Below, piece after piece: positions 1-47,787 of a stretch of DNA of 47,787 nucleotides. Every line of letters begins with the position of its first letter. Positions within the stretch are counted from its first letter, which is position 1. This DNA is from a virus: the IMG/VR virus record IMGVR_UViG_3300043538_000003, positions 1-47,787 of that record. The stretch is one strand, 5' to 3'. The position numbers and the translations under genes were made by a program. The notes beneath the pieces were generated by a model. That model saw only the letters and a program-made list of their open reading frames with translations. It made no database searches and was not told where the DNA came from.

Positions 1-220
1 TCAAATAAGACTCTAGGGCCATGCTTATGCCCATTCCCCCGAAGCGGTCCTTTTTAACCGGCGCCGGAATGAGTTCGGTCTGTGGCTTCTTCATCCTCTC
101 AATCGCATGGGTGAGGGTTGCTGCTTGCGCCAAGAGATCATCACGGAGTTCTTCTAGGTCGGCACGAGCCTTCCCAAGATAATCTGGTTTTGGGACACTT
201 CTAGGGTTCTCACTTGGCAT
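1..220 (-). CDS. Hypothetical charged protein, partial
   Basis: The frame starts with ATG at 220 and is open for 73 codons until it leaves the left edge, so the C-terminus is missing. An AGAAAGAAG stretch upstream can serve as ribosome binding site. The N-terminal third is strongly charged (KARADLEELRDDLLAQA) and should form an amphipathic helix. I recognise no family. It has its own promoter (277-305), separate from the RNA ligase gene upstream. Together with its place at the attachment-site end of the phage, this suggests an accessory gene that could be expressed from the prophage. Confidence 0.6.
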   Translation of the reverse strand, partial: MPSENPRSVPKPDYLGKARADLEELRDDLLAQAATLTHAIERMKKPQTELIPAPVKKDRFGGMGISMALESYL

Positions 221-276
221 CTATTCTTCTTTCTCTATATGAAAAATTAAAGGGGAAGCGCCAATCAGTGCCGCCA

Positions 277-305
277 ATTTTGAACGGTCAATCCGTTTCT
301 GTCAA
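277..305 (-). promoter_or_regulatory. Sigma70-type promoter for the leftmost gene
   Basis: On the minus strand TTGACA (300-305) is followed after exactly 17 bases by CAAAAT (277-282). The -35 is perfect and the -10 matches 4 of 6. Transcription would start about 50 bases before the ATG at 220. Confidence 0.5.
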
Positions 306-330
306 GCGGAACTGAGATAGTACAAAACAA

Positions 331-672
331 CTACTTCTTCCAAGTCAGCAGTTTACCCTCGCGTTTCTCGGGGGGAATTCGGACCAGATCTCCAATCACA
401 CTAAAGATTCCTTGGCCGGCAATTGTTGCCTTCCAGATCTGACCGTCCAATTTGACCAGATGTTTATCCCTGAGAGCGTGCAGCGCTTCGACCTGCTCCG
501 GTGAATTTATTGAGTTCGCGTGACAGCCGAACTTCATATATCCCTCCGTTTGGCTTGAGCAAAGCATCGAGTACTGCGTCACTGTCATTTCAAACATATT
601 GAGAGTCTGCACGAACGCTGGGGCTGTCCGTGGGAGTTCTATGATTTTATGTACCCGGGCAACTGATGACAA
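331..672 (-). CDS. Hypothetical protein, 113 aa
   Basis: The start is TTG at 672, chosen because AGGAG lies six bases upstream. The middle part (EQVEALHALRDKHLVKLDG and following) looks like a winged-helix fold in which short helices precede a beta hairpin, but I cannot name a family. It lies 110 bases downstream of the RNA ligase on the same strand and is probably co-transcribed with it. Its function is unknown. Confidence 0.6.
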   Translation of the reverse strand: MSSVARVHKIIELPRTAPAFVQTLNMFEMTVTQYSMLCSSQTEGYMKFGCHANSINSPEQVEALHALRDKHLVKLDGQIWKATIAGQGIFSVIGDLVRIPPEKREGKLLTWKK

Positions 673-782
673 AATTTACTCCTGGTGTTCTGAATCTACT
701 ATGTTCGATATCAAACAGATTAAGCAAGAAACTTTACAATGACGAGTGGCACGAACGGGCTACTGGGCGCCACTTTCAGGCT

Positions 783-1886
783 CTATTCCTCTCTCCTGAA
801 GGGATCTTGATCACGCGTTTTGTCGCGGCACATTTTCCAGATAACCTCGTCGTAAGGATGGCCGTCCAGCATCTTGAAAAGCACTCCGCTGACATCTCTC
901 CGATCCCCCAACATAAAGAATTCAGCCAGCGCCTTCCTGCTCCCCTCCCCGTTCTTCGGCAGTTTGCATGATTGCCAGATAGCTTGGGCCTTTTGCTCAA
1001 TCCTCCCGAATTCAGCCTGCAGTCCGTTCTTCCAGAAATTTACCCATTCCTGATAGTGGCTTGGCGTATCGGTCAGGAGTTCGTCAAATGGCTGGCCCGC
1101 CTTCAGCATCTCCCAGATCGCCTTGGGGCTAATTTGGGTCAGAAGGCGATGCAACCGGCAATAATCCACGAACTTGATCTTGATCTTTAGCGGCGGAGTT
1201 CCGGGTTTGTGCCACGTGGCAACGTACCCCTCAGCGTTCGCCCCATTCTCCACAGCGGCCTGTTCCACGGTCTTGTCGAACCTCCGGACAAGTTCGCAGC
1301 CGTTCTGTAATGCGATATTGGTCAGGGCCGGATGAGGCATTTCCTCTCCGGTTTCGATATTGACCATCGCCAGAAGAAACAGCCCCTCATGGTCATACTT
1401 CACCACAATCCGATTGTCGGGATAGATGATCTCAAACAGGGGCGTCCAGCCTTCCGGCCACACAGCTTTAGCCAGATGCTTGCTGTACCATGCCGACGCC
1501 CAAGCCGCCTGATCTGACGCAAAAGAGCCCCGCGTAGCAATGGCGCACATATCCCCGATTCGATAGAGCACGCCAAGCGATCCATCCAGCTTCTCGGTGA
1601 GTTCAGGCAGGCTGGCCGGCAAATTCTCACGGGCAGTCTCAGGCCTTCCGCAATGGCCGAGATTGAAGAATTTCTGAAACGGACGGGCCACAACCTCATT
1701 CGTAGATTCGTCCACAATCAGACCCCGGCATTTGCAGGTGATGTCATCCCAGATACCCTCAAACTGCGCCTTCTGGCCATAGTTGTAGATCGTCAGTGGG
1801 GCGTAATGGTGGTGCTGGGCATTGACCACCCGACCGTTTAGGTGCTCATACAGCTTGGCCTCGTCCAGATATTCAGCGAGTTTCAT
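783..1886 (-). CDS. T4 Rnl1-type RNA ligase
   Basis: This is an ATP-dependent RNA ligase that seals 5'-phosphate and 3'-hydroxyl RNA ends. In T4 the enzyme repairs tRNA cut by host anticodon nucleases. With the ATG at 1886 (AGAGG five bases upstream) the protein has 367 aa, close to T4 Rnl1 (374 aa). Nucleotidyltransferase motifs follow in order: motif I KLDGS with the lysine at residue 99, the same number as the T4 catalytic lysine; FEIIYP near 151-156; EGYV at 219-222; and KIKIK at 234-238. An upstream in-frame ATG at 1973 would run through the integrase arm-type repeats and is less likely. No polynucleotide kinase/phosphatase partner is visible in the window. A tRNA-repair, anti-defence role is inferred. 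Confidence 0.9.
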   Translation of the reverse strand: MKLAEYLDEAKLYEHLNGRVVNAQHHHYAPLTIYNYGQKAQFEGIWDDITCKCRGLIVDESTNEVVARPFQKFFNLGHCGRPETARENLPASLPELTEKLDGSLGVLYRIGDMCAIATRGSFASDQAAWASAWYSKHLAKAVWPEGWTPLFEIIYPDNRIVVKYDHEGLFLLAMVNIETGEEMPHPALTNIALQNGCELVRRFDKTVEQAAVENGANAEGYVATWHKPGTPPLKIKIKFVDYCRLHRLLTQISPKAIWEMLKAGQPFDELLTDTPSHYQEWVNFWKNGLQAEFGRIEQKAQAIWQSCKLPKNGEGSRKALAEFFMLGDRRDVSGVLFKMLDGHPYDEVIWKMCRDKTRDQDPFRREE

Positions 1887-1901
1887 TCCTACCTCTTCCA
1901 G

Positions 1902-1921
1902 CGTGCAATAAACGTGCAATA
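1902..1921 (+). repeat. Integrase arm-type sites, left arm of attP
   Basis: CGTGCAATA occurs twice as a direct repeat, at 1902-1910 and 1913-1921, in the noncoding stretch between the RNA ligase start and the tRNA-derived core. Related copies (CGTGCAGATA at 2089-2098, GTGCAAATC at 2101-2109) lie on the other side of the core. Short direct repeats flanking a core on both sides are what tyrosine recombinases use as arm sites. Confidence 0.5.
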
Positions 1922-2000
1922 GCTGCCGCGCATACGATATATGCCCTATTTCCAGCCACGTAACGCGCTGCATTTACTAGGCATACCCATGAAAAGCCTA

Positions 2001-2046
2001 CTTCCCAAGCTGGATGTCACGGGTTCGATCCCCGTCTCCCGCTCCA
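2001..2046 (+). other. attP core: 3' half of a tRNA-Gly(CCC) gene
   Basis: The segment reads as the second half of a tRNA. It has an anticodon loop TTCCCAA, the 3' strand of the anticodon stem (GCTGG), a perfect T arm (ACGGG-TTCGATC-CCCGT), the acceptor 3' strand CTCCCGC and TCCA. The 5' half is absent: the bases that should pair with the anticodon stem mismatch, and no D arm or 5' acceptor strand precedes it. This is the expected form of a phage attP that restores the 3' end of the host tRNA on integration. It is not a functional tRNA gene. Confidence 0.8.
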
Positions 2047-2088
2047 GTTTGTTTTCAGCAACTTGCAGACATTATACTCGCTTTCAAA

Positions 2089-2109
2089 CGTGCAGATAAA
2101 GTGCAAATC
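2089..2109 (+). repeat. Integrase arm-type sites, right arm of attP
   Basis: CGTGCAGATA (2089-2098) and GTGCAAATC (2101-2109) resemble the left-arm repeats and sit between the core and the integrase stop codon. Confidence 0.4.
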
Positions 2110-3283
2110 ACTGAACTGTTACGGGTTTTAGAAGTTCTTCATACATCCCGAACACCATCTCCCGCACGCTCTCAGGAATGGGCTGCATGTACGTTCCCGC
2201 AGTCATGTCGGGCTTCGCATGCCTCATCTGGCGCTGGACGTCCTTCACTGTTCCATGGGCCTGGGCGAGCGTTGAAAACGTCCTGCGAAGGACTTGGAAG
2301 TTTAGCTTCGTAATCCCCTGGATACCGGCGCCCTCTCGATCACGCAGCGGATACAGAACACGATTCAGGTAGTTGTCCTTGCTGATAAACCCGCCGTCAG
2401 AGTTCGGGAAGATGAACGATTCCGGCCCGCCTTCCTGATTCTCCAGCCATCCCTTCAATTCCTTGGCCAGCGCCGGCGAAAGATCAACCGTGGTTAAGCT
2501 GCCATCCGTCTTGCCGTAGTGTCTGATCTTGCCGCGGTAGATCGTCTCCGCGATCCTCAGTTGGTCCCCGGTAAACGACTTCCTTCGCAGGGCAAAGAGT
2601 TCACTAGGTCGAAGGCCGGCGATCCCCTCAATCGAGATAATCAGCCTATCCCGCTCCCCCAGTGCCGCGAATATCCTTCTCAAATCTTCCCACGTGAGGA
2701 CCGTGGTATCAGTGCTCTTGGTATTCTTCGGCCTCTTCAGATGCCTAGACGGATCTTTTATCAGATAATCCTGTTCAACGGCTTCTGAGCAAATCGACTT
2801 CAGGAAGGTCCGGACGTGCATAATTATTGACTTCGAGTACTTCTTGGCCAACTCGTTCAGCCAGGATTGGAGCTCAACCTTGTCAATCTTCAGAAGCGGG
2901 GTGGCGCCAAATCTGTTCCGAATGATGGTCATTAGCTGCTCATTCGTGCCCCGCGTGCTCTCCTCCCGCCAGTCTGACTCGTGGAGAGGCTTCCAGCGGG
3001 CATCCATGAACCCGCCAAACGTTGTCTCGTCTATCCGCCCCGCGTTAGCATTCACTGGTTTCACGATCTTGGCCAGTTCTTCCTCAGCCTGATACCGCTT
3101 CATCTGGGCCTTGGAGCCCACAATCCGAGTCCTGTGCCGGCGCCGTTCTTTTCCCGTTTCCGGATCGCGGACGTAGGGAAACCAGTGCGCCTGCCAGAGA
3201 TTTGAATTAGTGAGCGTTAAATAGCCTTTTGAGTAGCGAGCTCTCCCCAAGTCAGACCTCCCGTATTTTCGAATGGGGGACAT
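2108..3283 (-). CDS. int: Tyrosine recombinase, phage integrase
   Basis: This enzyme catalyses site-specific integration and excision, with its target the adjacent tRNA-Gly core. It has an N-terminal basic arm-binding region (about 1-70), a SAM-like core-binding domain (about 90-185) and a C-terminal catalytic domain. The catalytic residues visible are R225 (GLRPSE), K258, R333, H355 (MRHAK) and the nucleophile Y365 (GTYMQ). The usual HxxR histidine before the second arginine is Q330 (QVLR). That position varies in active recombinases, so I do not take it as proof of inactivity. The gene starts one base after the stop of the HTH gene upstream and ends at the right-arm attP repeats. Confidence 0.95.
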   Translation of the reverse strand: MSPIRKYGRSDLGRARYSKGYLTLTNSNLWQAHWFPYVRDPETGKERRRHRTRIVGSKAQMKRYQAEEELAKIVKPVNANAGRIDETTFGGFMDARWKPLHESDWREESTRGTNEQLMTIIRNRFGATPLLKIDKVELQSWLNELAKKYSKSIIMHVRTFLKSICSEAVEQDYLIKDPSRHLKRPKNTKSTDTTVLTWEDLRRIFAALGERDRLIISIEGIAGLRPSELFALRRKSFTGDQLRIAETIYRGKIRHYGKTDGSLTTVDLSPALAKELKGWLENQEGGPESFIFPNSDGGFISKDNYLNRVLYPLRDREGAGIQGITKLNFQVLRRTFSTLAQAHGTVKDVQRQMRHAKPDMTAGTYMQPIPESVREMVFGMYEELLKPVTVQ

Positions 3284-3284
3284 T

Positions 3285-3503
3285 CTACCCGTATCTCTGC
3301 TCTCGAATGAAGTTTTCTACGTCCTGAGGTATAAACTTCCACAATCCTTTACCATCCTCAGTCCCCAGTTTAATAGCGGGAAGTTTCGGAACCCTTCTCC
3401 CGGAGGCATGATCCCTTACCCAAGCCGAACTCACGCCCAGCCATTCTGCCACTTCTCCCACTGATAGTAGGCGGCATCTCTCGGATTTAATCTCTACTGT
3501 CAT
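3285..3503 (-). CDS. Excisionase-like helix-turn-helix protein
   Basis: This 72 aa protein has the layout of the MerR/AlpA-type excisionase HTH fold. LSVGEVAEWLGVSSAWVRDH forms the helix-turn-helix (about 13-32), a basic wing follows, and it closes with LWKFIPQDVENFI. It should bind DNA near attP and direct excision, or regulate the integrase. The stop codon is one base from the integrase start, so the two are translated together. Confidence 0.8.
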   Translation of the reverse strand: MTVEIKSERCRLLSVGEVAEWLGVSSAWVRDHASGRRVPKLPAIKLGTEDGKGLWKFIPQDVENFIREQRYG

Positions 3504-3527
3504 AGGGTTAAAGAGTAAAGTCGTGAG

Positions 3528-3887
3528 TTAAAATGGCTTCTCCGACTTATCTAGGGCAGCGCGGATCGATTCCATTTGGTGGCCGGTAACGAAAATCTTG
3601 TATCCCGGGCCGAACTCTCCCTCGAAGCAGAATTGCGTGAACCGAAGGGCGCGCTCCAGTTCCAGTACTCTCTTCTCCGCGGCCGTGGCTCGTATCTCTT
3701 GTACGTCACGATCAGCCCATAGAGCCCGATACGCGGATTCAGCCTGAGCCATACTCTTGAAAATGGGCGAGGCTTCTTTGTGCCAAGGGTCGAATTTGAT
3801 CCCCCAGTTCTGACACCCGCCATGTACGCTCGTCCAGATGAATGAGCCCTTGTCCCTACTTCCGCATGTTGGGCACTCGTCAGTCAT
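3528..3887 (-). CDS. Hypothetical zinc-ribbon protein, 119 aa
   Basis: The start at ATG 3887 is fixed by GGAG seven bases upstream. The N-terminus carries CPTCGSRDKG and a later HGGC, which suggests a small zinc site. A helical segment (about 50-80: AESAYRALWADRDVQ...EKRVLELERAL) could be a coiled coil. No family was recognised. It belongs to the leftward early operon. Confidence 0.65.
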   Translation of the reverse strand: MTDECPTCGSRDKGSFIWTSVHGGCQNWGIKFDPWHKEASPIFKSMAQAESAYRALWADRDVQEIRATAAEKRVLELERALRFTQFCFEGEFGPGYKIFVTGHQMESIRAALDKSEKPF

Positions 3888-3918
3888 TAGATTTCTCCAT
3901 TCTGCAAATCTTTTTTGT

Positions 3919-4302
3919 CTACGAAGCAGCGACTTCGAGCGTGGCCTGAACGGGTCCCTGCCCACCATCTTCCTGCTCCTCTTGAGGTTCAACAGAAGCA
4001 ACCCAATCTGCGATCCGCGAGCGGGTCCAGAAGTGGTTATCGTTGAGGTGCCAAACGAGATTAGCGGCCAAGGTTTGCTTCGGGCAGGCTGGACAGGTAA
4101 AGACCTGCGCCTTATCATTCCGCGACCAAGGCCATGTCCGCGCTACCATCGGGTAGTTGTCATCTGAGCGTGCTTGCTGCTTCCCAACAGACTGCAAGGC
4201 CCCGCCTAGGGCACACGGAGCCTGGAGGCTGCTTATCGAATCGCCGCCGAATCCCTGCTCTCGCATCATTCCGTTCATCCTGATCGCTTCGCTGAGTTTC
4301 AT
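3919..4302 (-). CDS. Phage protein with C2H2-like zinc motif, 127 aa
   Basis: It starts at ATG 4302, which overlaps the previous stop (ATGA) and has GGAGAG upstream. The N-terminus (MKLSEAIRMNGMMREQGFGG...CALGGAL) resembles a recurrent small phage protein that I know only as hypothetical. The second half has CPAC with WHLNDNH, a plausible zinc knuckle. A nucleic-acid-binding role is possible but unproven. Confidence 0.7.
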   Translation of the reverse strand: MKLSEAIRMNGMMREQGFGGDSISSLQAPCALGGALQSVGKQQARSDDNYPMVARTWPWSRNDKAQVFTCPACPKQTLAANLVWHLNDNHFWTRSRIADWVASVEPQEEQEDGGQGPVQATLEVAAS

Positions 4303-4535
4303 TTTCTCTCCTTTTCCATTCTGCACCTTGGGCAGCGCTCATCGAATACGTTCTCCTCATCCCACTCATCCGTGTTGTGTCTGTTGACGTAGGGGTCTGG
4401 AGTATCAGTTGGGCCGAATACCGCTGTGTGGTCCGGGAGATACGAGATGCAGCCAAACGCTGCGCAGTCTGTAGTCTCCAGATGCGGCAGAACCATCCAG
4501 CGGCGCGGCTCTTCGAGCGGCGTGTCGTGATTCAC
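4299..4535 (-). CDS. Hypothetical acidic protein, 78 aa
   Basis: This small acidic protein ends with CPRCRMEKERK, a half zinc motif. Both ends overlap neighbours by ATGA, which supports it as a real cistron of the operon. No function can be assigned. Confidence 0.6.
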   Translation of the reverse strand: MNHDTPLEEPRRWMVLPHLETTDCAAFGCISYLPDHTAVFGPTDTPDPYVNRHNTDEWDEENVFDERCPRCRMEKERK

Positions 4536-4756
4536 GGCTTCTCCTTCTGTGTATGGTCGGGCACCGCCATGAGTTCCGCCTGCCCAGACTTCGTAAGATG
4601 AACCTTGCGATCCGCGTCAAGTTCAATCAGTTCCGCTCCCCACAATTCATCCCATACGCGCTCACCGATAGGCTCCCAGTCTTCTACGAAGTCCGCCTTG
4701 GTCGCGCCGCCATTCGTGTTCGCCACATATTGAAGGAACTGAGTTAAGTAGCTCAC
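4532..4756 (-). CDS. Small winged-helix-like protein, 74 aa
   Basis: The pattern helix, helix, then KVHLTKSGQAEL resembles a winged-helix fold. The last ten residues (VPDHTQKEKP) match the C-terminus of the neighbouring 465 aa protein (VPDQKEESK). This comes from a repeated DNA segment (see repeats). The gene is ATGA-coupled on both sides. Confidence 0.6.
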   Translation of the reverse strand: MSYLTQFLQYVANTNGGATKADFVEDWEPIGERVWDELWGAELIELDADRKVHLTKSGQAELMAVPDHTQKEKP

Positions 4757-5207
4757 TTGCTCTCCTCCTTTTGGTCGGGCACCGGGCTGGGATAAGCCAG
4801 AGCGCGAATCGCTTCAATGTAGACTTCCCGCTTGCGTTGAATAATTGGCGACGATGTATTTGCATCCAACTCACCCAGTCTTGAGGCGGCGGCATCTCTT
4901 CCGGCTTCCCATGCCCGCTGCAACTCACGCTCCTTGAAGATTGTCACGACATGCGGCGGCAGGGCATGGGGAGACTGTGAGCCAATCTCCCCACTCTGCT
5001 TCAGCGGTGCTTCACTAGCCACGGTTTTCAAGGCCGTGGCATCCGCAGAACTTGCCGGGCCGGGATAAAATAGTTCCACTATCTGCATGATGGTTTCGGC
5101 TGGCAGGGCCATAGGGACTGCAAACTCCGCACGATTGAACTTATGGCCGCGCAGCTTAATCTCGAACTCTAGCCGCTTGTCTCGGTCGGGCACCGGGCCG
5201 GGATCAG
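4555..5207 (+). repeat. GGTCGGGCACCG repeats
   Basis: The 12-mer GGTCGGGCACCG occurs at 4555-4566, 4773-4784 and 5184-5195. The last two copies extend to about 24 bases with two or three differences (4773-4796, 5184-5207). Read on the minus strand they encode (P)VPD-rich tails or linkers at the C-termini of two adjacent genes and inside one of them. Confidence 0.6.
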
Positions 5208-6150
5208 GAACGTCATGGAACGCATCGCGAAGCCTCATCTCGGTTAACTGCTGTTGTGTATCCCACTTGCGGGACTTCTCGTAAATCTCCCGCGTTCGCA
5301 GCACGAAGCCGTCTATCTCGTGATGCTTGTTAGCGATAGTTCCTCCAATTTCACGCAACCATGCGCTTCGGTACATATTGAACTCGCGCTTCCATCCTTC
5401 CGCGTCTTTCTTCGAGTCCGCGAGTTCGGCTTCCAACTCCCTTACTCTCCGTTCTGCTGCTGCTGCTCTGTGTTGTTGTTGATCTAGTTCTTCCCATAGT
5501 GTGTAATATGCCGATTGCCAGTCGGTTTTGATTTGTCCCAATGGCGGCTTCTCAGCCCTAGGCGGTGCTCCAGGTTCCGGCCATTTTGGGGCGGGCTGGG
5601 ATTCCCCTTGCACAGCCATCTCTTTCTGATTTGTCCAGTGTTCTTGCACGGCGCTGACTTTTTCCGGCTGTTCCCCTCGCACAACCCAATCACGGCAAAA
5701 TTCGCTTTTCTCGTGCGAAATCTGTATGAGTGATTTGCGGTCATCGCTCACTGGGCCTAAGAAGTGATGCGGCGTATTACAGTTTCCTCTTGGTGGTTCC
5801 CCTTGCACAGCCGCCCCGAACTCTCCGCCCTGCAATTGTTCTCTTAGTTCACAAATTATATTCATCGCGCCCGCAATGTATTCGGCGGCTTCCCGTGGCG
5901 TTATCTCATGGCCTAGCCCAGTTACCTTTGCCAACTCAACTTGCCATTCTGAAGGCGGTTCCCCTTGCACCACAGAGTCAGCCCGGTCAATTCCAGCTAC
6001 GTATGCCTCCTGAACTACCTTCCTTCGATTGGCTGGTTGCGTTTCCGCGAAGCACCAGCACTCTCGAATCGGTTTGCCGCATTTCTCGCAGCGCTTTATG
6101 GGTTGCGGTGGTGCGTCCTCTGCCTCAACTCGCTTAAGCCCGTTACTCAT
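4753..6150 (-). CDS. Mosaic protein with VQGEP linkers and coiled coil, 465 aa
   Basis: An N-terminal zinc knuckle (CEKCGKPIRECWC, 21-33) is followed by four short modules. Each is introduced by a near-identical linker: VQGEP (61-65), VQGEP (115-119), VRGEQ (157-161) and VQGES (180-184). A long coiled coil follows (about 215-255, RRVRELEAELADSKK), then a C-terminal region with two PVPD motifs. The segments between linkers do not resemble each other, so this looks like a protein assembled from unlike pieces around a repeated joint. No enzyme motif is visible. It is ATGA-coupled on both sides. Confidence 0.75.
   Translation of the reverse strand: MSNGLKRVEAEDAPPQPIKRCEKCGKPIRECWCFAETQPANRRKVVQEAYVAGIDRADSVVQGEPPSEWQVELAKVTGLGHEITPREAAEYIAGAMNIICELREQLQGGEFGAAVQGEPPRGNCNTPHHFLGPVSDDRKSLIQISHEKSEFCRDWVVRGEQPEKVSAVQEHWTNQKEMAVQGESQPAPKWPEPGAPPRAEKPPLGQIKTDWQSAYYTLWEELDQQQHRAAAAERRVRELEAELADSKKDAEGWKREFNMYRSAWLREIGGTIANKHHEIDGFVLRTREIYEKSRKWDTQQQLTEMRLRDAFHDVPDPGPVPDRDKRLEFEIKLRGHKFNRAEFAVPMALPAETIMQIVELFYPGPASSADATALKTVASEAPLKQSGEIGSQSPHALPPHVVTIFKERELQRAWEAGRDAAASRLGELDANTSSPIIQRKREVYIEAIRALAYPSPVPDQKEESK
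5602..5970 (+). repeat. Four TTCCCCTTGCAC repeats (VQGEP linkers)
   Basis: Copies lie at 5602-5613, 5671-5682 (CTCGCAC variant), 5797-5808 and 5959-5970. Spacing is irregular (69, 126 and 162 bases). Two copies are extended on the left by GG. They encode the VQGEP linkers of the 465 aa mosaic protein. Confidence 0.6.
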
Positions 6151-6515
6151 AAGCAGTGCTCCTTAATGAACTGAATAACCTGATCTACTGAATCAACTAA
6201 TAGGTAAGTATGGCCCAGAGCTTCAACATGGGACTGGAACGAGACTTGTTCTGGCCTCTGCTTCTTGCCGGGAGATTTCACTTCCAGCCACAGTGGATAT
6301 ACGTGTCCATGGCGGCCGTCCTGCCTAACGCAATCTTCGCAAATTAAAGGGAATGCCAGTATGTCCGCGGTTCCAGGCCCGAGTGAGTGCGCCCGAAAGA
6401 ATCGCTCCCCGACCCTCATGGCCGCAGTGTTGAGCCTGAACGCGAAAATGTTATGGGCCGCAAGAACCTCCAGAACTGCCTTCTGAGTCTGCGCCTCGGT
6501 AACTTTCAATTGCAT
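6147..6515 (-). CDS. VRR-NUC nuclease
   Basis: This 122 aa protein has the order of the VRR-NUC PD-(D/E)xK nuclease family: an N-terminal helix, then GTADILAF (D of the catalytic pair), then LWLEVKSPGKKQRPEQ (ExK), then a QxxF helix. Phage members act as structure-specific or Holliday-junction nucleases in recombination. It sits beside the exonuclease and annealing protein, which fits that role. The start at 6515 follows GAAAGGAT. The 80 bases between this gene and the exonuclease hold no gene that I can see. Confidence 0.85.
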   Translation of the reverse strand: MQLKVTEAQTQKAVLEVLAAHNIFAFRLNTAAMRVGERFFRAHSLGPGTADILAFPLICEDCVRQDGRHGHVYPLWLEVKSPGKKQRPEQVSFQSHVEALGHTYLLVDSVDQVIQFIKEHCL

Positions 6516-6595
6516 AAATCCTTTCTAAGTTTTGGCCGGGGAACCAACGTCCTCTCCATTGGCCCCCCAGCTAAACCCCCACTCTCCAGGAGACT

Positions 6596-7255
6596 TCAGA
6601 GTAGGGAAACCTGTGAAATTTCCGCCATCTTGGCCTCAACTTCTTCCAAGAACGTCTCCACTTGCTCCTCCATGGCGGCGATCAGGGGCTCGTCTCGATC
6701 CCATCTTTTGATAAATAGCTGAAGGTTGGCGGGCATTCGCGGATCGTAACTCACAAAATCTACCCACTTACGTTCTGTGCATGACATCTCCGCCAGCATC
6801 TGGGGCATGTAGTCAATTGGCACTTGTCCGCCGAGAACGTATCCCAAGTGCACTGCGGACGTCGGACACTTGATTTCGAGCAGGCCGTCGTCGCCTATCA
6901 TTCCGTCGGGGCTCGCGCCGAACCACTTGATGCGTGGGTGCATGGCGAATCCCGCTGTAGCTACCATGACGTCCTGAGCCATCTCGTAAGCTGCTCTTGC
7001 GAATGGCTCATTCTCTATGCCCCACTGCATGGCCGGGGACACGTAGTTGTCTGGCGAGAGTCCAGTCAGTCGGCTGCAGACTACCTCCATGAGGTAATCC
7101 TCTCGCTTCTTCAGGTAGTCGCCGGCCTCGTTGGCCTTCTTTTGGGCCGGCGTAGGTTGTTTTCGGCCCAAAATGTCGCAAATCCGTGAACCCGTTGCCA
7201 TGCCATTTCTCATGGTTAGCCAATCCGCGCTGCCTTGCTCGACTTCGACTAACAT
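6596..7255 (-). CDS. YqaJ/lambda-type 5'-3' exonuclease
   Basis: This is the processive nuclease of a two-component phage recombination system, which makes 3' single strands for the annealing protein. At 219 aa it has the usual length. Visible family signs are GSADWLTMRNG at the N-terminus, QWGIENEPFARAAYE (about 77-91), SPDGMIG with D117, and LEIKCP with E127 and K129, followed by YMPQMLAEM. AGGAG precedes the ATG at 7255, which overlaps the ERF stop codon. Confidence 0.9.
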   Translation of the reverse strand: MLVEVEQGSADWLTMRNGMATGSRICDILGRKQPTPAQKKANEAGDYLKKREDYLMEVVCSRLTGLSPDNYVSPAMQWGIENEPFARAAYEMAQDVMVATAGFAMHPRIKWFGASPDGMIGDDGLLEIKCPTSAVHLGYVLGGQVPIDYMPQMLAEMSCTERKWVDFVSYDPRMPANLQLFIKRWDRDEPLIAAMEEQVETFLEEVEAKMAEISQVSLL

Positions 7256-7971
7256 TAGAGCTCCTTCTTTCGGCTGTCCTTGGCGGCGATGTACCGCGCC
7301 ATGGCTAACTTGTCATTGACCTGCATGGCGGCCCGGTAAGCGTTTTTGTACATCTTTTCCAGTTCCGCCACGTCATGGGCATTGGCGATCCACTCACATT
7401 GCTCGGACACCTTGTCAGCGGGGATTCTCTGCGGGGCGCCTGGGGAAGTGTCTCCGCGACCATCATTGTCAGTTCCGCCCGCCGCCAGTCCTGTGGCGGA
7501 TAGAAGCGTATACCTCTGAAGATATGTAACGGTTGAGCCAATCGCCTGAATCGAGTTCTTGGACCCGGAAGTATCTGCGATGCCCTTCAGTGCGGTTTCT
7601 TCGGAGTGCCCTAGAGCGTGAGTAAGAACGCAGGTCACAGTAATCCACTCGGTTGACTGATCAACTCTCCAGCGATGTGAGATGCCATGTTCTGAAAGAC
7701 CTTTGGTAACTGCATCGCAGACGTGATCCAGAGTTGCGTGGCTGTACTTCGTGTTTCCGAAGGCTACATCCTTGTTCTTCGTGATCGCCGGCGGATTCTT
7801 CTTGAACTCATTCATGGCCGAGACGAACGCCTTACGGGCCTCGTTCGCTTCCCAGCGCTCCTGCAGGTCCATTAACTGTTTAAGTTTGTCAATGTCGGCA
7901 TCCTGCGAAACTGCGATCCGCAGTAAATCGACTGGCGTGATTGATACTGGCACCACTGCTTCCACTGTCAT
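7255..7971 (-). CDS. ERF-family single-strand annealing protein
   Basis: At 238 aa it carries ERF hallmarks: a helical N-terminus with KAFVSAMNEFKK, then KYSHATLDHVCDAVTKGLSEHGISHRW, and GSTVTYLQRYTLLSATGLA near 150-165. The family anneals complementary single strands, as in P22 Erf. Here it is paired with the downstream exonuclease. AGGAG lies ten bases before the ATG. Confidence 0.92.
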   Translation of the reverse strand: MTVEAVVPVSITPVDLLRIAVSQDADIDKLKQLMDLQERWEANEARKAFVSAMNEFKKNPPAITKNKDVAFGNTKYSHATLDHVCDAVTKGLSEHGISHRWRVDQSTEWITVTCVLTHALGHSEETALKGIADTSGSKNSIQAIGSTVTYLQRYTLLSATGLAAGGTDNDGRGDTSPGAPQRIPADKVSEQCEWIANAHDVAELEKMYKNAYRAAMQVNDKLAMARYIAAKDSRKKEL

Positions 7972-7996
7972 GTTTTGGCGTCTCCTGTTACGCCGA

Positions 7997-8140
7997 TTAG
8001 TTAATTAGTTCCAAGCGATACCAAGTAAACGGTTCGCCATCAATTACTAATTCGAGGTTGGCGTCGCGGGCTTCTTTGGCGGTCATGTCGGCCCAAGTTA
8101 GTATCCTTCCGCCCAGATCGACTAATGCCCAAGGTTCCAT
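7997..8140 (-). CDS. Small acidic protein, 47 aa
   Basis: ATG at 8140 follows directly after the TGA of the upstream gene. The frame encodes MEPWALVDLGGRI... and ends ...WYRLELIN before TAA. The tight junction and protein-like composition (tryptophans, no rare runs) support it. It has no recognisable family. The start is 25 bases from the ERF gene. Confidence 0.6.
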   Translation of the reverse strand: MEPWALVDLGGRILTWADMTAKEARDANLELVIDGEPFTWYRLELIN

Positions 8141-8461
8141 TCAGTCTACCTCCGCAAAGATGTGTGAGTGATTGATTCGGTCGGCGTAGGAACTCTCGAG
8201 ACAAAGGTAATACCAGAGTCTCGGCAGATCCCCATGACTTCTCCGCTCCACTTTCTGAATATTCAGAGCCACCAGACATTTCGTGCACGTCAGCATGGTT
8301 CGCGGGTTATCCCCTAAGTTATCCGGGGAGATGAAGTCATAGATTGGCTTCCGGTCCTGGAGTTCTTCTCCGCACATAGCTGTTACTGATCTCGGACTTT
8401 CCCAAGTGGCAGGTTTTTCCTGCTCGGTGAACTGCACCAGATGAGCCTTGCGATCTTTCAC
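8141..8461 (-). CDS. Hypothetical protein with CxxC, 106 aa
   Basis: The protein has cysteine pairs (TCTKC near 60) typical of small phage zinc proteins, and no recognisable domain. Its ATG at 8461 overlaps the stop of the Fis-like gene (ATGA). Confidence 0.65.
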   Translation of the reverse strand: MKDRKAHLVQFTEQEKPATWESPRSVTAMCGEELQDRKPIYDFISPDNLGDNPRTMLTCTKCLVALNIQKVERRSHGDLPRLWYYLCLESSYADRINHSHIFAEVD

Positions 8462-8682
8462 TTTTTCACCCCCAGCTTCTTGAGATTCAGCCTAAGCGAG
8501 TTCCTGTGGATTCCCAGTCTCCGCGCAGCGTGCACTTGGTTCCCGCCTTCTAGGGCCAAGGCATTCTCCAACACCTTCCGGCGAAGCATCCCTTCCATGA
8601 ATCGCATGGGGATGTTCGCCTCAATGGTGTGGTCGGCCAAGCTATTCAAAGCGTCGTGCACTTCCGTTAGACTCAACATCAT
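8458..8682 (-). CDS. Fis-type HTH protein, 74 aa
   Basis: The C-terminal half (ENALALEGGNQVHAARRL and GIHRNSLRLNLKKLGV) is a Fis/NtrC-type helix-turn-helix without any receiver or AAA+ domain. It is probably a small DNA-binding regulator or architectural protein of the phage. AGGAG precedes two adjacent ATG codons (8682, 8679). The second has the better spacing. Confidence 0.8.
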   Translation of the reverse strand: MMLSLTEVHDALNSLADHTIEANIPMRFMEGMLRRKVLENALALEGGNQVHAARRLGIHRNSLRLNLKKLGVKK

Positions 8683-8968
8683 GTCTCCTTAGGATGGGCG
8701 TTTCGTTATGGTGCTTACGGCACAGCCACTCGAGCTCAGGAAGTCGGTCATCCCTTTTTCCGCCACCAAATCCTCTCCCGTGACGGTGGTGAAATTCACA
8801 TCCTAAGTGCGGTCTATCTCCGCGGTCGCATGAGAACAATTGCACGGCCGCCCACATGGTCAGCTTCTTCCATCCGTAGGGCGTGGCAACAAACCTCTCT
8901 GGCCTATCCAGCCAATGTCCTGGAATAGAGGTGCCATCGGGGAGCAGGTATGGCCGGCGATCTTTCAT
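8642..8968 (-). CDS. HNH-endonuclease-like protein, 108 aa
   Basis: The C-terminal part holds CEFHHRHGRG, a GG loop, RDDRLPELEWLCRKHHNE. This has the spacing of an HNH motif (HH, then the D/N region, then the final H of CRKHH). The start at 8968 overlaps the upstream stop (ATGA). It overlaps the Fis-like gene by 41 bases, more than other junctions here. A nuclease role fits the motif but catalysis is not proven. Confidence 0.65.
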   Translation of the reverse strand: MKDRRPYLLPDGTSIPGHWLDRPERFVATPYGWKKLTMWAAVQLFSCDRGDRPHLGCEFHHRHGRGFGGGKRDDRLPELEWLCRKHHNETPILRRHDVESNGSARRFE

Positions 8969-9165
8969 GCCTGCCACATCTCGAGCGCTCTCTCGACTGC
9001 GGGCTCAATCTCTTTAACTTCCCGGTCCAATACTCGGATCATGGAGATTAAAGAAGGCGAACCGCATACGGGGCAGTAAGAACCAACCGCGTTCGTAACT
9101 GACACGCAATCGCAGCACAAAACTGCCAGACGTAACGGGATAATTGATAAGTCGGCATAGTTCAT
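8965..9165 (-). CDS. Zinc-ribbon protein, 66 aa
   Basis: Two CxxC pairs (CCDC and CPVC) form a rubredoxin-like zinc ribbon, followed by a helical tail ending MWQA. GAGGAG six bases before the ATG at 9165 fixes the start. ATGA overlaps occur at both ends. Confidence 0.65.
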   Translation of the reverse strand: MNYADLSIIPLRLAVLCCDCVSVTNAVGSYCPVCGSPSLISMIRVLDREVKEIEPAVERALEMWQA

Positions 9166-9380
9166 TGTCCGCTCCTCAGGAAATGGACGCCCATAGTCTG
9201 GCGCCAAGTAGTCTGCTTGCCCTTCCTACCCACGGCCCGAATCCGCCTAGTCTTATTGAAACCTGAGATACATTGCATGCACTGTGGGCGGGTGCTCGTC
9301 CTCTGCTTAGCGGAGAAAAGTTGCACATGTTTACTCCGAAGGCAATCGAAGCAGAATAGCACTTGAGATATCTGGATCAT
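9162..9380 (-). CDS. Zinc-ribbon protein, 72 aa
   Basis: The start at 9380 overlaps the upstream stop (ATGA). CFDC and CMQC pairs flank a basic stretch, as in a small zinc ribbon, and the C-terminus is basic. It is possibly nucleic-acid binding. No family was recognised. Confidence 0.55.
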   Translation of the reverse strand: MIQISQVLFCFDCLRSKHVQLFSAKQRTSTRPQCMQCISGFNKTRRIRAVGRKGKQTTWRQTMGVHFLRSGQ

Positions 9381-9472
9381 CGAATTGCCATCCTGATCAG
9401 CGTTACAATCCCGCACCAAAGTAAGGCGGAGAACGCGAGCACGAAGAGGAACATGTAGTTGACGTACTTCAC
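9377..9472 (-). CDS. Single-pass small membrane protein, 31 aa
   Basis: A GTG start at 9472 overlaps the upstream TGA (GTGA) and has GAGG five bases upstream. Nearly the whole peptide is one hydrophobic segment (MFLFVLAFSALLWCGIVTLI). A longer frame from ATG 9490 is possible, but it would overlap the previous gene more. It was found from the junction logic, so confidence is moderate. Confidence 0.45.
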   Translation of the reverse strand: MKYVNYMFLFVLAFSALLWCGIVTLIRMAIR

Positions 9473-9717
9473 AGGTGCCTCACAATCCATCCGCCCAGCA
9501 TGGCCAATCCGTACCCAGCAAACAGAAGGCACTCCGCGCAAATGACAATCGCAAAGAACCAAGTACTTGCGATCTCTAGATCAATCTTGGGCTTTACGGG
9601 CTTTACGCTCTCTGGCGTTACGCTCACCGGCGTAAGGCTAGGCATGACCGATTCGTGTCTTTCCCACCAGAGCTCCAGATCGGCAAAAACTTCGGCATCT
9701 GAAATGTCAGGGTTCAT
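9469..9717 (-). CDS. Membrane protein, 82 aa
   Basis: An acidic N-terminal half is followed by a proline/valine linker (VSVTPESVKPVKPK) and a hydrophobic C-terminal segment (STWFFAIVICAECLLFAGYG) that should span the membrane. AAGGAGAAGTT precedes the ATG. No family was recognised. Confidence 0.6.
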   Translation of the reverse strand: MNPDISDAEVFADLELWWERHESVMPSLTPVSVTPESVKPVKPKIDLEIASTWFFAIVICAECLLFAGYGLAMLGGWIVRHL

Positions 9718-9877
9718 AACTTCTCCTTGCGCGGCGGAAGGTTCTCCAGTGCCCGCTCCTCAAGATCTGCAATTCTCTGCAGCGAATTAGCTGCCGATCT
9801 ACGCAGTCGATGAGAACAATCCCCATTGCCAATCCGGCTATCAAGATCAGCATCAACATGAAGGCTGTATCGCTCAC
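9707..9877 (-). CDS. Small membrane protein, possibly frameshifted
   Basis: GTG at 9877 overlaps the upstream stop (GTGA). The frame gives a hydrophobic helix (MLMLILIAGLAMGIVLI) and then an unattractive arginine-rich tail ending at 9707. In the frame one base away the same DNA reads SAANSLQRIADLEERALENL and ends in a TGA that overlaps the next ATG, as at most junctions here. A membrane helix plus coiled coil joined by a one-base shift is therefore a good alternative. Confidence 0.4.
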   Translation of the reverse strand: MSDTAFMLMLILIAGLAMGIVLIDCVDRQLIRCRELQILRSGHWRTFRRARRSYEP

Positions 9878-10062
9878 ATGCTCCTCAGTGCCAAGTAGGA
9901 AATCAGTACTACGCAGGCCAAAATTGCCAAGCCAGAGAGCAGGTTCTCAGCCTTGTGTTTAAAGTTTGGAAGTGGCGGCTTGCTTAGTTCCGCCATTTCT
10001 GCCCAGCGGTCCGCCTCTTCGTAGTTCTTGTAAGTCGTCCGGAATTTAATTACGTCAGCCAT
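9874..10062 (-). CDS. Small membrane protein, 62 aa
   Basis: A charged N-terminus is followed by one membrane helix (LLSGLAILACVVLISYLAL). The ATG overlaps the upstream stop (TAATG). No function was recognised. Confidence 0.55.
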   Translation of the reverse strand: MADVIKFRTTYKNYEEADRWAEMAELSKPPLPNFKHKAENLLSGLAILACVVLISYLALRSM

Positions 10063-10424
10063 TACTCAACCTCCGCCATCTTGTCTGCGATCGTGTACGA
10101 ATCCTCAAATCGGGAAGTTAGATACATTTCCCCGCCCACTTCCCCATAGACTGGATTAGGGCACTTCCAAGCTACGTAGGAGTGCTCACCGAGTGAACGC
10201 TGGCAGGTAAGGCACTTCTTCTCGTTCCCATCCGGCAGGGTTAGGAGGACCGTGTCCACTTGGGCCAGCAACGGGCCGATTAACCCGCTGCTGTAGCTGG
10301 CGCGTTCCTGAGCGTAAATGCGATTAAAGCGCTTATCGAAGTCTGAGTTCTCGGTGCGGATAATCTCTACTGAGTCAAACATTCCGCAGGCCAACTTGGT
10401 GGATGGGAACAATTCACGTTTCAC
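10062..10424 (-). CDS. Hypothetical protein with CxxC, 120 aa
   Basis: The start is GTG at 10424, overlapping the upstream TGA (GTGA). The body contains KKCLTCQRSLGEHSYVAWKCPN, a likely zinc-binding turn, between polar segments. No family was recognised. Confidence 0.6.
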   Translation of the reverse strand: MKRELFPSTKLACGMFDSVEIIRTENSDFDKRFNRIYAQERASYSSGLIGPLLAQVDTVLLTLPDGNEKKCLTCQRSLGEHSYVAWKCPNPVYGEVGGEMYLTSRFEDSYTIADKMAEVE

Positions 10425-10732
10425 AGTTCCACCCTCAATCTGGCGACCAAGGCCAGCATCTTGACTTCGTAATCCTTCATGGGTTCGCCGTCGTAGCGGG
10501 CTTCCCAGTGCTCGTGCCACATATTTAGGGCTTCATACATGGCAGGCGCGGCGGCGATTAGTGCTGCATTGGCTTCTGCTTTGGGGAACACATATACCGA
10601 GTCCCCATCTTCGGTAAATTCGGCCAGTGAGCATATCGGCTCAGGATGGTTGGCTTGGATGATGTAATACGGCCGCCAAATAGATCTCTGCCAAGGGCCT
10701 TCGGTGTGCTTTGCTGCGGTCTTTGTGGTCAT
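10421..10732 (-). CDS. Phage protein of the 'HTEGPW...ALIAAAP' type, 103 aa
   Basis: An N-terminal HTEGPW and a later NAALIAAAPAMYEALNMW match a small protein found in many siphophages and podophages, whose function I do not know. The start at 10732 is chosen because GAGGGATTGAG precedes it. It is the first gene of the long leftward operon, about 45 bases downstream of the -10 box of the leftward promoter. Confidence 0.75.
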   Translation of the reverse strand: MTTKTAAKHTEGPWQRSIWRPYYIIQANHPEPICSLAEFTEDGDSVYVFPKAEANAALIAAAPAMYEALNMWHEHWEARYDGEPMKDYEVKMLALVARLRVEL

Positions 10733-10773
10733 CTCAATCCCTCGTTTAACTCTGCACTCACTTATGTTCAACA

Positions 10774-10807
10774 CGGTTAATGTATGACTTAACCGCGGCT
10801 ATGTCAA
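10774..10807 (-). promoter_or_regulatory. Leftward early promoter with inverted-repeat operator
   Basis: On the minus strand TTGACA (10802-10807) is separated by exactly 17 bases from TACATT (10779-10784). An inverted repeat CGGTTAA-N8-TTAACCG (10774-10795) covers the -10 box and half of the spacer, so a bound protein would block polymerase. It drives the int/recombination operon. Confidence 0.7.
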
Positions 10808-10816
10808 GAATTAGAT

Positions 10817-10877
10817 TTGCCGTGTTTTCATACACTTGACATATTTTGCACAGGTTAACCAGAGACTCATCGGTTAA
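10817..10877 (+). promoter_or_regulatory. Rightward early promoter and operator half-sites
   Basis: A candidate promoter is TTGCCG (10817-10822), 17 bases, CATATT (10840-10845), each box 4 of 6. Just downstream lie the palindrome GGTTAACC (10853-10860) and another GGTTAA (10872-10877), within a wider imperfect inverted repeat (CACAGGTTAACC against GGTTAAGGTGTG). The same half-site occurs at the leftward promoter, so one regulator probably controls both. Confidence 0.5.
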
Positions 10878-10892
10878 GGTGTGTATTAGAAA

Positions 10893-11075
10893 ATGCCTAC
10901 CACGGATAAAGAGGTAATGCGCGAGTGGATGCGGAAACGCCGCGAACTCCGGCGAACGCTGGGGATGTGCGTCATTTGCGGTTCCCGCAAGGTAAAGAAG
11001 GATTGCGTGAACTGCTCGAGGTGCCTGAAGTACCAGAGGGACCACAGAGCGGAGTCGAAAAGGAATTCAGCATGA
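10893..11075 (+). CDS. Zinc-finger-like small protein, 60 aa
   Basis: This is the first rightward gene after the divergent control region. It is very basic, with a C-terminal cysteine cluster (CVICGSRKVKKDCVNCSRC) that should bind zinc and probably nucleic acid. There is no clear ribosome binding site. The gene overlaps the next ATG (ATGA). It does not look like a CI or Cro protein. Confidence 0.55.
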   Translation: MPTTDKEVMREWMRKRRELRRTLGMCVICGSRKVKKDCVNCSRCLKYQRDHRAESKRNSA

Positions 11076-11614
11076 ACATGTCAGGGCAAGAGTTCGGTCG
11101 ATGGACAGTCATGGAGCGGGTCCCATCGAAGCCTCCCCAGATCATGTGGAGCTGTAAATGTGCGTGCGGAACGATCCGCCAAGTTGACCAAGGACACCTG
11201 CGGAACGGGCGTTCTCGGAGTTGCGGATGCCTTATGAGGGAACTGGCCAAGCTGCGCGGTAATGAGTCCCTCGTCATCCACGGCCACACTAGGATGTATC
11301 GCGCCAGCAAAGAATATAACGCTTGGCGAGGTGCCAAGGCGCGATGCTCAAATCCCAAAGAGAGAAACTACAAGCATTATGGTGGCCGCGGAATTTCCAT
11401 GTGTGAGCGATGGCGGGACAGCTTCGAGGCGTTTCTGTCCGATATGGGCACAGCTCCGCCAGACCTGAGCATCGACCGCATTAACAACGAGGGTAACTAT
11501 GAACCGGGAAACTGCCGCTGGGCCACCCGTAGCGAGCAAATGAGGAATCGACGCAAAGGCCTGAAGCGGCAGCGAGAGAACGCCGCCAAGAGGCTGCTCA
11601 GGGAGGGGAAGTAA
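11072..11614 (+). CDS. HNH-like phage protein with N-terminal zinc domain, 180 aa
   Basis: The start at 11072 overlaps the upstream stop and has AGGA seven bases upstream. The N-terminal domain (FGRWTVMERV ... CKCACG ... SCGC) looks like a small zinc domain. The C-terminal part has the signature KHYGGRGISMCERWRDSFEAF and SIDRINNEGNYEPGNCRWAT, then EQMRNRR. This is common in free-standing phage HNH or homing-type proteins. A DNA-binding/nuclease function is likely, and mobility is possible. Confidence 0.75.
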   Translation: MNMSGQEFGRWTVMERVPSKPPQIMWSCKCACGTIRQVDQGHLRNGRSRSCGCLMRELAKLRGNESLVIHGHTRMYRASKEYNAWRGAKARCSNPKERNYKHYGGRGISMCERWRDSFEAFLSDMGTAPPDLSIDRINNEGNYEPGNCRWATRSEQMRNRRKGLKRQRENAAKRLLREGK

Positions 11615-11812
11615 ATGGCCAAAGAGAGCTCGATCAAAATTAGTTTCCCGTTCGGCCTGCTGGGCGTGGCCTTCGTGGTGCTCAAACTCACCCATTACAT
11701 CGACTGGTCCTGGGGATGGGTAACCCTGCCATTCTGGGGCGGCTTCGCGCTGATTGGATGCTTCTTGATGTTGGCGATTGCGCTGGGCCTGCTGGCAGCA
11801 ATTTTGAAGTGA
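11615..11812 (+). CDS. Two-helix membrane protein, 65 aa
   Basis: The ATG follows the previous TAA directly. Two hydrophobic segments (FGLLGVAFVVLKLT and GGFALIGCFLMLAIALGLLA) flank a tryptophan-rich turn. I recognise the layout as a recurrent small phage membrane protein of unknown role. Confidence 0.65.
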   Translation: MAKESSIKISFPFGLLGVAFVVLKLTHYIDWSWGWVTLPFWGGFALIGCFLMLAIALGLLAAILK

Positions 11813-11910
11813 CTTTTCTGCCTTTCGCCGGGCAGCTACTCAATGTCCGCAGTTAGTCCTGCTTACGGGTAACAAGCGTGGTATTGGGTAGATATTTTCA
11901 GGAGTAGCGA

Positions 11911-12048
11911 ATGAACATTTCCAAGCTAGTGAATGAGATTTTAGCCCTTCTGCCTATTTGTCACGATCCAGAAAAGAGTGCTGCTGACATTTTGATGGTG
12001 GCAGATCGGCTGGAAGAAATCGCGGAAGAATTGAAGGGTTTTGCATAG
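11911..12048 (+). CDS. Small helical protein, 45 aa
   Basis: AGGAG lies six bases before the ATG. The peptide is amphipathic (KLVNEILALLP and ADRLEEIAEELKG) and ends at TAG 12046. It has no family. It stands alone between the early genes and the putative origin. The 98 bases before it hold no gene that I can see. Confidence 0.55.
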   Translation: MNISKLVNEILALLPICHDPEKSAADILMVADRLEEIAEELKGFA

Positions 12049-12058
12049 ATTTAAGGCA

Positions 12059-12090
12059 TTAACTAAACTTTTTAACTATTGCGTTAACTA
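12059..12090 (+). repeat. Three TTAACTA iteron-like repeats
   Basis: TTAACTA occurs at 12059-12065, 12072-12078 and 12084-12090, spaced 13 and 12 bases, just upstream of the replication initiator-like gene. Periodic short direct repeats here suggest initiator-binding iterons of a replication origin, or operator sites. Confidence 0.45.
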
Positions 12091-12105
12091 CAGGCTTTCC
12101 TGTAG
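12088..12105 (+). other. Perfect hairpin after the iterons
   Basis: CTACAGG-CTTT-CCTGTAG forms a perfect 7 bp stem with a four-base loop and overlaps the last iteron. No long T-run follows, so an origin or operator role is as likely as termination. Confidence 0.5.
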
Positions 12106-12135
12106 AGTAAAGCCTCTTGAAGGCCCCCAAAAGAT

Positions 12136-12167
12136 AGCCGGCAGTGGTTGCCAGATCATTGCCGGCT
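12136..12167 (+). other. 8 bp inverted repeat in the initiator leader
   Basis: AGCCGGCA (12136-12143) and TGCCGGCT (12160-12167) form a perfect stem with a 16-base loop, about 40 bases before the initiator gene start. It could be a leader hairpin controlling translation. Confidence 0.4.
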
Positions 12168-12185
12168 CGTGTTTAGGGGGAATTT

Positions 12186-12218
12186 ATGGGCGGGGGCCCA
12201 TATCCCAATGAGCGATAA
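12186..12218 (+). CDS. Possible leader peptide, 10 aa
   Basis: ATG at 12186 has AGGGGGAAT upstream, the strongest ribosome binding site in this leader. It reads MGGGPYPNER and stops eight bases inside the next gene. The initiator start at 12208 lacks a good site of its own, so translation may reach it by coupling from this short frame. Confidence 0.35.
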   Translation: MGGGPYPNER

Positions 12219-13026
12219 ATTGCCCTGGTTTCCGTTTTACGTAGATAAGTGGGAAATGGATTTGAAGGTCCGCGCCATGGGCCCAGTCGCCCGCTCCTAC
12301 TACATGACCCTTTTAATGATCCAGTGGCGGGAAGGAGTCTTGCCAGAGTCTCGCAAGACTCTTCAAAGACTCTTGATGCTACCTTCCGACCCAGTTGTCA
12401 CTCCAAAGCAAGATTCCTTCCCAATTGGCGGAAATTCTCAAAGAGAGACACTTGATTACGAGGCGATTCTCGATCAGGTGCTTGAGTGCTTCGAGTCCGA
12501 CGGTCACGGTGGGTTAATCAACTCTCAACTAAATGGCATAAGGAATGAACAACTTAGGATCGTAGAGGCGAAATCTAAGGGCGGCAAGAAAGGTATCAGG
12601 ATACTTGCAAGAGTCTTGCAAGAGTCTTCGAAGACTGACGGGGTAGATTTAGACTTAGATTTAAAAAGATCAAAACCAGAGCCGCTAGTATTTTCTGCTT
12701 CGAAGAACTTCGACCTGGATGCATGCACCTCGCATGTTCTCGTGGAAACTGGGTTGGGTGGTCGGGATATCCGCGATGTGGTCCGGGAAGTAATCGCAGG
12801 CGAAGTAAAAAAACATTGCAATCCTAAAACTTCGGCCGAATTGATGATTGAGGCATGGCGCCGGTATGAACCCCAAGAAATCCCATTTAAAAAGGGCCCC
12901 GAATCATTCTTTGGAACCGGGGAGTGGCGCAAACCTCCAGATAAGTGGGGCGGAAAGACTAAGCGCGTGACTCCCGTAAACCCGGCCGAACTGGCACGCC
13001 TTGAACAGGAAAGGAATATGCAGTGA
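12208..13026 (+). CDS. Replication initiator-like protein, 272 aa
   Basis: The N-terminus (LPWFPFYVDKWEMDL... then RSYYMTLLMIQWREGVLP) matches the DUF1376-type winged-helix region seen in phage replication initiators. A variable middle follows, then a C-terminal helical part (DIRDVVREVIAGEVKK). It lies directly upstream of the DnaB-type helicase with a GTGA overlap and probably recruits it to the origin. ATG 12208 is the first start consistent with the family. A TTG at 12148 would run through the leader hairpin. Confidence 0.75.
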   Translation: MSDKLPWFPFYVDKWEMDLKVRAMGPVARSYYMTLLMIQWREGVLPESRKTLQRLLMLPSDPVVTPKQDSFPIGGNSQRETLDYEAILDQVLECFESDGHGGLINSQLNGIRNEQLRIVEAKSKGGKKGIRILARVLQESSKTDGVDLDLDLKRSKPEPLVFSASKNFDLDACTSHVLVETGLGGRDIRDVVREVIAGEVKKHCNPKTSAELMIEAWRRYEPQEIPFKKGPESFFGTGEWRKPPDKWGGKTKRVTPVNPAELARLEQERNMQ

Positions 13027-14294
13027 ATTGCGACCCAGAAGTGACGCTGATAACGGAATGCTTCTTTCGCCAGTCGGGGATCGAGGATGCCGCCATGCTT
13101 TTGCGGGTAGATGACTTCCAATCGAAACCCTGCCGGCTGGTATTCAAGGCCATGCTGGAACTGGCGGAGACTGGGAAGCCCATTGACTTCTCATTCGTCT
13201 ATGACAAACTATGCGCCGGCGGGATAACTCACGGGGAAGCTATTGACTTCATCTGCCTAGTTTCTGACGGGCAGCCAGTCCTCGGCCGGACGAAGGATTA
13301 CGCCCAGCGGATTCTAAATGCTGAGAAACGGCGCAAGATGACCGGACTTCTGGCGGCCGCGCAGTCTAGGGCCGAAGGGCTGGACGATCCAGCAGAGATT
13401 ATCCGAGATACTGCGGAGAAGTATCAAGACATTCAAGCGGAGCGATCCCCTAACGATATAGTTCGGCTGGACTCCGCCACCCCGGAAGTCTTGAACGATC
13501 TGGTAGCCCTGCGAAATGGGGACGAGTCGATGCTGGGGATTCAGACCGGAATCGACGGTCTGGACATAGCCACTCGCGGAATCGGCAAAGGGGAGCTTTG
13601 GATCGTCGGCGCTCTCCCCAGCCGCGGCAAGAGTATATTCGGGACCCAGGTTGCCATGAACGCGGTAACCCGCGGGATTCCGGTATTCCTGATTTCCTTG
13701 GAAATGAGCCTGCGGGAGATCAGTAAGCGGATTCTGGCAACGGAGTGCGGAGCCTCAGTAATTAAAACCCCACAGTTTGTGAGTCAGCAGAAATTCAGCA
13801 CGGTGCTGGAAGCGGCCGCTGGGCTCGCCGGCCTCCCGCTCTTTGCCGACGAATCCTCCAGCCTGAATAGCGGGGAATTGGTACTACGCGCCCGCCGCGC
13901 CATCCGGCAGCATGGAATCAAGCTGGTTATTGTGGACTACCTGCAACTGGTTTCCGGCCGCGGCAAGGAACTCCGGGAGCGCGTCGGGGAAGTAGGGAAC
14001 TCGCTCCGGCAACTGGCGAAAGATACTGACGTCCCCGTCCTGGCATTTTCTCAACTCAGCCGGCCAGAGCGGATTAACGACCACCCGAACATGACCAAGC
14101 TGAGGGAATCCGGAGACTTAGAGGCGCACGCCCATACCGTCCTCCTGCTCCATACCCCGATTAGCGACGACCAGTCCTACTCCGGGGAGGACGAAATAAT
14201 CATCGGAAAACAACGCAACGGTTCCGTTGGAAGCATCCCCGTTTACCTAGACAGGCAGGCATTACTATTCCGCTCCCGAGAGGCGAAACAGTGA
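13023..14294 (+). CDS. DnaB-type replicative helicase
   Basis: At 423 aa it has a DnaB N-terminal helical domain (about 1-100), a linker, and a RecA-like ATPase domain. Walker A is GALPSRGKS (196-204), LISLEMS is at 223-229, Walker B is LVIVDYLQL (301-309), and a FSQLSR motif is followed by RESGDLEAHAH. It unwinds the replication fork in the 5'-3' direction. The GTG start overlaps the initiator stop (GTGA), which indicates coupled synthesis. It is slightly shorter than E. coli DnaB (471 aa). Confidence 0.93.
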   Translation: MNCDPEVTLITECFFRQSGIEDAAMLLRVDDFQSKPCRLVFKAMLELAETGKPIDFSFVYDKLCAGGITHGEAIDFICLVSDGQPVLGRTKDYAQRILNAEKRRKMTGLLAAAQSRAEGLDDPAEIIRDTAEKYQDIQAERSPNDIVRLDSATPEVLNDLVALRNGDESMLGIQTGIDGLDIATRGIGKGELWIVGALPSRGKSIFGTQVAMNAVTRGIPVFLISLEMSLREISKRILATECGASVIKTPQFVSQQKFSTVLEAAAGLAGLPLFADESSSLNSGELVLRARRAIRQHGIKLVIVDYLQLVSGRGKELRERVGEVGNSLRQLAKDTDVPVLAFSQLSRPERINDHPNMTKLRESGDLEAHAHTVLLLHTPISDDQSYSGEDEIIIGKQRNGSVGSIPVYLDRQALLFRSREAKQ

Positions 14295-14596
14295 ATGAAA
14301 CCACAACCTTAGCCATGAACCTAGCGGACGTTAAACTCCGAATCCGCCAATTAACTGACATTTACAAAGGCAAACACGCCCCATTCGATTCATTCATTGA
14401 AACCGCGATCAGAGCTCTAAACAAGGCCATTGTTGAAAGTACGGAAGTAGTCTCGCATCCGGACGGTTCAACCGCGCTGCGGTCGCCTAGGGTGAGTGGA
14501 TCATGGCTAGACAGGCAGGAACAGAAACGGATTAGGAGCCGAGCCGCGTATCAGGCTAAGAAATCCCATCTTCTGGAAAGGGCGGAGCACGAATGA
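14291..14596 (+). CDS. Hypothetical basic protein, 101 aa
   Basis: The GTG start overlaps the helicase stop. The sequence is helical, with a basic C-terminal region (RQEQKRIRSRAAYQAKKSHLL) that could bind nucleic acid. No family was recognised. The stop overlaps the next ATG (ATGA). Confidence 0.6.
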   Translation: MNETTTLAMNLADVKLRIRQLTDIYKGKHAPFDSFIETAIRALNKAIVESTEVVSHPDGSTALRSPRVSGSWLDRQEQKRIRSRAAYQAKKSHLLERAEHE

Positions 14597-14904
14597 AAAA
14601 CGAGCTAATTCAGGAGTTTTGGAATGCTTAGGCGGAATGGTCGCAGGCTACTTTCGGCGCCGATTCTGAACGTGATCACATTGGCCCGTTGAAACATCTT
14701 GCCAAAGAAGCGGTTGAGGCTCAGGTCCGCCCCGCAGATACGTTAGAGATTGCCGACTGCCTATTTCTGGTATTCGATGCTGCGCGAAGGGCTGGATTGA
14801 CCCTCGAGGGCCTGATTACAGTGGCGGAGGCAAAACTCCTCATCAACAAGGCGAGGAAGTGGAGCAAGCCGTCAAGTGACGAGCCAGTGGAGCATATTCG
14901 GTGA
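14593..14904 (+). pseudogene. DUF550-like nucleotide phosphohydrolase with in-frame amber codon
   Basis: ATG at 14593 overlaps the upstream stop, but codon 13 is TAG (14629-14631). The frame then continues without a break as AEWSQATFGADS..., ...GPLKHLAKEA, DCLFLVFDAARRAG, INKARKW and DEPVEHIR. These are the order and motifs of DUF550/MazG-like dATP/dGTP phosphohydrolases. Upstream and downstream parts fit one protein, and a single C-to-T change (CAG to TAG) would explain the stop. It may be a nonsense mutant, a readthrough case, or a sequencing error. A truncated start at TTG 14689 would lose the N-terminal helix. Confidence 0.7.
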
Positions 14905-15095
14905 AACGCCATACTAAAGCGGAATCCCTCCAAGTTTGCTACCTATGCCATTTACCGGCTCGGGCGGGAAGCGCAATAAGCGACGCTAGGGGGAGGAAAC
15001 ACAAAAAGTGTGCTCCGCCTTCAACTCGGAGAGATAGGCCCGTCCCAGCCAGCCAGAACGCTGGGAAAGGGCTATCTGGTGAGTCTCAGTGTTAA
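14901..15095 (+). CDS. Basic zinc-knuckle protein, 64 aa
   Basis: The GTG start overlaps the upstream TGA (GTGA). CYLCHLP near the N-terminus and a later KCAPP suggest a small zinc site, and the rest is basic and disordered. It overlaps the methyltransferase start by 7 bases. No family was recognised. Confidence 0.5.
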   Translation: MKRHTKAESLQVCYLCHLPARAGSAISDARGRKHKKCAPPSTRRDRPVPASQNAGKGLSGESQC

Positions 15096-15778
15096 CTCAT
15101 GGGTCTTTGTTCTCCGGGATTGGCGGAGTAGATCTTGGATTCGATCGGGCCGGCATCAGAACGGCATGGCAGTGCGAGATAAGCGAATTTTGCAGGGCGG
15201 TACTGGAGAAATATTGGCCGGAAGCGAAGCGGTTCTCAGATGTGAACGAGTTGACGTCATCAGCGGAGGATTCCCCTGCCAGGATATCTCCTTTGCCGGC
15301 TATGGCGCCGGACTGGAAGGCGAGCGCTCTGGACTTTGGCGGCCAGCGGTACGAGCCATTCGCGTGGTACGACCAAACTTCGCGCTCGTGGAGAACGTGG
15401 CAGCCCTGCTTGAGCGGGGAATGGGCACAGTTCTCGGGGACTTGGCCGACAGCGGGTATGACGCGCAATGGTCTTGCATATCAGCTTGCACCTTTGGTGC
15501 GCCACACATGCGACAGCGAGTGTTCATTGTGGCCCACGCCCACAGCCTCAATGGACGGAAGGGGTTTTGGGATACCTATGCACGAGCATTCCGGCCGCTA
15601 CAAACGTTCGACGGTTTTGAGAGTGCAAGAGCTAGTACGCGAGAACGGTTGGCGAATCCATCCGAACTTTACAGAGGCGCTGATGGACTGGCCAATGGAC
15701 TGGACCGCAATCGCGCCATTGGCAACTCAATCTATCCCAGAATCGCTGAATTTATTGGCCGCCGAATCGTTGAAGTAA
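15089..15778 (+). CDS. Dcm N-terminus continuing into an alternative-frame domain, 229 aa
   Basis: GTG at 15089 opens a frame whose first 53 residues are the N-terminus of a C5 cytosine methyltransferase (GSLFSGIGGVDLGF, motif I; then WQCEI and YWPEAKRFSDVNE). After about 15250 this frame no longer encodes the methyltransferase but stays open to 15778. It then reads SRSWRTWQPCL, FSGTWPTAGMTRNGLAYQL, LWPTPTAS and MDWPMDWTAI. From memory, phage proteins with the pattern SWKTSQ...TWPRSGM.RNG.AYQL...WPTP...GFP.GWT are common next to dcm genes, so this second half also looks like a selected protein. See the companion entry. Confidence 0.55.
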   Translation: MLTHGSLFSGIGGVDLGFDRAGIRTAWQCEISEFCRAVLEKYWPEAKRFSDVNELTSSAEDSPARISPLPAMAPDWKASALDFGGQRYEPFAWYDQTSRSWRTWQPCLSGEWAQFSGTWPTAGMTRNGLAYQLAPLVRHTCDSECSLWPTPTASMDGRGFGIPMHEHSGRYKRSTVLRVQELVRENGWRIHPNFTEALMDWPMDWTAIAPLATQSIPESLNLLAAESLK

Positions 15779-15792
15779 CTGAGACTCTATGA
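15250..15792 (+). pseudogene. dcm: C5 cytosine methyltransferase, motifs IV-X, in a shifted frame
   Basis: Starting at GTT 15250, one base back from the frame of the motif I part, the sequence reads VDVISGGFPCQDISFAG (motif IV with catalytic Cys), NFALVENVAALL (motif VI), GAPHMRQRVFIVAH (motif VIII) and RNRAIGNSIYPRIAEFIGRR (motifs IX-X). The methyltransferase is thus complete only if the two frames are joined. Relatives usually have roughly eight more residues between DV..L and VDVISGG. A short deletion between two GTTGAC-like copies could have caused the shift. The stop at 15792 overlaps the next ATG (ATGA), as normal junctions here do. Confidence 0.75.
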
Positions 15793-16118
15793 CATTAAGC
15801 TGCCATCTGCCCTTGTTCCCGATCCCACTCATTGGCGAGCACTTTTTCGATGAGCCCCGGCTCGGTCTGGCGGAGATTTTCAAATCTGGCGGGAGATTGT
15901 GTAGCCCAAGAAAGTACAGCGGCAATAGTCGGCTGGACTCCCTGGCCCCATACCTGTACCCAGACGGCCAGATCGCAGGAACGTTTAAATCTCCCCGAGC
16001 ATCCGTGACGTGCGGCGTCGTGGGAAAGCTGAATTATCCACGGTATAAACAACATTTTTTATGTCCTCCCCTTTTTGGTGTTCGTTGTTCGGAAAATGTA
16101 ACTCAGCAGATAAAGTGA
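15789..16118 (+). CDS. Hypothetical protein, 109 aa
   Basis: The ATG overlaps the methyltransferase stop. The sequence has no recognisable domain and an unusual mix of cysteine, proline and aromatic residues. The region contains an AT-rich stretch near 16050 and a DnaA-box-like TTATCCACG (16034-16042), so part of it may be noncoding. Support comes only from the junction and the open frame. Confidence 0.35.
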   Translation: MTLSCHLPLFPIPLIGEHFFDEPRLGLAEIFKSGGRLCSPRKYSGNSRLDSLAPYLYPDGQIAGTFKSPRASVTCGVVGKLNYPRYKQHFLCPPLFGVRCSENVTQQIK

Positions 16119-16169
16119 TTGTGAGCCGAATTGAACACTTTTGAAAATAAAGCGAATACTGTAGGCAAG

Positions 16170-17426
16170 ATGAGGAAGCACGAACTCTCGCAGGCGGTCA
16201 CATGTTACGAAGGCGATGCCATAGCCTGCCTGCGGGAAATGCCAGATCAGTCGGTGAACTGCTGCGTTACCAGTCCCCCATATTGGGGATTGCGGGATTA
16301 TGGGACGGCAACGTGGGACGGGGGAGCGGCGGATTGTGATCACATTAAGACTACATTGTCAGGTAGCGCGTGCAAGTTGCGGAACGATGGCCGGGAGCAC
16401 ATAGGCCTATACGAAAGCGAGAAAGCCGCCACGTTCTCGGTAACTCCCTACCGGGATCAGTGTGGCAAGTGTGGCGCAACTCGAATCGACTCCCAACTCG
16501 GACTTGAAGCCACGCCAGAACTCTACATCTCCAAGATGGTCGAAGTTTTCCGCGAAGTGAAGCGAGTTCTACGGGATGACGGAACTCTATGGTGCAATAT
16601 GGGAGACTCGTATAACAACCGGGAGGGGCAGCGAGTTCAGGGCGCAGAGCAGCGCGACGATGTGGCTGGATGGAAGCAAGCGACGAATATAGGCTCTACC
16701 AATGTGGGCAGCAGGCACGCGCCTAATCTAAAGCCGAAGGACCTCTGTGGAATCCCCTGGATGCTCGCCTTCGCGCTTCGCGCCGATGGCTGGTACTTGC
16801 GGCAGGACATCATCTGGGCGAAGCCCAACCCCATGCCCGAGTCCGTTACTGATCGCTGTACCAAATCTCATGAATACATCTTCCTGCTGTCGAAGTCGGA
16901 GCGGTACTACTACAACCAAGAGGCTACGCTTGAGCCCTGCAGCCTGCGGACTCCTGCGAGTTTCAAGGGAAGCATACCGGGGCGCAATGGCGGGCCCGGA
17001 CAGGATAGGCGATCAACTGCCGACCGACGACTGAAGGCGTGGGATAACGACATGGGTTCGAATCGGACGCTGGTATCAGGCTACGGACGAAAGCTGGCAG
17101 AGCCGGACAGCGGAACCAAGAACAATTCCAGTTTCGACGCGGCTATGGCGATCATGCCAGAGAAGCGTAATCGGCGCAGCGTTTGGACGGTGAACACCCA
17201 AAGTTTCAGCGATGCTCACTTCGCTACCTTCCCAGAAGAACTCATCAAGCCCTGCATCCTAGCCGGATGCCCGCCCCAAGGTACAGTACTCGACCCCTTC
17301 GGCGGGAGTGGCACAACCGGATTAGTAGCTCAGAACAACGGATGCAAGTCTATCCTGATTGAATTGAATCCTGAATATATCGAGATCATGCGAAAACGCT
17401 TAAGCCAAGAAGTATTCCAATTCTAA
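16170..17426 (+). CDS. N4/N6 DNA methyltransferase (beta class)
   Basis: This enzyme transfers methyl groups from S-adenosylmethionine to adenine or cytosine amino groups in DNA. The catalytic TSPPYW lies near residues 34-39, and the AdoMet motif DPFGGSGTTGLVA lies near the C-terminus (about 375). This order places it in the beta class. A cysteine-bearing insert (CGKCGATR) lies after motif IV, and the family-typical ...RVLRDDGTLWCNMGDSY and DIIWAKPNPMPESV follow. ATG 16170 is chosen over TTG 16131 because the family starts shortly before the YEGDA segment. It probably protects phage DNA from host restriction, or marks it for regulation. Confidence 0.9.
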   Translation: MRKHELSQAVTCYEGDAIACLREMPDQSVNCCVTSPPYWGLRDYGTATWDGGAADCDHIKTTLSGSACKLRNDGREHIGLYESEKAATFSVTPYRDQCGKCGATRIDSQLGLEATPELYISKMVEVFREVKRVLRDDGTLWCNMGDSYNNREGQRVQGAEQRDDVAGWKQATNIGSTNVGSRHAPNLKPKDLCGIPWMLAFALRADGWYLRQDIIWAKPNPMPESVTDRCTKSHEYIFLLSKSERYYYNQEATLEPCSLRTPASFKGSIPGRNGGPGQDRRSTADRRLKAWDNDMGSNRTLVSGYGRKLAEPDSGTKNNSSFDAAMAIMPEKRNRRSVWTVNTQSFSDAHFATFPEELIKPCILAGCPPQGTVLDPFGGSGTTGLVAQNNGCKSILIELNPEYIEIMRKRLSQEVFQF

Positions 17427-17441
17427 TACTCATCCAACCAC

Positions 17442-17490
17442 ACTAAAGTTTAGTACTTATCCACAGGGTGGGCCCGCCTTAACTATTGCG
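17442..17490 (+). promoter_or_regulatory. Intergenic cluster: palindrome, DnaA box, TTAACTA copy
   Basis: In the 180-base gap after the methyltransferase lie a perfect palindrome ACTAAA-G-TTTAGT (17442-17454), a consensus DnaA box TTATCCACA (17457-17465), and TTAACTATTGCG (17479-17490). The last is identical to 12 bases of the iteron region at 12072-12083. The remaining gap up to 17605 holds an imperfect CAGGAG/CTCCTG stem and no gene that I trust. A second regulatory or origin site is possible. Confidence 0.45.
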
Positions 17491-17605
17491 CAGCATCTTG
17501 CGTACATGGTTTAATGCAGGAGTCATCTACAGTACCTCCTGTATTTTACCAACGCACCGCGGAGCGATAACATCCCCGGCCCAACCTTCGAAATACCCAT
17601 TCCCC

Positions 17606-18010
17606 TTGAAAATCACACTATTTACACATAACGCCATCATTGGCCGAGATGCCCCACTCTGCCACAAGTCCCCATGCTACATTGACGACCTGATTCAGCG
17701 CGGCGAGGCGTTCATGCTGCCCCGCGAATCATTCCGCCGACCTGCAGCGCGATTGAATCCGCCTAAGGGATACATAGGAGGAGTCGGGGAAGAAATGGTT
17801 GCAGCCTCGCACGAAACTGCGGCGAACACGTCCATAACCTCCTCTGAGATGCAGGCGAACGTTGGAATCGCAGACACTCACGGAGCAGTAATTCGGGCCC
17901 AGTGCAAGATCAAGGCGTGGATGTCTCAAGCGACGTCAGACCAAAAAGCTCCTTTACCTCGTGGTAAGTGGGCGGATTTTACGGGAATTCAGGTGTCAGT
18001 CATTCAATGA
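17606..18010 (+). CDS. Hypothetical protein, 134 aa
   Basis: The frame is open from 17486, but the TTG at 17606 (reading KITLFTHNAIIGRDAPLCHK) is my preferred start because the earlier part covers the regulatory cluster. No ribosome binding site decides it. Two cysteines and basic patches are visible, but no known domain. The C-terminus overlaps the next ATG (ATGA). Confidence 0.5.
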   Translation: MKITLFTHNAIIGRDAPLCHKSPCYIDDLIQRGEAFMLPRESFRRPAARLNPPKGYIGGVGEEMVAASHETAANTSITSSEMQANVGIADTHGAVIRAQCKIKAWMSQATSDQKAPLPRGKWADFTGIQVSVIQ

Positions 18011-18186
18011 TCGAAGAGGAGCCGGAGGATTGGAACGTCCTGCCGGTCGGCACGGAAATATTCTCGCCTAACGAACTCAACGAAGTTATTCTCCGATTCC
18101 CAGATATTGATGCAGCGATCTTCTTCCATGAGTTTGTGCGCTCCTGGTGCGCGGATGAAATCCGGCTTGAAGTAGTCAAATCCTGA
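18007..18186 (+). CDS. Small acidic protein, 59 aa
   Basis: ATG 18007 overlaps the upstream stop. The sequence (EEEPEDWNVLPVGTEIF...FFHEFVRSW) is acidic and looks folded but matches no family I know. Confidence 0.55.
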   Translation: MIEEEPEDWNVLPVGTEIFSPNELNEVILRFPDIDAAIFFHEFVRSWCADEIRLEVVKS

Positions 18187-18189
18187 GAA

Positions 18190-18381
18190 ATGACTCCGCT
18201 GATGGGCTTGATTCTGATTCTGGCGCTGGTCACAGTAGCCGGAGCCCTTCTCGCCATCTTCGTGCCTGTCTATCAGTGCCCCAACTGCCACTCATACGAC
18301 GTTCATGAAGTAGAGCCTCTAGGGACTGAGGAAGAGTGCCTGACTTGTCGGAGTTGTGACCACACTTGGAAATCGGTATGA
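18190..18381 (+). CDS. Membrane-anchored zinc ribbon, 63 aa
   Basis: An N-terminal hydrophobic helix (GLILILALVTVAGALLAIFV) is followed by two cysteine pairs (CPNC and CRSC) in a zinc-ribbon spacing. The ribbon should face the cytoplasm or periplasm depending on topology. It is at the head of the lysis-like group. Confidence 0.65.
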   Translation: MTPLMGLILILALVTVAGALLAIFVPVYQCPNCHSYDVHEVEPLGTEEECLTCRSCDHTWKSV

Positions 18382-18614
18382 ACTCGGCCTTACTCAAAAA
18401 CTACCTGACAACGACCTTCGGCTGCATGGCGGGATTGCCGACAATCGTACTCGGCTCGGGAATCGTTTTAGATCCGAAGTGGACCCGCTACCTGATGATT
18501 ACCGCAGGGATTGGTACGGTAGGACTCGGCGTTGTGGCTAAGGCGTTTAACAGCCACTCGACGGCGGAGCAAGTTCAGACCGCCACCGACAAATCAACTG
18601 AGGCATCTAAGTAG
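18378..18614 (+). CDS. Holin-like membrane protein, 78 aa
   Basis: Two hydrophobic segments (TTTFGCMAGLPTIVLGSGIVL and MITAGIGTVGLGVVAKAF) are followed by a polar tail (STAEQVQTATDK). Size, topology and the neighbouring genes suggest a holin that forms membrane lesions at lysis, although no holin family motif proves it. ATG 18378 overlaps the upstream stop (ATGA). Confidence 0.55.
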   Translation: MNSALLKNYLTTTFGCMAGLPTIVLGSGIVLDPKWTRYLMITAGIGTVGLGVVAKAFNSHSTAEQVQTATDKSTEASK

Positions 18615-18860
18615 GTGCCTGGTTGGGTTGCAACTCTGATCGTGGGCACAGTCACCACGCTATCCAATGCTCTCCTCCTAGCTTACTTCTTCGGCAAGCT
18701 CTCTCAGCGAGTGGACCAGCACGATAAAGAGTTTGGTGAAGTAGATAGGCGGTTCGATGGCAATCACGAGGATCAGCGTTTGCAGTGGAATGAGATCAAC
18801 TCGATAGGCCGGAGTTTAGAGCGCGTGAAGGGATCGCTGGGACTTAATGGCGGGAAATGA
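18615..18860 (+). CDS. Membrane protein with coiled coil, spanin- or XhlA-like, 81 aa
   Basis: GTG 18615 follows the previous TAG directly. A signal-anchor helix (WVATLIVGTVTTLSNALLLAYF) precedes a coiled coil (SQRVDQHDKEFGEVDRRFDGN ...). This is the layout of inner-membrane spanins and of haemolysin-XhlA-type lysis proteins. A lysis role is inferred from position next to the holin-like gene. Confidence 0.55.
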   Translation: MPGWVATLIVGTVTTLSNALLLAYFFGKLSQRVDQHDKEFGEVDRRFDGNHEDQRLQWNEINSIGRSLERVKGSLGLNGGK

Positions 18861-19081
18861 TTCCGCAATTACTCCCGCTGGTGGCAGAAGCCCTCACCCC
18901 TCGAGAACAAGACGTTGCCAAGCTCCTATTCCGCGGACTGGGGAATGTTGAGATGGCAAAAGTTCTAGGAATCTCAGACCAGACAGTCAAGGTCGTTATG
19001 AGGCGGCTCGGATACAAAGCTGGAATTACTGGAAGATTAAGCCGACTTGAATTAGCCATGAGGCTGGCAGGTATTCGTTGA
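18857..19081 (+). CDS. Stand-alone LuxR-type HTH protein, 74 aa
   Basis: Nearly the whole protein is a GerE/LuxR C-terminal HTH: LTPREQDVAKLLFRGLGN, EMAKVLGISDQTVKVVMRRL, then a helix LSRLELAMRLAG. There is no sensor or receiver domain. It should bind DNA. The ATG overlaps the upstream stop (ATGA) and its stop overlaps the next start (TTGA), so two related regulators are made in tandem. Confidence 0.8.
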   Translation: MIPQLLPLVAEALTPREQDVAKLLFRGLGNVEMAKVLGISDQTVKVVMRRLGYKAGITGRLSRLELAMRLAGIR

Positions 19082-19320
19082 CGGTCCGTTCCGACCTCTA
19101 CACCGAACTCCCCGAATTGGTAGCGGCCGCCCTAACTAAGAGAGAAAGAGACATAGCAATCCTCCTACTCTGCGCCATGGAAAACAATGAAATTGGCAAG
19201 GAACTGGGGATCAAGGGGCGAACAGTCAAAGCCAACATTCAGCGCATGTGGTTAAAGACCCAGACTCCGGGAAAGTGCAACCGAGTTGTCTTAGCTATGA
19301 AGCTGTCAGGGGTCTATTGA
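19078..19320 (+). CDS. Second stand-alone LuxR-type HTH protein, 80 aa
   Basis: This is a paralogue of the gene before it: LTKRERDIAILLLCAMEN, EIGKELGIKGRTVKANIQRM, then RVVLAMKLSGVY. The TTG start overlaps the upstream TGA. Conservation of the recognition helix (RTVKANIQ against QTVKVVMR) is partial, so the two may bind different sites or form a heterodimer. Confidence 0.78.
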   Translation: MTVRSDLYTELPELVAAALTKRERDIAILLLCAMENNEIGKELGIKGRTVKANIQRMWLKTQTPGKCNRVVLAMKLSGVY

Positions 19321-19322
19321 GT

Positions 19323-19751
19323 GTGTGGACCTTCAGGCAAGCGACCGGATTCATTGAGGACTTCACGGGCCGAGTGTGCGGGCTTGCGACTTCCGGCCGC
19401 GGTGAAGGACGTAACAACCCAATCCTCCAAGATGTTAGGGCAGGTTGCCGATTGAGCTGCGGCGAGTGGGTACCGGTCGAGGGACTAAAACCTTCCGACT
19501 TCGGCCCCTTACCTCAAGGGATTTACACGATGGACCCCCCGCAAGAGACTCTGGCTCACGGGCCATATGTTCTCTGGCTAACTCCGGGGGCGGGGAATGA
19601 AATGTTTGGCCGTTCGGGATTCTGCATAATGGGCCCGCCCAGCGAATCCAAAGTGTCGTCTATTGATTCGGAAGGATGCATTATCACTCCCCGAGTCCTG
19701 AGGGAGCGCATGTGGGATTCGAAGGACGTAAATCTCCAGGTGATTCAGTAA
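19323..19751 (+). CDS. DUF2778/Tlde1-like wall-active enzyme, possibly catalytically altered
   Basis: GTG 19323 lies two bases after the HTH stop. The sequence follows the DUF2778 pattern: TGFIEDFTGRVCGLATSGRGEGRNNP, GPLPQGIYTMDPP, LTPGAGNEMFGRSGF, and IDSEGCIITPR with the likely catalytic Cys. The family contains L,D-transpeptidase/carboxypeptidase-like enzymes acting on peptidoglycan. Where relatives have IHG this protein has IMG, so a catalytic histidine seems replaced. An insertion (AGCRLSCGEWVPVEGLK) precedes the GPLP block. Endolysin of the cassette is a reasonable guess. Confidence 0.7.
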   Translation: MWTFRQATGFIEDFTGRVCGLATSGRGEGRNNPILQDVRAGCRLSCGEWVPVEGLKPSDFGPLPQGIYTMDPPQETLAHGPYVLWLTPGAGNEMFGRSGFCIMGPPSESKVSSIDSEGCIITPRVLRERMWDSKDVNLQVIQ

Positions 19752-19793
19752 GTTGTATCAAAATCTACAATCTACCCAATAAAAGGAATCAAC

Positions 19794-20471
19794 ATGAAGA
19801 AAAAAGCTATCATCGCAATCCTGCCGCTTATGTTTGTAGCGGCCTGCTCTTTCTACAGCGTTTTGAGTGAGATCGGATCAACCATTACCAAGTTTGCTCC
19901 ATTGCTCCCCCTGGTTGAAGTCGCCGCGTGCGCAGTGCCTAACTCCGCATGTTCGGCGGTTTCGTCTTTTGTGAATACGGCTACCCCTTTTGCGACTGGC
20001 GTAGGATCTGCATTTACCGCATGGTCTACCGCTTCGGCCAGCGCCCAGCCGGGGAAACTCTCCCAAGTCATTGTTGCGGTACAGACTTGGCAGGGTCAGC
20101 TTAAGAATGGTCTTTCGATTCCCGGACTCTCGGCCAGTGCGACGGCAGTGCTTGAATCAGAATTGAATGCTTCGGCCGATTTGCTTACCTCGCTGGAAGC
20201 GGCATTACAGGCGGGCGGCACGACTCAGGCCCTTGCCAATGTGATTAACGAAGCTACCCCGCTGGATGCGGAACAGGCTCCGGTCCTGGCTATGTGGACT
20301 CCGGTTCGGATGGTTCGCGCTCCGCGGACGTACAAACTTAAAAACGGCGCCGTGATTCATACTTGGCTGCATCACAAAGCGATCGTGATTGAGCAGCTGA
20401 AGAAGAAATCCGGCTCAGCCCTTCAGGATAAGGCGAACTCAGCAGTAGCGGCCGCCATCTCTAAGCTTTAG
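19794..20471 (+). CDS. Lipoprotein, 225 aa
   Basis: The N-terminus MKKKAIIAILPLMFVAAC is a signal peptide with lipobox VAAC, so Cys18 should be lipidated. The body is alanine- and serine-rich, and the C-terminus is basic (QLKKKSGSALQDK). AAAAGGAATCAAC precedes the ATG, and a weak promoter TTCAGT-N16-TACAAT (19744-19771) is possible. Phage lipoproteins often alter the cell surface or exclude superinfection, but nothing here proves that. Confidence 0.7.
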   Translation: MKKKAIIAILPLMFVAACSFYSVLSEIGSTITKFAPLLPLVEVAACAVPNSACSAVSSFVNTATPFATGVGSAFTAWSTASASAQPGKLSQVIVAVQTWQGQLKNGLSIPGLSASATAVLESELNASADLLTSLEAALQAGGTTQALANVINEATPLDAEQAPVLAMWTPVRMVRAPRTYKLKNGAVIHTWLHHKAIVIEQLKKKSGSALQDKANSAVAAAISKL

Positions 20472-20601
20472 TTTTGCGCGGCCTGCCGCCGAGTTTGCCG
20501 TTCTGGGCGGACGAAGCAGCCTTGGCGTCGGATTTAACCCGGCCCATAGCCGACGCAGCGAGTTTGGGGGAGATTGGTTTGCCGCAGTGAGGACAATTCA
20601 T
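20461..20601 (-). CDS. Small zinc-knuckle protein, 46 aa
   Basis: ATG 20601 overlaps the upstream stop (ATGA). The peptide begins MNCPHCGKPIS and ends AQNGKLGGRPRKTKA, a pattern I have seen in tiny phage proteins paired with an upstream partner gene. It converges on the lipoprotein gene with an 11-base overlap. It is the second gene of a leftward two-gene unit. Confidence 0.65.
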   Translation of the reverse strand: MNCPHCGKPISPKLAASAMGRVKSDAKAASSAQNGKLGGRPRKTKA

Positions 20602-20825
20602 GCGCACTCCGAAAGATACATGTTGTATGGGGATACAGAGCGCACGGCCCGCAGAAGGCTCGGGGCTGGCTTCATCTGCGCCTCGCGGACGCTTTTCAGC
20701 AAGGCAATGATGTCATCAGGGCGGCCAGCGGTAAAGGTGATTCCGGCCTTGGTAACTTTGACGAATCGGATCTCGGATTTCATGCCCAACTTGCTGCAAA
20801 TCTCTTTGTATTCTGCGGTTTTCAT
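20598..20825 (-). CDS. Hypothetical moron protein, 75 aa
   Basis: This is the first gene of a leftward unit within the rightward region, with the promoter and operator at 20850-20878. The protein (MKTAEYKEICSKLGMKSEIRF...RPDDIIALLKSVREAQ) looks like a small alpha/beta protein. I do not recognise it. It could be the repressor of its own palindrome, but no HTH is evident. CAGGAGCTAAGACA precedes the ATG. Confidence 0.65.
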   Translation of the reverse strand: MKTAEYKEICSKLGMKSEIRFVKVTKAGITFTAGRPDDIIALLKSVREAQMKPAPSLLRAVRSVSPYNMYLSECA

Positions 20826-20849
20826 TGTCTTAGCTCCTGAACTGAAACC

Positions 20850-20878
20850 ACTATAAACCTAGCGCTAGGTTATGTCAA
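20850..20878 (-). promoter_or_regulatory. Near-consensus promoter with palindromic operator
   Basis: On the minus strand TTGACA (20873-20878), 17 bases, TATAGT (20850-20855). The spacer is almost entirely the perfect 16 bp palindrome AACCTAGCGCTAGGTT (20856-20871). A dimeric repressor bound there would sit exactly between the -35 and -10 boxes. Confidence 0.8.
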
Positions 20879-20943
20879 GAGAATTCTTCGCAAAGCGGGA
20901 ATTTATTTTGGGCAGTAGCGGCTGGCATCGGGAAGTTCTAGCC

Positions 20944-21150
20944 ATGAAGATCCTAGCGTTAACGCTTTGTTGCGTCATTAACTTCTCCCTCGCCATAGTT
21001 ATTGGCATCCATGCCCCAGACCAGTGGGGGAAGATGATTGCGCTCTTCAATGCGGCCATCGGTGGATTCAACCTGCGGACGCTTATCGAAGTGACTTGTG
21101 AATCACTTTCGCCCGACGAATCTGAGGAATGTGACGCAAACCTTACTTAA
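20944..21150 (+). CDS. Small membrane protein, 68 aa
   Basis: The start at ATG 20944 has GGGAAG upstream. A longer frame from 20872 would cover the divergent promoter. One or two hydrophobic segments (ILALTLCCVINFSLAIVIG) precede an acidic tail. No family was recognised. Confidence 0.55.
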   Translation: MKILALTLCCVINFSLAIVIGIHAPDQWGKMIALFNAAIGGFNLRTLIEVTCESLSPDESEECDANLT

Positions 21151-21151
21151 C

Positions 21152-21340
21152 ATGCCATGGCCCATTGCAGACCGTAAGCCAGTATCCATGAACCTGCCCT
21201 CGGGATACCACATCTGTTACAAATCCGGACAGGGGCCTGCCATGGGGCACGGATTCGCTACAGAGAAATGGGCTCAGTTCTACTTGAACCAGCACGGCAA
21301 TAGTGAGACCATGCACGTAGTCAGGAAGGATAAGCCGTGA
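21152..21340 (+). CDS. Small protein, 62 aa
   Basis: The ATG lies one base after the previous stop. The sequence contains GYHICYKSGQGPAMGHGFATEKWAQ and ends TMHVVRKDKP. That end is nearly repeated at the C-terminus of the next gene. Function unknown. Confidence 0.55.
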   Translation: MPWPIADRKPVSMNLPSGYHICYKSGQGPAMGHGFATEKWAQFYLNQHGNSETMHVVRKDKP

Positions 21341-21489
21341 CTCTGGAGGAATTCCGCAAGCAATATCCGCCAGCCGAGCATCCAGTAGGGAATTACCTTA
21401 TGGAATGGGCTGAGGAAATTCGGACTGATCCGAACTGGGGAATTATCGACCCAGCCCTACTAATGCATGTAGTTCGCAAGGACAAATGA
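21337..21489 (+). CDS. Small protein, 50 aa
   Basis: GTG 21337 overlaps the upstream TGA. It begins MTLEEFRKQYPPAEHP and ends LLMHVVRKDK, sharing its C-terminus with the preceding gene. It looks folded and acidic but has no family. It was located by junction and frame only. Confidence 0.5.
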   Translation: MTLEEFRKQYPPAEHPVGNYLMEWAEEIRTDPNWGIIDPALLMHVVRKDK

Positions 21490-21569
21490 AGGGTTACCTG
21501 GTTAGTGGCCGCGCAATTAAACTTTCGGCCATTATCCCTTCAATCCTAATGCTTGACGTAAGACGTTAA
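21486..21569 (+). CDS. Possible 27 aa peptide
   Basis: ATG 21486 overlaps the previous stop and a short frame runs to TAA 21567. Composition is plain. The -35 box of the next promoter would lie inside it. It is kept only because of the overlap pattern. Confidence 0.2.
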   Translation: MKGYLVSGRAIKLSAIIPSILMLDVRR

Positions 21570-21582
21570 CTCGTGATACAAA
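21553..21582 (+). promoter_or_regulatory. Possible promoter before the exported protein
   Basis: TTGACG (21553-21558), 18 bases, TACAAA (21577-21582). The -10 lies beyond the GTG start proposed for the next gene, so either that start or this promoter is wrong. Confidence 0.25.
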
Positions 21583-22013
21583 ATACTCACTCGACTGACG
21601 TCTCCTCCGCTGCCCGAAGGGCCAAGCCACTCATAGCCTTGGCCCTTCTTCTTTGCGGTACGTGCTTTGCTCAGTTGCCAGATGCGCCTAGCAGCCTCGG
21701 AAACCACGCACAATCTCCGAGCAAACAAGCCAATTTCTTCACATTCCGCAAATCATGGCAGGATCCCCCGCTCAGGACTGACAAGCAGGTATTCAAATCT
21801 CCCGTATTCCTTTTGAGCCAATCGGCCATGATTCTGAGCATGGTAGTGGCCTGCCGGAATAAGCGCTCAGGTGAAACTTGGGGATCTGAATCTCCTGCGG
21901 TAGCCGCCATATTTGGGATGGACTACCTGAGTGATCGATTCTTCGCGGAATACTTCTCGGTTGGGCCTGCTACTTGGGCAACGATTCACTACTCGAGGGC
22001 AGCCACACGATGA
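21573..22013 (+). CDS. Exported protein with LPDAPS motif, 146 aa
   Basis: A signal peptide (RAKPLIALALLLCGTCFA) is followed by QLPDAPSSLGN, a motif I associate with mature N-termini of acidobacterial secreted proteins. This is my best taxonomic clue for the host. The rest (SRFFAEYF-like and aromatic segments) has a further hydrophobic stretch. The start is GTG 21573 in the absence of any ATG, with no clear ribosome binding site. It is probably periplasmic or membrane-bound. Confidence 0.6.
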   Translation: MIQNTHSTDVSSAARRAKPLIALALLLCGTCFAQLPDAPSSLGNHAQSPSKQANFFTFRKSWQDPPLRTDKQVFKSPVFLLSQSAMILSMVVACRNKRSGETWGSESPAVAAIFGMDYLSDRFFAEYFSVGPATWATIHYSRAATR

Positions 22014-22213
22014 TACCGACTGGTTACATATCCAAATATGAGAATGGGGATTTTATCTGTGTGCCTTTTGAGCAGGTATCCGACGACGATCTAATCACAG
22101 AATTCGGGTGCGAGTCTTGGGCCAACGATAGGTGCATTGGCGACGAGACAAAAGAGTCAGATAGGCTCCTATCGGAAATGCGGACGGAACTTCTGCGGAG
22201 AATGGCGAAGTGA
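22010..22213 (+). CDS. Small acidic protein, 67 aa
   Basis: ATG 22010 overlaps the upstream stop. The sequence (GYISKYENGDFICVPFEQVSDDDL...LLSEMRTELLRRMAK) is acidic with a helical C-terminus. No family was recognised. Confidence 0.55.
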   Translation: MIPTGYISKYENGDFICVPFEQVSDDDLITEFGCESWANDRCIGDETKESDRLLSEMRTELLRRMAK

Positions 22214-22446
22214 AGTACTTGGCATTTCTGGCGCTGCTCTCGAATCTGGGCATGATGGCATTCGCCTTCGGCCGCCGACCAGTAGAGCCAGCAACCGCCG
22301 TAATAGTCGATCTGGATGAACCTACGAAGCCACAAGCCAACCAATTCTGCGATGAGGATGCGATCGGGAACTTCGAACCGATTCCGTGCCCACCTCGGTA
22401 TAAAGATCTCAGACATACGCCTGAGCTATTCACCAAGTTCCTATGA
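22210..22446 (+). CDS. Small exported or membrane protein, 78 aa
   Basis: GTG 22210 overlaps the upstream stop. A signal-like N-terminus (YLAFLALLSNLGMMAFAFG) is followed by a proline-rich, cysteine-bearing mature part. Function unknown. Confidence 0.55.
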   Translation: MKYLAFLALLSNLGMMAFAFGRRPVEPATAVIVDLDEPTKPQANQFCDEDAIGNFEPIPCPPRYKDLRHTPELFTKFL

Positions 22447-22625
22447 AATGGATTCGAAAGGTCAGGGGCCAGCGGATTCTTCATCGAGTCATGCGCCACC
22501 TTCAGATTGAGATCAAAATGTTCACGGCCTTCGGAGTTGACAAGCTCTGCCCAGAGAACAAACAACGAGCCTGCGCCGTAAGGGACTCGGCCATGATCCT
22601 AATAGAGGCTTTCAAGAGTTTATGA
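22443..22625 (+). CDS. Small basic helical protein, 60 aa
   Basis: ATG 22443 overlaps the upstream stop. The N-terminus MKWIRKVRGQRILHRV resembles that of the next gene (MKWLDRIWGRYILSRV), which suggests a tandem duplication followed by divergence. No known family. Confidence 0.5.
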   Translation: MKWIRKVRGQRILHRVMRHLQIEIKMFTAFGVDKLCPENKQRACAVRDSAMILIEAFKSL

Positions 22626-22843
22626 AGTGGCTTGATCGCATCTGGGGCCGGTACATCTTGAGCCGAGTCTCGGAATACCTTGAGCGCCAAAGAGACCAAT
22701 ATTCGTACTGGGGGGCGACTTACCGCAAGGTATTTACAGAGGAGGAAGAGATTCTGAACCAAGAGAATAACCGCCGATTCGATTCGCTGATTCACGCCGA
22801 GAACATCGTTGACCGGATTCGGGAGAATTGGGACAGGCTATGA
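22622..22843 (+). CDS. Small helical protein, 73 aa
   Basis: ATG 22622 overlaps the upstream stop. It is strongly helical and charged (YLERQRDQYSYW...EEEEILNQENNRRFDSLIHAEN), probably a coiled coil. It appears paralogous at the N-terminus to the preceding gene. Confidence 0.55.
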   Translation: MKWLDRIWGRYILSRVSEYLERQRDQYSYWGATYRKVFTEEEEILNQENNRRFDSLIHAENIVDRIRENWDRL

Positions 22844-23124
22844 ACCGCTCCTTCTTAGCTTACGCAGTCGGCATGATGGCTGTAACCGCCGTACTCGCCC
22901 AGGAAGCAGGTACTAAGCTTGAGCAGCAAGTCTATCTCCCTAAGTGCTCAGGATCTTGGTACATAGAGTCTCAAGGGAATCAAGACGGGTCTGATTGGGT
23001 GAAACTGACGTGTACGGATTACCCAGAGGAATCGCAGGTGGCCCACGTAAATCAGAAGTGGCGCGGTAGGATAATCGACGTCACCCACGTTGAATCCGAA
23101 TCCAGCGGTACATTCCTGAAATGA
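22840..23124 (+). CDS. Exported protein, 94 aa
   Basis: ATG 22840 overlaps the upstream stop. The signal peptide MNRSFLAYAVGMMAVTAVLA has an AQ cleavage context. The mature part has two cysteines (KCSGSW and LTCTD) that could pair in the periplasm. Function unknown. Confidence 0.6.
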   Translation: MNRSFLAYAVGMMAVTAVLAQEAGTKLEQQVYLPKCSGSWYIESQGNQDGSDWVKLTCTDYPEESQVAHVNQKWRGRIIDVTHVESESSGTFLK

Positions 23125-23270
23125 AGCATATCGACATTAGTCAGCGTTGGGTAGTTTACGAGAGAACGTGGCTGGGTAAAGTCCTGCCCTCTCGGCTTCA
23201 TGGTTTTCTGCCTCACGATTGGGTAGGGAAGTGGGTACCGGGTTTGATTGTGAACGGAGCTCGCAGTTGA
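23121..23270 (+). CDS. Small aromatic protein, 49 aa
   Basis: ATG 23121 overlaps the upstream stop. The peptide (MKHIDISQRWVVYERTW...FLPHDWVGKWVPG) is rich in tryptophan and basic residues. It was identified by reading the frame between two coupled genes. No family was recognised. Confidence 0.5.
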   Translation: MKHIDISQRWVVYERTWLGKVLPSRLHGFLPHDWVGKWVPGLIVNGARS

Positions 23271-23419
23271 AGCAGGTCGGCACATTGGAGCAGCCAAACT
23301 TGATCCATTGTCGAAATTGGATAACGCTGCCAGCGCTGGAGATTATCGCAGCATCCGGGAAAATTCTCACCATTGACGAGATTGGGGAGATAAATGCCCC
23401 ATTTATGAACGGCAAATGA
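23267..23419 (+). CDS. Small protein, 50 aa
   Basis: TTG 23267 overlaps the upstream TGA and has GGAGC six bases upstream. The sequence (LEQPNLIHCRNWITLPALEI and ILTIDEIGEI) appears folded but is unassigned. Its stop overlaps the terminase small subunit start (ATGA). Confidence 0.5.
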   Translation: MKQVGTLEQPNLIHCRNWITLPALEIIAASGKILTIDEIGEINAPFMNGK

Positions 23420-23949
23420 AGCAAATCGCACTCCATCAAAGGCGTACACGTTTTGTTAAGGAGTACTTACTCGAGCAGAACGCTACAAAGGCCGCTATTG
23501 CAGCAGGTTACAGCGAAAAGGGTGCTGGGGTTACTGGGCATCAGCTACTAAAGAACCCTAAGATTCGTGCAGAAATCAACAAAAAGAACGAAGAACTTAA
23601 TAAAAAGTACGAACTTTCAGCGGAAAGAATCAAAATTGAGATAGCAAGGCTCTGCTATTACGACCCCGCGGCATACTTCAACGATGACGGTTCCGCTAAG
23701 GCAATCAGCGAGATAGACGAGGACTCAAGGCGGGCAATCTCCGGCTTTGAGATGGCCGAACTTTTCACTGGAAGCGGTGAGGAGCGCAAGGCGGCTGGAT
23801 ACATCAAGAAGTTCAAACTGCCGGACAAGGGCAGGGCATTAGAGTTGGCCGCACGGGTACAGAAGCTCTTGGTTGACCGAGTGGAGATTACGGGTAGCGA
23901 TGAACTAGTTAAGCGGCTGATGGCCGGAAGGAAACGAGCCCGTGGCTAG
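23416..23949 (+). CDS. terS: Terminase small subunit
   Basis: This 177 aa protein matches the Terminase_2 layout. The N-terminal HTH (RRTRFVKEYLLEQNATKAAIAAGYSEKGAG and LLKNPKIRAEI) recognises the packaging site. A helical linker and a C-terminal oligomerisation part follow. It overlaps the large subunit by 8 bases. It selects phage DNA and stimulates the ATPase. Confidence 0.9.
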   Translation: MKQIALHQRRTRFVKEYLLEQNATKAAIAAGYSEKGAGVTGHQLLKNPKIRAEINKKNEELNKKYELSAERIKIEIARLCYYDPAAYFNDDGSAKAISEIDEDSRRAISGFEMAELFTGSGEERKAAGYIKKFKLPDKGRALELAARVQKLLVDRVEITGSDELVKRLMAGRKRARG

Positions 23950-25432
23950 CACATCATTGGCTGAGGCGGATCTGATGTTGGCCGACGAACTGGCCAATTA
24001 CTACGCAGATCCTCTCGGCTTTATCATGATGGCCTATCCCTGGGGGGAGCCGGGGGCACTTGCCGCATACACTGGCCCAGACGACAACCAGAAAGAATTC
24101 CTCACATCCCTCGCCGAAGAAGTTAAGAAACGTGGATTTGATGGTTTAACCCCCGTAATGCCCATCCTGATGGCGGAGACGTCAGGTCACGGCACCGGGA
24201 AGAGCGCCATGGGCGCATGGCTGGCTGATTGGATACTCTCAACCCGACCCTTCAGCATCGGGACGGTAACGGCCGGCACATACAAGCAGCTCGAGGAGCG
24301 GACCTGGGCGGCAATTCAATTTTGGACGAAACTTTGCATTACTGCTCACTGGTTTGACATTCAGGCGGGGGGGATCTATCACAAGCAGTTCCCCGAGACA
24401 TGGAAAGCGGTCTGCCAGTCTTGCAAGGAAGAGAATAGGCAGTCATTCGCCGGCCAGCACGCGGCAAACAGCACCTCTTGGTATCTGATGGACGAAGCCT
24501 CAGAAGTGCCTGACGGTGTTTGCGAAACAGCCCTTGGGGGCATGACAGACGGCGAGCCTATGATGTTCGCTTGGGGCCAGCCGGTAAGAAACAGCGGTTA
24601 CTTCTATCGTATTAACTTCGGAGACTTAGCGGCCCGCTGGAATCACCGAAGAGTCGATAGCCGGACGTCCCGATTCACCAACAAAGAACTGCTCAATCAG
24701 TGGATCCTAGACTATGGCGAAAATAGCGACCACTGCAAAGTCAGAATATTTGGCCTTCCCCCATCAGCTTCTGAGCTCCAGTACATCGACAAGGCCCGAA
24801 TAGATGCGGCCAGAGCTCGCAAACAGATTGCTATGTCAGATGAGCCCATCATCGCCGGAATGGACGTCTCTGGCGGTGGTAAAGCCTGGAACGTTATTCG
24901 TTTCCGTCAAGGCCTCAACGGTGATTTGCCAGACCTCCCAGCTATCCGAATCCCTGGAGAGCATGATCCCGACCGATCTCAGCGAGTCGGCAAATGCGCC
25001 GAACTCCTCAGGGACCAACGCCCGGGCCACAGAATAGCGGCCATGTTCATCGACTCGGCTTTTGGCGCGGTGATTGTCTCAAGACTTAGGGCTTTAGGCT
25101 TTACCAACGTCTACGAGGTTAACTTTGGCGGGGGTTCCCCAGACATGCATTGTCTGAATCTCAGGGCCTACATGTACTCCAAAGCTAAGGAATGGCTACT
25201 TTACGGAGCTCTCCCGCCGAAGGATGAGAACTTGGCAGGCCAATTAGCTTTACCGGGGTACCACACCAACAACTCAGGTAAGCTAGTAATTGAGTCTAAA
25301 GCAGACATTCAGGCCCGTGGCGAAGCCTCACCAGATGACGCAGACGCCTTTGTGCTGACTTGGGCTCAGCCGGTGGCTGTACCGAAGAAGCAAGTGAGTG
25401 CACCGCGTAGGGCTGTTTCTGCATGGGGGTAA
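23942..25432 (+). CDS. terL: Terminase large subunit
   Basis: This is the packaging motor with ATPase and nuclease activities. Walker A is GHGTGKS (82-88) and Walker B is WYLMDEAS with D184-E185. The C-terminal RNase H-like nuclease shows acidic residues D308 (AGMDVSGGG), D371 (MFIDSAFG) and the DDAD cluster near 465-468. At 496 aa it has the usual length. The protein moves DNA into the prohead and cuts the concatemer. Confidence 0.93.
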   Translation: MASTSLAEADLMLADELANYYADPLGFIMMAYPWGEPGALAAYTGPDDNQKEFLTSLAEEVKKRGFDGLTPVMPILMAETSGHGTGKSAMGAWLADWILSTRPFSIGTVTAGTYKQLEERTWAAIQFWTKLCITAHWFDIQAGGIYHKQFPETWKAVCQSCKEENRQSFAGQHAANSTSWYLMDEASEVPDGVCETALGGMTDGEPMMFAWGQPVRNSGYFYRINFGDLAARWNHRRVDSRTSRFTNKELLNQWILDYGENSDHCKVRIFGLPPSASELQYIDKARIDAARARKQIAMSDEPIIAGMDVSGGGKAWNVIRFRQGLNGDLPDLPAIRIPGEHDPDRSQRVGKCAELLRDQRPGHRIAAMFIDSAFGAVIVSRLRALGFTNVYEVNFGGGSPDMHCLNLRAYMYSKAKEWLLYGALPPKDENLAGQLALPGYHTNNSGKLVIESKADIQARGEASPDDADAFVLTWAQPVAVPKKQVSAPRRAVSAWG

Positions 25433-25436
25433 ATCA

Positions 25437-25634
25437 ATGGGAATGTTCCCAGATGTGCGCGAAATGATTCAGGACCACAAGAAGAATATGGCGAACCAGG
25501 CTACGATTGATTCTTGCGAGAATACAGGCTGCCCCAAGAAGCAATGCGGGTGCGGCGATCATCCGTGCGGCGATGAGTACGTGGACCGAAGGCCTGAAGC
25601 CGCATACCACTCGCTATGGGAAGGGATCTCCTAA
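25437..25634 (+). CDS. Cysteine-rich small protein, 65 aa
   Basis: The start at ATG 25437 follows GGGGG. Seven cysteines cluster in the middle (CENTGCPKKQCGCGDHPCG), which suggests metal binding. It lies between terminase and the head genes. Role unknown. Confidence 0.55.
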   Translation: MGMFPDVREMIQDHKKNMANQATIDSCENTGCPKKQCGCGDHPCGDEYVDRRPEAAYHSLWEGIS

Positions 25635-25973
25635 ATGCTAATGCAACCACAAAACATCTTCGCCCAGCGAATGGGCATGAACCAGCCGATGGGCGCTAAT
25701 CCGCCGCATGCGATCGCTCCGGGATTGGGCCAGAATCCCGCACCTACGGCGCCAATCATGCCGTACCATCCCATGCCCGCGCAACCTCCTCAGCAGATGC
25801 CGAGTTACCAGATGGGGGCAGGCCAAGCACCTCAAGGATTCCAGCAGCCAGTCGGCGCCATGCCATACCAGCCCATCCAGCAAGGGCCAATGCCCCCAAT
25901 CCAGCAGCCGTTGGAGGGCATGATGCAGAATCCCGATGTTATGAACTACCTCCGGCGCCGGATGGGAATGTAA
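25635..25973 (+). CDS. Proline/glutamine/methionine-rich protein, 112 aa
   Basis: This is a low-complexity, disordered protein (repeated QP, PM, MPYQP) with a short helical C-terminus (NPDVMNYLRRRMGM). It starts directly after the previous stop. Similar disordered proteins in head clusters can be assembly or decoration factors. That is only a guess here. Confidence 0.55.
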   Translation: MLMQPQNIFAQRMGMNQPMGANPPHAIAPGLGQNPAPTAPIMPYHPMPAQPPQQMPSYQMGAGQAPQGFQQPVGAMPYQPIQQGPMPPIQQPLEGMMQNPDVMNYLRRRMGM

Positions 25974-26010
25974 CGACTTCGAAATAAATCTCTCTAAAAA
26001 GGACAATCAA

Positions 26011-26382
26011 ATGAGCGCTACTCTCCAAAAAGGTGCATTCACCGACGACGCAGTACAGAAACTCCTAGTTGCCCCGTTCGTAATCCTTGCTGCCAGCGGA
26101 GCAGTAGATCCGCACACCGCCAACCGCTACATCATCACCAAGGCCGGTGTGGCTGCATTGACATTGGCCGCCCCAACCTCGGGTACGGATGACGGTCTGG
26201 AGATCAAGCTGGTCTCTGGGACGGCCAACCAGCACACCCTGACGGCAACGGCTCTTTTTGAGGATGGAGCCGGCCATGTGAACGTGGCAACCTTCCCGAC
26301 AGGAATCGGCGGAGTTATCAAGCTGGTTGCCTACCAGGGCAAGTGGTATGTCGAATACCTCCAGGGCGTTGTAATGTCCTAG
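26011..26382 (+). CDS. Beta-rich structural-type protein, 123 aa
   Basis: Alternating beta strands (RYIITKAGVAALTLAAP...HTLTAT...GKWYVEYL) resemble the small beta domains appended to phage tail or decoration proteins. The C-terminal domain of the tail protein at 39654 and a middle part of the tailspike at 46915 show a similar pattern. It is a probable virion protein. Confidence 0.6.
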   Translation: MSATLQKGAFTDDAVQKLLVAPFVILAASGAVDPHTANRYIITKAGVAALTLAAPTSGTDDGLEIKLVSGTANQHTLTATALFEDGAGHVNVATFPTGIGGVIKLVAYQGKWYVEYLQGVVMS

Positions 26383-26432
26383 TTTCTGCGTGACGCTGGG
26401 AAACGTGTCAGCCGAAGTCAAAACTGGCTTCC

Positions 26433-26535
26433 GGGCCCCGATGGCACGTTATCCTCACACCGCCCCAACCTCCGGGCGAGGCGCACGCGGAGAATCGGGG
26501 CCCACAACTTTTAACCGCCGATGAGCGACATCGGC
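26433..26535 (+). promoter_or_regulatory. Structured leader between two head-cluster genes
   Basis: In the 166-base gap, GGGCCCCGAT (26433-26442) pairs perfectly with ATCGGGGCCC (26494-26503). Inside lies a small stem CGCCC/GGGCG (26461-26477). A second perfect hairpin GCCGATG-AGCGA-CATCGGC (26517-26535) ends just before the AAGGAG of the next gene. The layout suggests an RNA that controls translation or transcript processing. I cannot match it to a known class. Confidence 0.55.
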
Positions 26536-26548
26536 AAAGGAGCGACAC

Positions 26549-26905
26549 ATGTTTGGAATGGTAGATGCGCAGTTGGTAGGGACGTACCGAGCAGAAGTAG
26601 CAGAGCTCCGCAAGCAAATTGAAGGCGCACAGGTAATGCTTGCCGATATTCAAAACAGGGGATCGGCAATAAACCGCGACATTACGGCATGGGGCGATGC
26701 TCACAAAGCCGTTGTCCAAGCCTCCCAGACCGAAGATAGCGCGGCCGCCTATACCGAACGGGTAGGGCTCAGGCTCTCAAGTATCGAGTCCACGCTGGGG
26801 CGGGTCGAAGGAACCATGCTCTTGCATGAAAAGGCATTCCGCACACTGGGATTGACGTTGCGCAACACCAGGGGCGGGTCGGGTCGCTCCTCCCGCCCCA
26901 AATAA
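26549..26905 (+). CDS. Coiled-coil protein, 118 aa
   Basis: AAGGAG precedes the ATG. A long helix (AELRKQIEGAQVMLADIQ ... LRLSSIESTLGRVEGTML) should form a coiled coil, and the C-terminus is basic. No family was recognised. The following 68 bases hold two short hairpins and no gene that I see. Confidence 0.6.
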   Translation: MFGMVDAQLVGTYRAEVAELRKQIEGAQVMLADIQNRGSAINRDITAWGDAHKAVVQASQTEDSAAAYTERVGLRLSSIESTLGRVEGTMLLHEKAFRTLGLTLRNTRGGSGRSSRPK

Positions 26906-26973
26906 ACTTCCCCGTAAGGGAGGGGTGAGCCATAAGCTGACGGGTGGCTACCCCCAGACTTTAGAAGGACTCA

Positions 26974-27492
26974 ATGCTAACAGTGGACCGATTAGACCTA
27001 CAGGCCGACCTCCAGAATCTAGAAGTCAGCGAAGGCGCTATGGACAGGTTCGTCCTAAGAGCGGCCGCCATCATTGAAGAGGAATTGGTAGCCGCGGGAG
27101 TGGAATACCATGCAGTGAACGACTATGACCGAATGGTTAATCAGGACGGATTTGACAAGGTAGCGCATCTCCAAATCTGGTCAGACGGTAAAGTCATTCA
27201 GTCAAGGGCTTATGACACTCTGGCAAATCCCGGAAGGTTTGAGGGCCGAGTGCCGTGCATGACTTCGGCATGTGACTCCGAACTGCACAGGGTATTCAAG
27301 GAGTTCGTGGGCTGGATTTCAGCCCAGAGTAAGCGCGTGGTATTTGCGGACCTTTACTGTCCTAAGTCTGCGACTGTAGCCCGCCAGTGCAATAACCTGA
27401 GAGTAGCTTTCCGGTTTGTAAGTACTTGGGACCCGGTCCATTCCGGCGCCATGGTGCGGTTTGATTGCCTGTTCAAAGACCTCAATGGATGA
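26974..27492 (+). CDS. Hypothetical protein, 172 aa, with an antisense paralogue
   Basis: The protein is alpha/beta with QDGFD, FKEFVGWISAQSKRVVFADLY and VRFDCLF. The same three blocks, in the same order, occur in the minus-strand gene at 37534-37992 (QDGFD, EFVDLVAAIRGRGEKVVFSHM, SRIDFLF). The two are therefore paralogues at distant sites. The family is unknown to me. Confidence 0.65.
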   Translation: MLTVDRLDLQADLQNLEVSEGAMDRFVLRAAAIIEEELVAAGVEYHAVNDYDRMVNQDGFDKVAHLQIWSDGKVIQSRAYDTLANPGRFEGRVPCMTSACDSELHRVFKEFVGWISAQSKRVVFADLYCPKSATVARQCNNLRVAFRFVSTWDPVHSGAMVRFDCLFKDLNG

Positions 27493-27501
27493 GGAGTCGA
27501 A

Positions 27502-27681
27502 ATGAATCACCAATGCAATTATTCTGACTGCTATGTGTGCCATGAGTGTCTTAAGGAACAAGGCGCGGCGGAGGCTATCAGCCGGATGGAAACCCACGAC
27601 TTCAGCGAACTGGCATCGCTTACTAGGGAACTCGAAAGCGTATTAGCCGAGCTGCCCAGTGCGAACCTGGAGAATAACTGA
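27502..27681 (+). CDS. Small zinc-motif protein, 59 aa
   Basis: GAGGAG lies five bases before the ATG. The N-terminus (CNYSDCYVCHEC) can bind zinc, and the rest is an acidic helix. The stop overlaps the next ATG (TGATG). Role unknown. Confidence 0.6.
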   Translation: MNHQCNYSDCYVCHECLKEQGAAEAISRMETHDFSELASLTRELESVLAELPSANLENN

Positions 27682-28067
27682 TGCCTTGGACCCCAAAACA
27701 AGTTCGCTACTTAGAGTCAAGCGGCTCTCCGCTAACTCCCACCCAGAAGTCCAAGATGAACCACGAATTGCACGAGAATCCAGCCATGGGCCACAAGAAG
27801 AAGGGATCAGAAGCAATGGCAAAAGGCAAGATGGAGCACATGCGGATTAGCCCGTCTGAGAATGGCGGACACTCAATCGAGCACCACTACAAATCATCCA
27901 TGGGCAAATCTGGAGCGTTCCTCTCGCACCCTGAGCCCGAGACTCACGTATTCGGAGCCCATGAAGGCGCGAAGATGATCAAGCACATCAAAGAGCACTT
28001 AGGCCTCGGCGCCAAGCCAGAAGAACATGCACCGGCCGAGACTGAAGAACCGGAAGAAGGCGAGTAG
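27681..28067 (+). CDS. Phage protein of the 'MPWTPKQVRYL' type, 128 aa
   Basis: The N-terminus MPWTPKQVRYLESSGSPLTPTQ resembles small proteins encoded before portal genes in many podophages. The middle is lysine- and histidine-rich, and the tail is acidic (EEHAPAETEEPEEGE). The function of the family is not known to me. Confidence 0.7.
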   Translation: MPWTPKQVRYLESSGSPLTPTQKSKMNHELHENPAMGHKKKGSEAMAKGKMEHMRISPSENGGHSIEHHYKSSMGKSGAFLSHPEPETHVFGAHEGAKMIKHIKEHLGLGAKPEEHAPAETEEPEEGE

Positions 28068-28069
28068 CC

Positions 28070-28735
28070 TTGCCCGTCCAAGATAAGAAGCAAGTCAACC
28101 GCGAACTCCAGCGGCTAGGCCTGGGCCACCTGAACGACCCCGCACTGATCGCCCAGATAGCATTCCTCGTTCGGGATCACGACCATTTCAGGGGCATCTT
28201 GATGCACATGCCCATGCCCGACCGGAAAGAAGCCTATGAATGTCTAGCTCCGAAACTTCGGTTCAGAGCCAAGTCACTCGAGGATTACGAGATTGAATCA
28301 CGAACCTTGGCAGAGATGAAGCAGTTGCCTCAGTACGATCCTAAGACGCTCGAGGCTAAGGAGTGGCGGCCGCAGGAGTTCAAGACATCACGGTTTGACG
28401 ATCTGCCGCCATGCACGCAGCGCGTATGCCAGAAATGCCAGAACCGCGTGCCAGTATGCGACTGTTCCTGCCATGCGACCCACCCATACGAAGAAATAAA
28501 GGTTAGTGAATCCACTAAGAAGCTAACCACTTTGGCCGAACGCGCTATCAGCACCGAACTCCGCGAAGCAACCGCTAATCAGAGGCTAACTCTGGTCTGT
28601 AGGCAGTGTACTTTCGAGCAGTCATGGAAAGTTAAACGCCGTTCTTCAGCTTACAAACTAGCCCGCCAAGATGGGTGGGAAACAGACAAACATACCGCCC
28701 TGTGCCGACTCTGTAAGCCTACTTCCATTCAATAA
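28070..28735 (+). CDS. Zinc-ribbon protein, 221 aa
   Basis: The TTG start lies two bases after the previous stop. Two cysteine clusters (CQKCQNRVPVCDCSCH and CRQC...CRLC) suggest two zinc sites. The N-terminal half is helical. It lies directly before the portal gene, but no virion role is proven. Confidence 0.65.
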   Translation: MPVQDKKQVNRELQRLGLGHLNDPALIAQIAFLVRDHDHFRGILMHMPMPDRKEAYECLAPKLRFRAKSLEDYEIESRTLAEMKQLPQYDPKTLEAKEWRPQEFKTSRFDDLPPCTQRVCQKCQNRVPVCDCSCHATHPYEEIKVSESTKKLTTLAERAISTELREATANQRLTLVCRQCTFEQSWKVKRRSSAYKLARQDGWETDKHTALCRLCKPTSIQ

Positions 28736-28738
28736 CCC

Positions 28739-31222
28739 TTGTCCGAAATCACACCTAAAGACATCCGAGACTCGTTCTCTGAGTATGAGAATGAGTGGAA
28801 GGAGATCCGCGAAGAAGCGGCCATGGACATGAAGTATGTGGCTGGCGATCCTTGGACTCCTGCCGACCGCGCTATGCGGGACGATGCTGGAAGGCCCTGC
28901 ATCTCTTTCGATGAAATCAATCAATACCTCAATCAGTACAATAACAACCTTCGACAGAATAAGCGCGGCATTCAGGTAATCCCCAAAGGGAACGGCGCCA
29001 ATGACAAGGACGCGACCCGCCGCGAGAACCTGATTCGGGGCATAGAGAACGATTCCAACGCTCAGGAAGCCTATGTGACGATGGCGGAGAATGCCGCCAG
29101 TCGGAGTTATGGCTATCTGCTTCTAAGGACAGAGTACAAACAAGACTGCGGAGAAGATACCGAGCCCAGCGAGTCTCTGTTTGACCAGAAAATAGTAATT
29201 CAGCGGGTAGCAAATCCCGACACAATCCTTCTAAACCCAGGATTCGAGAAGGCGGATGCCTCAGACGTCGAGGATGGTTTCGTAGTCAAGAGAATCCGCA
29301 AATCAGACTTTGGTCGGAAGTATCCCAATGCCGAAAAGACCTCTTTCACCGATGCGGACATGAAAGAGGCAAAGAATTGGATTGGAGACAAAGACCTTCA
29401 GATAGCTGAGTACTGGAAAAGGTCTACTAAGTCCAAGAGGCTAGTCCTTCTCAGAACTAAGCAGGGCGGTCAAGAACAGCTTACCCCAGTCTGGGCGGAC
29501 AAACTGGAAGGCCGCAAGCCTTCAGGCGCAGAAGTCGCACGCGAGCGAATGGTCGATATTAAGACCGTCAAGCAGTTCGTTACTAACGGCATCGAGATAT
29601 TGGAGGAGAACGCTTGGACAGGCTCCCGCATTCCAATCATTTCCTGTTTCGGTAAAGAACTCTGGTTCGATGAAGGCGACGGTCCCAAAAGACACCTAGT
29701 CTCCCTGACCCGACTAGCCCGCGACCCGCAGATGGCCTTGGCTTACATGGTTACTCAGCAGATGGAAGAAGCGGGCATGACTCCCAAGACTCCATACATT
29801 GGATATGAGGGGCAGTTTGAGAAATCCCGGCAACAGTGGGAAGTAATCAATAAGCAGCCGTTCGCGTTCATCGAAGTAGACCGCATTCTTGACGCAACCG
29901 GGGAATCGTTAATCCCGCTTCCCACTAGATTGCCATTCACACCCAACTTCCAAGCCTATGAGATAGCAAAAGACTCCATCAGGCGCTCGATTCAGTCGGC
30001 CATGGGGAACACGCCTCTTCCTACCGCAGCCCAAAGAGACTCAGAGAAATCCGGAGTAGCGCTGGAGAGGATTGCCCAGCAGGAATCAATCGGAAGTTTC
30101 CATCTTACCGACAACTTTGACCGAGCCCTGCAAAATCTAGGCTGGCAGATCAATGAGCAAATAGCCTTCATCTATGACACGCAGAGCGAATTGCCAATCG
30201 AGAAGGCAGACGGAACCTACGACACCCTGCACACAGTAGGAAACACTTCTCACCCCATGCAGGACGGCGCCTATGACGTTCAGAGCATCCCGCAGGATGA
30301 CAATGGCGATCCGCAAGAGCATCTACATACGGGCATGGGAGACTTTGACGTAACAATCTCAACCGGACCAAGCTATCAGTCACAAAGAGAACAAGCCTCT
30401 GAATTTGTTGATCACCTAATAGAGAACTGGCAGCAACTTGGCATTCCGGCCCCGTTAGCGCAGAAGATCCTTGCCCTCGGCGTGAAGCTTAAGGATATCG
30501 GGCCCATCGGAGACGCGATTCAGGAACTACTCGATCCGCCCGATCAGAACAATCTTCCCCCGGCAGCACAGGCGGCTATTTCCCAACTCCAGGCTCAGTT
30601 ACAGCAATTACAGCAAGAGAACGCCGCCCTGCATATGGAAAGAGCGGGCAAGGTCTTGGAGATGCAGAACAAGATCCAGATCGAGCAGATGAAGGGCCAG
30701 CACTTGGTGGTCGGCAAGACGATCGATCAAGACACCAAACTGAAGTCTCAGGATCTTGACCGCGCCCTCAAGTTGGTTGTCGCACTGATTGCCGCCAAGG
30801 ATTCGGAGTCGCAACGAGTAGCCAATGCCTTCTTGGCCGATATGGGCTTCCAGCATGAGGCAAGTCTGGCCGCACACGACACGGCCCACGAAGTAGCGCA
30901 GAGCGCCACGGACCACCAGAGAGCATTGGAATTAGGCCAGCAGCAAGGCGCACAAGACGCCATGTCTCAAGGCTCAGATCAGGCGCATGAGAGCAACATG
31001 GCCGCTGGGGATCGAGCGCAAGAGCAGTCTCTGGCCGCATCCGGACAGGCCCATGAGCAGGTTATGTCAGCCGAGGATAAGGCCCATGAGAAGTCAATGA
31101 CGGCCTCTGGTCAGACTCACGAGCGAAGCATGGCTATTCAGGGTCAGGCGCATGAGCAGACGATGGCGGAGAAGGCCGCAAAGCAAGCCGCGAAAGTGGC
31201 TAAGACCAAGCCTAAGAAATGA
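28739..31222 (+). CDS. P22-type portal protein with hendecad tail
   Basis: The portal ring is the DNA entry channel and the joint between head and tail. At 827 aa it is longer than P22 gp1 (725). Family signs are the N-terminal DIRDSFSEYENEWKEIREEA, PCISFDEINQYLNQ, the NPDTILLNPGFEKADASD crown/wing region and SIQSAMGNTPLPT. A helical barrel-like region follows at about 600-700. From about residue 747 there are six 11-residue repeats of the type xAHExxMxASG. The start must be TTG 28739, since a stop lies just upstream and no ATG is near. No clear ribosome binding site is visible. Confidence 0.88.
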   Translation: MSEITPKDIRDSFSEYENEWKEIREEAAMDMKYVAGDPWTPADRAMRDDAGRPCISFDEINQYLNQYNNNLRQNKRGIQVIPKGNGANDKDATRRENLIRGIENDSNAQEAYVTMAENAASRSYGYLLLRTEYKQDCGEDTEPSESLFDQKIVIQRVANPDTILLNPGFEKADASDVEDGFVVKRIRKSDFGRKYPNAEKTSFTDADMKEAKNWIGDKDLQIAEYWKRSTKSKRLVLLRTKQGGQEQLTPVWADKLEGRKPSGAEVARERMVDIKTVKQFVTNGIEILEENAWTGSRIPIISCFGKELWFDEGDGPKRHLVSLTRLARDPQMALAYMVTQQMEEAGMTPKTPYIGYEGQFEKSRQQWEVINKQPFAFIEVDRILDATGESLIPLPTRLPFTPNFQAYEIAKDSIRRSIQSAMGNTPLPTAAQRDSEKSGVALERIAQQESIGSFHLTDNFDRALQNLGWQINEQIAFIYDTQSELPIEKADGTYDTLHTVGNTSHPMQDGAYDVQSIPQDDNGDPQEHLHTGMGDFDVTISTGPSYQSQREQASEFVDHLIENWQQLGIPAPLAQKILALGVKLKDIGPIGDAIQELLDPPDQNNLPPAAQAAISQLQAQLQQLQQENAALHMERAGKVLEMQNKIQIEQMKGQHLVVGKTIDQDTKLKSQDLDRALKLVVALIAAKDSESQRVANAFLADMGFQHEASLAAHDTAHEVAQSATDHQRALELGQQQGAQDAMSQGSDQAHESNMAAGDRAQEQSLAASGQAHEQVMSAEDKAHEKSMTASGQTHERSMAIQGQAHEQTMAEKAAKQAAKVAKTKPKK
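30977..31174 (+). repeat. Six 33-base units encoding 11-residue repeats
   Basis: Consecutive units read DQAHESNMAAG, DRAQEQSLAASG-like, QAHEQVMSAED, KAHEKSMTASG, QTHERSMAIQG and QAHEQTMAEK. An 11-residue period is a hendecad, typical of right-handed or straight helical bundles. The array lies at the portal C-terminus. Confidence 0.7.
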
Positions 31223-31226
31223 CGCA

Positions 31227-31523
31227 TTACTCCTTCGTAGAAACGAAAGTCTGCGGGAGTCGAATTCGAACAGTGGAACCGATAGGCAAAGGTAACTCAA
31301 AACGCACTTCAAATTCATTACATCGCTGACAGGTTCTCTCCTCGTCTCCGTATACGAAAAATCCTTCAACTGTGCGCTTCTTCCATCGCGGCCAATTGTG
31401 ACCCATGACCAAACAGAACAAACGCTTCGTCCGGTTAATTCTCGGAGGTGGTGGAGGAAGCATGTCCTGTAAGTGCGCTAGTGATCGGGCCAGTTCATCG
31501 CTGAAATCGAATGCATTCTTCAT
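31227..31523 (-). CDS. Minus-strand protein between portal and scaffold, 98 aa
   Basis: This is a leftward gene in a rightward cluster, filling the gap between portal and scaffold. The start at ATG 31523 is the first that does not run into the scaffold gene's ribosome binding site. The sequence includes CLVMGHNWPRW, a YGDEERTCQRC zinc-like pair and a beta-rich end. It is a probable moron. Its function is unknown. Confidence 0.6.
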   Translation of the reverse strand: MKNAFDFSDELARSLAHLQDMLPPPPPRINRTKRLFCLVMGHNWPRWKKRTVEGFFVYGDEERTCQRCNEFEVRFELPLPIGSTVRIRLPQTFVSTKE

Positions 31524-31585
31524 GCCCACAAGTTTAGCACCATCGCCCCGCCGCGTTAAAGCGGAAACGAAAGGTAAATAACCGA

Positions 31586-32599
31586 ATGTCAGATACAACA
31601 ACCGTGACACCCGCTGCCCCGGTAGCAGCAGATTTTGATTTTCCCTCCCCCGGTACATCGGGGTACAACGAATTTAGAAAGACCGGAAAACTGCCGGAAG
31701 TTGCGGAGTCGGCGCCCGCGGAAGTAACCGTACCAGAAGTAGCTCCAGAAGCTCAGGAAACTGAGCCGGAAGTGGCTGAAGAAGCCCCCGACGCTGAAAT
31801 CGCCGCGGCCCCGGCAGCCGCACCTCCGCAGAAGAAGAAAGATGCTGCCGCACGTCTCAGGGAAGTCTTAGACGAGCGTAAAAAAGATCGGGAACTGATA
31901 CGGCAACTCACGGAAAAGCTCACAGGTGCGCCAAGCGTACAGCCGGCCTCGCAAACGGCAGCGCCAACTGAAGCCAAGCCGCAAACTGGTACCAAACCGA
32001 AGATTGACGATGTTGATGCTCAAGGTAAGCCCGTTTTCAAGACTTACGGTGAATATGAGGACGCACGCGACGAATACAATCGCGCCGAACTCATGCGCCT
32101 GTTTGAAGATAAGCAGACCAAAGCGCAAAAGACTCAGCAGGAAGCTGAAGCTAACAAACTCATCGCTCAGACGTTTGGCGCCAAAGTCGTTGAAGCTCGC
32201 AAGAAGTATGCGGACTTTGATGCAGTGGCTTTTGATTCCAAGTTGCCCATTAAACAAGGCTCAGTTCCAGACCAGTTTATTGTCGAATCCGCCCACGGCC
32301 CAGAAGTCTTGTACTTCTTAGGGCAGAACACGGAAGAACTCGACCGCATTCTGGCCATGAACCCGATTGCTCAGGCAAGGGAACTGTTCAAGATCGAACA
32401 GACCTTCGTTCCTAAGCCAGCAGCACCCAAACCTCCTGCACGGACCATTACCCAGGCTCCTCCTCCACCTCATCAGGTAACGGGCAAAGGCCCCAGTCCT
32501 GACTCCTTGGAGAAGGCAGTCAAAGATGGCGACTTTAACGCTTACCGCGATGCAGAAAACGCAAGAATCCTTGCGCTGCGAAAAGCTAAAGGCCGCTGA
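31586..32599 (+). CDS. Scaffolding-like protein, 337 aa
   Basis: It lies between portal and coat gene, the place of P22 gp8. The first 100 residues are disordered and rich in Pro, Ala and Glu. A long charged helix follows (AARLREVLDERKKDRELIRQLTEKL), then another helical region and a basic C-terminus (ENARILALRKAKGR) like the coat-binding end of scaffolds. It should guide prohead assembly and leave before maturation. Confidence 0.75.
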   Translation: MSDTTTVTPAAPVAADFDFPSPGTSGYNEFRKTGKLPEVAESAPAEVTVPEVAPEAQETEPEVAEEAPDAEIAAAPAAAPPQKKKDAAARLREVLDERKKDRELIRQLTEKLTGAPSVQPASQTAAPTEAKPQTGTKPKIDDVDAQGKPVFKTYGEYEDARDEYNRAELMRLFEDKQTKAQKTQQEAEANKLIAQTFGAKVVEARKKYADFDAVAFDSKLPIKQGSVPDQFIVESAHGPEVLYFLGQNTEELDRILAMNPIAQARELFKIEQTFVPKPAAPKPPARTITQAPPPPHQVTGKGPSPDSLEKAVKDGDFNAYRDAENARILALRKAKGR

Positions 32600-32611
32600 G
32601 GATAATCTCCA

Positions 32612-33841
32612 GTGCCAAATCTTTTCCTTAACACTAATTGGATCAGTATGGACGTGTTGCGGAACCTCACGAACTCGTTGACGGTTTCGGAATACTTCAA
32701 CACTGCGTGGGAGGGTGACTTTAACAAAGAGTTCGCAGTCGGAGCTTCCGTTACGGTCAAATTTCCTCAACAGTTCCTCATCCGAGATGGACTCGGATAC
32801 AACCCGCAAGGCATCGACCGCATTTCGACGACTGTCAACCTGGATCAGCCCTTCGGTATTGACTTCCAATGGGACGATTACGAGAACGCAGTCAAGGCAG
32901 AACGGTCTGAAGAAGAGATCCGCGAGCAGTACCTCATGCCGGCCGGCGTCCAGTTGGCTCAGGAAGTTGATTCCCGAGCGGCTAGCTGGGCCACGACCTA
33001 CGCCTCGAACGTTGTTGGCGCTTTGGGAACCGATCCCACGAGTCTGACAACTTACGATCAGGCGCGGTCACGGTTGCTGCAGAAGGCAGCCCCTCCGGGG
33101 AAACGCTGCATGCTGGTTTCCTCTTCGATGATGACCGCTGTGAACACGGCGATCACCACCATTTTCCAGCCGACTGATGAAATCACCGAAGCCTTCAAAG
33201 AAGGGTCTATCGGCCGCGCCAAGGGCTTTGATTGGTTTGAGGAGCAATCCTTGTACACAATCACGGCCGGAACTTGGGCGGGTTCGGTAACCGTTTCTGG
33301 TGCTGGTCAGTCTGGAACCTCGCTGACCATCTCCGATACGGCCGCTGACACGTTGAACGCTGGGGACAAGTTCTCCATCGCCAACGTGAACGCAGTCAAC
33401 CCTAGGACTCGACGCACCGCTGGTCCGCTGACGGCGCAGCAGTTCACCATCACGACCTCTGTGGTGGGAACGGGCACCGACACCATCAGCATCCTGCCTG
33501 CCATCTACGGGCCCGGAAGTCAGTATCAGAACGTTGACGCCCTGCCGGCTAACGGCGCGGCTCTGACGCTCTGGCCGGGAACGACTTCCCCGAACGGCAA
33601 GACAGGAACGATTGGACTGGCTCTGACCAAATACGCATTTGCTCTGTCTGGCGCGAAACTCTACAGCCCCAAAGCTGTTGAGGTTTGCTCCCAGAAGCGC
33701 GACCCGCGTACTGGCCTCGCTGTCCGCTTCGTAAAGGCATGGGACCCAGTCAGAAGCATGGAGATTCATCGCTTCGATATGGTCATCGGCTTCGGCAACC
33801 TGTACCAGGACAACGGCGCAGTCGTTGTGGCGGGACAATGA
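32612..33841 (+). CDS. Major capsid protein, P22 coat type
   Basis: This 409 aa protein forms the head lattice. It has the HK97 fold seen in P22 gp5: N-arm (SLTVSEYFNTAWEGDFNKEFAVGASVTVKFPQ), spine and A domains. An inserted beta domain (about 220-335, AGDKFSIANVNAVNP) corresponds to the P22 I domain. The C-terminus is PRTGLAVRFVKAWDPVRSMEIHRFDMVIGF. GTG start. The stop overlaps the next ATG. Confidence 0.9.
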   Translation: MPNLFLNTNWISMDVLRNLTNSLTVSEYFNTAWEGDFNKEFAVGASVTVKFPQQFLIRDGLGYNPQGIDRISTTVNLDQPFGIDFQWDDYENAVKAERSEEEIREQYLMPAGVQLAQEVDSRAASWATTYASNVVGALGTDPTSLTTYDQARSRLLQKAAPPGKRCMLVSSSMMTAVNTAITTIFQPTDEITEAFKEGSIGRAKGFDWFEEQSLYTITAGTWAGSVTVSGAGQSGTSLTISDTAADTLNAGDKFSIANVNAVNPRTRRTAGPLTAQQFTITTSVVGTGTDTISILPAIYGPGSQYQNVDALPANGAALTLWPGTTSPNGKTGTIGLALTKYAFALSGAKLYSPKAVEVCSQKRDPRTGLAVRFVKAWDPVRSMEIHRFDMVIGFGNLYQDNGAVVVAGQ

Positions 33842-34809
33842 CAATGAAAAACACTCTTAAACTTTCTCTGATTCTCTCGGTCCTTCTGGCGGCTTCGATG
33901 TCGTTCGGACAGACCATTCTCACCCATACCACTCTTTCGGGAGCGGTAACCGCCAGCTCTTCGACTACGATTCCTTTGACTTCGGCCACTGGCGTCACAG
34001 CGGGGAGCACCGTGCTATTTGTGGCGGACGGTTCGGGTGAGGGTATGTTCGTCAATTCCGTCAATGGCACGTCTATTGGCGTTACCCGCGGCTATGCCAC
34101 TCTCGGCAAAGCTCGTGCGCATCTTTCGGGAGCACTGGTATTTGTCGTCCCGGCGGCTGCGATTGATGAGTTCAACACCATCCAACCAGATGGCTCCTGC
34201 ACGCGGGCCAACATCCCTTACCTGCCAATCATCTCGGCTGGTACTAGCGGGACGGCAACAATCATCTCCGATTGCGTGGGCGGAGTCTGGGTAAATGGTT
34301 TCACTATGGCACAGGGCAACACCCCGTTCCGTATTACTCAGCCTGAAACCGGCGCAGTTATTACGACCGGCATCAATACTAACGGCACCACGCTGGCCGC
34401 CACGACCATGTACTGCACCGAAATGAATCTCCCGTTCAACAAGTTGCTGACGGGCCTCGGTGTGTTGCTTGGTACCACGGGCGGCACTGACAAGCACCTT
34501 GTAGCACTCTACGATTCCACGGGTAACCTGATTGCCAACTCGGCAGTTGCAGGCGCTACCGCGGGAACGGCGAGTACCTATGAGGAAATTGCCTTTAGTA
34601 CCTCATACTATGCCGTTGGTCCGGCACAGTACTTCGGCTGCATGCAAACCAATGGCACCACTGCCACGGTTCGCATGCTGATTACCAACGTCCAACAGCA
34701 GAGGCTGACCAAGGGGATCACTTCGCAGACGTTTGGCACGATCCCGGCAACCATCACTGTCCCAACCACGTTCACCACGGCGGTGGGATTTTACGGGGAG
34801 TTTTACTAG
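33838..34809 (+). CDS. Exported or virion beta-rich protein with signal peptide, 323 aa
   Basis: ATG 33838 overlaps the coat stop (ATGA). The N-terminus (MTMKNTLKLSLILSVLLAASMSFGQ) is a classical Sec signal peptide, which is unusual directly behind a capsid gene. The mature part is threonine/glycine-rich beta structure (HTTLSGAVTASSSTTIPLTSA...), like decoration or fibre proteins. It ends before a strong hairpin terminator. It may be a head decoration protein despite the signal, or a secreted protein. Confidence 0.65.
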   Translation: MTMKNTLKLSLILSVLLAASMSFGQTILTHTTLSGAVTASSSTTIPLTSATGVTAGSTVLFVADGSGEGMFVNSVNGTSIGVTRGYATLGKARAHLSGALVFVVPAAAIDEFNTIQPDGSCTRANIPYLPIISAGTSGTATIISDCVGGVWVNGFTMAQGNTPFRITQPETGAVITTGINTNGTTLAATTMYCTEMNLPFNKLLTGLGVLLGTTGGTDKHLVALYDSTGNLIANSAVAGATAGTASTYEEIAFSTSYYAVGPAQYFGCMQTNGTTATVRMLITNVQQQRLTKGITSQTFGTIPATITVPTTFTTAVGFYGEFY

Positions 34810-34816
34810 CAGACTT

Positions 34817-34840
34817 GGGGCTGGCCTTAGGGCTGGCCCC
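34817..34840 (+). terminator. Strong hairpin after the capsid group
   Basis: GGGGCTGGCC (34817-34826) pairs with GGCTGGCCCC (34831-34840) over ten pairs, including two G-U, around a TTAG loop. ATCTTTC follows, a weak U-tract. It lies seven bases after the stop of the exported protein gene, so full or partial termination is likely. Confidence 0.6.
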
Positions 34841-34853
34841 ATCTTTCAATCCC

Positions 34854-35096
34854 ATGCAAAACAAATTCTTTGTTGATCGCAGAACCTCTAAGGAGTATGG
34901 CGACAGAATTGAATTCGCCGTATCTCTTGACAGATCCCTCACCATCTCGGACGCAACCGCGCTTCGCAATATCCTGACATCCCTTATCGGGGATGACCAA
35001 ACCGCAAAAATAAACGCCCACTTCAACGCACTGCGGGCGGATCTTCGTAACACCAAGGCTTTACTGGCCACGGTAAAATTTAAAACTCGGGAGTAG
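34854..35096 (+). CDS. Hypothetical protein, 80 aa
   Basis: ATG 34854 lies after the terminator hairpin. A TTG at 34815 would place the hairpin inside the gene. The protein (KFFVDRRTSKEYGDRIEFAVSLDRSL...) is alpha/beta and acidic, with no family. The stop lies four bases before the glycosyltransferase. Confidence 0.5.
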   Translation: MQNKFFVDRRTSKEYGDRIEFAVSLDRSLTISDATALRNILTSLIGDDQTAKINAHFNALRADLRNTKALLATVKFKTRE

Positions 35097-35100
35097 TCAG

Positions 35101-36165
35101 TTGATTCGCCCCATCCACCACACCACGCGCCTCGCAATTGCCTATAAAAATTTTGCAGCGAACAGAGGTCTGTCGCACATTGGATTAGGCGTAGCCGCCA
35201 TGCAGAACTCCCGGGCTCTCAGAGCACTGGGTTACATAGTAGAAATCTGGCCTATCCTAAGTGCCGCAGACTTAGCCTCTCAGCTTGCCGCCGATCGAGA
35301 ACTAGCCAAACTGGCCCATCACATTCCGGTAACCCATGTAGTTATTTCAGCCCCGTGGATTCCTACCGCGCAGTTAGCTGCAATTGTCAGGCAGTACTCA
35401 TCTACCGAATTTATCGTCGTATCCCACTCTAATATCGGATTCCTACAAGCTGATCCAACGGCGATTGATGTACTCAGGTCGGGGAGTGAACTAGAGCAAG
35501 CCGCCCCAAACTTCCATATCGGTGCAAATTCTGACAAGCTTGCCACCTGGTGGAGGGCGACTTACGGAACAAGGATGCTACTTCTTCCGAACATGTATCC
35601 CTTCGATAGCGTGAGACATAAGCCACGGTGGACGGGGGGAACTCTTCGGATTGGATGCTTCTGTGCAATCAGACCGCAGAAAAACGTACTTACCGCTGCG
35701 GCGGCGGCGCTGGAAGTCGGAGTAAGGCTCAGAGTCACAGACCTCGAGTTCTGGATCAGCAGCGGACGGTCGGAGGGCGGAGGAAACACGATCACCAACG
35801 CCATGCACCAGATGTACGTCAACATGCCACGGGCAAAGGTCATTGCCAGCGGCTGGTCCTCATGGCCGCAATTTCTTTCGACTGTCGGGTCGATGGACAT
35901 CATGCTCCAGCCTTCTTATACCGAGTCTTTCAACATGGTCACAGCAGATGGAATTTCCCGAGGAGTGCCTAGTGTCGTGGGGGACTCCATCAACTGGGCG
36001 CCATCCAACTGGATCGCTCAAACGGATGCGGCCTCCGACATCGCGAACAAGGCAATCGCACTCTTGCACGATCCTGGCGCGGTTGATGAAGGCGTTAGGG
36101 CCTTGACTACCCACAACGAAATTGGGTTAAGGCACTGGGAGCACTTCCTGAAGGTTAAGCCATGA
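35101..36165 (+). CDS. GT-B glycosyltransferase-like protein
   Basis: At 354 aa it shows a two-lobed GT-B pattern: HIGLGVAAMQNSRALRALGY at the N-terminal lobe, IGCFCAIRPQKN at the start of the second lobe (about 183-194), and MLQPSYTESFNMVTADGISRGVPSV (about 275-298) at the sugar-nucleotide site of GT4-like enzymes. The TTG start has GGGAG six bases upstream. It probably adds sugar to a virion protein or to host surface polymer. The acceptor cannot be read from the sequence. Confidence 0.78.
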   Translation: MIRPIHHTTRLAIAYKNFAANRGLSHIGLGVAAMQNSRALRALGYIVEIWPILSAADLASQLAADRELAKLAHHIPVTHVVISAPWIPTAQLAAIVRQYSSTEFIVVSHSNIGFLQADPTAIDVLRSGSELEQAAPNFHIGANSDKLATWWRATYGTRMLLLPNMYPFDSVRHKPRWTGGTLRIGCFCAIRPQKNVLTAAAAALEVGVRLRVTDLEFWISSGRSEGGGNTITNAMHQMYVNMPRAKVIASGWSSWPQFLSTVGSMDIMLQPSYTESFNMVTADGISRGVPSVVGDSINWAPSNWIAQTDAASDIANKAIALLHDPGAVDEGVRALTTHNEIGLRHWEHFLKVKP

Positions 36166-36308
36166 CCGATCAGGAACTAAACGACAGGTTCGACGCGATC
36201 AGCGGAAAACTCGATCGAGTTCTGACCCGCCAAGCGGAATCTGAAGAACGCGACCACGACATGCTTGCCCGTTTAGCAGCCTTAGAACGCAAGGAAAATG
36301 CCTCCTAA
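36162..36308 (+). CDS. Small coiled-coil protein, 48 aa
   Basis: ATG 36162 overlaps the glycosyltransferase stop (ATGA). Heptad-like sequence (LNDRFDAISGKLDRVLTRQAESEERDHDMLARLAALERK) forms one coiled coil. It overlaps the next gene by 11 bases. Function unknown. Confidence 0.55.
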   Translation: MTDQELNDRFDAISGKLDRVLTRQAESEERDHDMLARLAALERKENAS

Positions 36309-36813
36309 GGTCTTTCACGAGTTCGGAAACTACAAGCCCCGCGAGACTTGGCCGGTTGAAATGGACCTTGCCGGGGTTGAGCGCAACACAACTATACGCA
36401 AAGCAATAAAACCACAACTAGAGGAATCCATGAGCCGATCACTATCCACGAATTCATTTGTTGGCGAGAAGTCAATCGACCTGAACAAGCCGCCCCATGT
36501 TGCGTACAACCCCTACGACCCCAAGAACGAATATCCCAAGATGCTCTATCACCAGACCAAGAAAGATCATAACTGGATGGCGGAGCATCGCCGCATCATG
36601 CAGCACAACTCTCTTCACCCCGAGAAGCCGGAGATTCTGCCGACCGTGCCGCCGGCCAACATCGTTGTAAAGAGCCGCCAGGAAGAGGAGATGAAACTGA
36701 CTCAGGGGTACCAACTGAAACCGCCGCCGGTTCAAGAGGAAGCTGCTGAAGAAACGCTCTGTTCTCGAGGATGCGGCAGCGTTCCTCACCGTGGCGCCTG
36801 CAAGGTTAACTAA
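36298..36813 (+). CDS. Hypothetical protein, 171 aa
   Basis: AAGGAA lies just before ATG 36298. A second good start is ATG 36430 with AGAGGA five bases upstream, which would give 127 aa. The protein is polar (DLNKPPHVAYNPYDPKNEYPKML ...), with a short cysteine end (CSRGCGSVPHRGAC). It lies before the gp4-like gene. Structural role unproven. Confidence 0.55.
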   Translation: MPPKVFHEFGNYKPRETWPVEMDLAGVERNTTIRKAIKPQLEESMSRSLSTNSFVGEKSIDLNKPPHVAYNPYDPKNEYPKMLYHQTKKDHNWMAEHRRIMQHNSLHPEKPEILPTVPPANIVVKSRQEEEMKLTQGYQLKPPPVQEEAAEETLCSRGCGSVPHRGACKVN

Positions 36814-37623
36814 GTGCCCATATCACCCCCAATCAATCCGCCCGCGCCCCTGACCTATACGGTCTATGACTTGGTGCGCGGAGCCTTCGTTGAAATCGGA
36901 GCAGTAGCCCCTGGAGAAGATCCGTCACCCGAAGAAGCGAACTGGGGACTAGAAAAGAGCAATGAAGTCCTGGACGTATGGCAGGCCATGCGGGACAAGG
37001 TCTATGGCTACAACTTCGACGTCTTTACCTTTGAGGCGAATGTCAACCCGGTATTGATGGGGCCGAGTCCGAATGCTGTTTGGGTAGTCAGGCAAAGGCC
37101 CGTAAGGCTTGAGAGTGCGGCCCTGATCCTCAACTCAGGCACACCCGTAGATCTACCCATCAACATCCGAGACAAAGACTGGTGGGCTCAGAATCAGGTC
37201 AAGAGCATCCAGACGAACGTCCCAACAGACGTTTACCCAGACTATACTTGGCCGGATGCGAGTCTCTATTTCTGGCCCGTAATCAACATTGGGAGTCAGG
37301 TAAGGCTCCAGACTTGGCAGACCGTTCAGCAGTTTGTCTCGATTACCGACCCTATTGGCGGCCCTCTTGGACCTGGGACGTTACCGCCAGCTTATAGAAC
37401 AGCATTAAAGCTCACCCTTGCCGAGTCGTTACTCTCGGGATCGAATAAACAACCCTCTCCAGTCCTTGCCGGGGCGGCAAATCTCGCACGTGCAGCCATG
37501 ATCGCTAACAATAATGGTGCTCCGCGGATTTCATTACAGGATTCTGGTATGCCGAAGAGTGGGCGGATAAAGTCGGACTTCAATTGGCAAAGCGGCGGCA
37601 GGGTCGGGGGAGCGCCGGAGTGA
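36814..37623 (+). CDS. P22 gp4-like tail accessory factor
   Basis: This head completion protein sits under the portal and holds packaged DNA. The sequence YTVYDLVRGAFVEIGAVAPGEDPSPEEANWGLEKSNEVLDVW is the N-terminal signature of the gp4 family. It is followed by the beta part with SAALILN and PDYTWPDASLYFWPV, and a C-terminal helix (ALKLTLAESLLSG). It has 269 aa. GTG start. Confidence 0.82.
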   Translation: MPISPPINPPAPLTYTVYDLVRGAFVEIGAVAPGEDPSPEEANWGLEKSNEVLDVWQAMRDKVYGYNFDVFTFEANVNPVLMGPSPNAVWVVRQRPVRLESAALILNSGTPVDLPINIRDKDWWAQNQVKSIQTNVPTDVYPDYTWPDASLYFWPVINIGSQVRLQTWQTVQQFVSITDPIGGPLGPGTLPPAYRTALKLTLAESLLSGSNKQPSPVLAGAANLARAAMIANNNGAPRISLQDSGMPKSGRIKSDFNWQSGGRVGGAPE

Positions 37624-37992
37624 TTCGACCTTGAACAGGAAATCAATGCGCGAAACGAACCCGTACTTAATCGAGGAGAAGAAACTAACACCTCTCGCGC
37701 AAGGGATGCGGCTTCCATCGTAATGATTGCTAGCGAACTTGAAACTGAGCGATTCGTTGGGAAGTTCCATGTGGCTAAAAACAACCTTTTCCCCTCGACC
37801 CCTAATGGCCGCAACGAGATCAACGAATTCATCGATGGCTTCGGGCGCGTCTGGATTAAAGCCGTACTGGCGGTCGAATCCGTCCTGTCCCAATCTGCGG
37901 GCATTGCTCCCTTTAATGCTCCACTCGATTCCTCTTTCGGCCAAGCGGACGGCAACCTTGTTCACGACTTTAACGAAATCGGCTGTATTCAT
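37534..37992 (-). CDS. Antisense paralogue of the 172 aa protein, 152 aa
   Basis: This leftward gene lies in the rightward tail cluster and converges on the gp4-like gene with a 90-base overlap. ATG 37992 gives MNTADFVKVVNKVAVRLAERGIEW..., with blocks shared with the product of 26974-27492 (QDGFD, EFVDLVAAIRGRGEKVVFSHM, SRIDFLF). The shared blocks show it is a real gene, although plus-strand frames are also open here. A TAGAAT -10-like box lies just upstream of the ATG. Confidence 0.65.
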   Translation of the reverse strand: MNTADFVKVVNKVAVRLAERGIEWSIKGSNARRLGQDGFDRQYGFNPDAPEAIDEFVDLVAAIRGRGEKVVFSHMELPNESLSFKFASNHYDGSRIPCARGVSFFSSIKYGFVSRIDFLFKVESLRRSPDPAAALPIEVRLYPPTLRHTRIL

Positions 37993-38014
37993 AGGCCCTG
38001 AATTCTAACACAAA

Positions 38015-38200
38015 ATGGCTGACGAACTTACCTTAACTTTACGCCTCCATGACCCCTTGGAGAAGAAGAACCCTGCCCAGTCCGCAAGCTGGGCGGTAAT
38101 CACCGTCCCTCGGGAAGATATTAGCCTGACCTCTGAGGAGTTCATGGCGAAGCACATCGCTCCTCACCTCGTCCATCTGAAGCAGTTGAAACTCAGTTAA
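38015..38200 (+). CDS. Small protein, 61 aa
   Basis: The sequence (MADELTLTLRLHDPLEKKNP...EFMAKHIAPHLVHLKQLKLS) is beta then helix. The stop overlaps the gp10-like start (TAATG). Function unknown, but the position suggests a tail or head-completion part. Confidence 0.65.
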   Translation: MADELTLTLRLHDPLEKKNPAQSASWAVITVPREDISLTSEEFMAKHIAPHLVHLKQLKLS

Positions 38201-39654
38201 TGGCCAAGATCCCCATCGAGATGTGCGGCGGGACGTACCAGAGCTCTAACCCAGTTCTGGATGCAGAGGATGCTTTCAATTGCTACCCCGAACGGGCGGA
38301 ACTCCCGACAGAGACGTCGCAAATCGCGCTGATCGACTGCCCGGGCAAGAAAGTATTCGCCCAACTCGAGGGAGAAATTGCCGTACCCGGATCTTTCACC
38401 GTCAACGGTCGGAGTTTTGTGGCCGCTTCCCATCTCTGGGAACTGACGTTAAGCGGGCCAATCAATCGAGGGAGTCTTGGTTCTGTTCCAGTCCAACCCG
38501 CGCAGATCACAGCCAATGAGACTCAGTTGGTCATCTCGAATAATGGGAACCTGTATGTCATGGTCTTGTCTACCAATGTTCTGACCGCGGTCAATATGGC
38601 GCAATTCAACGGGCCAATCGCGCAAATTGGATTCTCTGACGGATACGTGATTGCCACACTGCAAAATTCGCATACGTTTCAGCAGTCAAACCTCGAGGAC
38701 GCGACTACATGGAATGGCTTGAACATCTCGACTATTTCCTACTTCCCAGACAACATCACGTCGATGATCTGCGACCACAGAGAACCTTGGTTCTTCTCTG
38801 CGAAAAAAGCTATAGGCTATTACAACGCTGGCGCGGGATTCCCTGTGTTTATCCCCATTCAAGGCGCATATATCGAGAGTGGATCTGGCGCGACATTCGC
38901 CACGGTTCAGTTGGATAACTCTGTGCTATGGCTGGATCAGACTGAACGCGGGAACATGGTAGCGCGGAGACTTAACGGATACGTCGGAGAAAGAATCTCG
39001 ACCCACGCGACGGAACTAGCTTGGCAGTCTTATTCGGTGACGAGTGATGCGGTTGGTTGGACCTACGAAGAAAACGGCCATGAGTTCTGGGTGATTTACT
39101 TCCCCACCGCTAATGCTACATGGGCCTATGACGTCTCCACCAAGTTCTGGCACAAACGAGGCTCATGGGTTGAACAGACAGGTACCTACATTGCCGACCG
39201 TGCCATGTCGCACACGTTTAACTTCGGCATGCACTTGGTAGGCGACCCATTCTCCGGGACGGTCTATCAACTCTCCTCCGAGTTTCATTCTGAGGCGGGG
39301 AATATTAGACGGGGTTACCGGAGAAGCCCCACGACTTCGGATGATAACAAGTGGGTCTATTACGATCAGTTCGAGCTAAACATGGACACGGGCATGGCCC
39401 CCGACTTCCCCTTACTGAACGGCGATGGCCAGTCTAGGCCCGCCCAGATCATGCTTCGCTGGTCGGATGATTCCGGACGCACATGGTCGAATACCTACAC
39501 ATTGTCTCTAGGTTTTGCTGGTGAGTTTGGGAAGCGCGTTATCAAGAGAATGCTGGGACGGGGCCGCCAGAGAGTCTGGGAAGTTTCCTGGACTGATCCC
39601 GTTGCGATTCGGATTTCTGCCGCATTCCTCAACGGACAGGCGGCGGTCAACTAA
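38200..39654 (+). CDS. P22 gp10-like tail hub protein
   Basis: At 484 aa it has the gp10 family start (IPIEMCGGTYQSSNPVLDAEDAFNCYPE) and the propeller-like middle (DGYVIATLQNSHTFQQSNLED and FFSAKKAIGYYNAG). It also has the late GHEFWVIYFPTANATWAYDVSTKFWHKRG. The protein plugs the portal/gp4 channel and carries tailspikes. It starts by TAATG overlap and ends the same way. Confidence 0.85.
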   Translation: MAKIPIEMCGGTYQSSNPVLDAEDAFNCYPERAELPTETSQIALIDCPGKKVFAQLEGEIAVPGSFTVNGRSFVAASHLWELTLSGPINRGSLGSVPVQPAQITANETQLVISNNGNLYVMVLSTNVLTAVNMAQFNGPIAQIGFSDGYVIATLQNSHTFQQSNLEDATTWNGLNISTISYFPDNITSMICDHREPWFFSAKKAIGYYNAGAGFPVFIPIQGAYIESGSGATFATVQLDNSVLWLDQTERGNMVARRLNGYVGERISTHATELAWQSYSVTSDAVGWTYEENGHEFWVIYFPTANATWAYDVSTKFWHKRGSWVEQTGTYIADRAMSHTFNFGMHLVGDPFSGTVYQLSSEFHSEAGNIRRGYRRSPTTSDDNKWVYYDQFELNMDTGMAPDFPLLNGDGQSRPAQIMLRWSDDSGRTWSNTYTLSLGFAGEFGKRVIKRMLGRGRQRVWEVSWTDPVAIRISAAFLNGQAAVN

Positions 39655-41345
39655 TGCCGCCTCTAGTCATAAGCACAACCCTAGCCGCACAACTAGGGCA
39701 CAATACGTCCGCAAATCCGGCCTACAACAAGGCCAATTTCCCCGCCAACTTCACCGGAACGACTTGGACTGACACATCCCACACAGTACTAGCGGTAGAT
39801 TCCACTAAATCGGACGATAGTCTTAATCCGGTGACGCCTTGCCATGTTTCCCCGGTAAGCGTCAAGACACTCATTCCAGGATTTACGGGCTTCGCCAAAG
39901 CCCACTGGCAAGGATGGTTTCGTTCTGGCGGAGGAGGCGGTCACAAGGACGTAGGAATAAATAGCCAATCTCCGACCTATATTGCCAGCATGGTCGCAGA
40001 TATGATGCGGCGAGGCTTTGACGGCCTGATCATTGACTGGTACGGCTCGGGAAGTTATTCAGACGGATCGGCATTAGCGCTCAAGACATACCTGACCGCC
40101 AACCCGTCTCTAGCGTTTACATATTCAATTCAGATTGATGCGCAGTCATACGCCAATACTTCTGATCTTAATACGCATCTGGCATACATCGAAGCTACAT
40201 ACTTTGGAACGACAGGTTATCAGCAGCAAGGCGGAAACCCCGTCATCTCGTTCTTCGATTCAGTTGTTGGTGTCAATTACGTTACCGCAAAAGCTACTAT
40301 CTCAGCGTCTTACTGGATACATCAGGGCTCCGGTTCTCTCGCCAACGCTGACACGGATGCGGCATTCGATTGGGTGCAACCGTATTCGGATGGTATCCAT
40401 GTAGATCGCTACAACGATACTGCTAAGAACAGCTTTCTGACCAATGCCCACTCCTCTGCCAAGGGCTCCATAATTCACATTGCGAAAGGATTCGACGGGT
40501 ATCTCTCAACATGGAAGCAGGGCTGGTACTTACCCGGAGACAACGGGAAGTGCTGGTTACACCAAGCATCCGTTAACGCCGCGAATATGCCGACGCACTG
40601 TATCGGCATGCATATTAACTGGGATGACGAAGAAGAAGGTACTGGGGTTGAAAACGGCATCGACAACGCCATCTCGGTAACGGCGTCAATCTCAGGAAAC
40701 ACCCTCTCATGGTCGGTATCTGGTGGGACTGGGGACGAGACAACCATATTTGATTATTTGATTCTGGCGAGCCCGGACAATGTGAATGCCGCCATTTTAG
40801 GGAGCATAGCAAAGGGCGTTGGATCGTTGGATCTGGGAACATTTACCGGCTGGACGGTTGGAGTCGCATTCCAAATCTATGTCATTGCGGTTGGCCAGCC
40901 TTGTGTGCGGAATCAAGTCAGTGCCGCAGTTTCATTCACGGTTTCTAGTGGAGGATCTAGTGGTACGGGAGGTGGTAGTACAGGGGGCGGATTGACTCAA
41001 GGGCCAAGCACTCAGACAGTTCTATTCCCCCCGCCGACTAGAGGAAGTAACGTCCAAGCCCCTCTTCAGGGATGGTTGCTGACACTACAAAACCTCCATC
41101 CGTTGGTCACGATTGATACCACGGCGGGAAATGTAGTAATCGACCTCCCGCCGGCCGGATTGAATACTTCCACGGGCCAGTCAAATCAGAATCAGGAGAT
41201 AACCTTCCGTAAAACTTCGCCAGATGCGAATACGGTGACCATCAACGGAGCGGAGGACGGCCCGCAAGTCTTGACTACGAATACAGGCACTACATCTCGA
41301 GTGAGGTTCAAATCTGACGGTACTGACTACTGGGTGACAGGTTGA
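39654..41345 (+). CDS. Glycosidase-like tail protein (GH71/GH99-type barrel), 563 aa
   Basis: Residues about 55-320 look like a glycoside hydrolase barrel of the GH71/GH99-like group: GFTGFAKAHWQGWF, MVADMMRRGFDGLIIDWYG, ISFFDSV, GIHVDRYND and MHINWDDEEEG. A glycine/serine linker (about 435-450) leads to a C-terminal beta domain (VVIDLPPAGL...DANTVTING). Placed between the tail hub and ejection genes, it is probably a virion enzyme that cuts host surface polysaccharide. The TAATG overlap couples it to the hub gene. Confidence 0.7.
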   Translation: MPPLVISTTLAAQLGHNTSANPAYNKANFPANFTGTTWTDTSHTVLAVDSTKSDDSLNPVTPCHVSPVSVKTLIPGFTGFAKAHWQGWFRSGGGGGHKDVGINSQSPTYIASMVADMMRRGFDGLIIDWYGSGSYSDGSALALKTYLTANPSLAFTYSIQIDAQSYANTSDLNTHLAYIEATYFGTTGYQQQGGNPVISFFDSVVGVNYVTAKATISASYWIHQGSGSLANADTDAAFDWVQPYSDGIHVDRYNDTAKNSFLTNAHSSAKGSIIHIAKGFDGYLSTWKQGWYLPGDNGKCWLHQASVNAANMPTHCIGMHINWDDEEEGTGVENGIDNAISVTASISGNTLSWSVSGGTGDETTIFDYLILASPDNVNAAILGSIAKGVGSLDLGTFTGWTVGVAFQIYVIAVGQPCVRNQVSAAVSFTVSSGGSSGTGGGSTGGGLTQGPSTQTVLFPPPTRGSNVQAPLQGWLLTLQNLHPLVTIDTTAGNVVIDLPPAGLNTSTGQSNQNQEITFRKTSPDANTVTINGAEDGPQVLTTNTGTTSRVRFKSDGTDYWVTG

Positions 41346-41770
41346 TCCGGCCAGCAATCGAGTCCGATATCCCCGCGATGGTTGAAATGGGGATCAAGTT
41401 CTTGCATGGCACCCCGTACCAGTCGTTTGTGGGCGAGAACAGAGAGCAAATGGCTGAGTGCTGCAAAAGCCTCATCTCCTCAGGTGGGCTTTTGGTTGCG
41501 GAATACGAGGGACGGTTGGTGGGCATGATTGGTTTCGTGGTTGTCTCGCACTTCCTCTCCGGAGAGAAGGTCTGTGGGGAGATGTTCTGGTGGGTTGAGC
41601 CCGAATACCGCAGAGGATTGGGAATCAGGCTCATGCGAGCGGCCGAGAATGCAGCCAAGTTGGGCGGGGCAAAACACATGCTAATGATTGCTCCTAATCC
41701 AGAAGTGGCCTCGATGTACGAGCGCATGAATTACCAATTCGTTGAAACTGCTTACCAGAGGGCACTGTGA
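41342..41770 (+). CDS. GNAT acetyltransferase
   Basis: This 142 aa protein has the GNAT fold: MIRPAIESDIPAMVEMG at the N-terminus, LLVAEYEGRLVGMIGFVVV (strands), the acetyl-CoA loop VEPEYRRGLGIRLMRAAENAA (about 83-103) and MYERMNYQFVE at the end. The TTG start overlaps the previous stop (TTGA). The substrate is unknown. It lies within the tail gene row, beside the oxygenase-like gene. Confidence 0.85.
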   Translation: MIRPAIESDIPAMVEMGIKFLHGTPYQSFVGENREQMAECCKSLISSGGLLVAEYEGRLVGMIGFVVVSHFLSGEKVCGEMFWWVEPEYRRGLGIRLMRAAENAAKLGGAKHMLMIAPNPEVASMYERMNYQFVETAYQRAL

Positions 41771-42354
41771 TTCAGTGCCCCGACTTCGCCGCCGACGCTC
41801 TGGAAGTCAGAGAGAACGTCATTGCGGGTGGATTCTCTACAGTCCAAGGGCCTGACGGGTTCCCGTATACCGGAATATCGCAATATCAAGTCCCGCATTG
41901 GATTGAAAAGATTGCAGAGCTCCGCGGGCCGATTAACCCAGGACTTTCAGGCTTCAGGCTTAACTTGGCAGGAGAACTCCCTCATTCTTGGGTGCATTCA
42001 GACGGGATCTGTGCGAAGTGGGCCTCGGTGCTCTATCTCAATCTTCCAGAACAGTGCTTAGGCGGGACAGCTTTCTGGAAGCACAAGATATGCGGGTATA
42101 CCAAACTGCCTTCCCGGGAAGCGCTGGAAGATGCCGGGATTGATGCTGCCCGCTTTTACCAATGGATGCAAGGACAGTGGAAGATTAAAGATGCTTGGGA
42201 GCAAATCGACCTTATCCCGATGAGATTTAACTTGTTTGTGACCTACCCGACAGACCTCTTTCACAGTCGGTTTCCCTTCGAAGCCTTCGGAAGTAATGGG
42301 CAGGACGGGCGTTTGATCTGGGTCTGTTTTTATGACCTCAAGGAGTCAGCATGA
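41767..42354 (+). CDS. 2OG-Fe(II) oxygenase-like protein, 195 aa
   Basis: The double-stranded beta-helix iron site is suggested by H77-x-D79 (SWVHSDGICAKWASVLYLN) and H166 (LFHSRFP), with R182 (GRLIWVCFYD) for 2-oxoglutarate. GGTAFWKH and RFNLFVTYP are typical of DUF6445-like members. It should hydroxylate a protein or sugar substrate. GTG start, overlapping the GNAT stop. The target could be a virion protein or a glycan. Confidence 0.75.
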   Translation: MIQCPDFAADALEVRENVIAGGFSTVQGPDGFPYTGISQYQVPHWIEKIAELRGPINPGLSGFRLNLAGELPHSWVHSDGICAKWASVLYLNLPEQCLGGTAFWKHKICGYTKLPSREALEDAGIDAARFYQWMQGQWKIKDAWEQIDLIPMRFNLFVTYPTDLFHSRFPFEAFGSNGQDGRLIWVCFYDLKESA

Positions 42355-43154
42355 GTGGAGTAACAACCGCGGTACTAGTTGGCGGAGCAATTGCGGCTGC
42401 GGGCTCAGTTGCGGGAGCGACAATCTCTGCCCATGCGGCGGGGTCCGCGGCCAAGACTCAGGCCAAGGGAGAACAGACCGCCCAAAACATTCAGCAACAA
42501 GAGTGGAACCAACAGCAAGCCAACGAAGCCCCTTTTCTCCAAGCAGGCCAAGGCGCACTCGGAGAGCTCCAGAAAGATGTCGAAGATCCCAACTTCAGCA
42601 AATACCCCGGCGGAACGTTCCAAGCTCCAACCCTTGCCCAAGCAGAGCAAATGCCTGGGTACAAATTCCAACTTGAACAAGGGACGAATGCAATCGACCA
42701 GAATGCAGCCGCGAACGGTAGCTTACTCTCAGGAAACACGGGAAAAGCGCTTACCGATTACGGCCAAGGCCTTGCGCAAACAGGCTATGGAAACCTCTAC
42801 AACCAAGCCCTACAGCAGTACATGACGAATTACGGAGTGTGGAACAATGACACGACAAACCAAGTCAATCGACTGCAAACTCTCGCGAACACGGGCGCAA
42901 ACTCAGCAGCCAATCTGGGAAGTCAAGGACAAGCGGCGGCAACTAATCTCGGCAATGAGGCAGTGGGCCAAGCAACGGCCTTGGCCTCTGGCACAGTCGG
43001 AGCGGCGAATGCGATTACCGGCGGAATAACGAACGCCACGAACTCTATTAGCCAGATTCCGCTCTATCAAATGTTGGCCCAGACTCAGCAGAACAACAGT
43101 TCATATCCAGGCAGTCAAGATCCTCTGGGGCTCAACTACTCGGACCTAGGTTAA
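42351..43154 (+). CDS. Ejection protein, gp7-like, 267 aa
   Basis: A hydrophobic alanine/glycine N-terminus (TTAVLVGGAIAAAGSVAGATISA) is followed by a glutamine-rich helical part (QQEWNQQQANEAPFLQAGQGALGEL). An asparagine/alanine-rich repetitive end follows. This is the type of small internal virion protein that P22-like phages eject into the periplasm with DNA. The ATG overlaps the previous stop. Confidence 0.75.
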   Translation: MSGVTTAVLVGGAIAAAGSVAGATISAHAAGSAAKTQAKGEQTAQNIQQQEWNQQQANEAPFLQAGQGALGELQKDVEDPNFSKYPGGTFQAPTLAQAEQMPGYKFQLEQGTNAIDQNAAANGSLLSGNTGKALTDYGQGLAQTGYGNLYNQALQQYMTNYGVWNNDTTNQVNRLQTLANTGANSAANLGSQGQAAATNLGNEAVGQATALASGTVGAANAITGGITNATNSISQIPLYQMLAQTQQNNSSYPGSQDPLGLNYSDLG

Positions 43155-43157
43155 TCT

Positions 43158-44765
43158 ATGGGAAATTTAAGTTCACTTCCAGCTTTAGCAGTCCAACCGC
43201 CCGCGGCTCCTCGTGATCCTCTAGAGGAGTACGCCCGTGTAGCGCAGATTAAGTCTCAGCAACAGTCTCAACAACTGCAAGCGCAGCAGATGCAGTTGAA
43301 CCAGCAGAAGATTGCTGACGAACAGGCCACCACCAAAGCTATGCAGGAGTGGGACCCGGCCAGTGGAGACTATCAAGGTCTAGCCAAGAAGGCTTTGCAG
43401 TATGGCGCTTCGGGTTCTGCGGCCGATGGAATCGTTAAAGGCGGGATGGAGCTCCAGAAAAACACGATGGCGATGACTGATGAAAAGCGCAAGCAGTTCA
43501 TCGAAGGCCGAAAGGCAGTAGCAGACGCACTCGGAGAGCACAAGGACATCCCCGACGATCAGTTGCAGGGGTGGACCATGGCGCAGATCAGCGACCTAGC
43601 CAACAACAAGTTTCTCGACCCCGCGCATGCCAATCAGTTGCAGCAAATCACGCAATCGGTTTCAGATCCCGCGCAACTCCACGCCAGAATTGATCAGTAT
43701 GTTAAGGGGAATCTGGGAGCGGCAGCGGTAGCGGGCCAGCAAAAGACGGAGGGAGAAACCCGCGAACACAATGCTAAGGCTTCAAACGAGGAAGCAGAAG
43801 CTGGCCTGAACAATATCAAGCTTAACCTTGCCAAGAACTCAACTCCAGGTTCTTACGATGCGGACATAGACAAGATTTACAACCCGAACTCCACCACGTC
43901 GGGCGGGCAGAACCGAATGCTCAAGGGCTTGATAAATTCAGCCTTGCAGCGCGGAGATACAGACTCAGCCAAGAAGTACGTTGATCAAGCTCTGGAGAAT
44001 CAGCAGGGGATCAGCAAGGAAATATCCGTAGCAACCAATCCTAAGATTCATGCAGAGAAAGTTGATCTAGTCAGGCAGGAGACTGCCGAACGGATAAAGC
44101 AGCAATCCGCACTCCTCGATGATACGGCAAAAAAGATGGCTGCCCAGATGTACGCCCAGACTGGACAGTTACCGGCCGGAATGCGTTCCCCCGGTATGGC
44201 CGCAGGAATCCTAAATACTGCGGCTGGATCAGATCCGAATGCAACTCCAGACATCGCAGCTAACAAGCGGACCTATGCCGCACAAACCGCCCTGCAAAAG
44301 AGCGCGACCTCTGGAGAAATCGGGAAGAACATTACGGCCTATAACACGGCGATCGCTCACGCTGGCCAATTGCGCGATGCTGCCAACGCTCTGGACAATG
44401 ACGATACGCGCCTACTGAACAAAGTCGGAAATACTCTCGGTTATCAGTTCGGCTCTGACAAAACCACCAATTTCAACGTCATCAAAAATGCCCTCTCCGG
44501 AGAAATCGCCAAAGTATTCAAGGGCGATGCGACAGATGCGGAAATTAAGGCGGTTCAAGAGCCTTTTAGTTCCGCCAACTCCCCAGCGCAATTAAAAGGT
44601 GCAATCGATAATGCGGTTCACTTGATGAACTCGAAGCGAGATGCACTCAAGCAGCAGGTCGAGCAAGGCATGAAGGGATTGCCAAACTTCGACCCTCAGC
44701 CTGCGCAATCAGCTCCTGCATCCGGTTCCGATTTCTTCTCCCAGTTCGGCGGTAAGCCCCGCTAA
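43158..44765 (+). CDS. Internal virion/ejection protein, 535 aa
   Basis: A long, mostly helical, glutamine- and alanine-rich protein (KSQQQSQQLQAQQMQLNQQKIADEQ; DALGEHKDIPDDQLQGW; AIAHAGQLRDAANALDNDDTRLLNKVGNTLG). Its position and composition fit the second ejection protein (gp16/gp20 role), which helps form a channel for DNA. No enzymatic motif is visible. TAATG overlaps the next gene. Confidence 0.7.
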   Translation: MGNLSSLPALAVQPPAAPRDPLEEYARVAQIKSQQQSQQLQAQQMQLNQQKIADEQATTKAMQEWDPASGDYQGLAKKALQYGASGSAADGIVKGGMELQKNTMAMTDEKRKQFIEGRKAVADALGEHKDIPDDQLQGWTMAQISDLANNKFLDPAHANQLQQITQSVSDPAQLHARIDQYVKGNLGAAAVAGQQKTEGETREHNAKASNEEAEAGLNNIKLNLAKNSTPGSYDADIDKIYNPNSTTSGGQNRMLKGLINSALQRGDTDSAKKYVDQALENQQGISKEISVATNPKIHAEKVDLVRQETAERIKQQSALLDDTAKKMAAQMYAQTGQLPAGMRSPGMAAGILNTAAGSDPNATPDIAANKRTYAAQTALQKSATSGEIGKNITAYNTAIAHAGQLRDAANALDNDDTRLLNKVGNTLGYQFGSDKTTNFNVIKNALSGEIAKVFKGDATDAEIKAVQEPFSSANSPAQLKGAIDNAVHLMNSKRDALKQQVEQGMKGLPNFDPQPAQSAPASGSDFFSQFGGKPR

Positions 44766-46894
44766 TGTCCACAGTCCCTATGTTTGCCCCTGACGGTACG
44801 CTCGGGGACGTCCCCTATGAGCATATGAAGGACGCCCTTGCGGCTGGAGGGAAGCCCGGAGTCACAATTAAGTCTCCAGACGGGAAGGTTGGCGTGGTTC
44901 CGGCCGATCGGTATCAAGAAGCGGCCAAGGCAGGAGGAACCATAGTCCCTATTGAGAATCAGGAAACCCAACATCCGGGGTTCTGGGCTCAGGCCGCGGA
45001 CATGCTTAGTGGAGTCCTGCATCCTCACGGATTTTCTCCATACCCAGGGACAGACCAGGATGCTAAAGCAGCAGCATCTGGAGAGGCGTATGAGCAAGAT
45101 CAGGATCGCCAGAAGCCGGGAATAGGTTTACCAGAGGGCAGGGGATTGGCTTATCGTCTCGGAGCGCCAATTGCACAAGCGGCCGGCGCCGACGTTCCCG
45201 GGATGGAAGAACATGCTGCTGCAGGGGATGAGGCTGGTGTATGGGCTCGGGCCGCTGTTCCGATCGCGTTTTTAGGCGCTGGAGAAGCCGCAGCGCATCT
45301 AGTGCCGCCGATTATGGAAAAGGTAGGTTCTGGCCTTTCCAAGACAGCCGAAGCAGCTAGAAACCTAACTCCGAAGCAAGCGGCCCAAGGGGTAGGTGGT
45401 GTGGGTGGAGCAGTGGCAGGACATGGCCCCCTGAGCGTTCCCGGCGCCTACTACGGAGCCAAAACCGGCGGACGCATCGCAGAGTCAATCCTCGGGAAAG
45501 AACGGGCCAATGCGCCCATAATCGCAAGGCCCCCGGTTGAAGCACCTCCGGTTGAGGCTCCCCCTGTCGAAGCATCGCCTGAAGTTGCCAGTCCGGAACC
45601 TGCAGCACCTACCGCATCTCCAGAAAGCAGACTCCCTGAAGCGTTCCAGCCTCCAGCCCGACCTCCAGCGGTTCCCGGTACGGCCGATGCTCCATTTCGG
45701 GCTCCCGCACAAGTAGAGCCAAGGAAGGTGCCTGATCTTCCAGCAGCATTCCAGCCCCTACCAAAGAAAGCTCCGCCAGTACCGGGGACCGCTGACGCGC
45801 CATTCAAGTCCTTAGCAGAACTGCCGGCGCAATCGGTTCATCAAGCCCTTACGGAAATGGGCCCCAAAGCCTCGATTGAGGACGTTACAGCACGAGCCAA
45901 TGAGATCGCCTGGGCAGGGATTCCGCGCACACTTAGCGGAGATTCGGCGTTAACTCAAATCCTTACCGGCCAAGATAATGCCAACCTGCTCAAGATCGCC
46001 AAATCCCGCGGCATCAATGTAGCCAAAGAATCTCAGTTAAAGCCTGGAGTAGCGGACCAACTCCTGATCAAGAAGATTCAAGCGGACATGAGCCCCGAAG
46101 AATTGGACGAGATTGGGGCGCGATATCTCGAGAACCAGCGAATGGGCGGGCACCAATTTGGAGACGTAGGCCCCGAAGCATGGAAAGCCATGTCTCTGCA
46201 AACCTATTTCCCAGACGTGAAGATCCCGGCCGCAGTATTAAAGCGGACAGGGAAGGCAATTGCAGCCAATGGCCCAGAAGCCGCGCCCGAAGCTCCCACC
46301 ATCTCGACCGAGAAGGCTCCCGAACCAACTCCGCAGTCCGCCAGTCCCGAAGTTCCCGCAGAACCCGTCTCTGGAGCTAAAGAGGCACAGGCTCCAGCTA
46401 AAGGCGCCGATACTCCGAGCGCAGAAGGCGACCTAACAGACATTCTTCAGAAGTCCGTAGAGCAAGCCAAAGCAGCCAAGGCAAATGGAGCACCGCGGGG
46501 AATCCAAGGGGCACTGAAAGAAATCGAGAATAAATTTCCCACCAACCCGAACAACCCGGGGGCGGGCACGGAGCCAAAGGAACTTGCATTGATGGGCAAG
46601 GATGGACCAGAAGCGACTCTTACCATTGCCGAAAGAGGCGGTAAGTTGAGGCTGAAAGGGATCCAATCGTTGAAAGCTGGAACTGGCGCAGGTAGTCGCA
46701 CACTTCGGGCACTAACAGACATTGCCGACAAGCATGGCGTTGACATGGAATTAACCGCCTCTCCTTACGGAGATGAGGCGACTAGGCTAGACAAGGACAG
46801 CCTTACGCAGTGGTACGAGAGGCATGGTTTTGAGTTCGAGAAAGGGAAAGATCCAGCCTACGGCTACATGGTCAGAAAGCCGCAAATTCAGTAG
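44765..46894 (+). CDS. Large ejection protein with C-terminal GNAT-like domain, 709 aa
   Basis: Residues 1-55 are a small FAPDGTLGDVPYEHMKDALAAGG-type domain repeated in outline (PDGKVGVVPADRYQEAAKAGG). A glycine/alanine-rich membrane-active region follows (about 150-240), then PPVEA repeats. Two copies of a LPxAFQP...VPGTADAPF unit (about 290-355) lead to a helical domain. The last 110 residues (ATLTIAERGGKLRLKGIQSLKAGTGAGSRTLRALTDIADKHG ... LTQWYERHGFEFEKG) resemble a GNAT acetyltransferase. An enzyme delivered with the DNA is an attractive inference. Confidence 0.7.
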   Translation: MSTVPMFAPDGTLGDVPYEHMKDALAAGGKPGVTIKSPDGKVGVVPADRYQEAAKAGGTIVPIENQETQHPGFWAQAADMLSGVLHPHGFSPYPGTDQDAKAAASGEAYEQDQDRQKPGIGLPEGRGLAYRLGAPIAQAAGADVPGMEEHAAAGDEAGVWARAAVPIAFLGAGEAAAHLVPPIMEKVGSGLSKTAEAARNLTPKQAAQGVGGVGGAVAGHGPLSVPGAYYGAKTGGRIAESILGKERANAPIIARPPVEAPPVEAPPVEASPEVASPEPAAPTASPESRLPEAFQPPARPPAVPGTADAPFRAPAQVEPRKVPDLPAAFQPLPKKAPPVPGTADAPFKSLAELPAQSVHQALTEMGPKASIEDVTARANEIAWAGIPRTLSGDSALTQILTGQDNANLLKIAKSRGINVAKESQLKPGVADQLLIKKIQADMSPEELDEIGARYLENQRMGGHQFGDVGPEAWKAMSLQTYFPDVKIPAAVLKRTGKAIAANGPEAAPEAPTISTEKAPEPTPQSASPEVPAEPVSGAKEAQAPAKGADTPSAEGDLTDILQKSVEQAKAAKANGAPRGIQGALKEIENKFPTNPNNPGAGTEPKELALMGKDGPEATLTIAERGGKLRLKGIQSLKAGTGAGSRTLRALTDIADKHGVDMELTASPYGDEATRLDKDSLTQWYERHGFEFEKGKDPAYGYMVRKPQIQ

Positions 46895-46914
46895 CAGCAA
46901 ATCCCCCAAAATCC

Positions 46915-47787
46915 ATGAAATCTATTCTAAAGGCACTCGTTATCGTGTGCTTGGCCGCGGCATGTCTTGGCCAGACCCCAGTTCTCCTCTCTCCTCTGCC
47001 TAGACTCCAATTTGTCGATCAGGCGGGCCGTCCACTGGCCTTTGGATGTGTATTTACATACAGAAGTGGGACCACGACCGCCCTTGGCACTTATACCGAC
47101 TCCACAGGGGTAACGCTGAATCCGAATCCAGTCATTCTCTCGGCTGGCGGTTCTGCAAACATCTGGATACGCGCGGGCGTGTCATATTCTTTCAAAGTGA
47201 AGTCCTCTGGGGATACCCAATGTGATGCCGGCACGACTCTTTACACCATTAACGGTATCGGCGGTGGAGCCTCAACCCTTACCACGGTCGTGCCATCAAG
47301 TTCATCCCCAACATTCTCTGAGATATCTCAGAACCAGTTGTTTACCTTCATTCTGACCAGCAATACCGCTGCCCTGCCATTTACCGCGGTCGGCGTTATC
47401 CCCCCAGGCATTGTCACTTTCCAACTCACCCAAGATGGCGGAGGGAATCACACCTTCACTTGGCCAGCAAACGTATTGGGCGGCGCGGCTATCAGTTCCG
47501 CGGCGAACTCCACTACAACTCAAGCCTTCGTCTGGAACGGGACGACTCTTATTGCCACAGGGCCGGGAATCGAGACTCCCGCCACGGGATTAAGTTCGCC
47601 GCGAGTCAGTGTTGGGGATCTTCTAGCAACCGGAACCATCACGGGGAATCTGGCGGCCTCTACCATCACGGGCGGAACCATCAACAACACAGTCTATGCA
47701 GCTTCGCAGATTGGATCAGATGACGGCGCGAAACTGCAAGCGGCGATTACGGCATGTACAGGGCAATGCGCGATTGTAGACGCCACA
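46915..47787 (+). CDS. Tailspike-like protein with signal peptide, partial
   Basis: The frame from ATG 46915 is open for 291 codons to the window edge. The N-terminus (MKSILKALVIVCLAAACLGQ) is a Sec signal or lipoprotein signal. Next come a beta domain (LQFVDQAGRPLAFGCVFTY and GTYTDSTGVTLNPNPVILSAGGSANIW) typical of phage tail adaptors, and a second beta domain (GGGNHTFTWPANVLGG). Finally GSDDGAKLQAAITACTGQCAIVDA is the usual beginning of a right-handed beta-helix of the pectate-lyase type. It is probably the receptor-binding depolymerase. The enzyme part lies outside the window. Confidence 0.75.
   Translation, partial: MKSILKALVIVCLAAACLGQTPVLLSPLPRLQFVDQAGRPLAFGCVFTYRSGTTTALGTYTDSTGVTLNPNPVILSAGGSANIWIRAGVSYSFKVKSSGDTQCDAGTTLYTINGIGGGASTLTTVVPSSSSPTFSEISQNQLFTFILTSNTAALPFTAVGVIPPGIVTFQLTQDGGGNHTFTWPANVLGGAAISSAANSTTTQAFVWNGTTLIATGPGIETPATGLSSPRVSVGDLLATGTITGNLAASTITGGTINNTVYAASQIGSDDGAKLQAAITACTGQCAIVDAT

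Follow-up and report, generated by a model that had tools for sequence, protein, structure and literature searches.

How one stretch of phage DNA can carry the motifs of a cytosine methyltransferase in one reading frame and a second conserved protein in the frame beside it, and whether that second protein is made and put to use, is the question raised by one locus in the window analyzed here (the whole stretch of DNA, 47,787 bases, from IMG/VR record IMGVR_UViG_3300043538_000003). The window resembles a temperate tailed phage, with an integrase, a DnaB-like helicase, a large terminase, a portal and head closure proteins, and no tRNA genes were found in it. Throughout, alpha denotes the methyltransferase chain and beta the second, SWKTSQ-type protein. 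The answer that we favor, with a probability of roughly 80%, is that the locus encodes a two-chain C5-cytosine DNA methyltransferase whose chains are read from the same DNA in different frames.

Inspection of ORFs in the window identified two plus-strand frames, A and B, that are both open for about 510 bp (15265 to ~15775), B being offset by +1 relative to A. Frame A contains GGFPCQDIS, ENV, GAPHMRQR and RAIGNSIYP and matches PF00145 in Pfam (E=5.7e-26, profile positions 61-167) and phrog_363 (E=5e-46); it represents the core of a C5-cytosine methyltransferase, motifs IV-VIII and X, and lacks motif I. In the window, motif I is joined to frame B, because residues 5-57 of this frame match positions 4-55 of the PF00145 profile (E=2.8e-7); frame B also matches phrog_363, and the rest of frame B (residues 50-155) matches phrog_1008 in PHROGs (E=2.8e-21). 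The original prediction, that Dcm motifs lie in one open frame and a SWRTW protein in the other, with motif I fused to the overprinted frame and not to motif IV, is thus confirmed by the ORFs and by both databases, and the fusion recurs in eight other loci. The principal features are as follows; short motifs were located by their sequence.

15089-15778, plus strand: frame B ORF, 229 aa, GTG start, comprising the motif I part and the overprinted beta domain (PF00145, phrog_1008).
15107-15127, plus strand: AdoMet-binding motif I, LFSGIGG, in frame B.
15266-15775, plus strand: beta domain, in +1 of alpha, a putative subunit with target-recognition domain (TRD) and motif IX (beta HMM E=2e-71, the window itself being one of 15 training rows; phrog_1008 E=7e-19; dual-coding tests).
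15386-15400, plus strand: beta SWRTW (SWKTSQ-type) motif, over alpha VENV.
15443-15472, plus strand: beta WPTAGMTRNG, over alpha LADSGYDAQW; both G columns >90% conserved in 110 betas.
15530-15550, plus strand: beta WPTPTAS, where the variable (TRD-like) region begins; T and P columns >90% conserved in 110 betas.
15674-15706, plus strand: beta EALMDWPMDWT, motif-IX-like (family consensus WVEWLMGFPxGWT); E, M, G and P columns >90% conserved in 110 betas, with only 2-2.5 bits to RLTPRECARLMGF of conventional enzymes.
15010-15792, plus strand: frame A ORF with the alpha core (IV-VIII and X) and without motif I (PF00145 E=5.7e-26, phrog_363 E=5e-46).
15274-15291, plus strand: motif IV, PCQDIS (catalytic Cys), in frame A.
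15391-15399, plus strand: motif VI, ENV, in frame A.
15496-15519, plus strand: motif VIII, GAPHMRQR, in frame A.
15712-15738, plus strand: motif X, RAIGNSIYP, in frame A, that is, in the alpha frame.

Upstream, the TAA of a 64-aa ORF (14901-15095) overlaps the GTG start of frame B (GTGTTAA), an overlap that suggests translational coupling. Downstream, the next gene (16131-17426) is a second DNA methyltransferase (PF01555, N6_N4_Mtase, E=2.7e-47), and the 109-aa ORF lying between the two methyltransferases (15789-16118) gave no Pfam or PHROG match.

The relation between the two frames extends far beyond the window. All 11 loci recovered with the beta region of the window have beta in +1 of alpha. 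A scan with alpha only gave 80 loci, all with beta in +1 and none in another frame, and a scan with beta only, covering 398 bacterial genomes of one phylum, matched 27 genomes and yielded 30 loci, in every one of which alpha overlaps such that beta is +1; no beta without alpha was found among these 30. Beta is nested likewise in eight distant phage and plasmid loci, distant versions being found in Paenibacillus, Klebsiella, Komagataeibacter, Lacticaseibacillus and Acinetobacter phages and in Bacteroides and Nostoc plasmids, and the pattern also lies in +1 of alpha in intact phage genes (mycobacteriophage SG4, Rctr197k, a Porphyromonas phage and Sulfitobacter phage phiGT1). Altogether the overlap was observed in more than 150 divergent loci from tailed phages, prophages and plasmids. 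It was present in every complete locus examined; the beta-less loci L133 and L165 are cut by a contig end. phrog_1008 matched 110/110 beta proteins tested. The proposal that the SWKTSQ-type protein is an overprinted product in +1 of dcm therefore holds in intact relatives (80/80 alpha-first and 30/30 beta-first), and its description as a protein found beside dcm was mistaken, since it lies within the dcm gene wherever examined. Beta homologs always encoded at separate loci would have refuted the proposal; they were sought, but all 30 beta-first loci overlap alpha.

A conserved frame need not be a translated one, and the +1 frame might merely mirror the conserved Dcm protein sequence without ever being translated. 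Part of the beta pattern is indeed forced, because beta overlies conserved Dcm residues. How much is forced was estimated by synonymous recoding of alpha from its own codons (30 recodings of each locus for scores, 200 for stops) in 138 loci that are <70% identical to the training set. Conserved Dcm residues alone yield ~52 of the 143 beta bits, so that the hand back-translation of Dcm in the original prediction, which had produced a SWKTSQ-type pattern, captured a real effect but one that falls well short of real beta. The real +1 frame scores a mean of 142.9 bits versus 51.6 in recodings and beats the best recoding in 138/138 loci, whereas the motif I part, not overlapped by beta in these loci, shows almost no excess (44.9 versus 41.4 bits). 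Stops are depleted in +1 (2.08 per locus observed versus 5.08 expected) and not in +2 (10.07 versus 10.00). Conventional C5-methyltransferases carry no beta signal (0.8 versus 0.2 bits, n=16), and the beta frame is enriched in ATG and Shine–Dalgarno (SD) signals, detailed below.

Synonymous codons of alpha are frozen only in the overlap. Their identity there is 0.468 versus 0.322 expected, compared with 0.372 versus 0.348 before motif IV, and peaks at 0.85 versus 0.28 where alpha RVADGVPA coincides with beta WVEWLMGFP. The original prediction had called for a test of reduced synonymous variation, and variation in alpha is suppressed exactly in this region: pairwise dS is 0.3-0.6 in the overlap, whereas the motif I part gives 0.5-2.6 or, for most pairs, saturation. 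Where the window and its relative L008 encode the same residue, the codons agree in 23% of cases within the motif I part and in 65% within the overlap. In the overlap, the +2 frame too is more similar than in recodings; as +2 stops are not depleted, we read this excess as DNA frozen by two frames. Both frames are under selection, and the recoding scores, stop counts, codon freezing and control with conventional enzymes already contradict a mere reflection of Dcm, which we regard as having next to no chance of being correct.

The part that beta may play is suggested by what alpha lacks. Alpha aligns to M.HhaI over residues 13-176 and, weakly, 293-318, and to no other part; the M.HhaI segment missing from alpha is the TRD plus motif IX. 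An AlphaFold model of alpha from L008 (pLDDT 84.6) matches M.HhaI over 162-172 residues at 1.5-2.1 Å, and its linker, residues 161-220, is of low confidence and occupies the place expected for the TRD. The middle of beta is variable and contains between one and several WPTP modules; the C-terminal end of the protein, LNPxWVEWLMGFPxGWT, is similar to motif IX, which reads RLTPRECARLMGF in conventional enzymes. Its match to the conventional motif IX profile amounts to just 2-2.5 bits, falling exactly on motif IX in three conventional proteins and on the LMGF core in a fourth, and no match came from comparing profiles of beta and of the C-termini of only five conventional enzymes. No homolog of beta was detectable by sequence in the PDB, no fold match was obtained from a weak model of beta (pLDDT 66.5), and no convincing Pfam or NCBIfam model was found; the conserved stretches of the beta alignment (A1) were too short for its use as a search profile. 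Because alpha is without the TRD and motif IX segment, and beta combines a variable region with a motif-IX-like LMGFP end, beta is most likely the recognition subunit, an inference in which we have good confidence.

The arrangement with motif I in alpha, motif IX in beta and motif X in alpha is found in 133 of 151 nonredundant loci, the assignment of motif IX resting on the weak match just described; L004 (phage Shaka) and L061 carry motif X in the beta frame. Beta could instead be real but have a separate job, for example as a regulator or an anti-restriction protein, and the absence of a solved homolog or fold match leaves room for this. Against it, beta was never found apart from alpha, and alpha lacks exactly the segment comprising the TRD and motif IX. 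Moreover, motifs I and X each change frame between the chains in some loci while a single copy of each is retained in most complete loci, and such an exchange of end motifs is expected if both chains build one enzyme. We therefore consider a separate job unlikely and retain beta as the probable recognition subunit.

Two loci illustrate how variable these ends and middles can be. In L061 (positions 3203-4012), a truncated alpha has its C-terminal tail (RVATGI..RVNRLKCLGNAVVPQ) encoded farther downstream, in the beta frame; LMGFP of beta is conserved there with no alpha overlying it. In L148 (2712-3698), the variable region of beta contains about six WPTP/WQTP modules, with repeats of the VADA/VADP type in the alpha frame, and this modularity may reflect several recognition units.

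Besides the locus of the window, those with motif I in the beta frame are L014, L015, L016, L101, L102, L103, L104 and L105. A tree built on the alpha core places the window with L008 and L020, both of normal arrangement, and the other eight swapped loci in a separate clade of 22 rows, with L101, L102, L015 and L016 as one supported group. At least two origins of the switch are inferred from this topology; the tree was a quick one, with few columns and a more careful search left incomplete. The motif I part shows a dN/dS of 0.08-0.09 in the swapped group, and this purifying selection indicates that it is still used there. Of the eight swapped loci, five have an ATG at the (K)xWP codon as the start of alpha′, the shortened catalytic chain left by the switch, versus 1 of 129 normal loci (Fisher p=9e-7, or 1e-5 with L015 and L016 counted once), an excess that represents two or three independent events at most. 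The fuller interpretation, in which indels on at least two independent occasions transferred motif I from the catalytic chain to the overprinted one, giving working enzymes with a previously undescribed partition (I, TRD and IX in one chain; IV-VIII and X in the other) and with alpha regaining its own start, is tentative, and we place it slightly below even odds.

Further breaks were noted at individual loci. L104 (2327-3204) has motif I in the beta frame and a stop in alpha′ directly before motif IV, with no usual start codon, and for these reasons may be broken. In L129 (2489-3443), the frame is likewise broken between motifs I and IV, and motif I lies in a third frame relative to both alpha and beta. 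In L003 (2489-3248; mycobacteriophage Llama gp74/gp75), an indel in the overlap crosses frames and fuses the N-terminal part of beta to the C-terminal part of alpha; several other cluster F mycobacteriophages show the same pattern of pieces.

How translation of beta begins was approached through start signals. In the interval that runs from the final stop of the beta frame to motif IV, an ATG occurs in 81% of loci versus 41% of recodings, and any start codon in 96% versus 72%; with the count extended to the 15th codon past motif IV, the number of ATGs per locus is 1.45 versus 0.79. ATGs of the beta frame also have stronger SD pairing (per-ATG mean -3.55 versus -2.63, p=4e-6). The best reading of these signals, as far as sequence alone allows, is that beta would be initiated internally at a variable site. 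A fixed start at the DV codon before motif IV had been considered; it was present in just 38 of 141 loci, without enrichment or an SD signal, and was abandoned in favor of variable internal starts. Programmed ribosomal frameshifting upstream of motif IV, making both products and giving both chains motif I, would account for the presence of motif I in either frame. L104, where a stop lies just before motif IV and alpha′ has no start, also speaks for it. However, no conserved slippery sequence was seen, synonymous constraint just before motif IV is not comparable to that in the overlap, and neither the enrichment of the beta frame in start codons and SD sites nor the gain of an alpha′ ATG in the swapped clade is in keeping with it. 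Frameshifting thus appears very unlikely, and internal initiation of beta remains the preferred reading.

Whether the copy in the window is itself intact is a separate matter. From the HWP/YWP tryptophan to motif IV there are 50 nt in the window and 75 in L008, a net loss of 25 nt. Two features are relevant here.

15215-15265, plus strand: frame-switch region, 25 nt shorter than in the nearest relative, L008 (by comparison with L008).
15214-15792, plus strand: candidate alpha′, 192 aa, with an inferred TTG start after GGAG (SD duplex -6.4 kcal/mol, best among the starts compared; alpha′ has an ATG at the same place in L014, L101 and L102).

Because L008 and L020, the nearest relatives, keep the normal arrangement, a normal alpha/beta pair could have been broken here, either by a recent deletion that inactivated it or by a fault of assembly. 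In the same direction, alpha′ of the window has only a TTG start, a codon that is common by chance at that site (T before TGG in 54/129 normal loci), and a search for a second copy of the arrangement close to the window found none. On the other hand, a multi-base deletion is atypical of base-calling error, both frames are free of stops and retain all motif residues, GGAG stands at a good distance before the TTG at 15214, and the swapped arrangement persists under selection elsewhere. A pseudogene or assembly error must accordingly be taken seriously without being favored, and the chances that the window copy is functional are about even; the point is undecided.

On the two-chain reading, alpha would provide catalysis through motifs IV-VIII and X, and in most relatives motif I too, without a TRD or motif IX. 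Beta, in +1 of alpha, most likely has its own internal start and is the most likely source of the TRD and motif IX, and the two chains would assemble into one enzyme; physical assembly and methylation activity are inferred. In the window and in the separate clade, an indel between motifs I and IV would have put motif I into the beta frame, after which the chains would be motif I plus beta, and a shortened alpha′ (IV-VIII and X) with a start of its own.

To our knowledge, cases in which two conserved proteins share a long overlap on one strand have rarely been documented outside small viruses. A two-chain enzyme of this kind would explain the large phage family phrog_1008, filed merely as ‘DNA methyltransferase’, and why many phage Dcm proteins seem to be without a recognition domain. 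It would also carry a warning: half of the enzyme may be lost when a dcm gene of this type is cloned by itself in recoded or codon-optimized form. In addition, the movement of protein parts from chain to chain through a change of frame could be tested on the motif I switch.

Compared with conventional Dcm and M.HhaI (PF00145), the locus shares motifs I, IV, VI, VIII and X and the catalytic fold, but the conventional enzymes consist of one chain, with the TRD and motif IX in frame and no beta in +1. Judged by PF00145, frame A of the window has the PCQ/ENV/RxR core and, unlike most relatives, does not carry motif I in the chain with motif IV; alpha does not have the TRD and motif IX expected in a catalytic chain. 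The label of phrog_1008 (‘DNA methyltransferase’, 329 positions) hides members that are read from +1 of dcm. Both frames are annotated as genes in the records of Paenibacillus phage Bloom (BLOOM_56/57) and mycobacteriophage Shaka (gp76/gp77); no text recognizing such a gene pair as one overprinted two-chain enzyme was found, nor was a paper on the phage-wide pattern in open-license literature, REBASE being excluded.

The closest precedent, by analogy, is M.EcoHK31I, which likewise has two chains. Its small chain is reportedly encoded in an alternative frame inside the gene of the large chain (Lee, Kam and Shaw, 1995), as beta is inside the alpha gene. Neither the phage and prophage distribution nor a motif I switch is reported for M.EcoHK31I in the literature examined. 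According to PMC3404938, M.EcoHK31I (YGGCCR) has motifs I-VIII and X in its large chain and motif IX in its small chain, and the large chain is also predicted to hold the recognition domain. In our loci motifs I and X are similarly in alpha in 133/151, with only a weak match to motif IX in beta, and the window has motif I in beta; unlike the large chain of M.EcoHK31I, alpha has no room for a TRD in most members. M.AquI (CYCGRG) is a C5-methyltransferase split after motif VIII (PMC3404938). L004 and L061, with motif X in the beta frame, resemble the small AquI chain; in the window, however, motif X is in frame A, so that a small chain with both IX and X is not present, and in 133/151 loci motif X is likewise in alpha. 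A further difference from M.AquI is the two-frame overlap of the chains here, which spans most of their length. The breadth of the arrangement, the selection on both frames and the motif I switch appear undescribed, and the principle itself has precedent.
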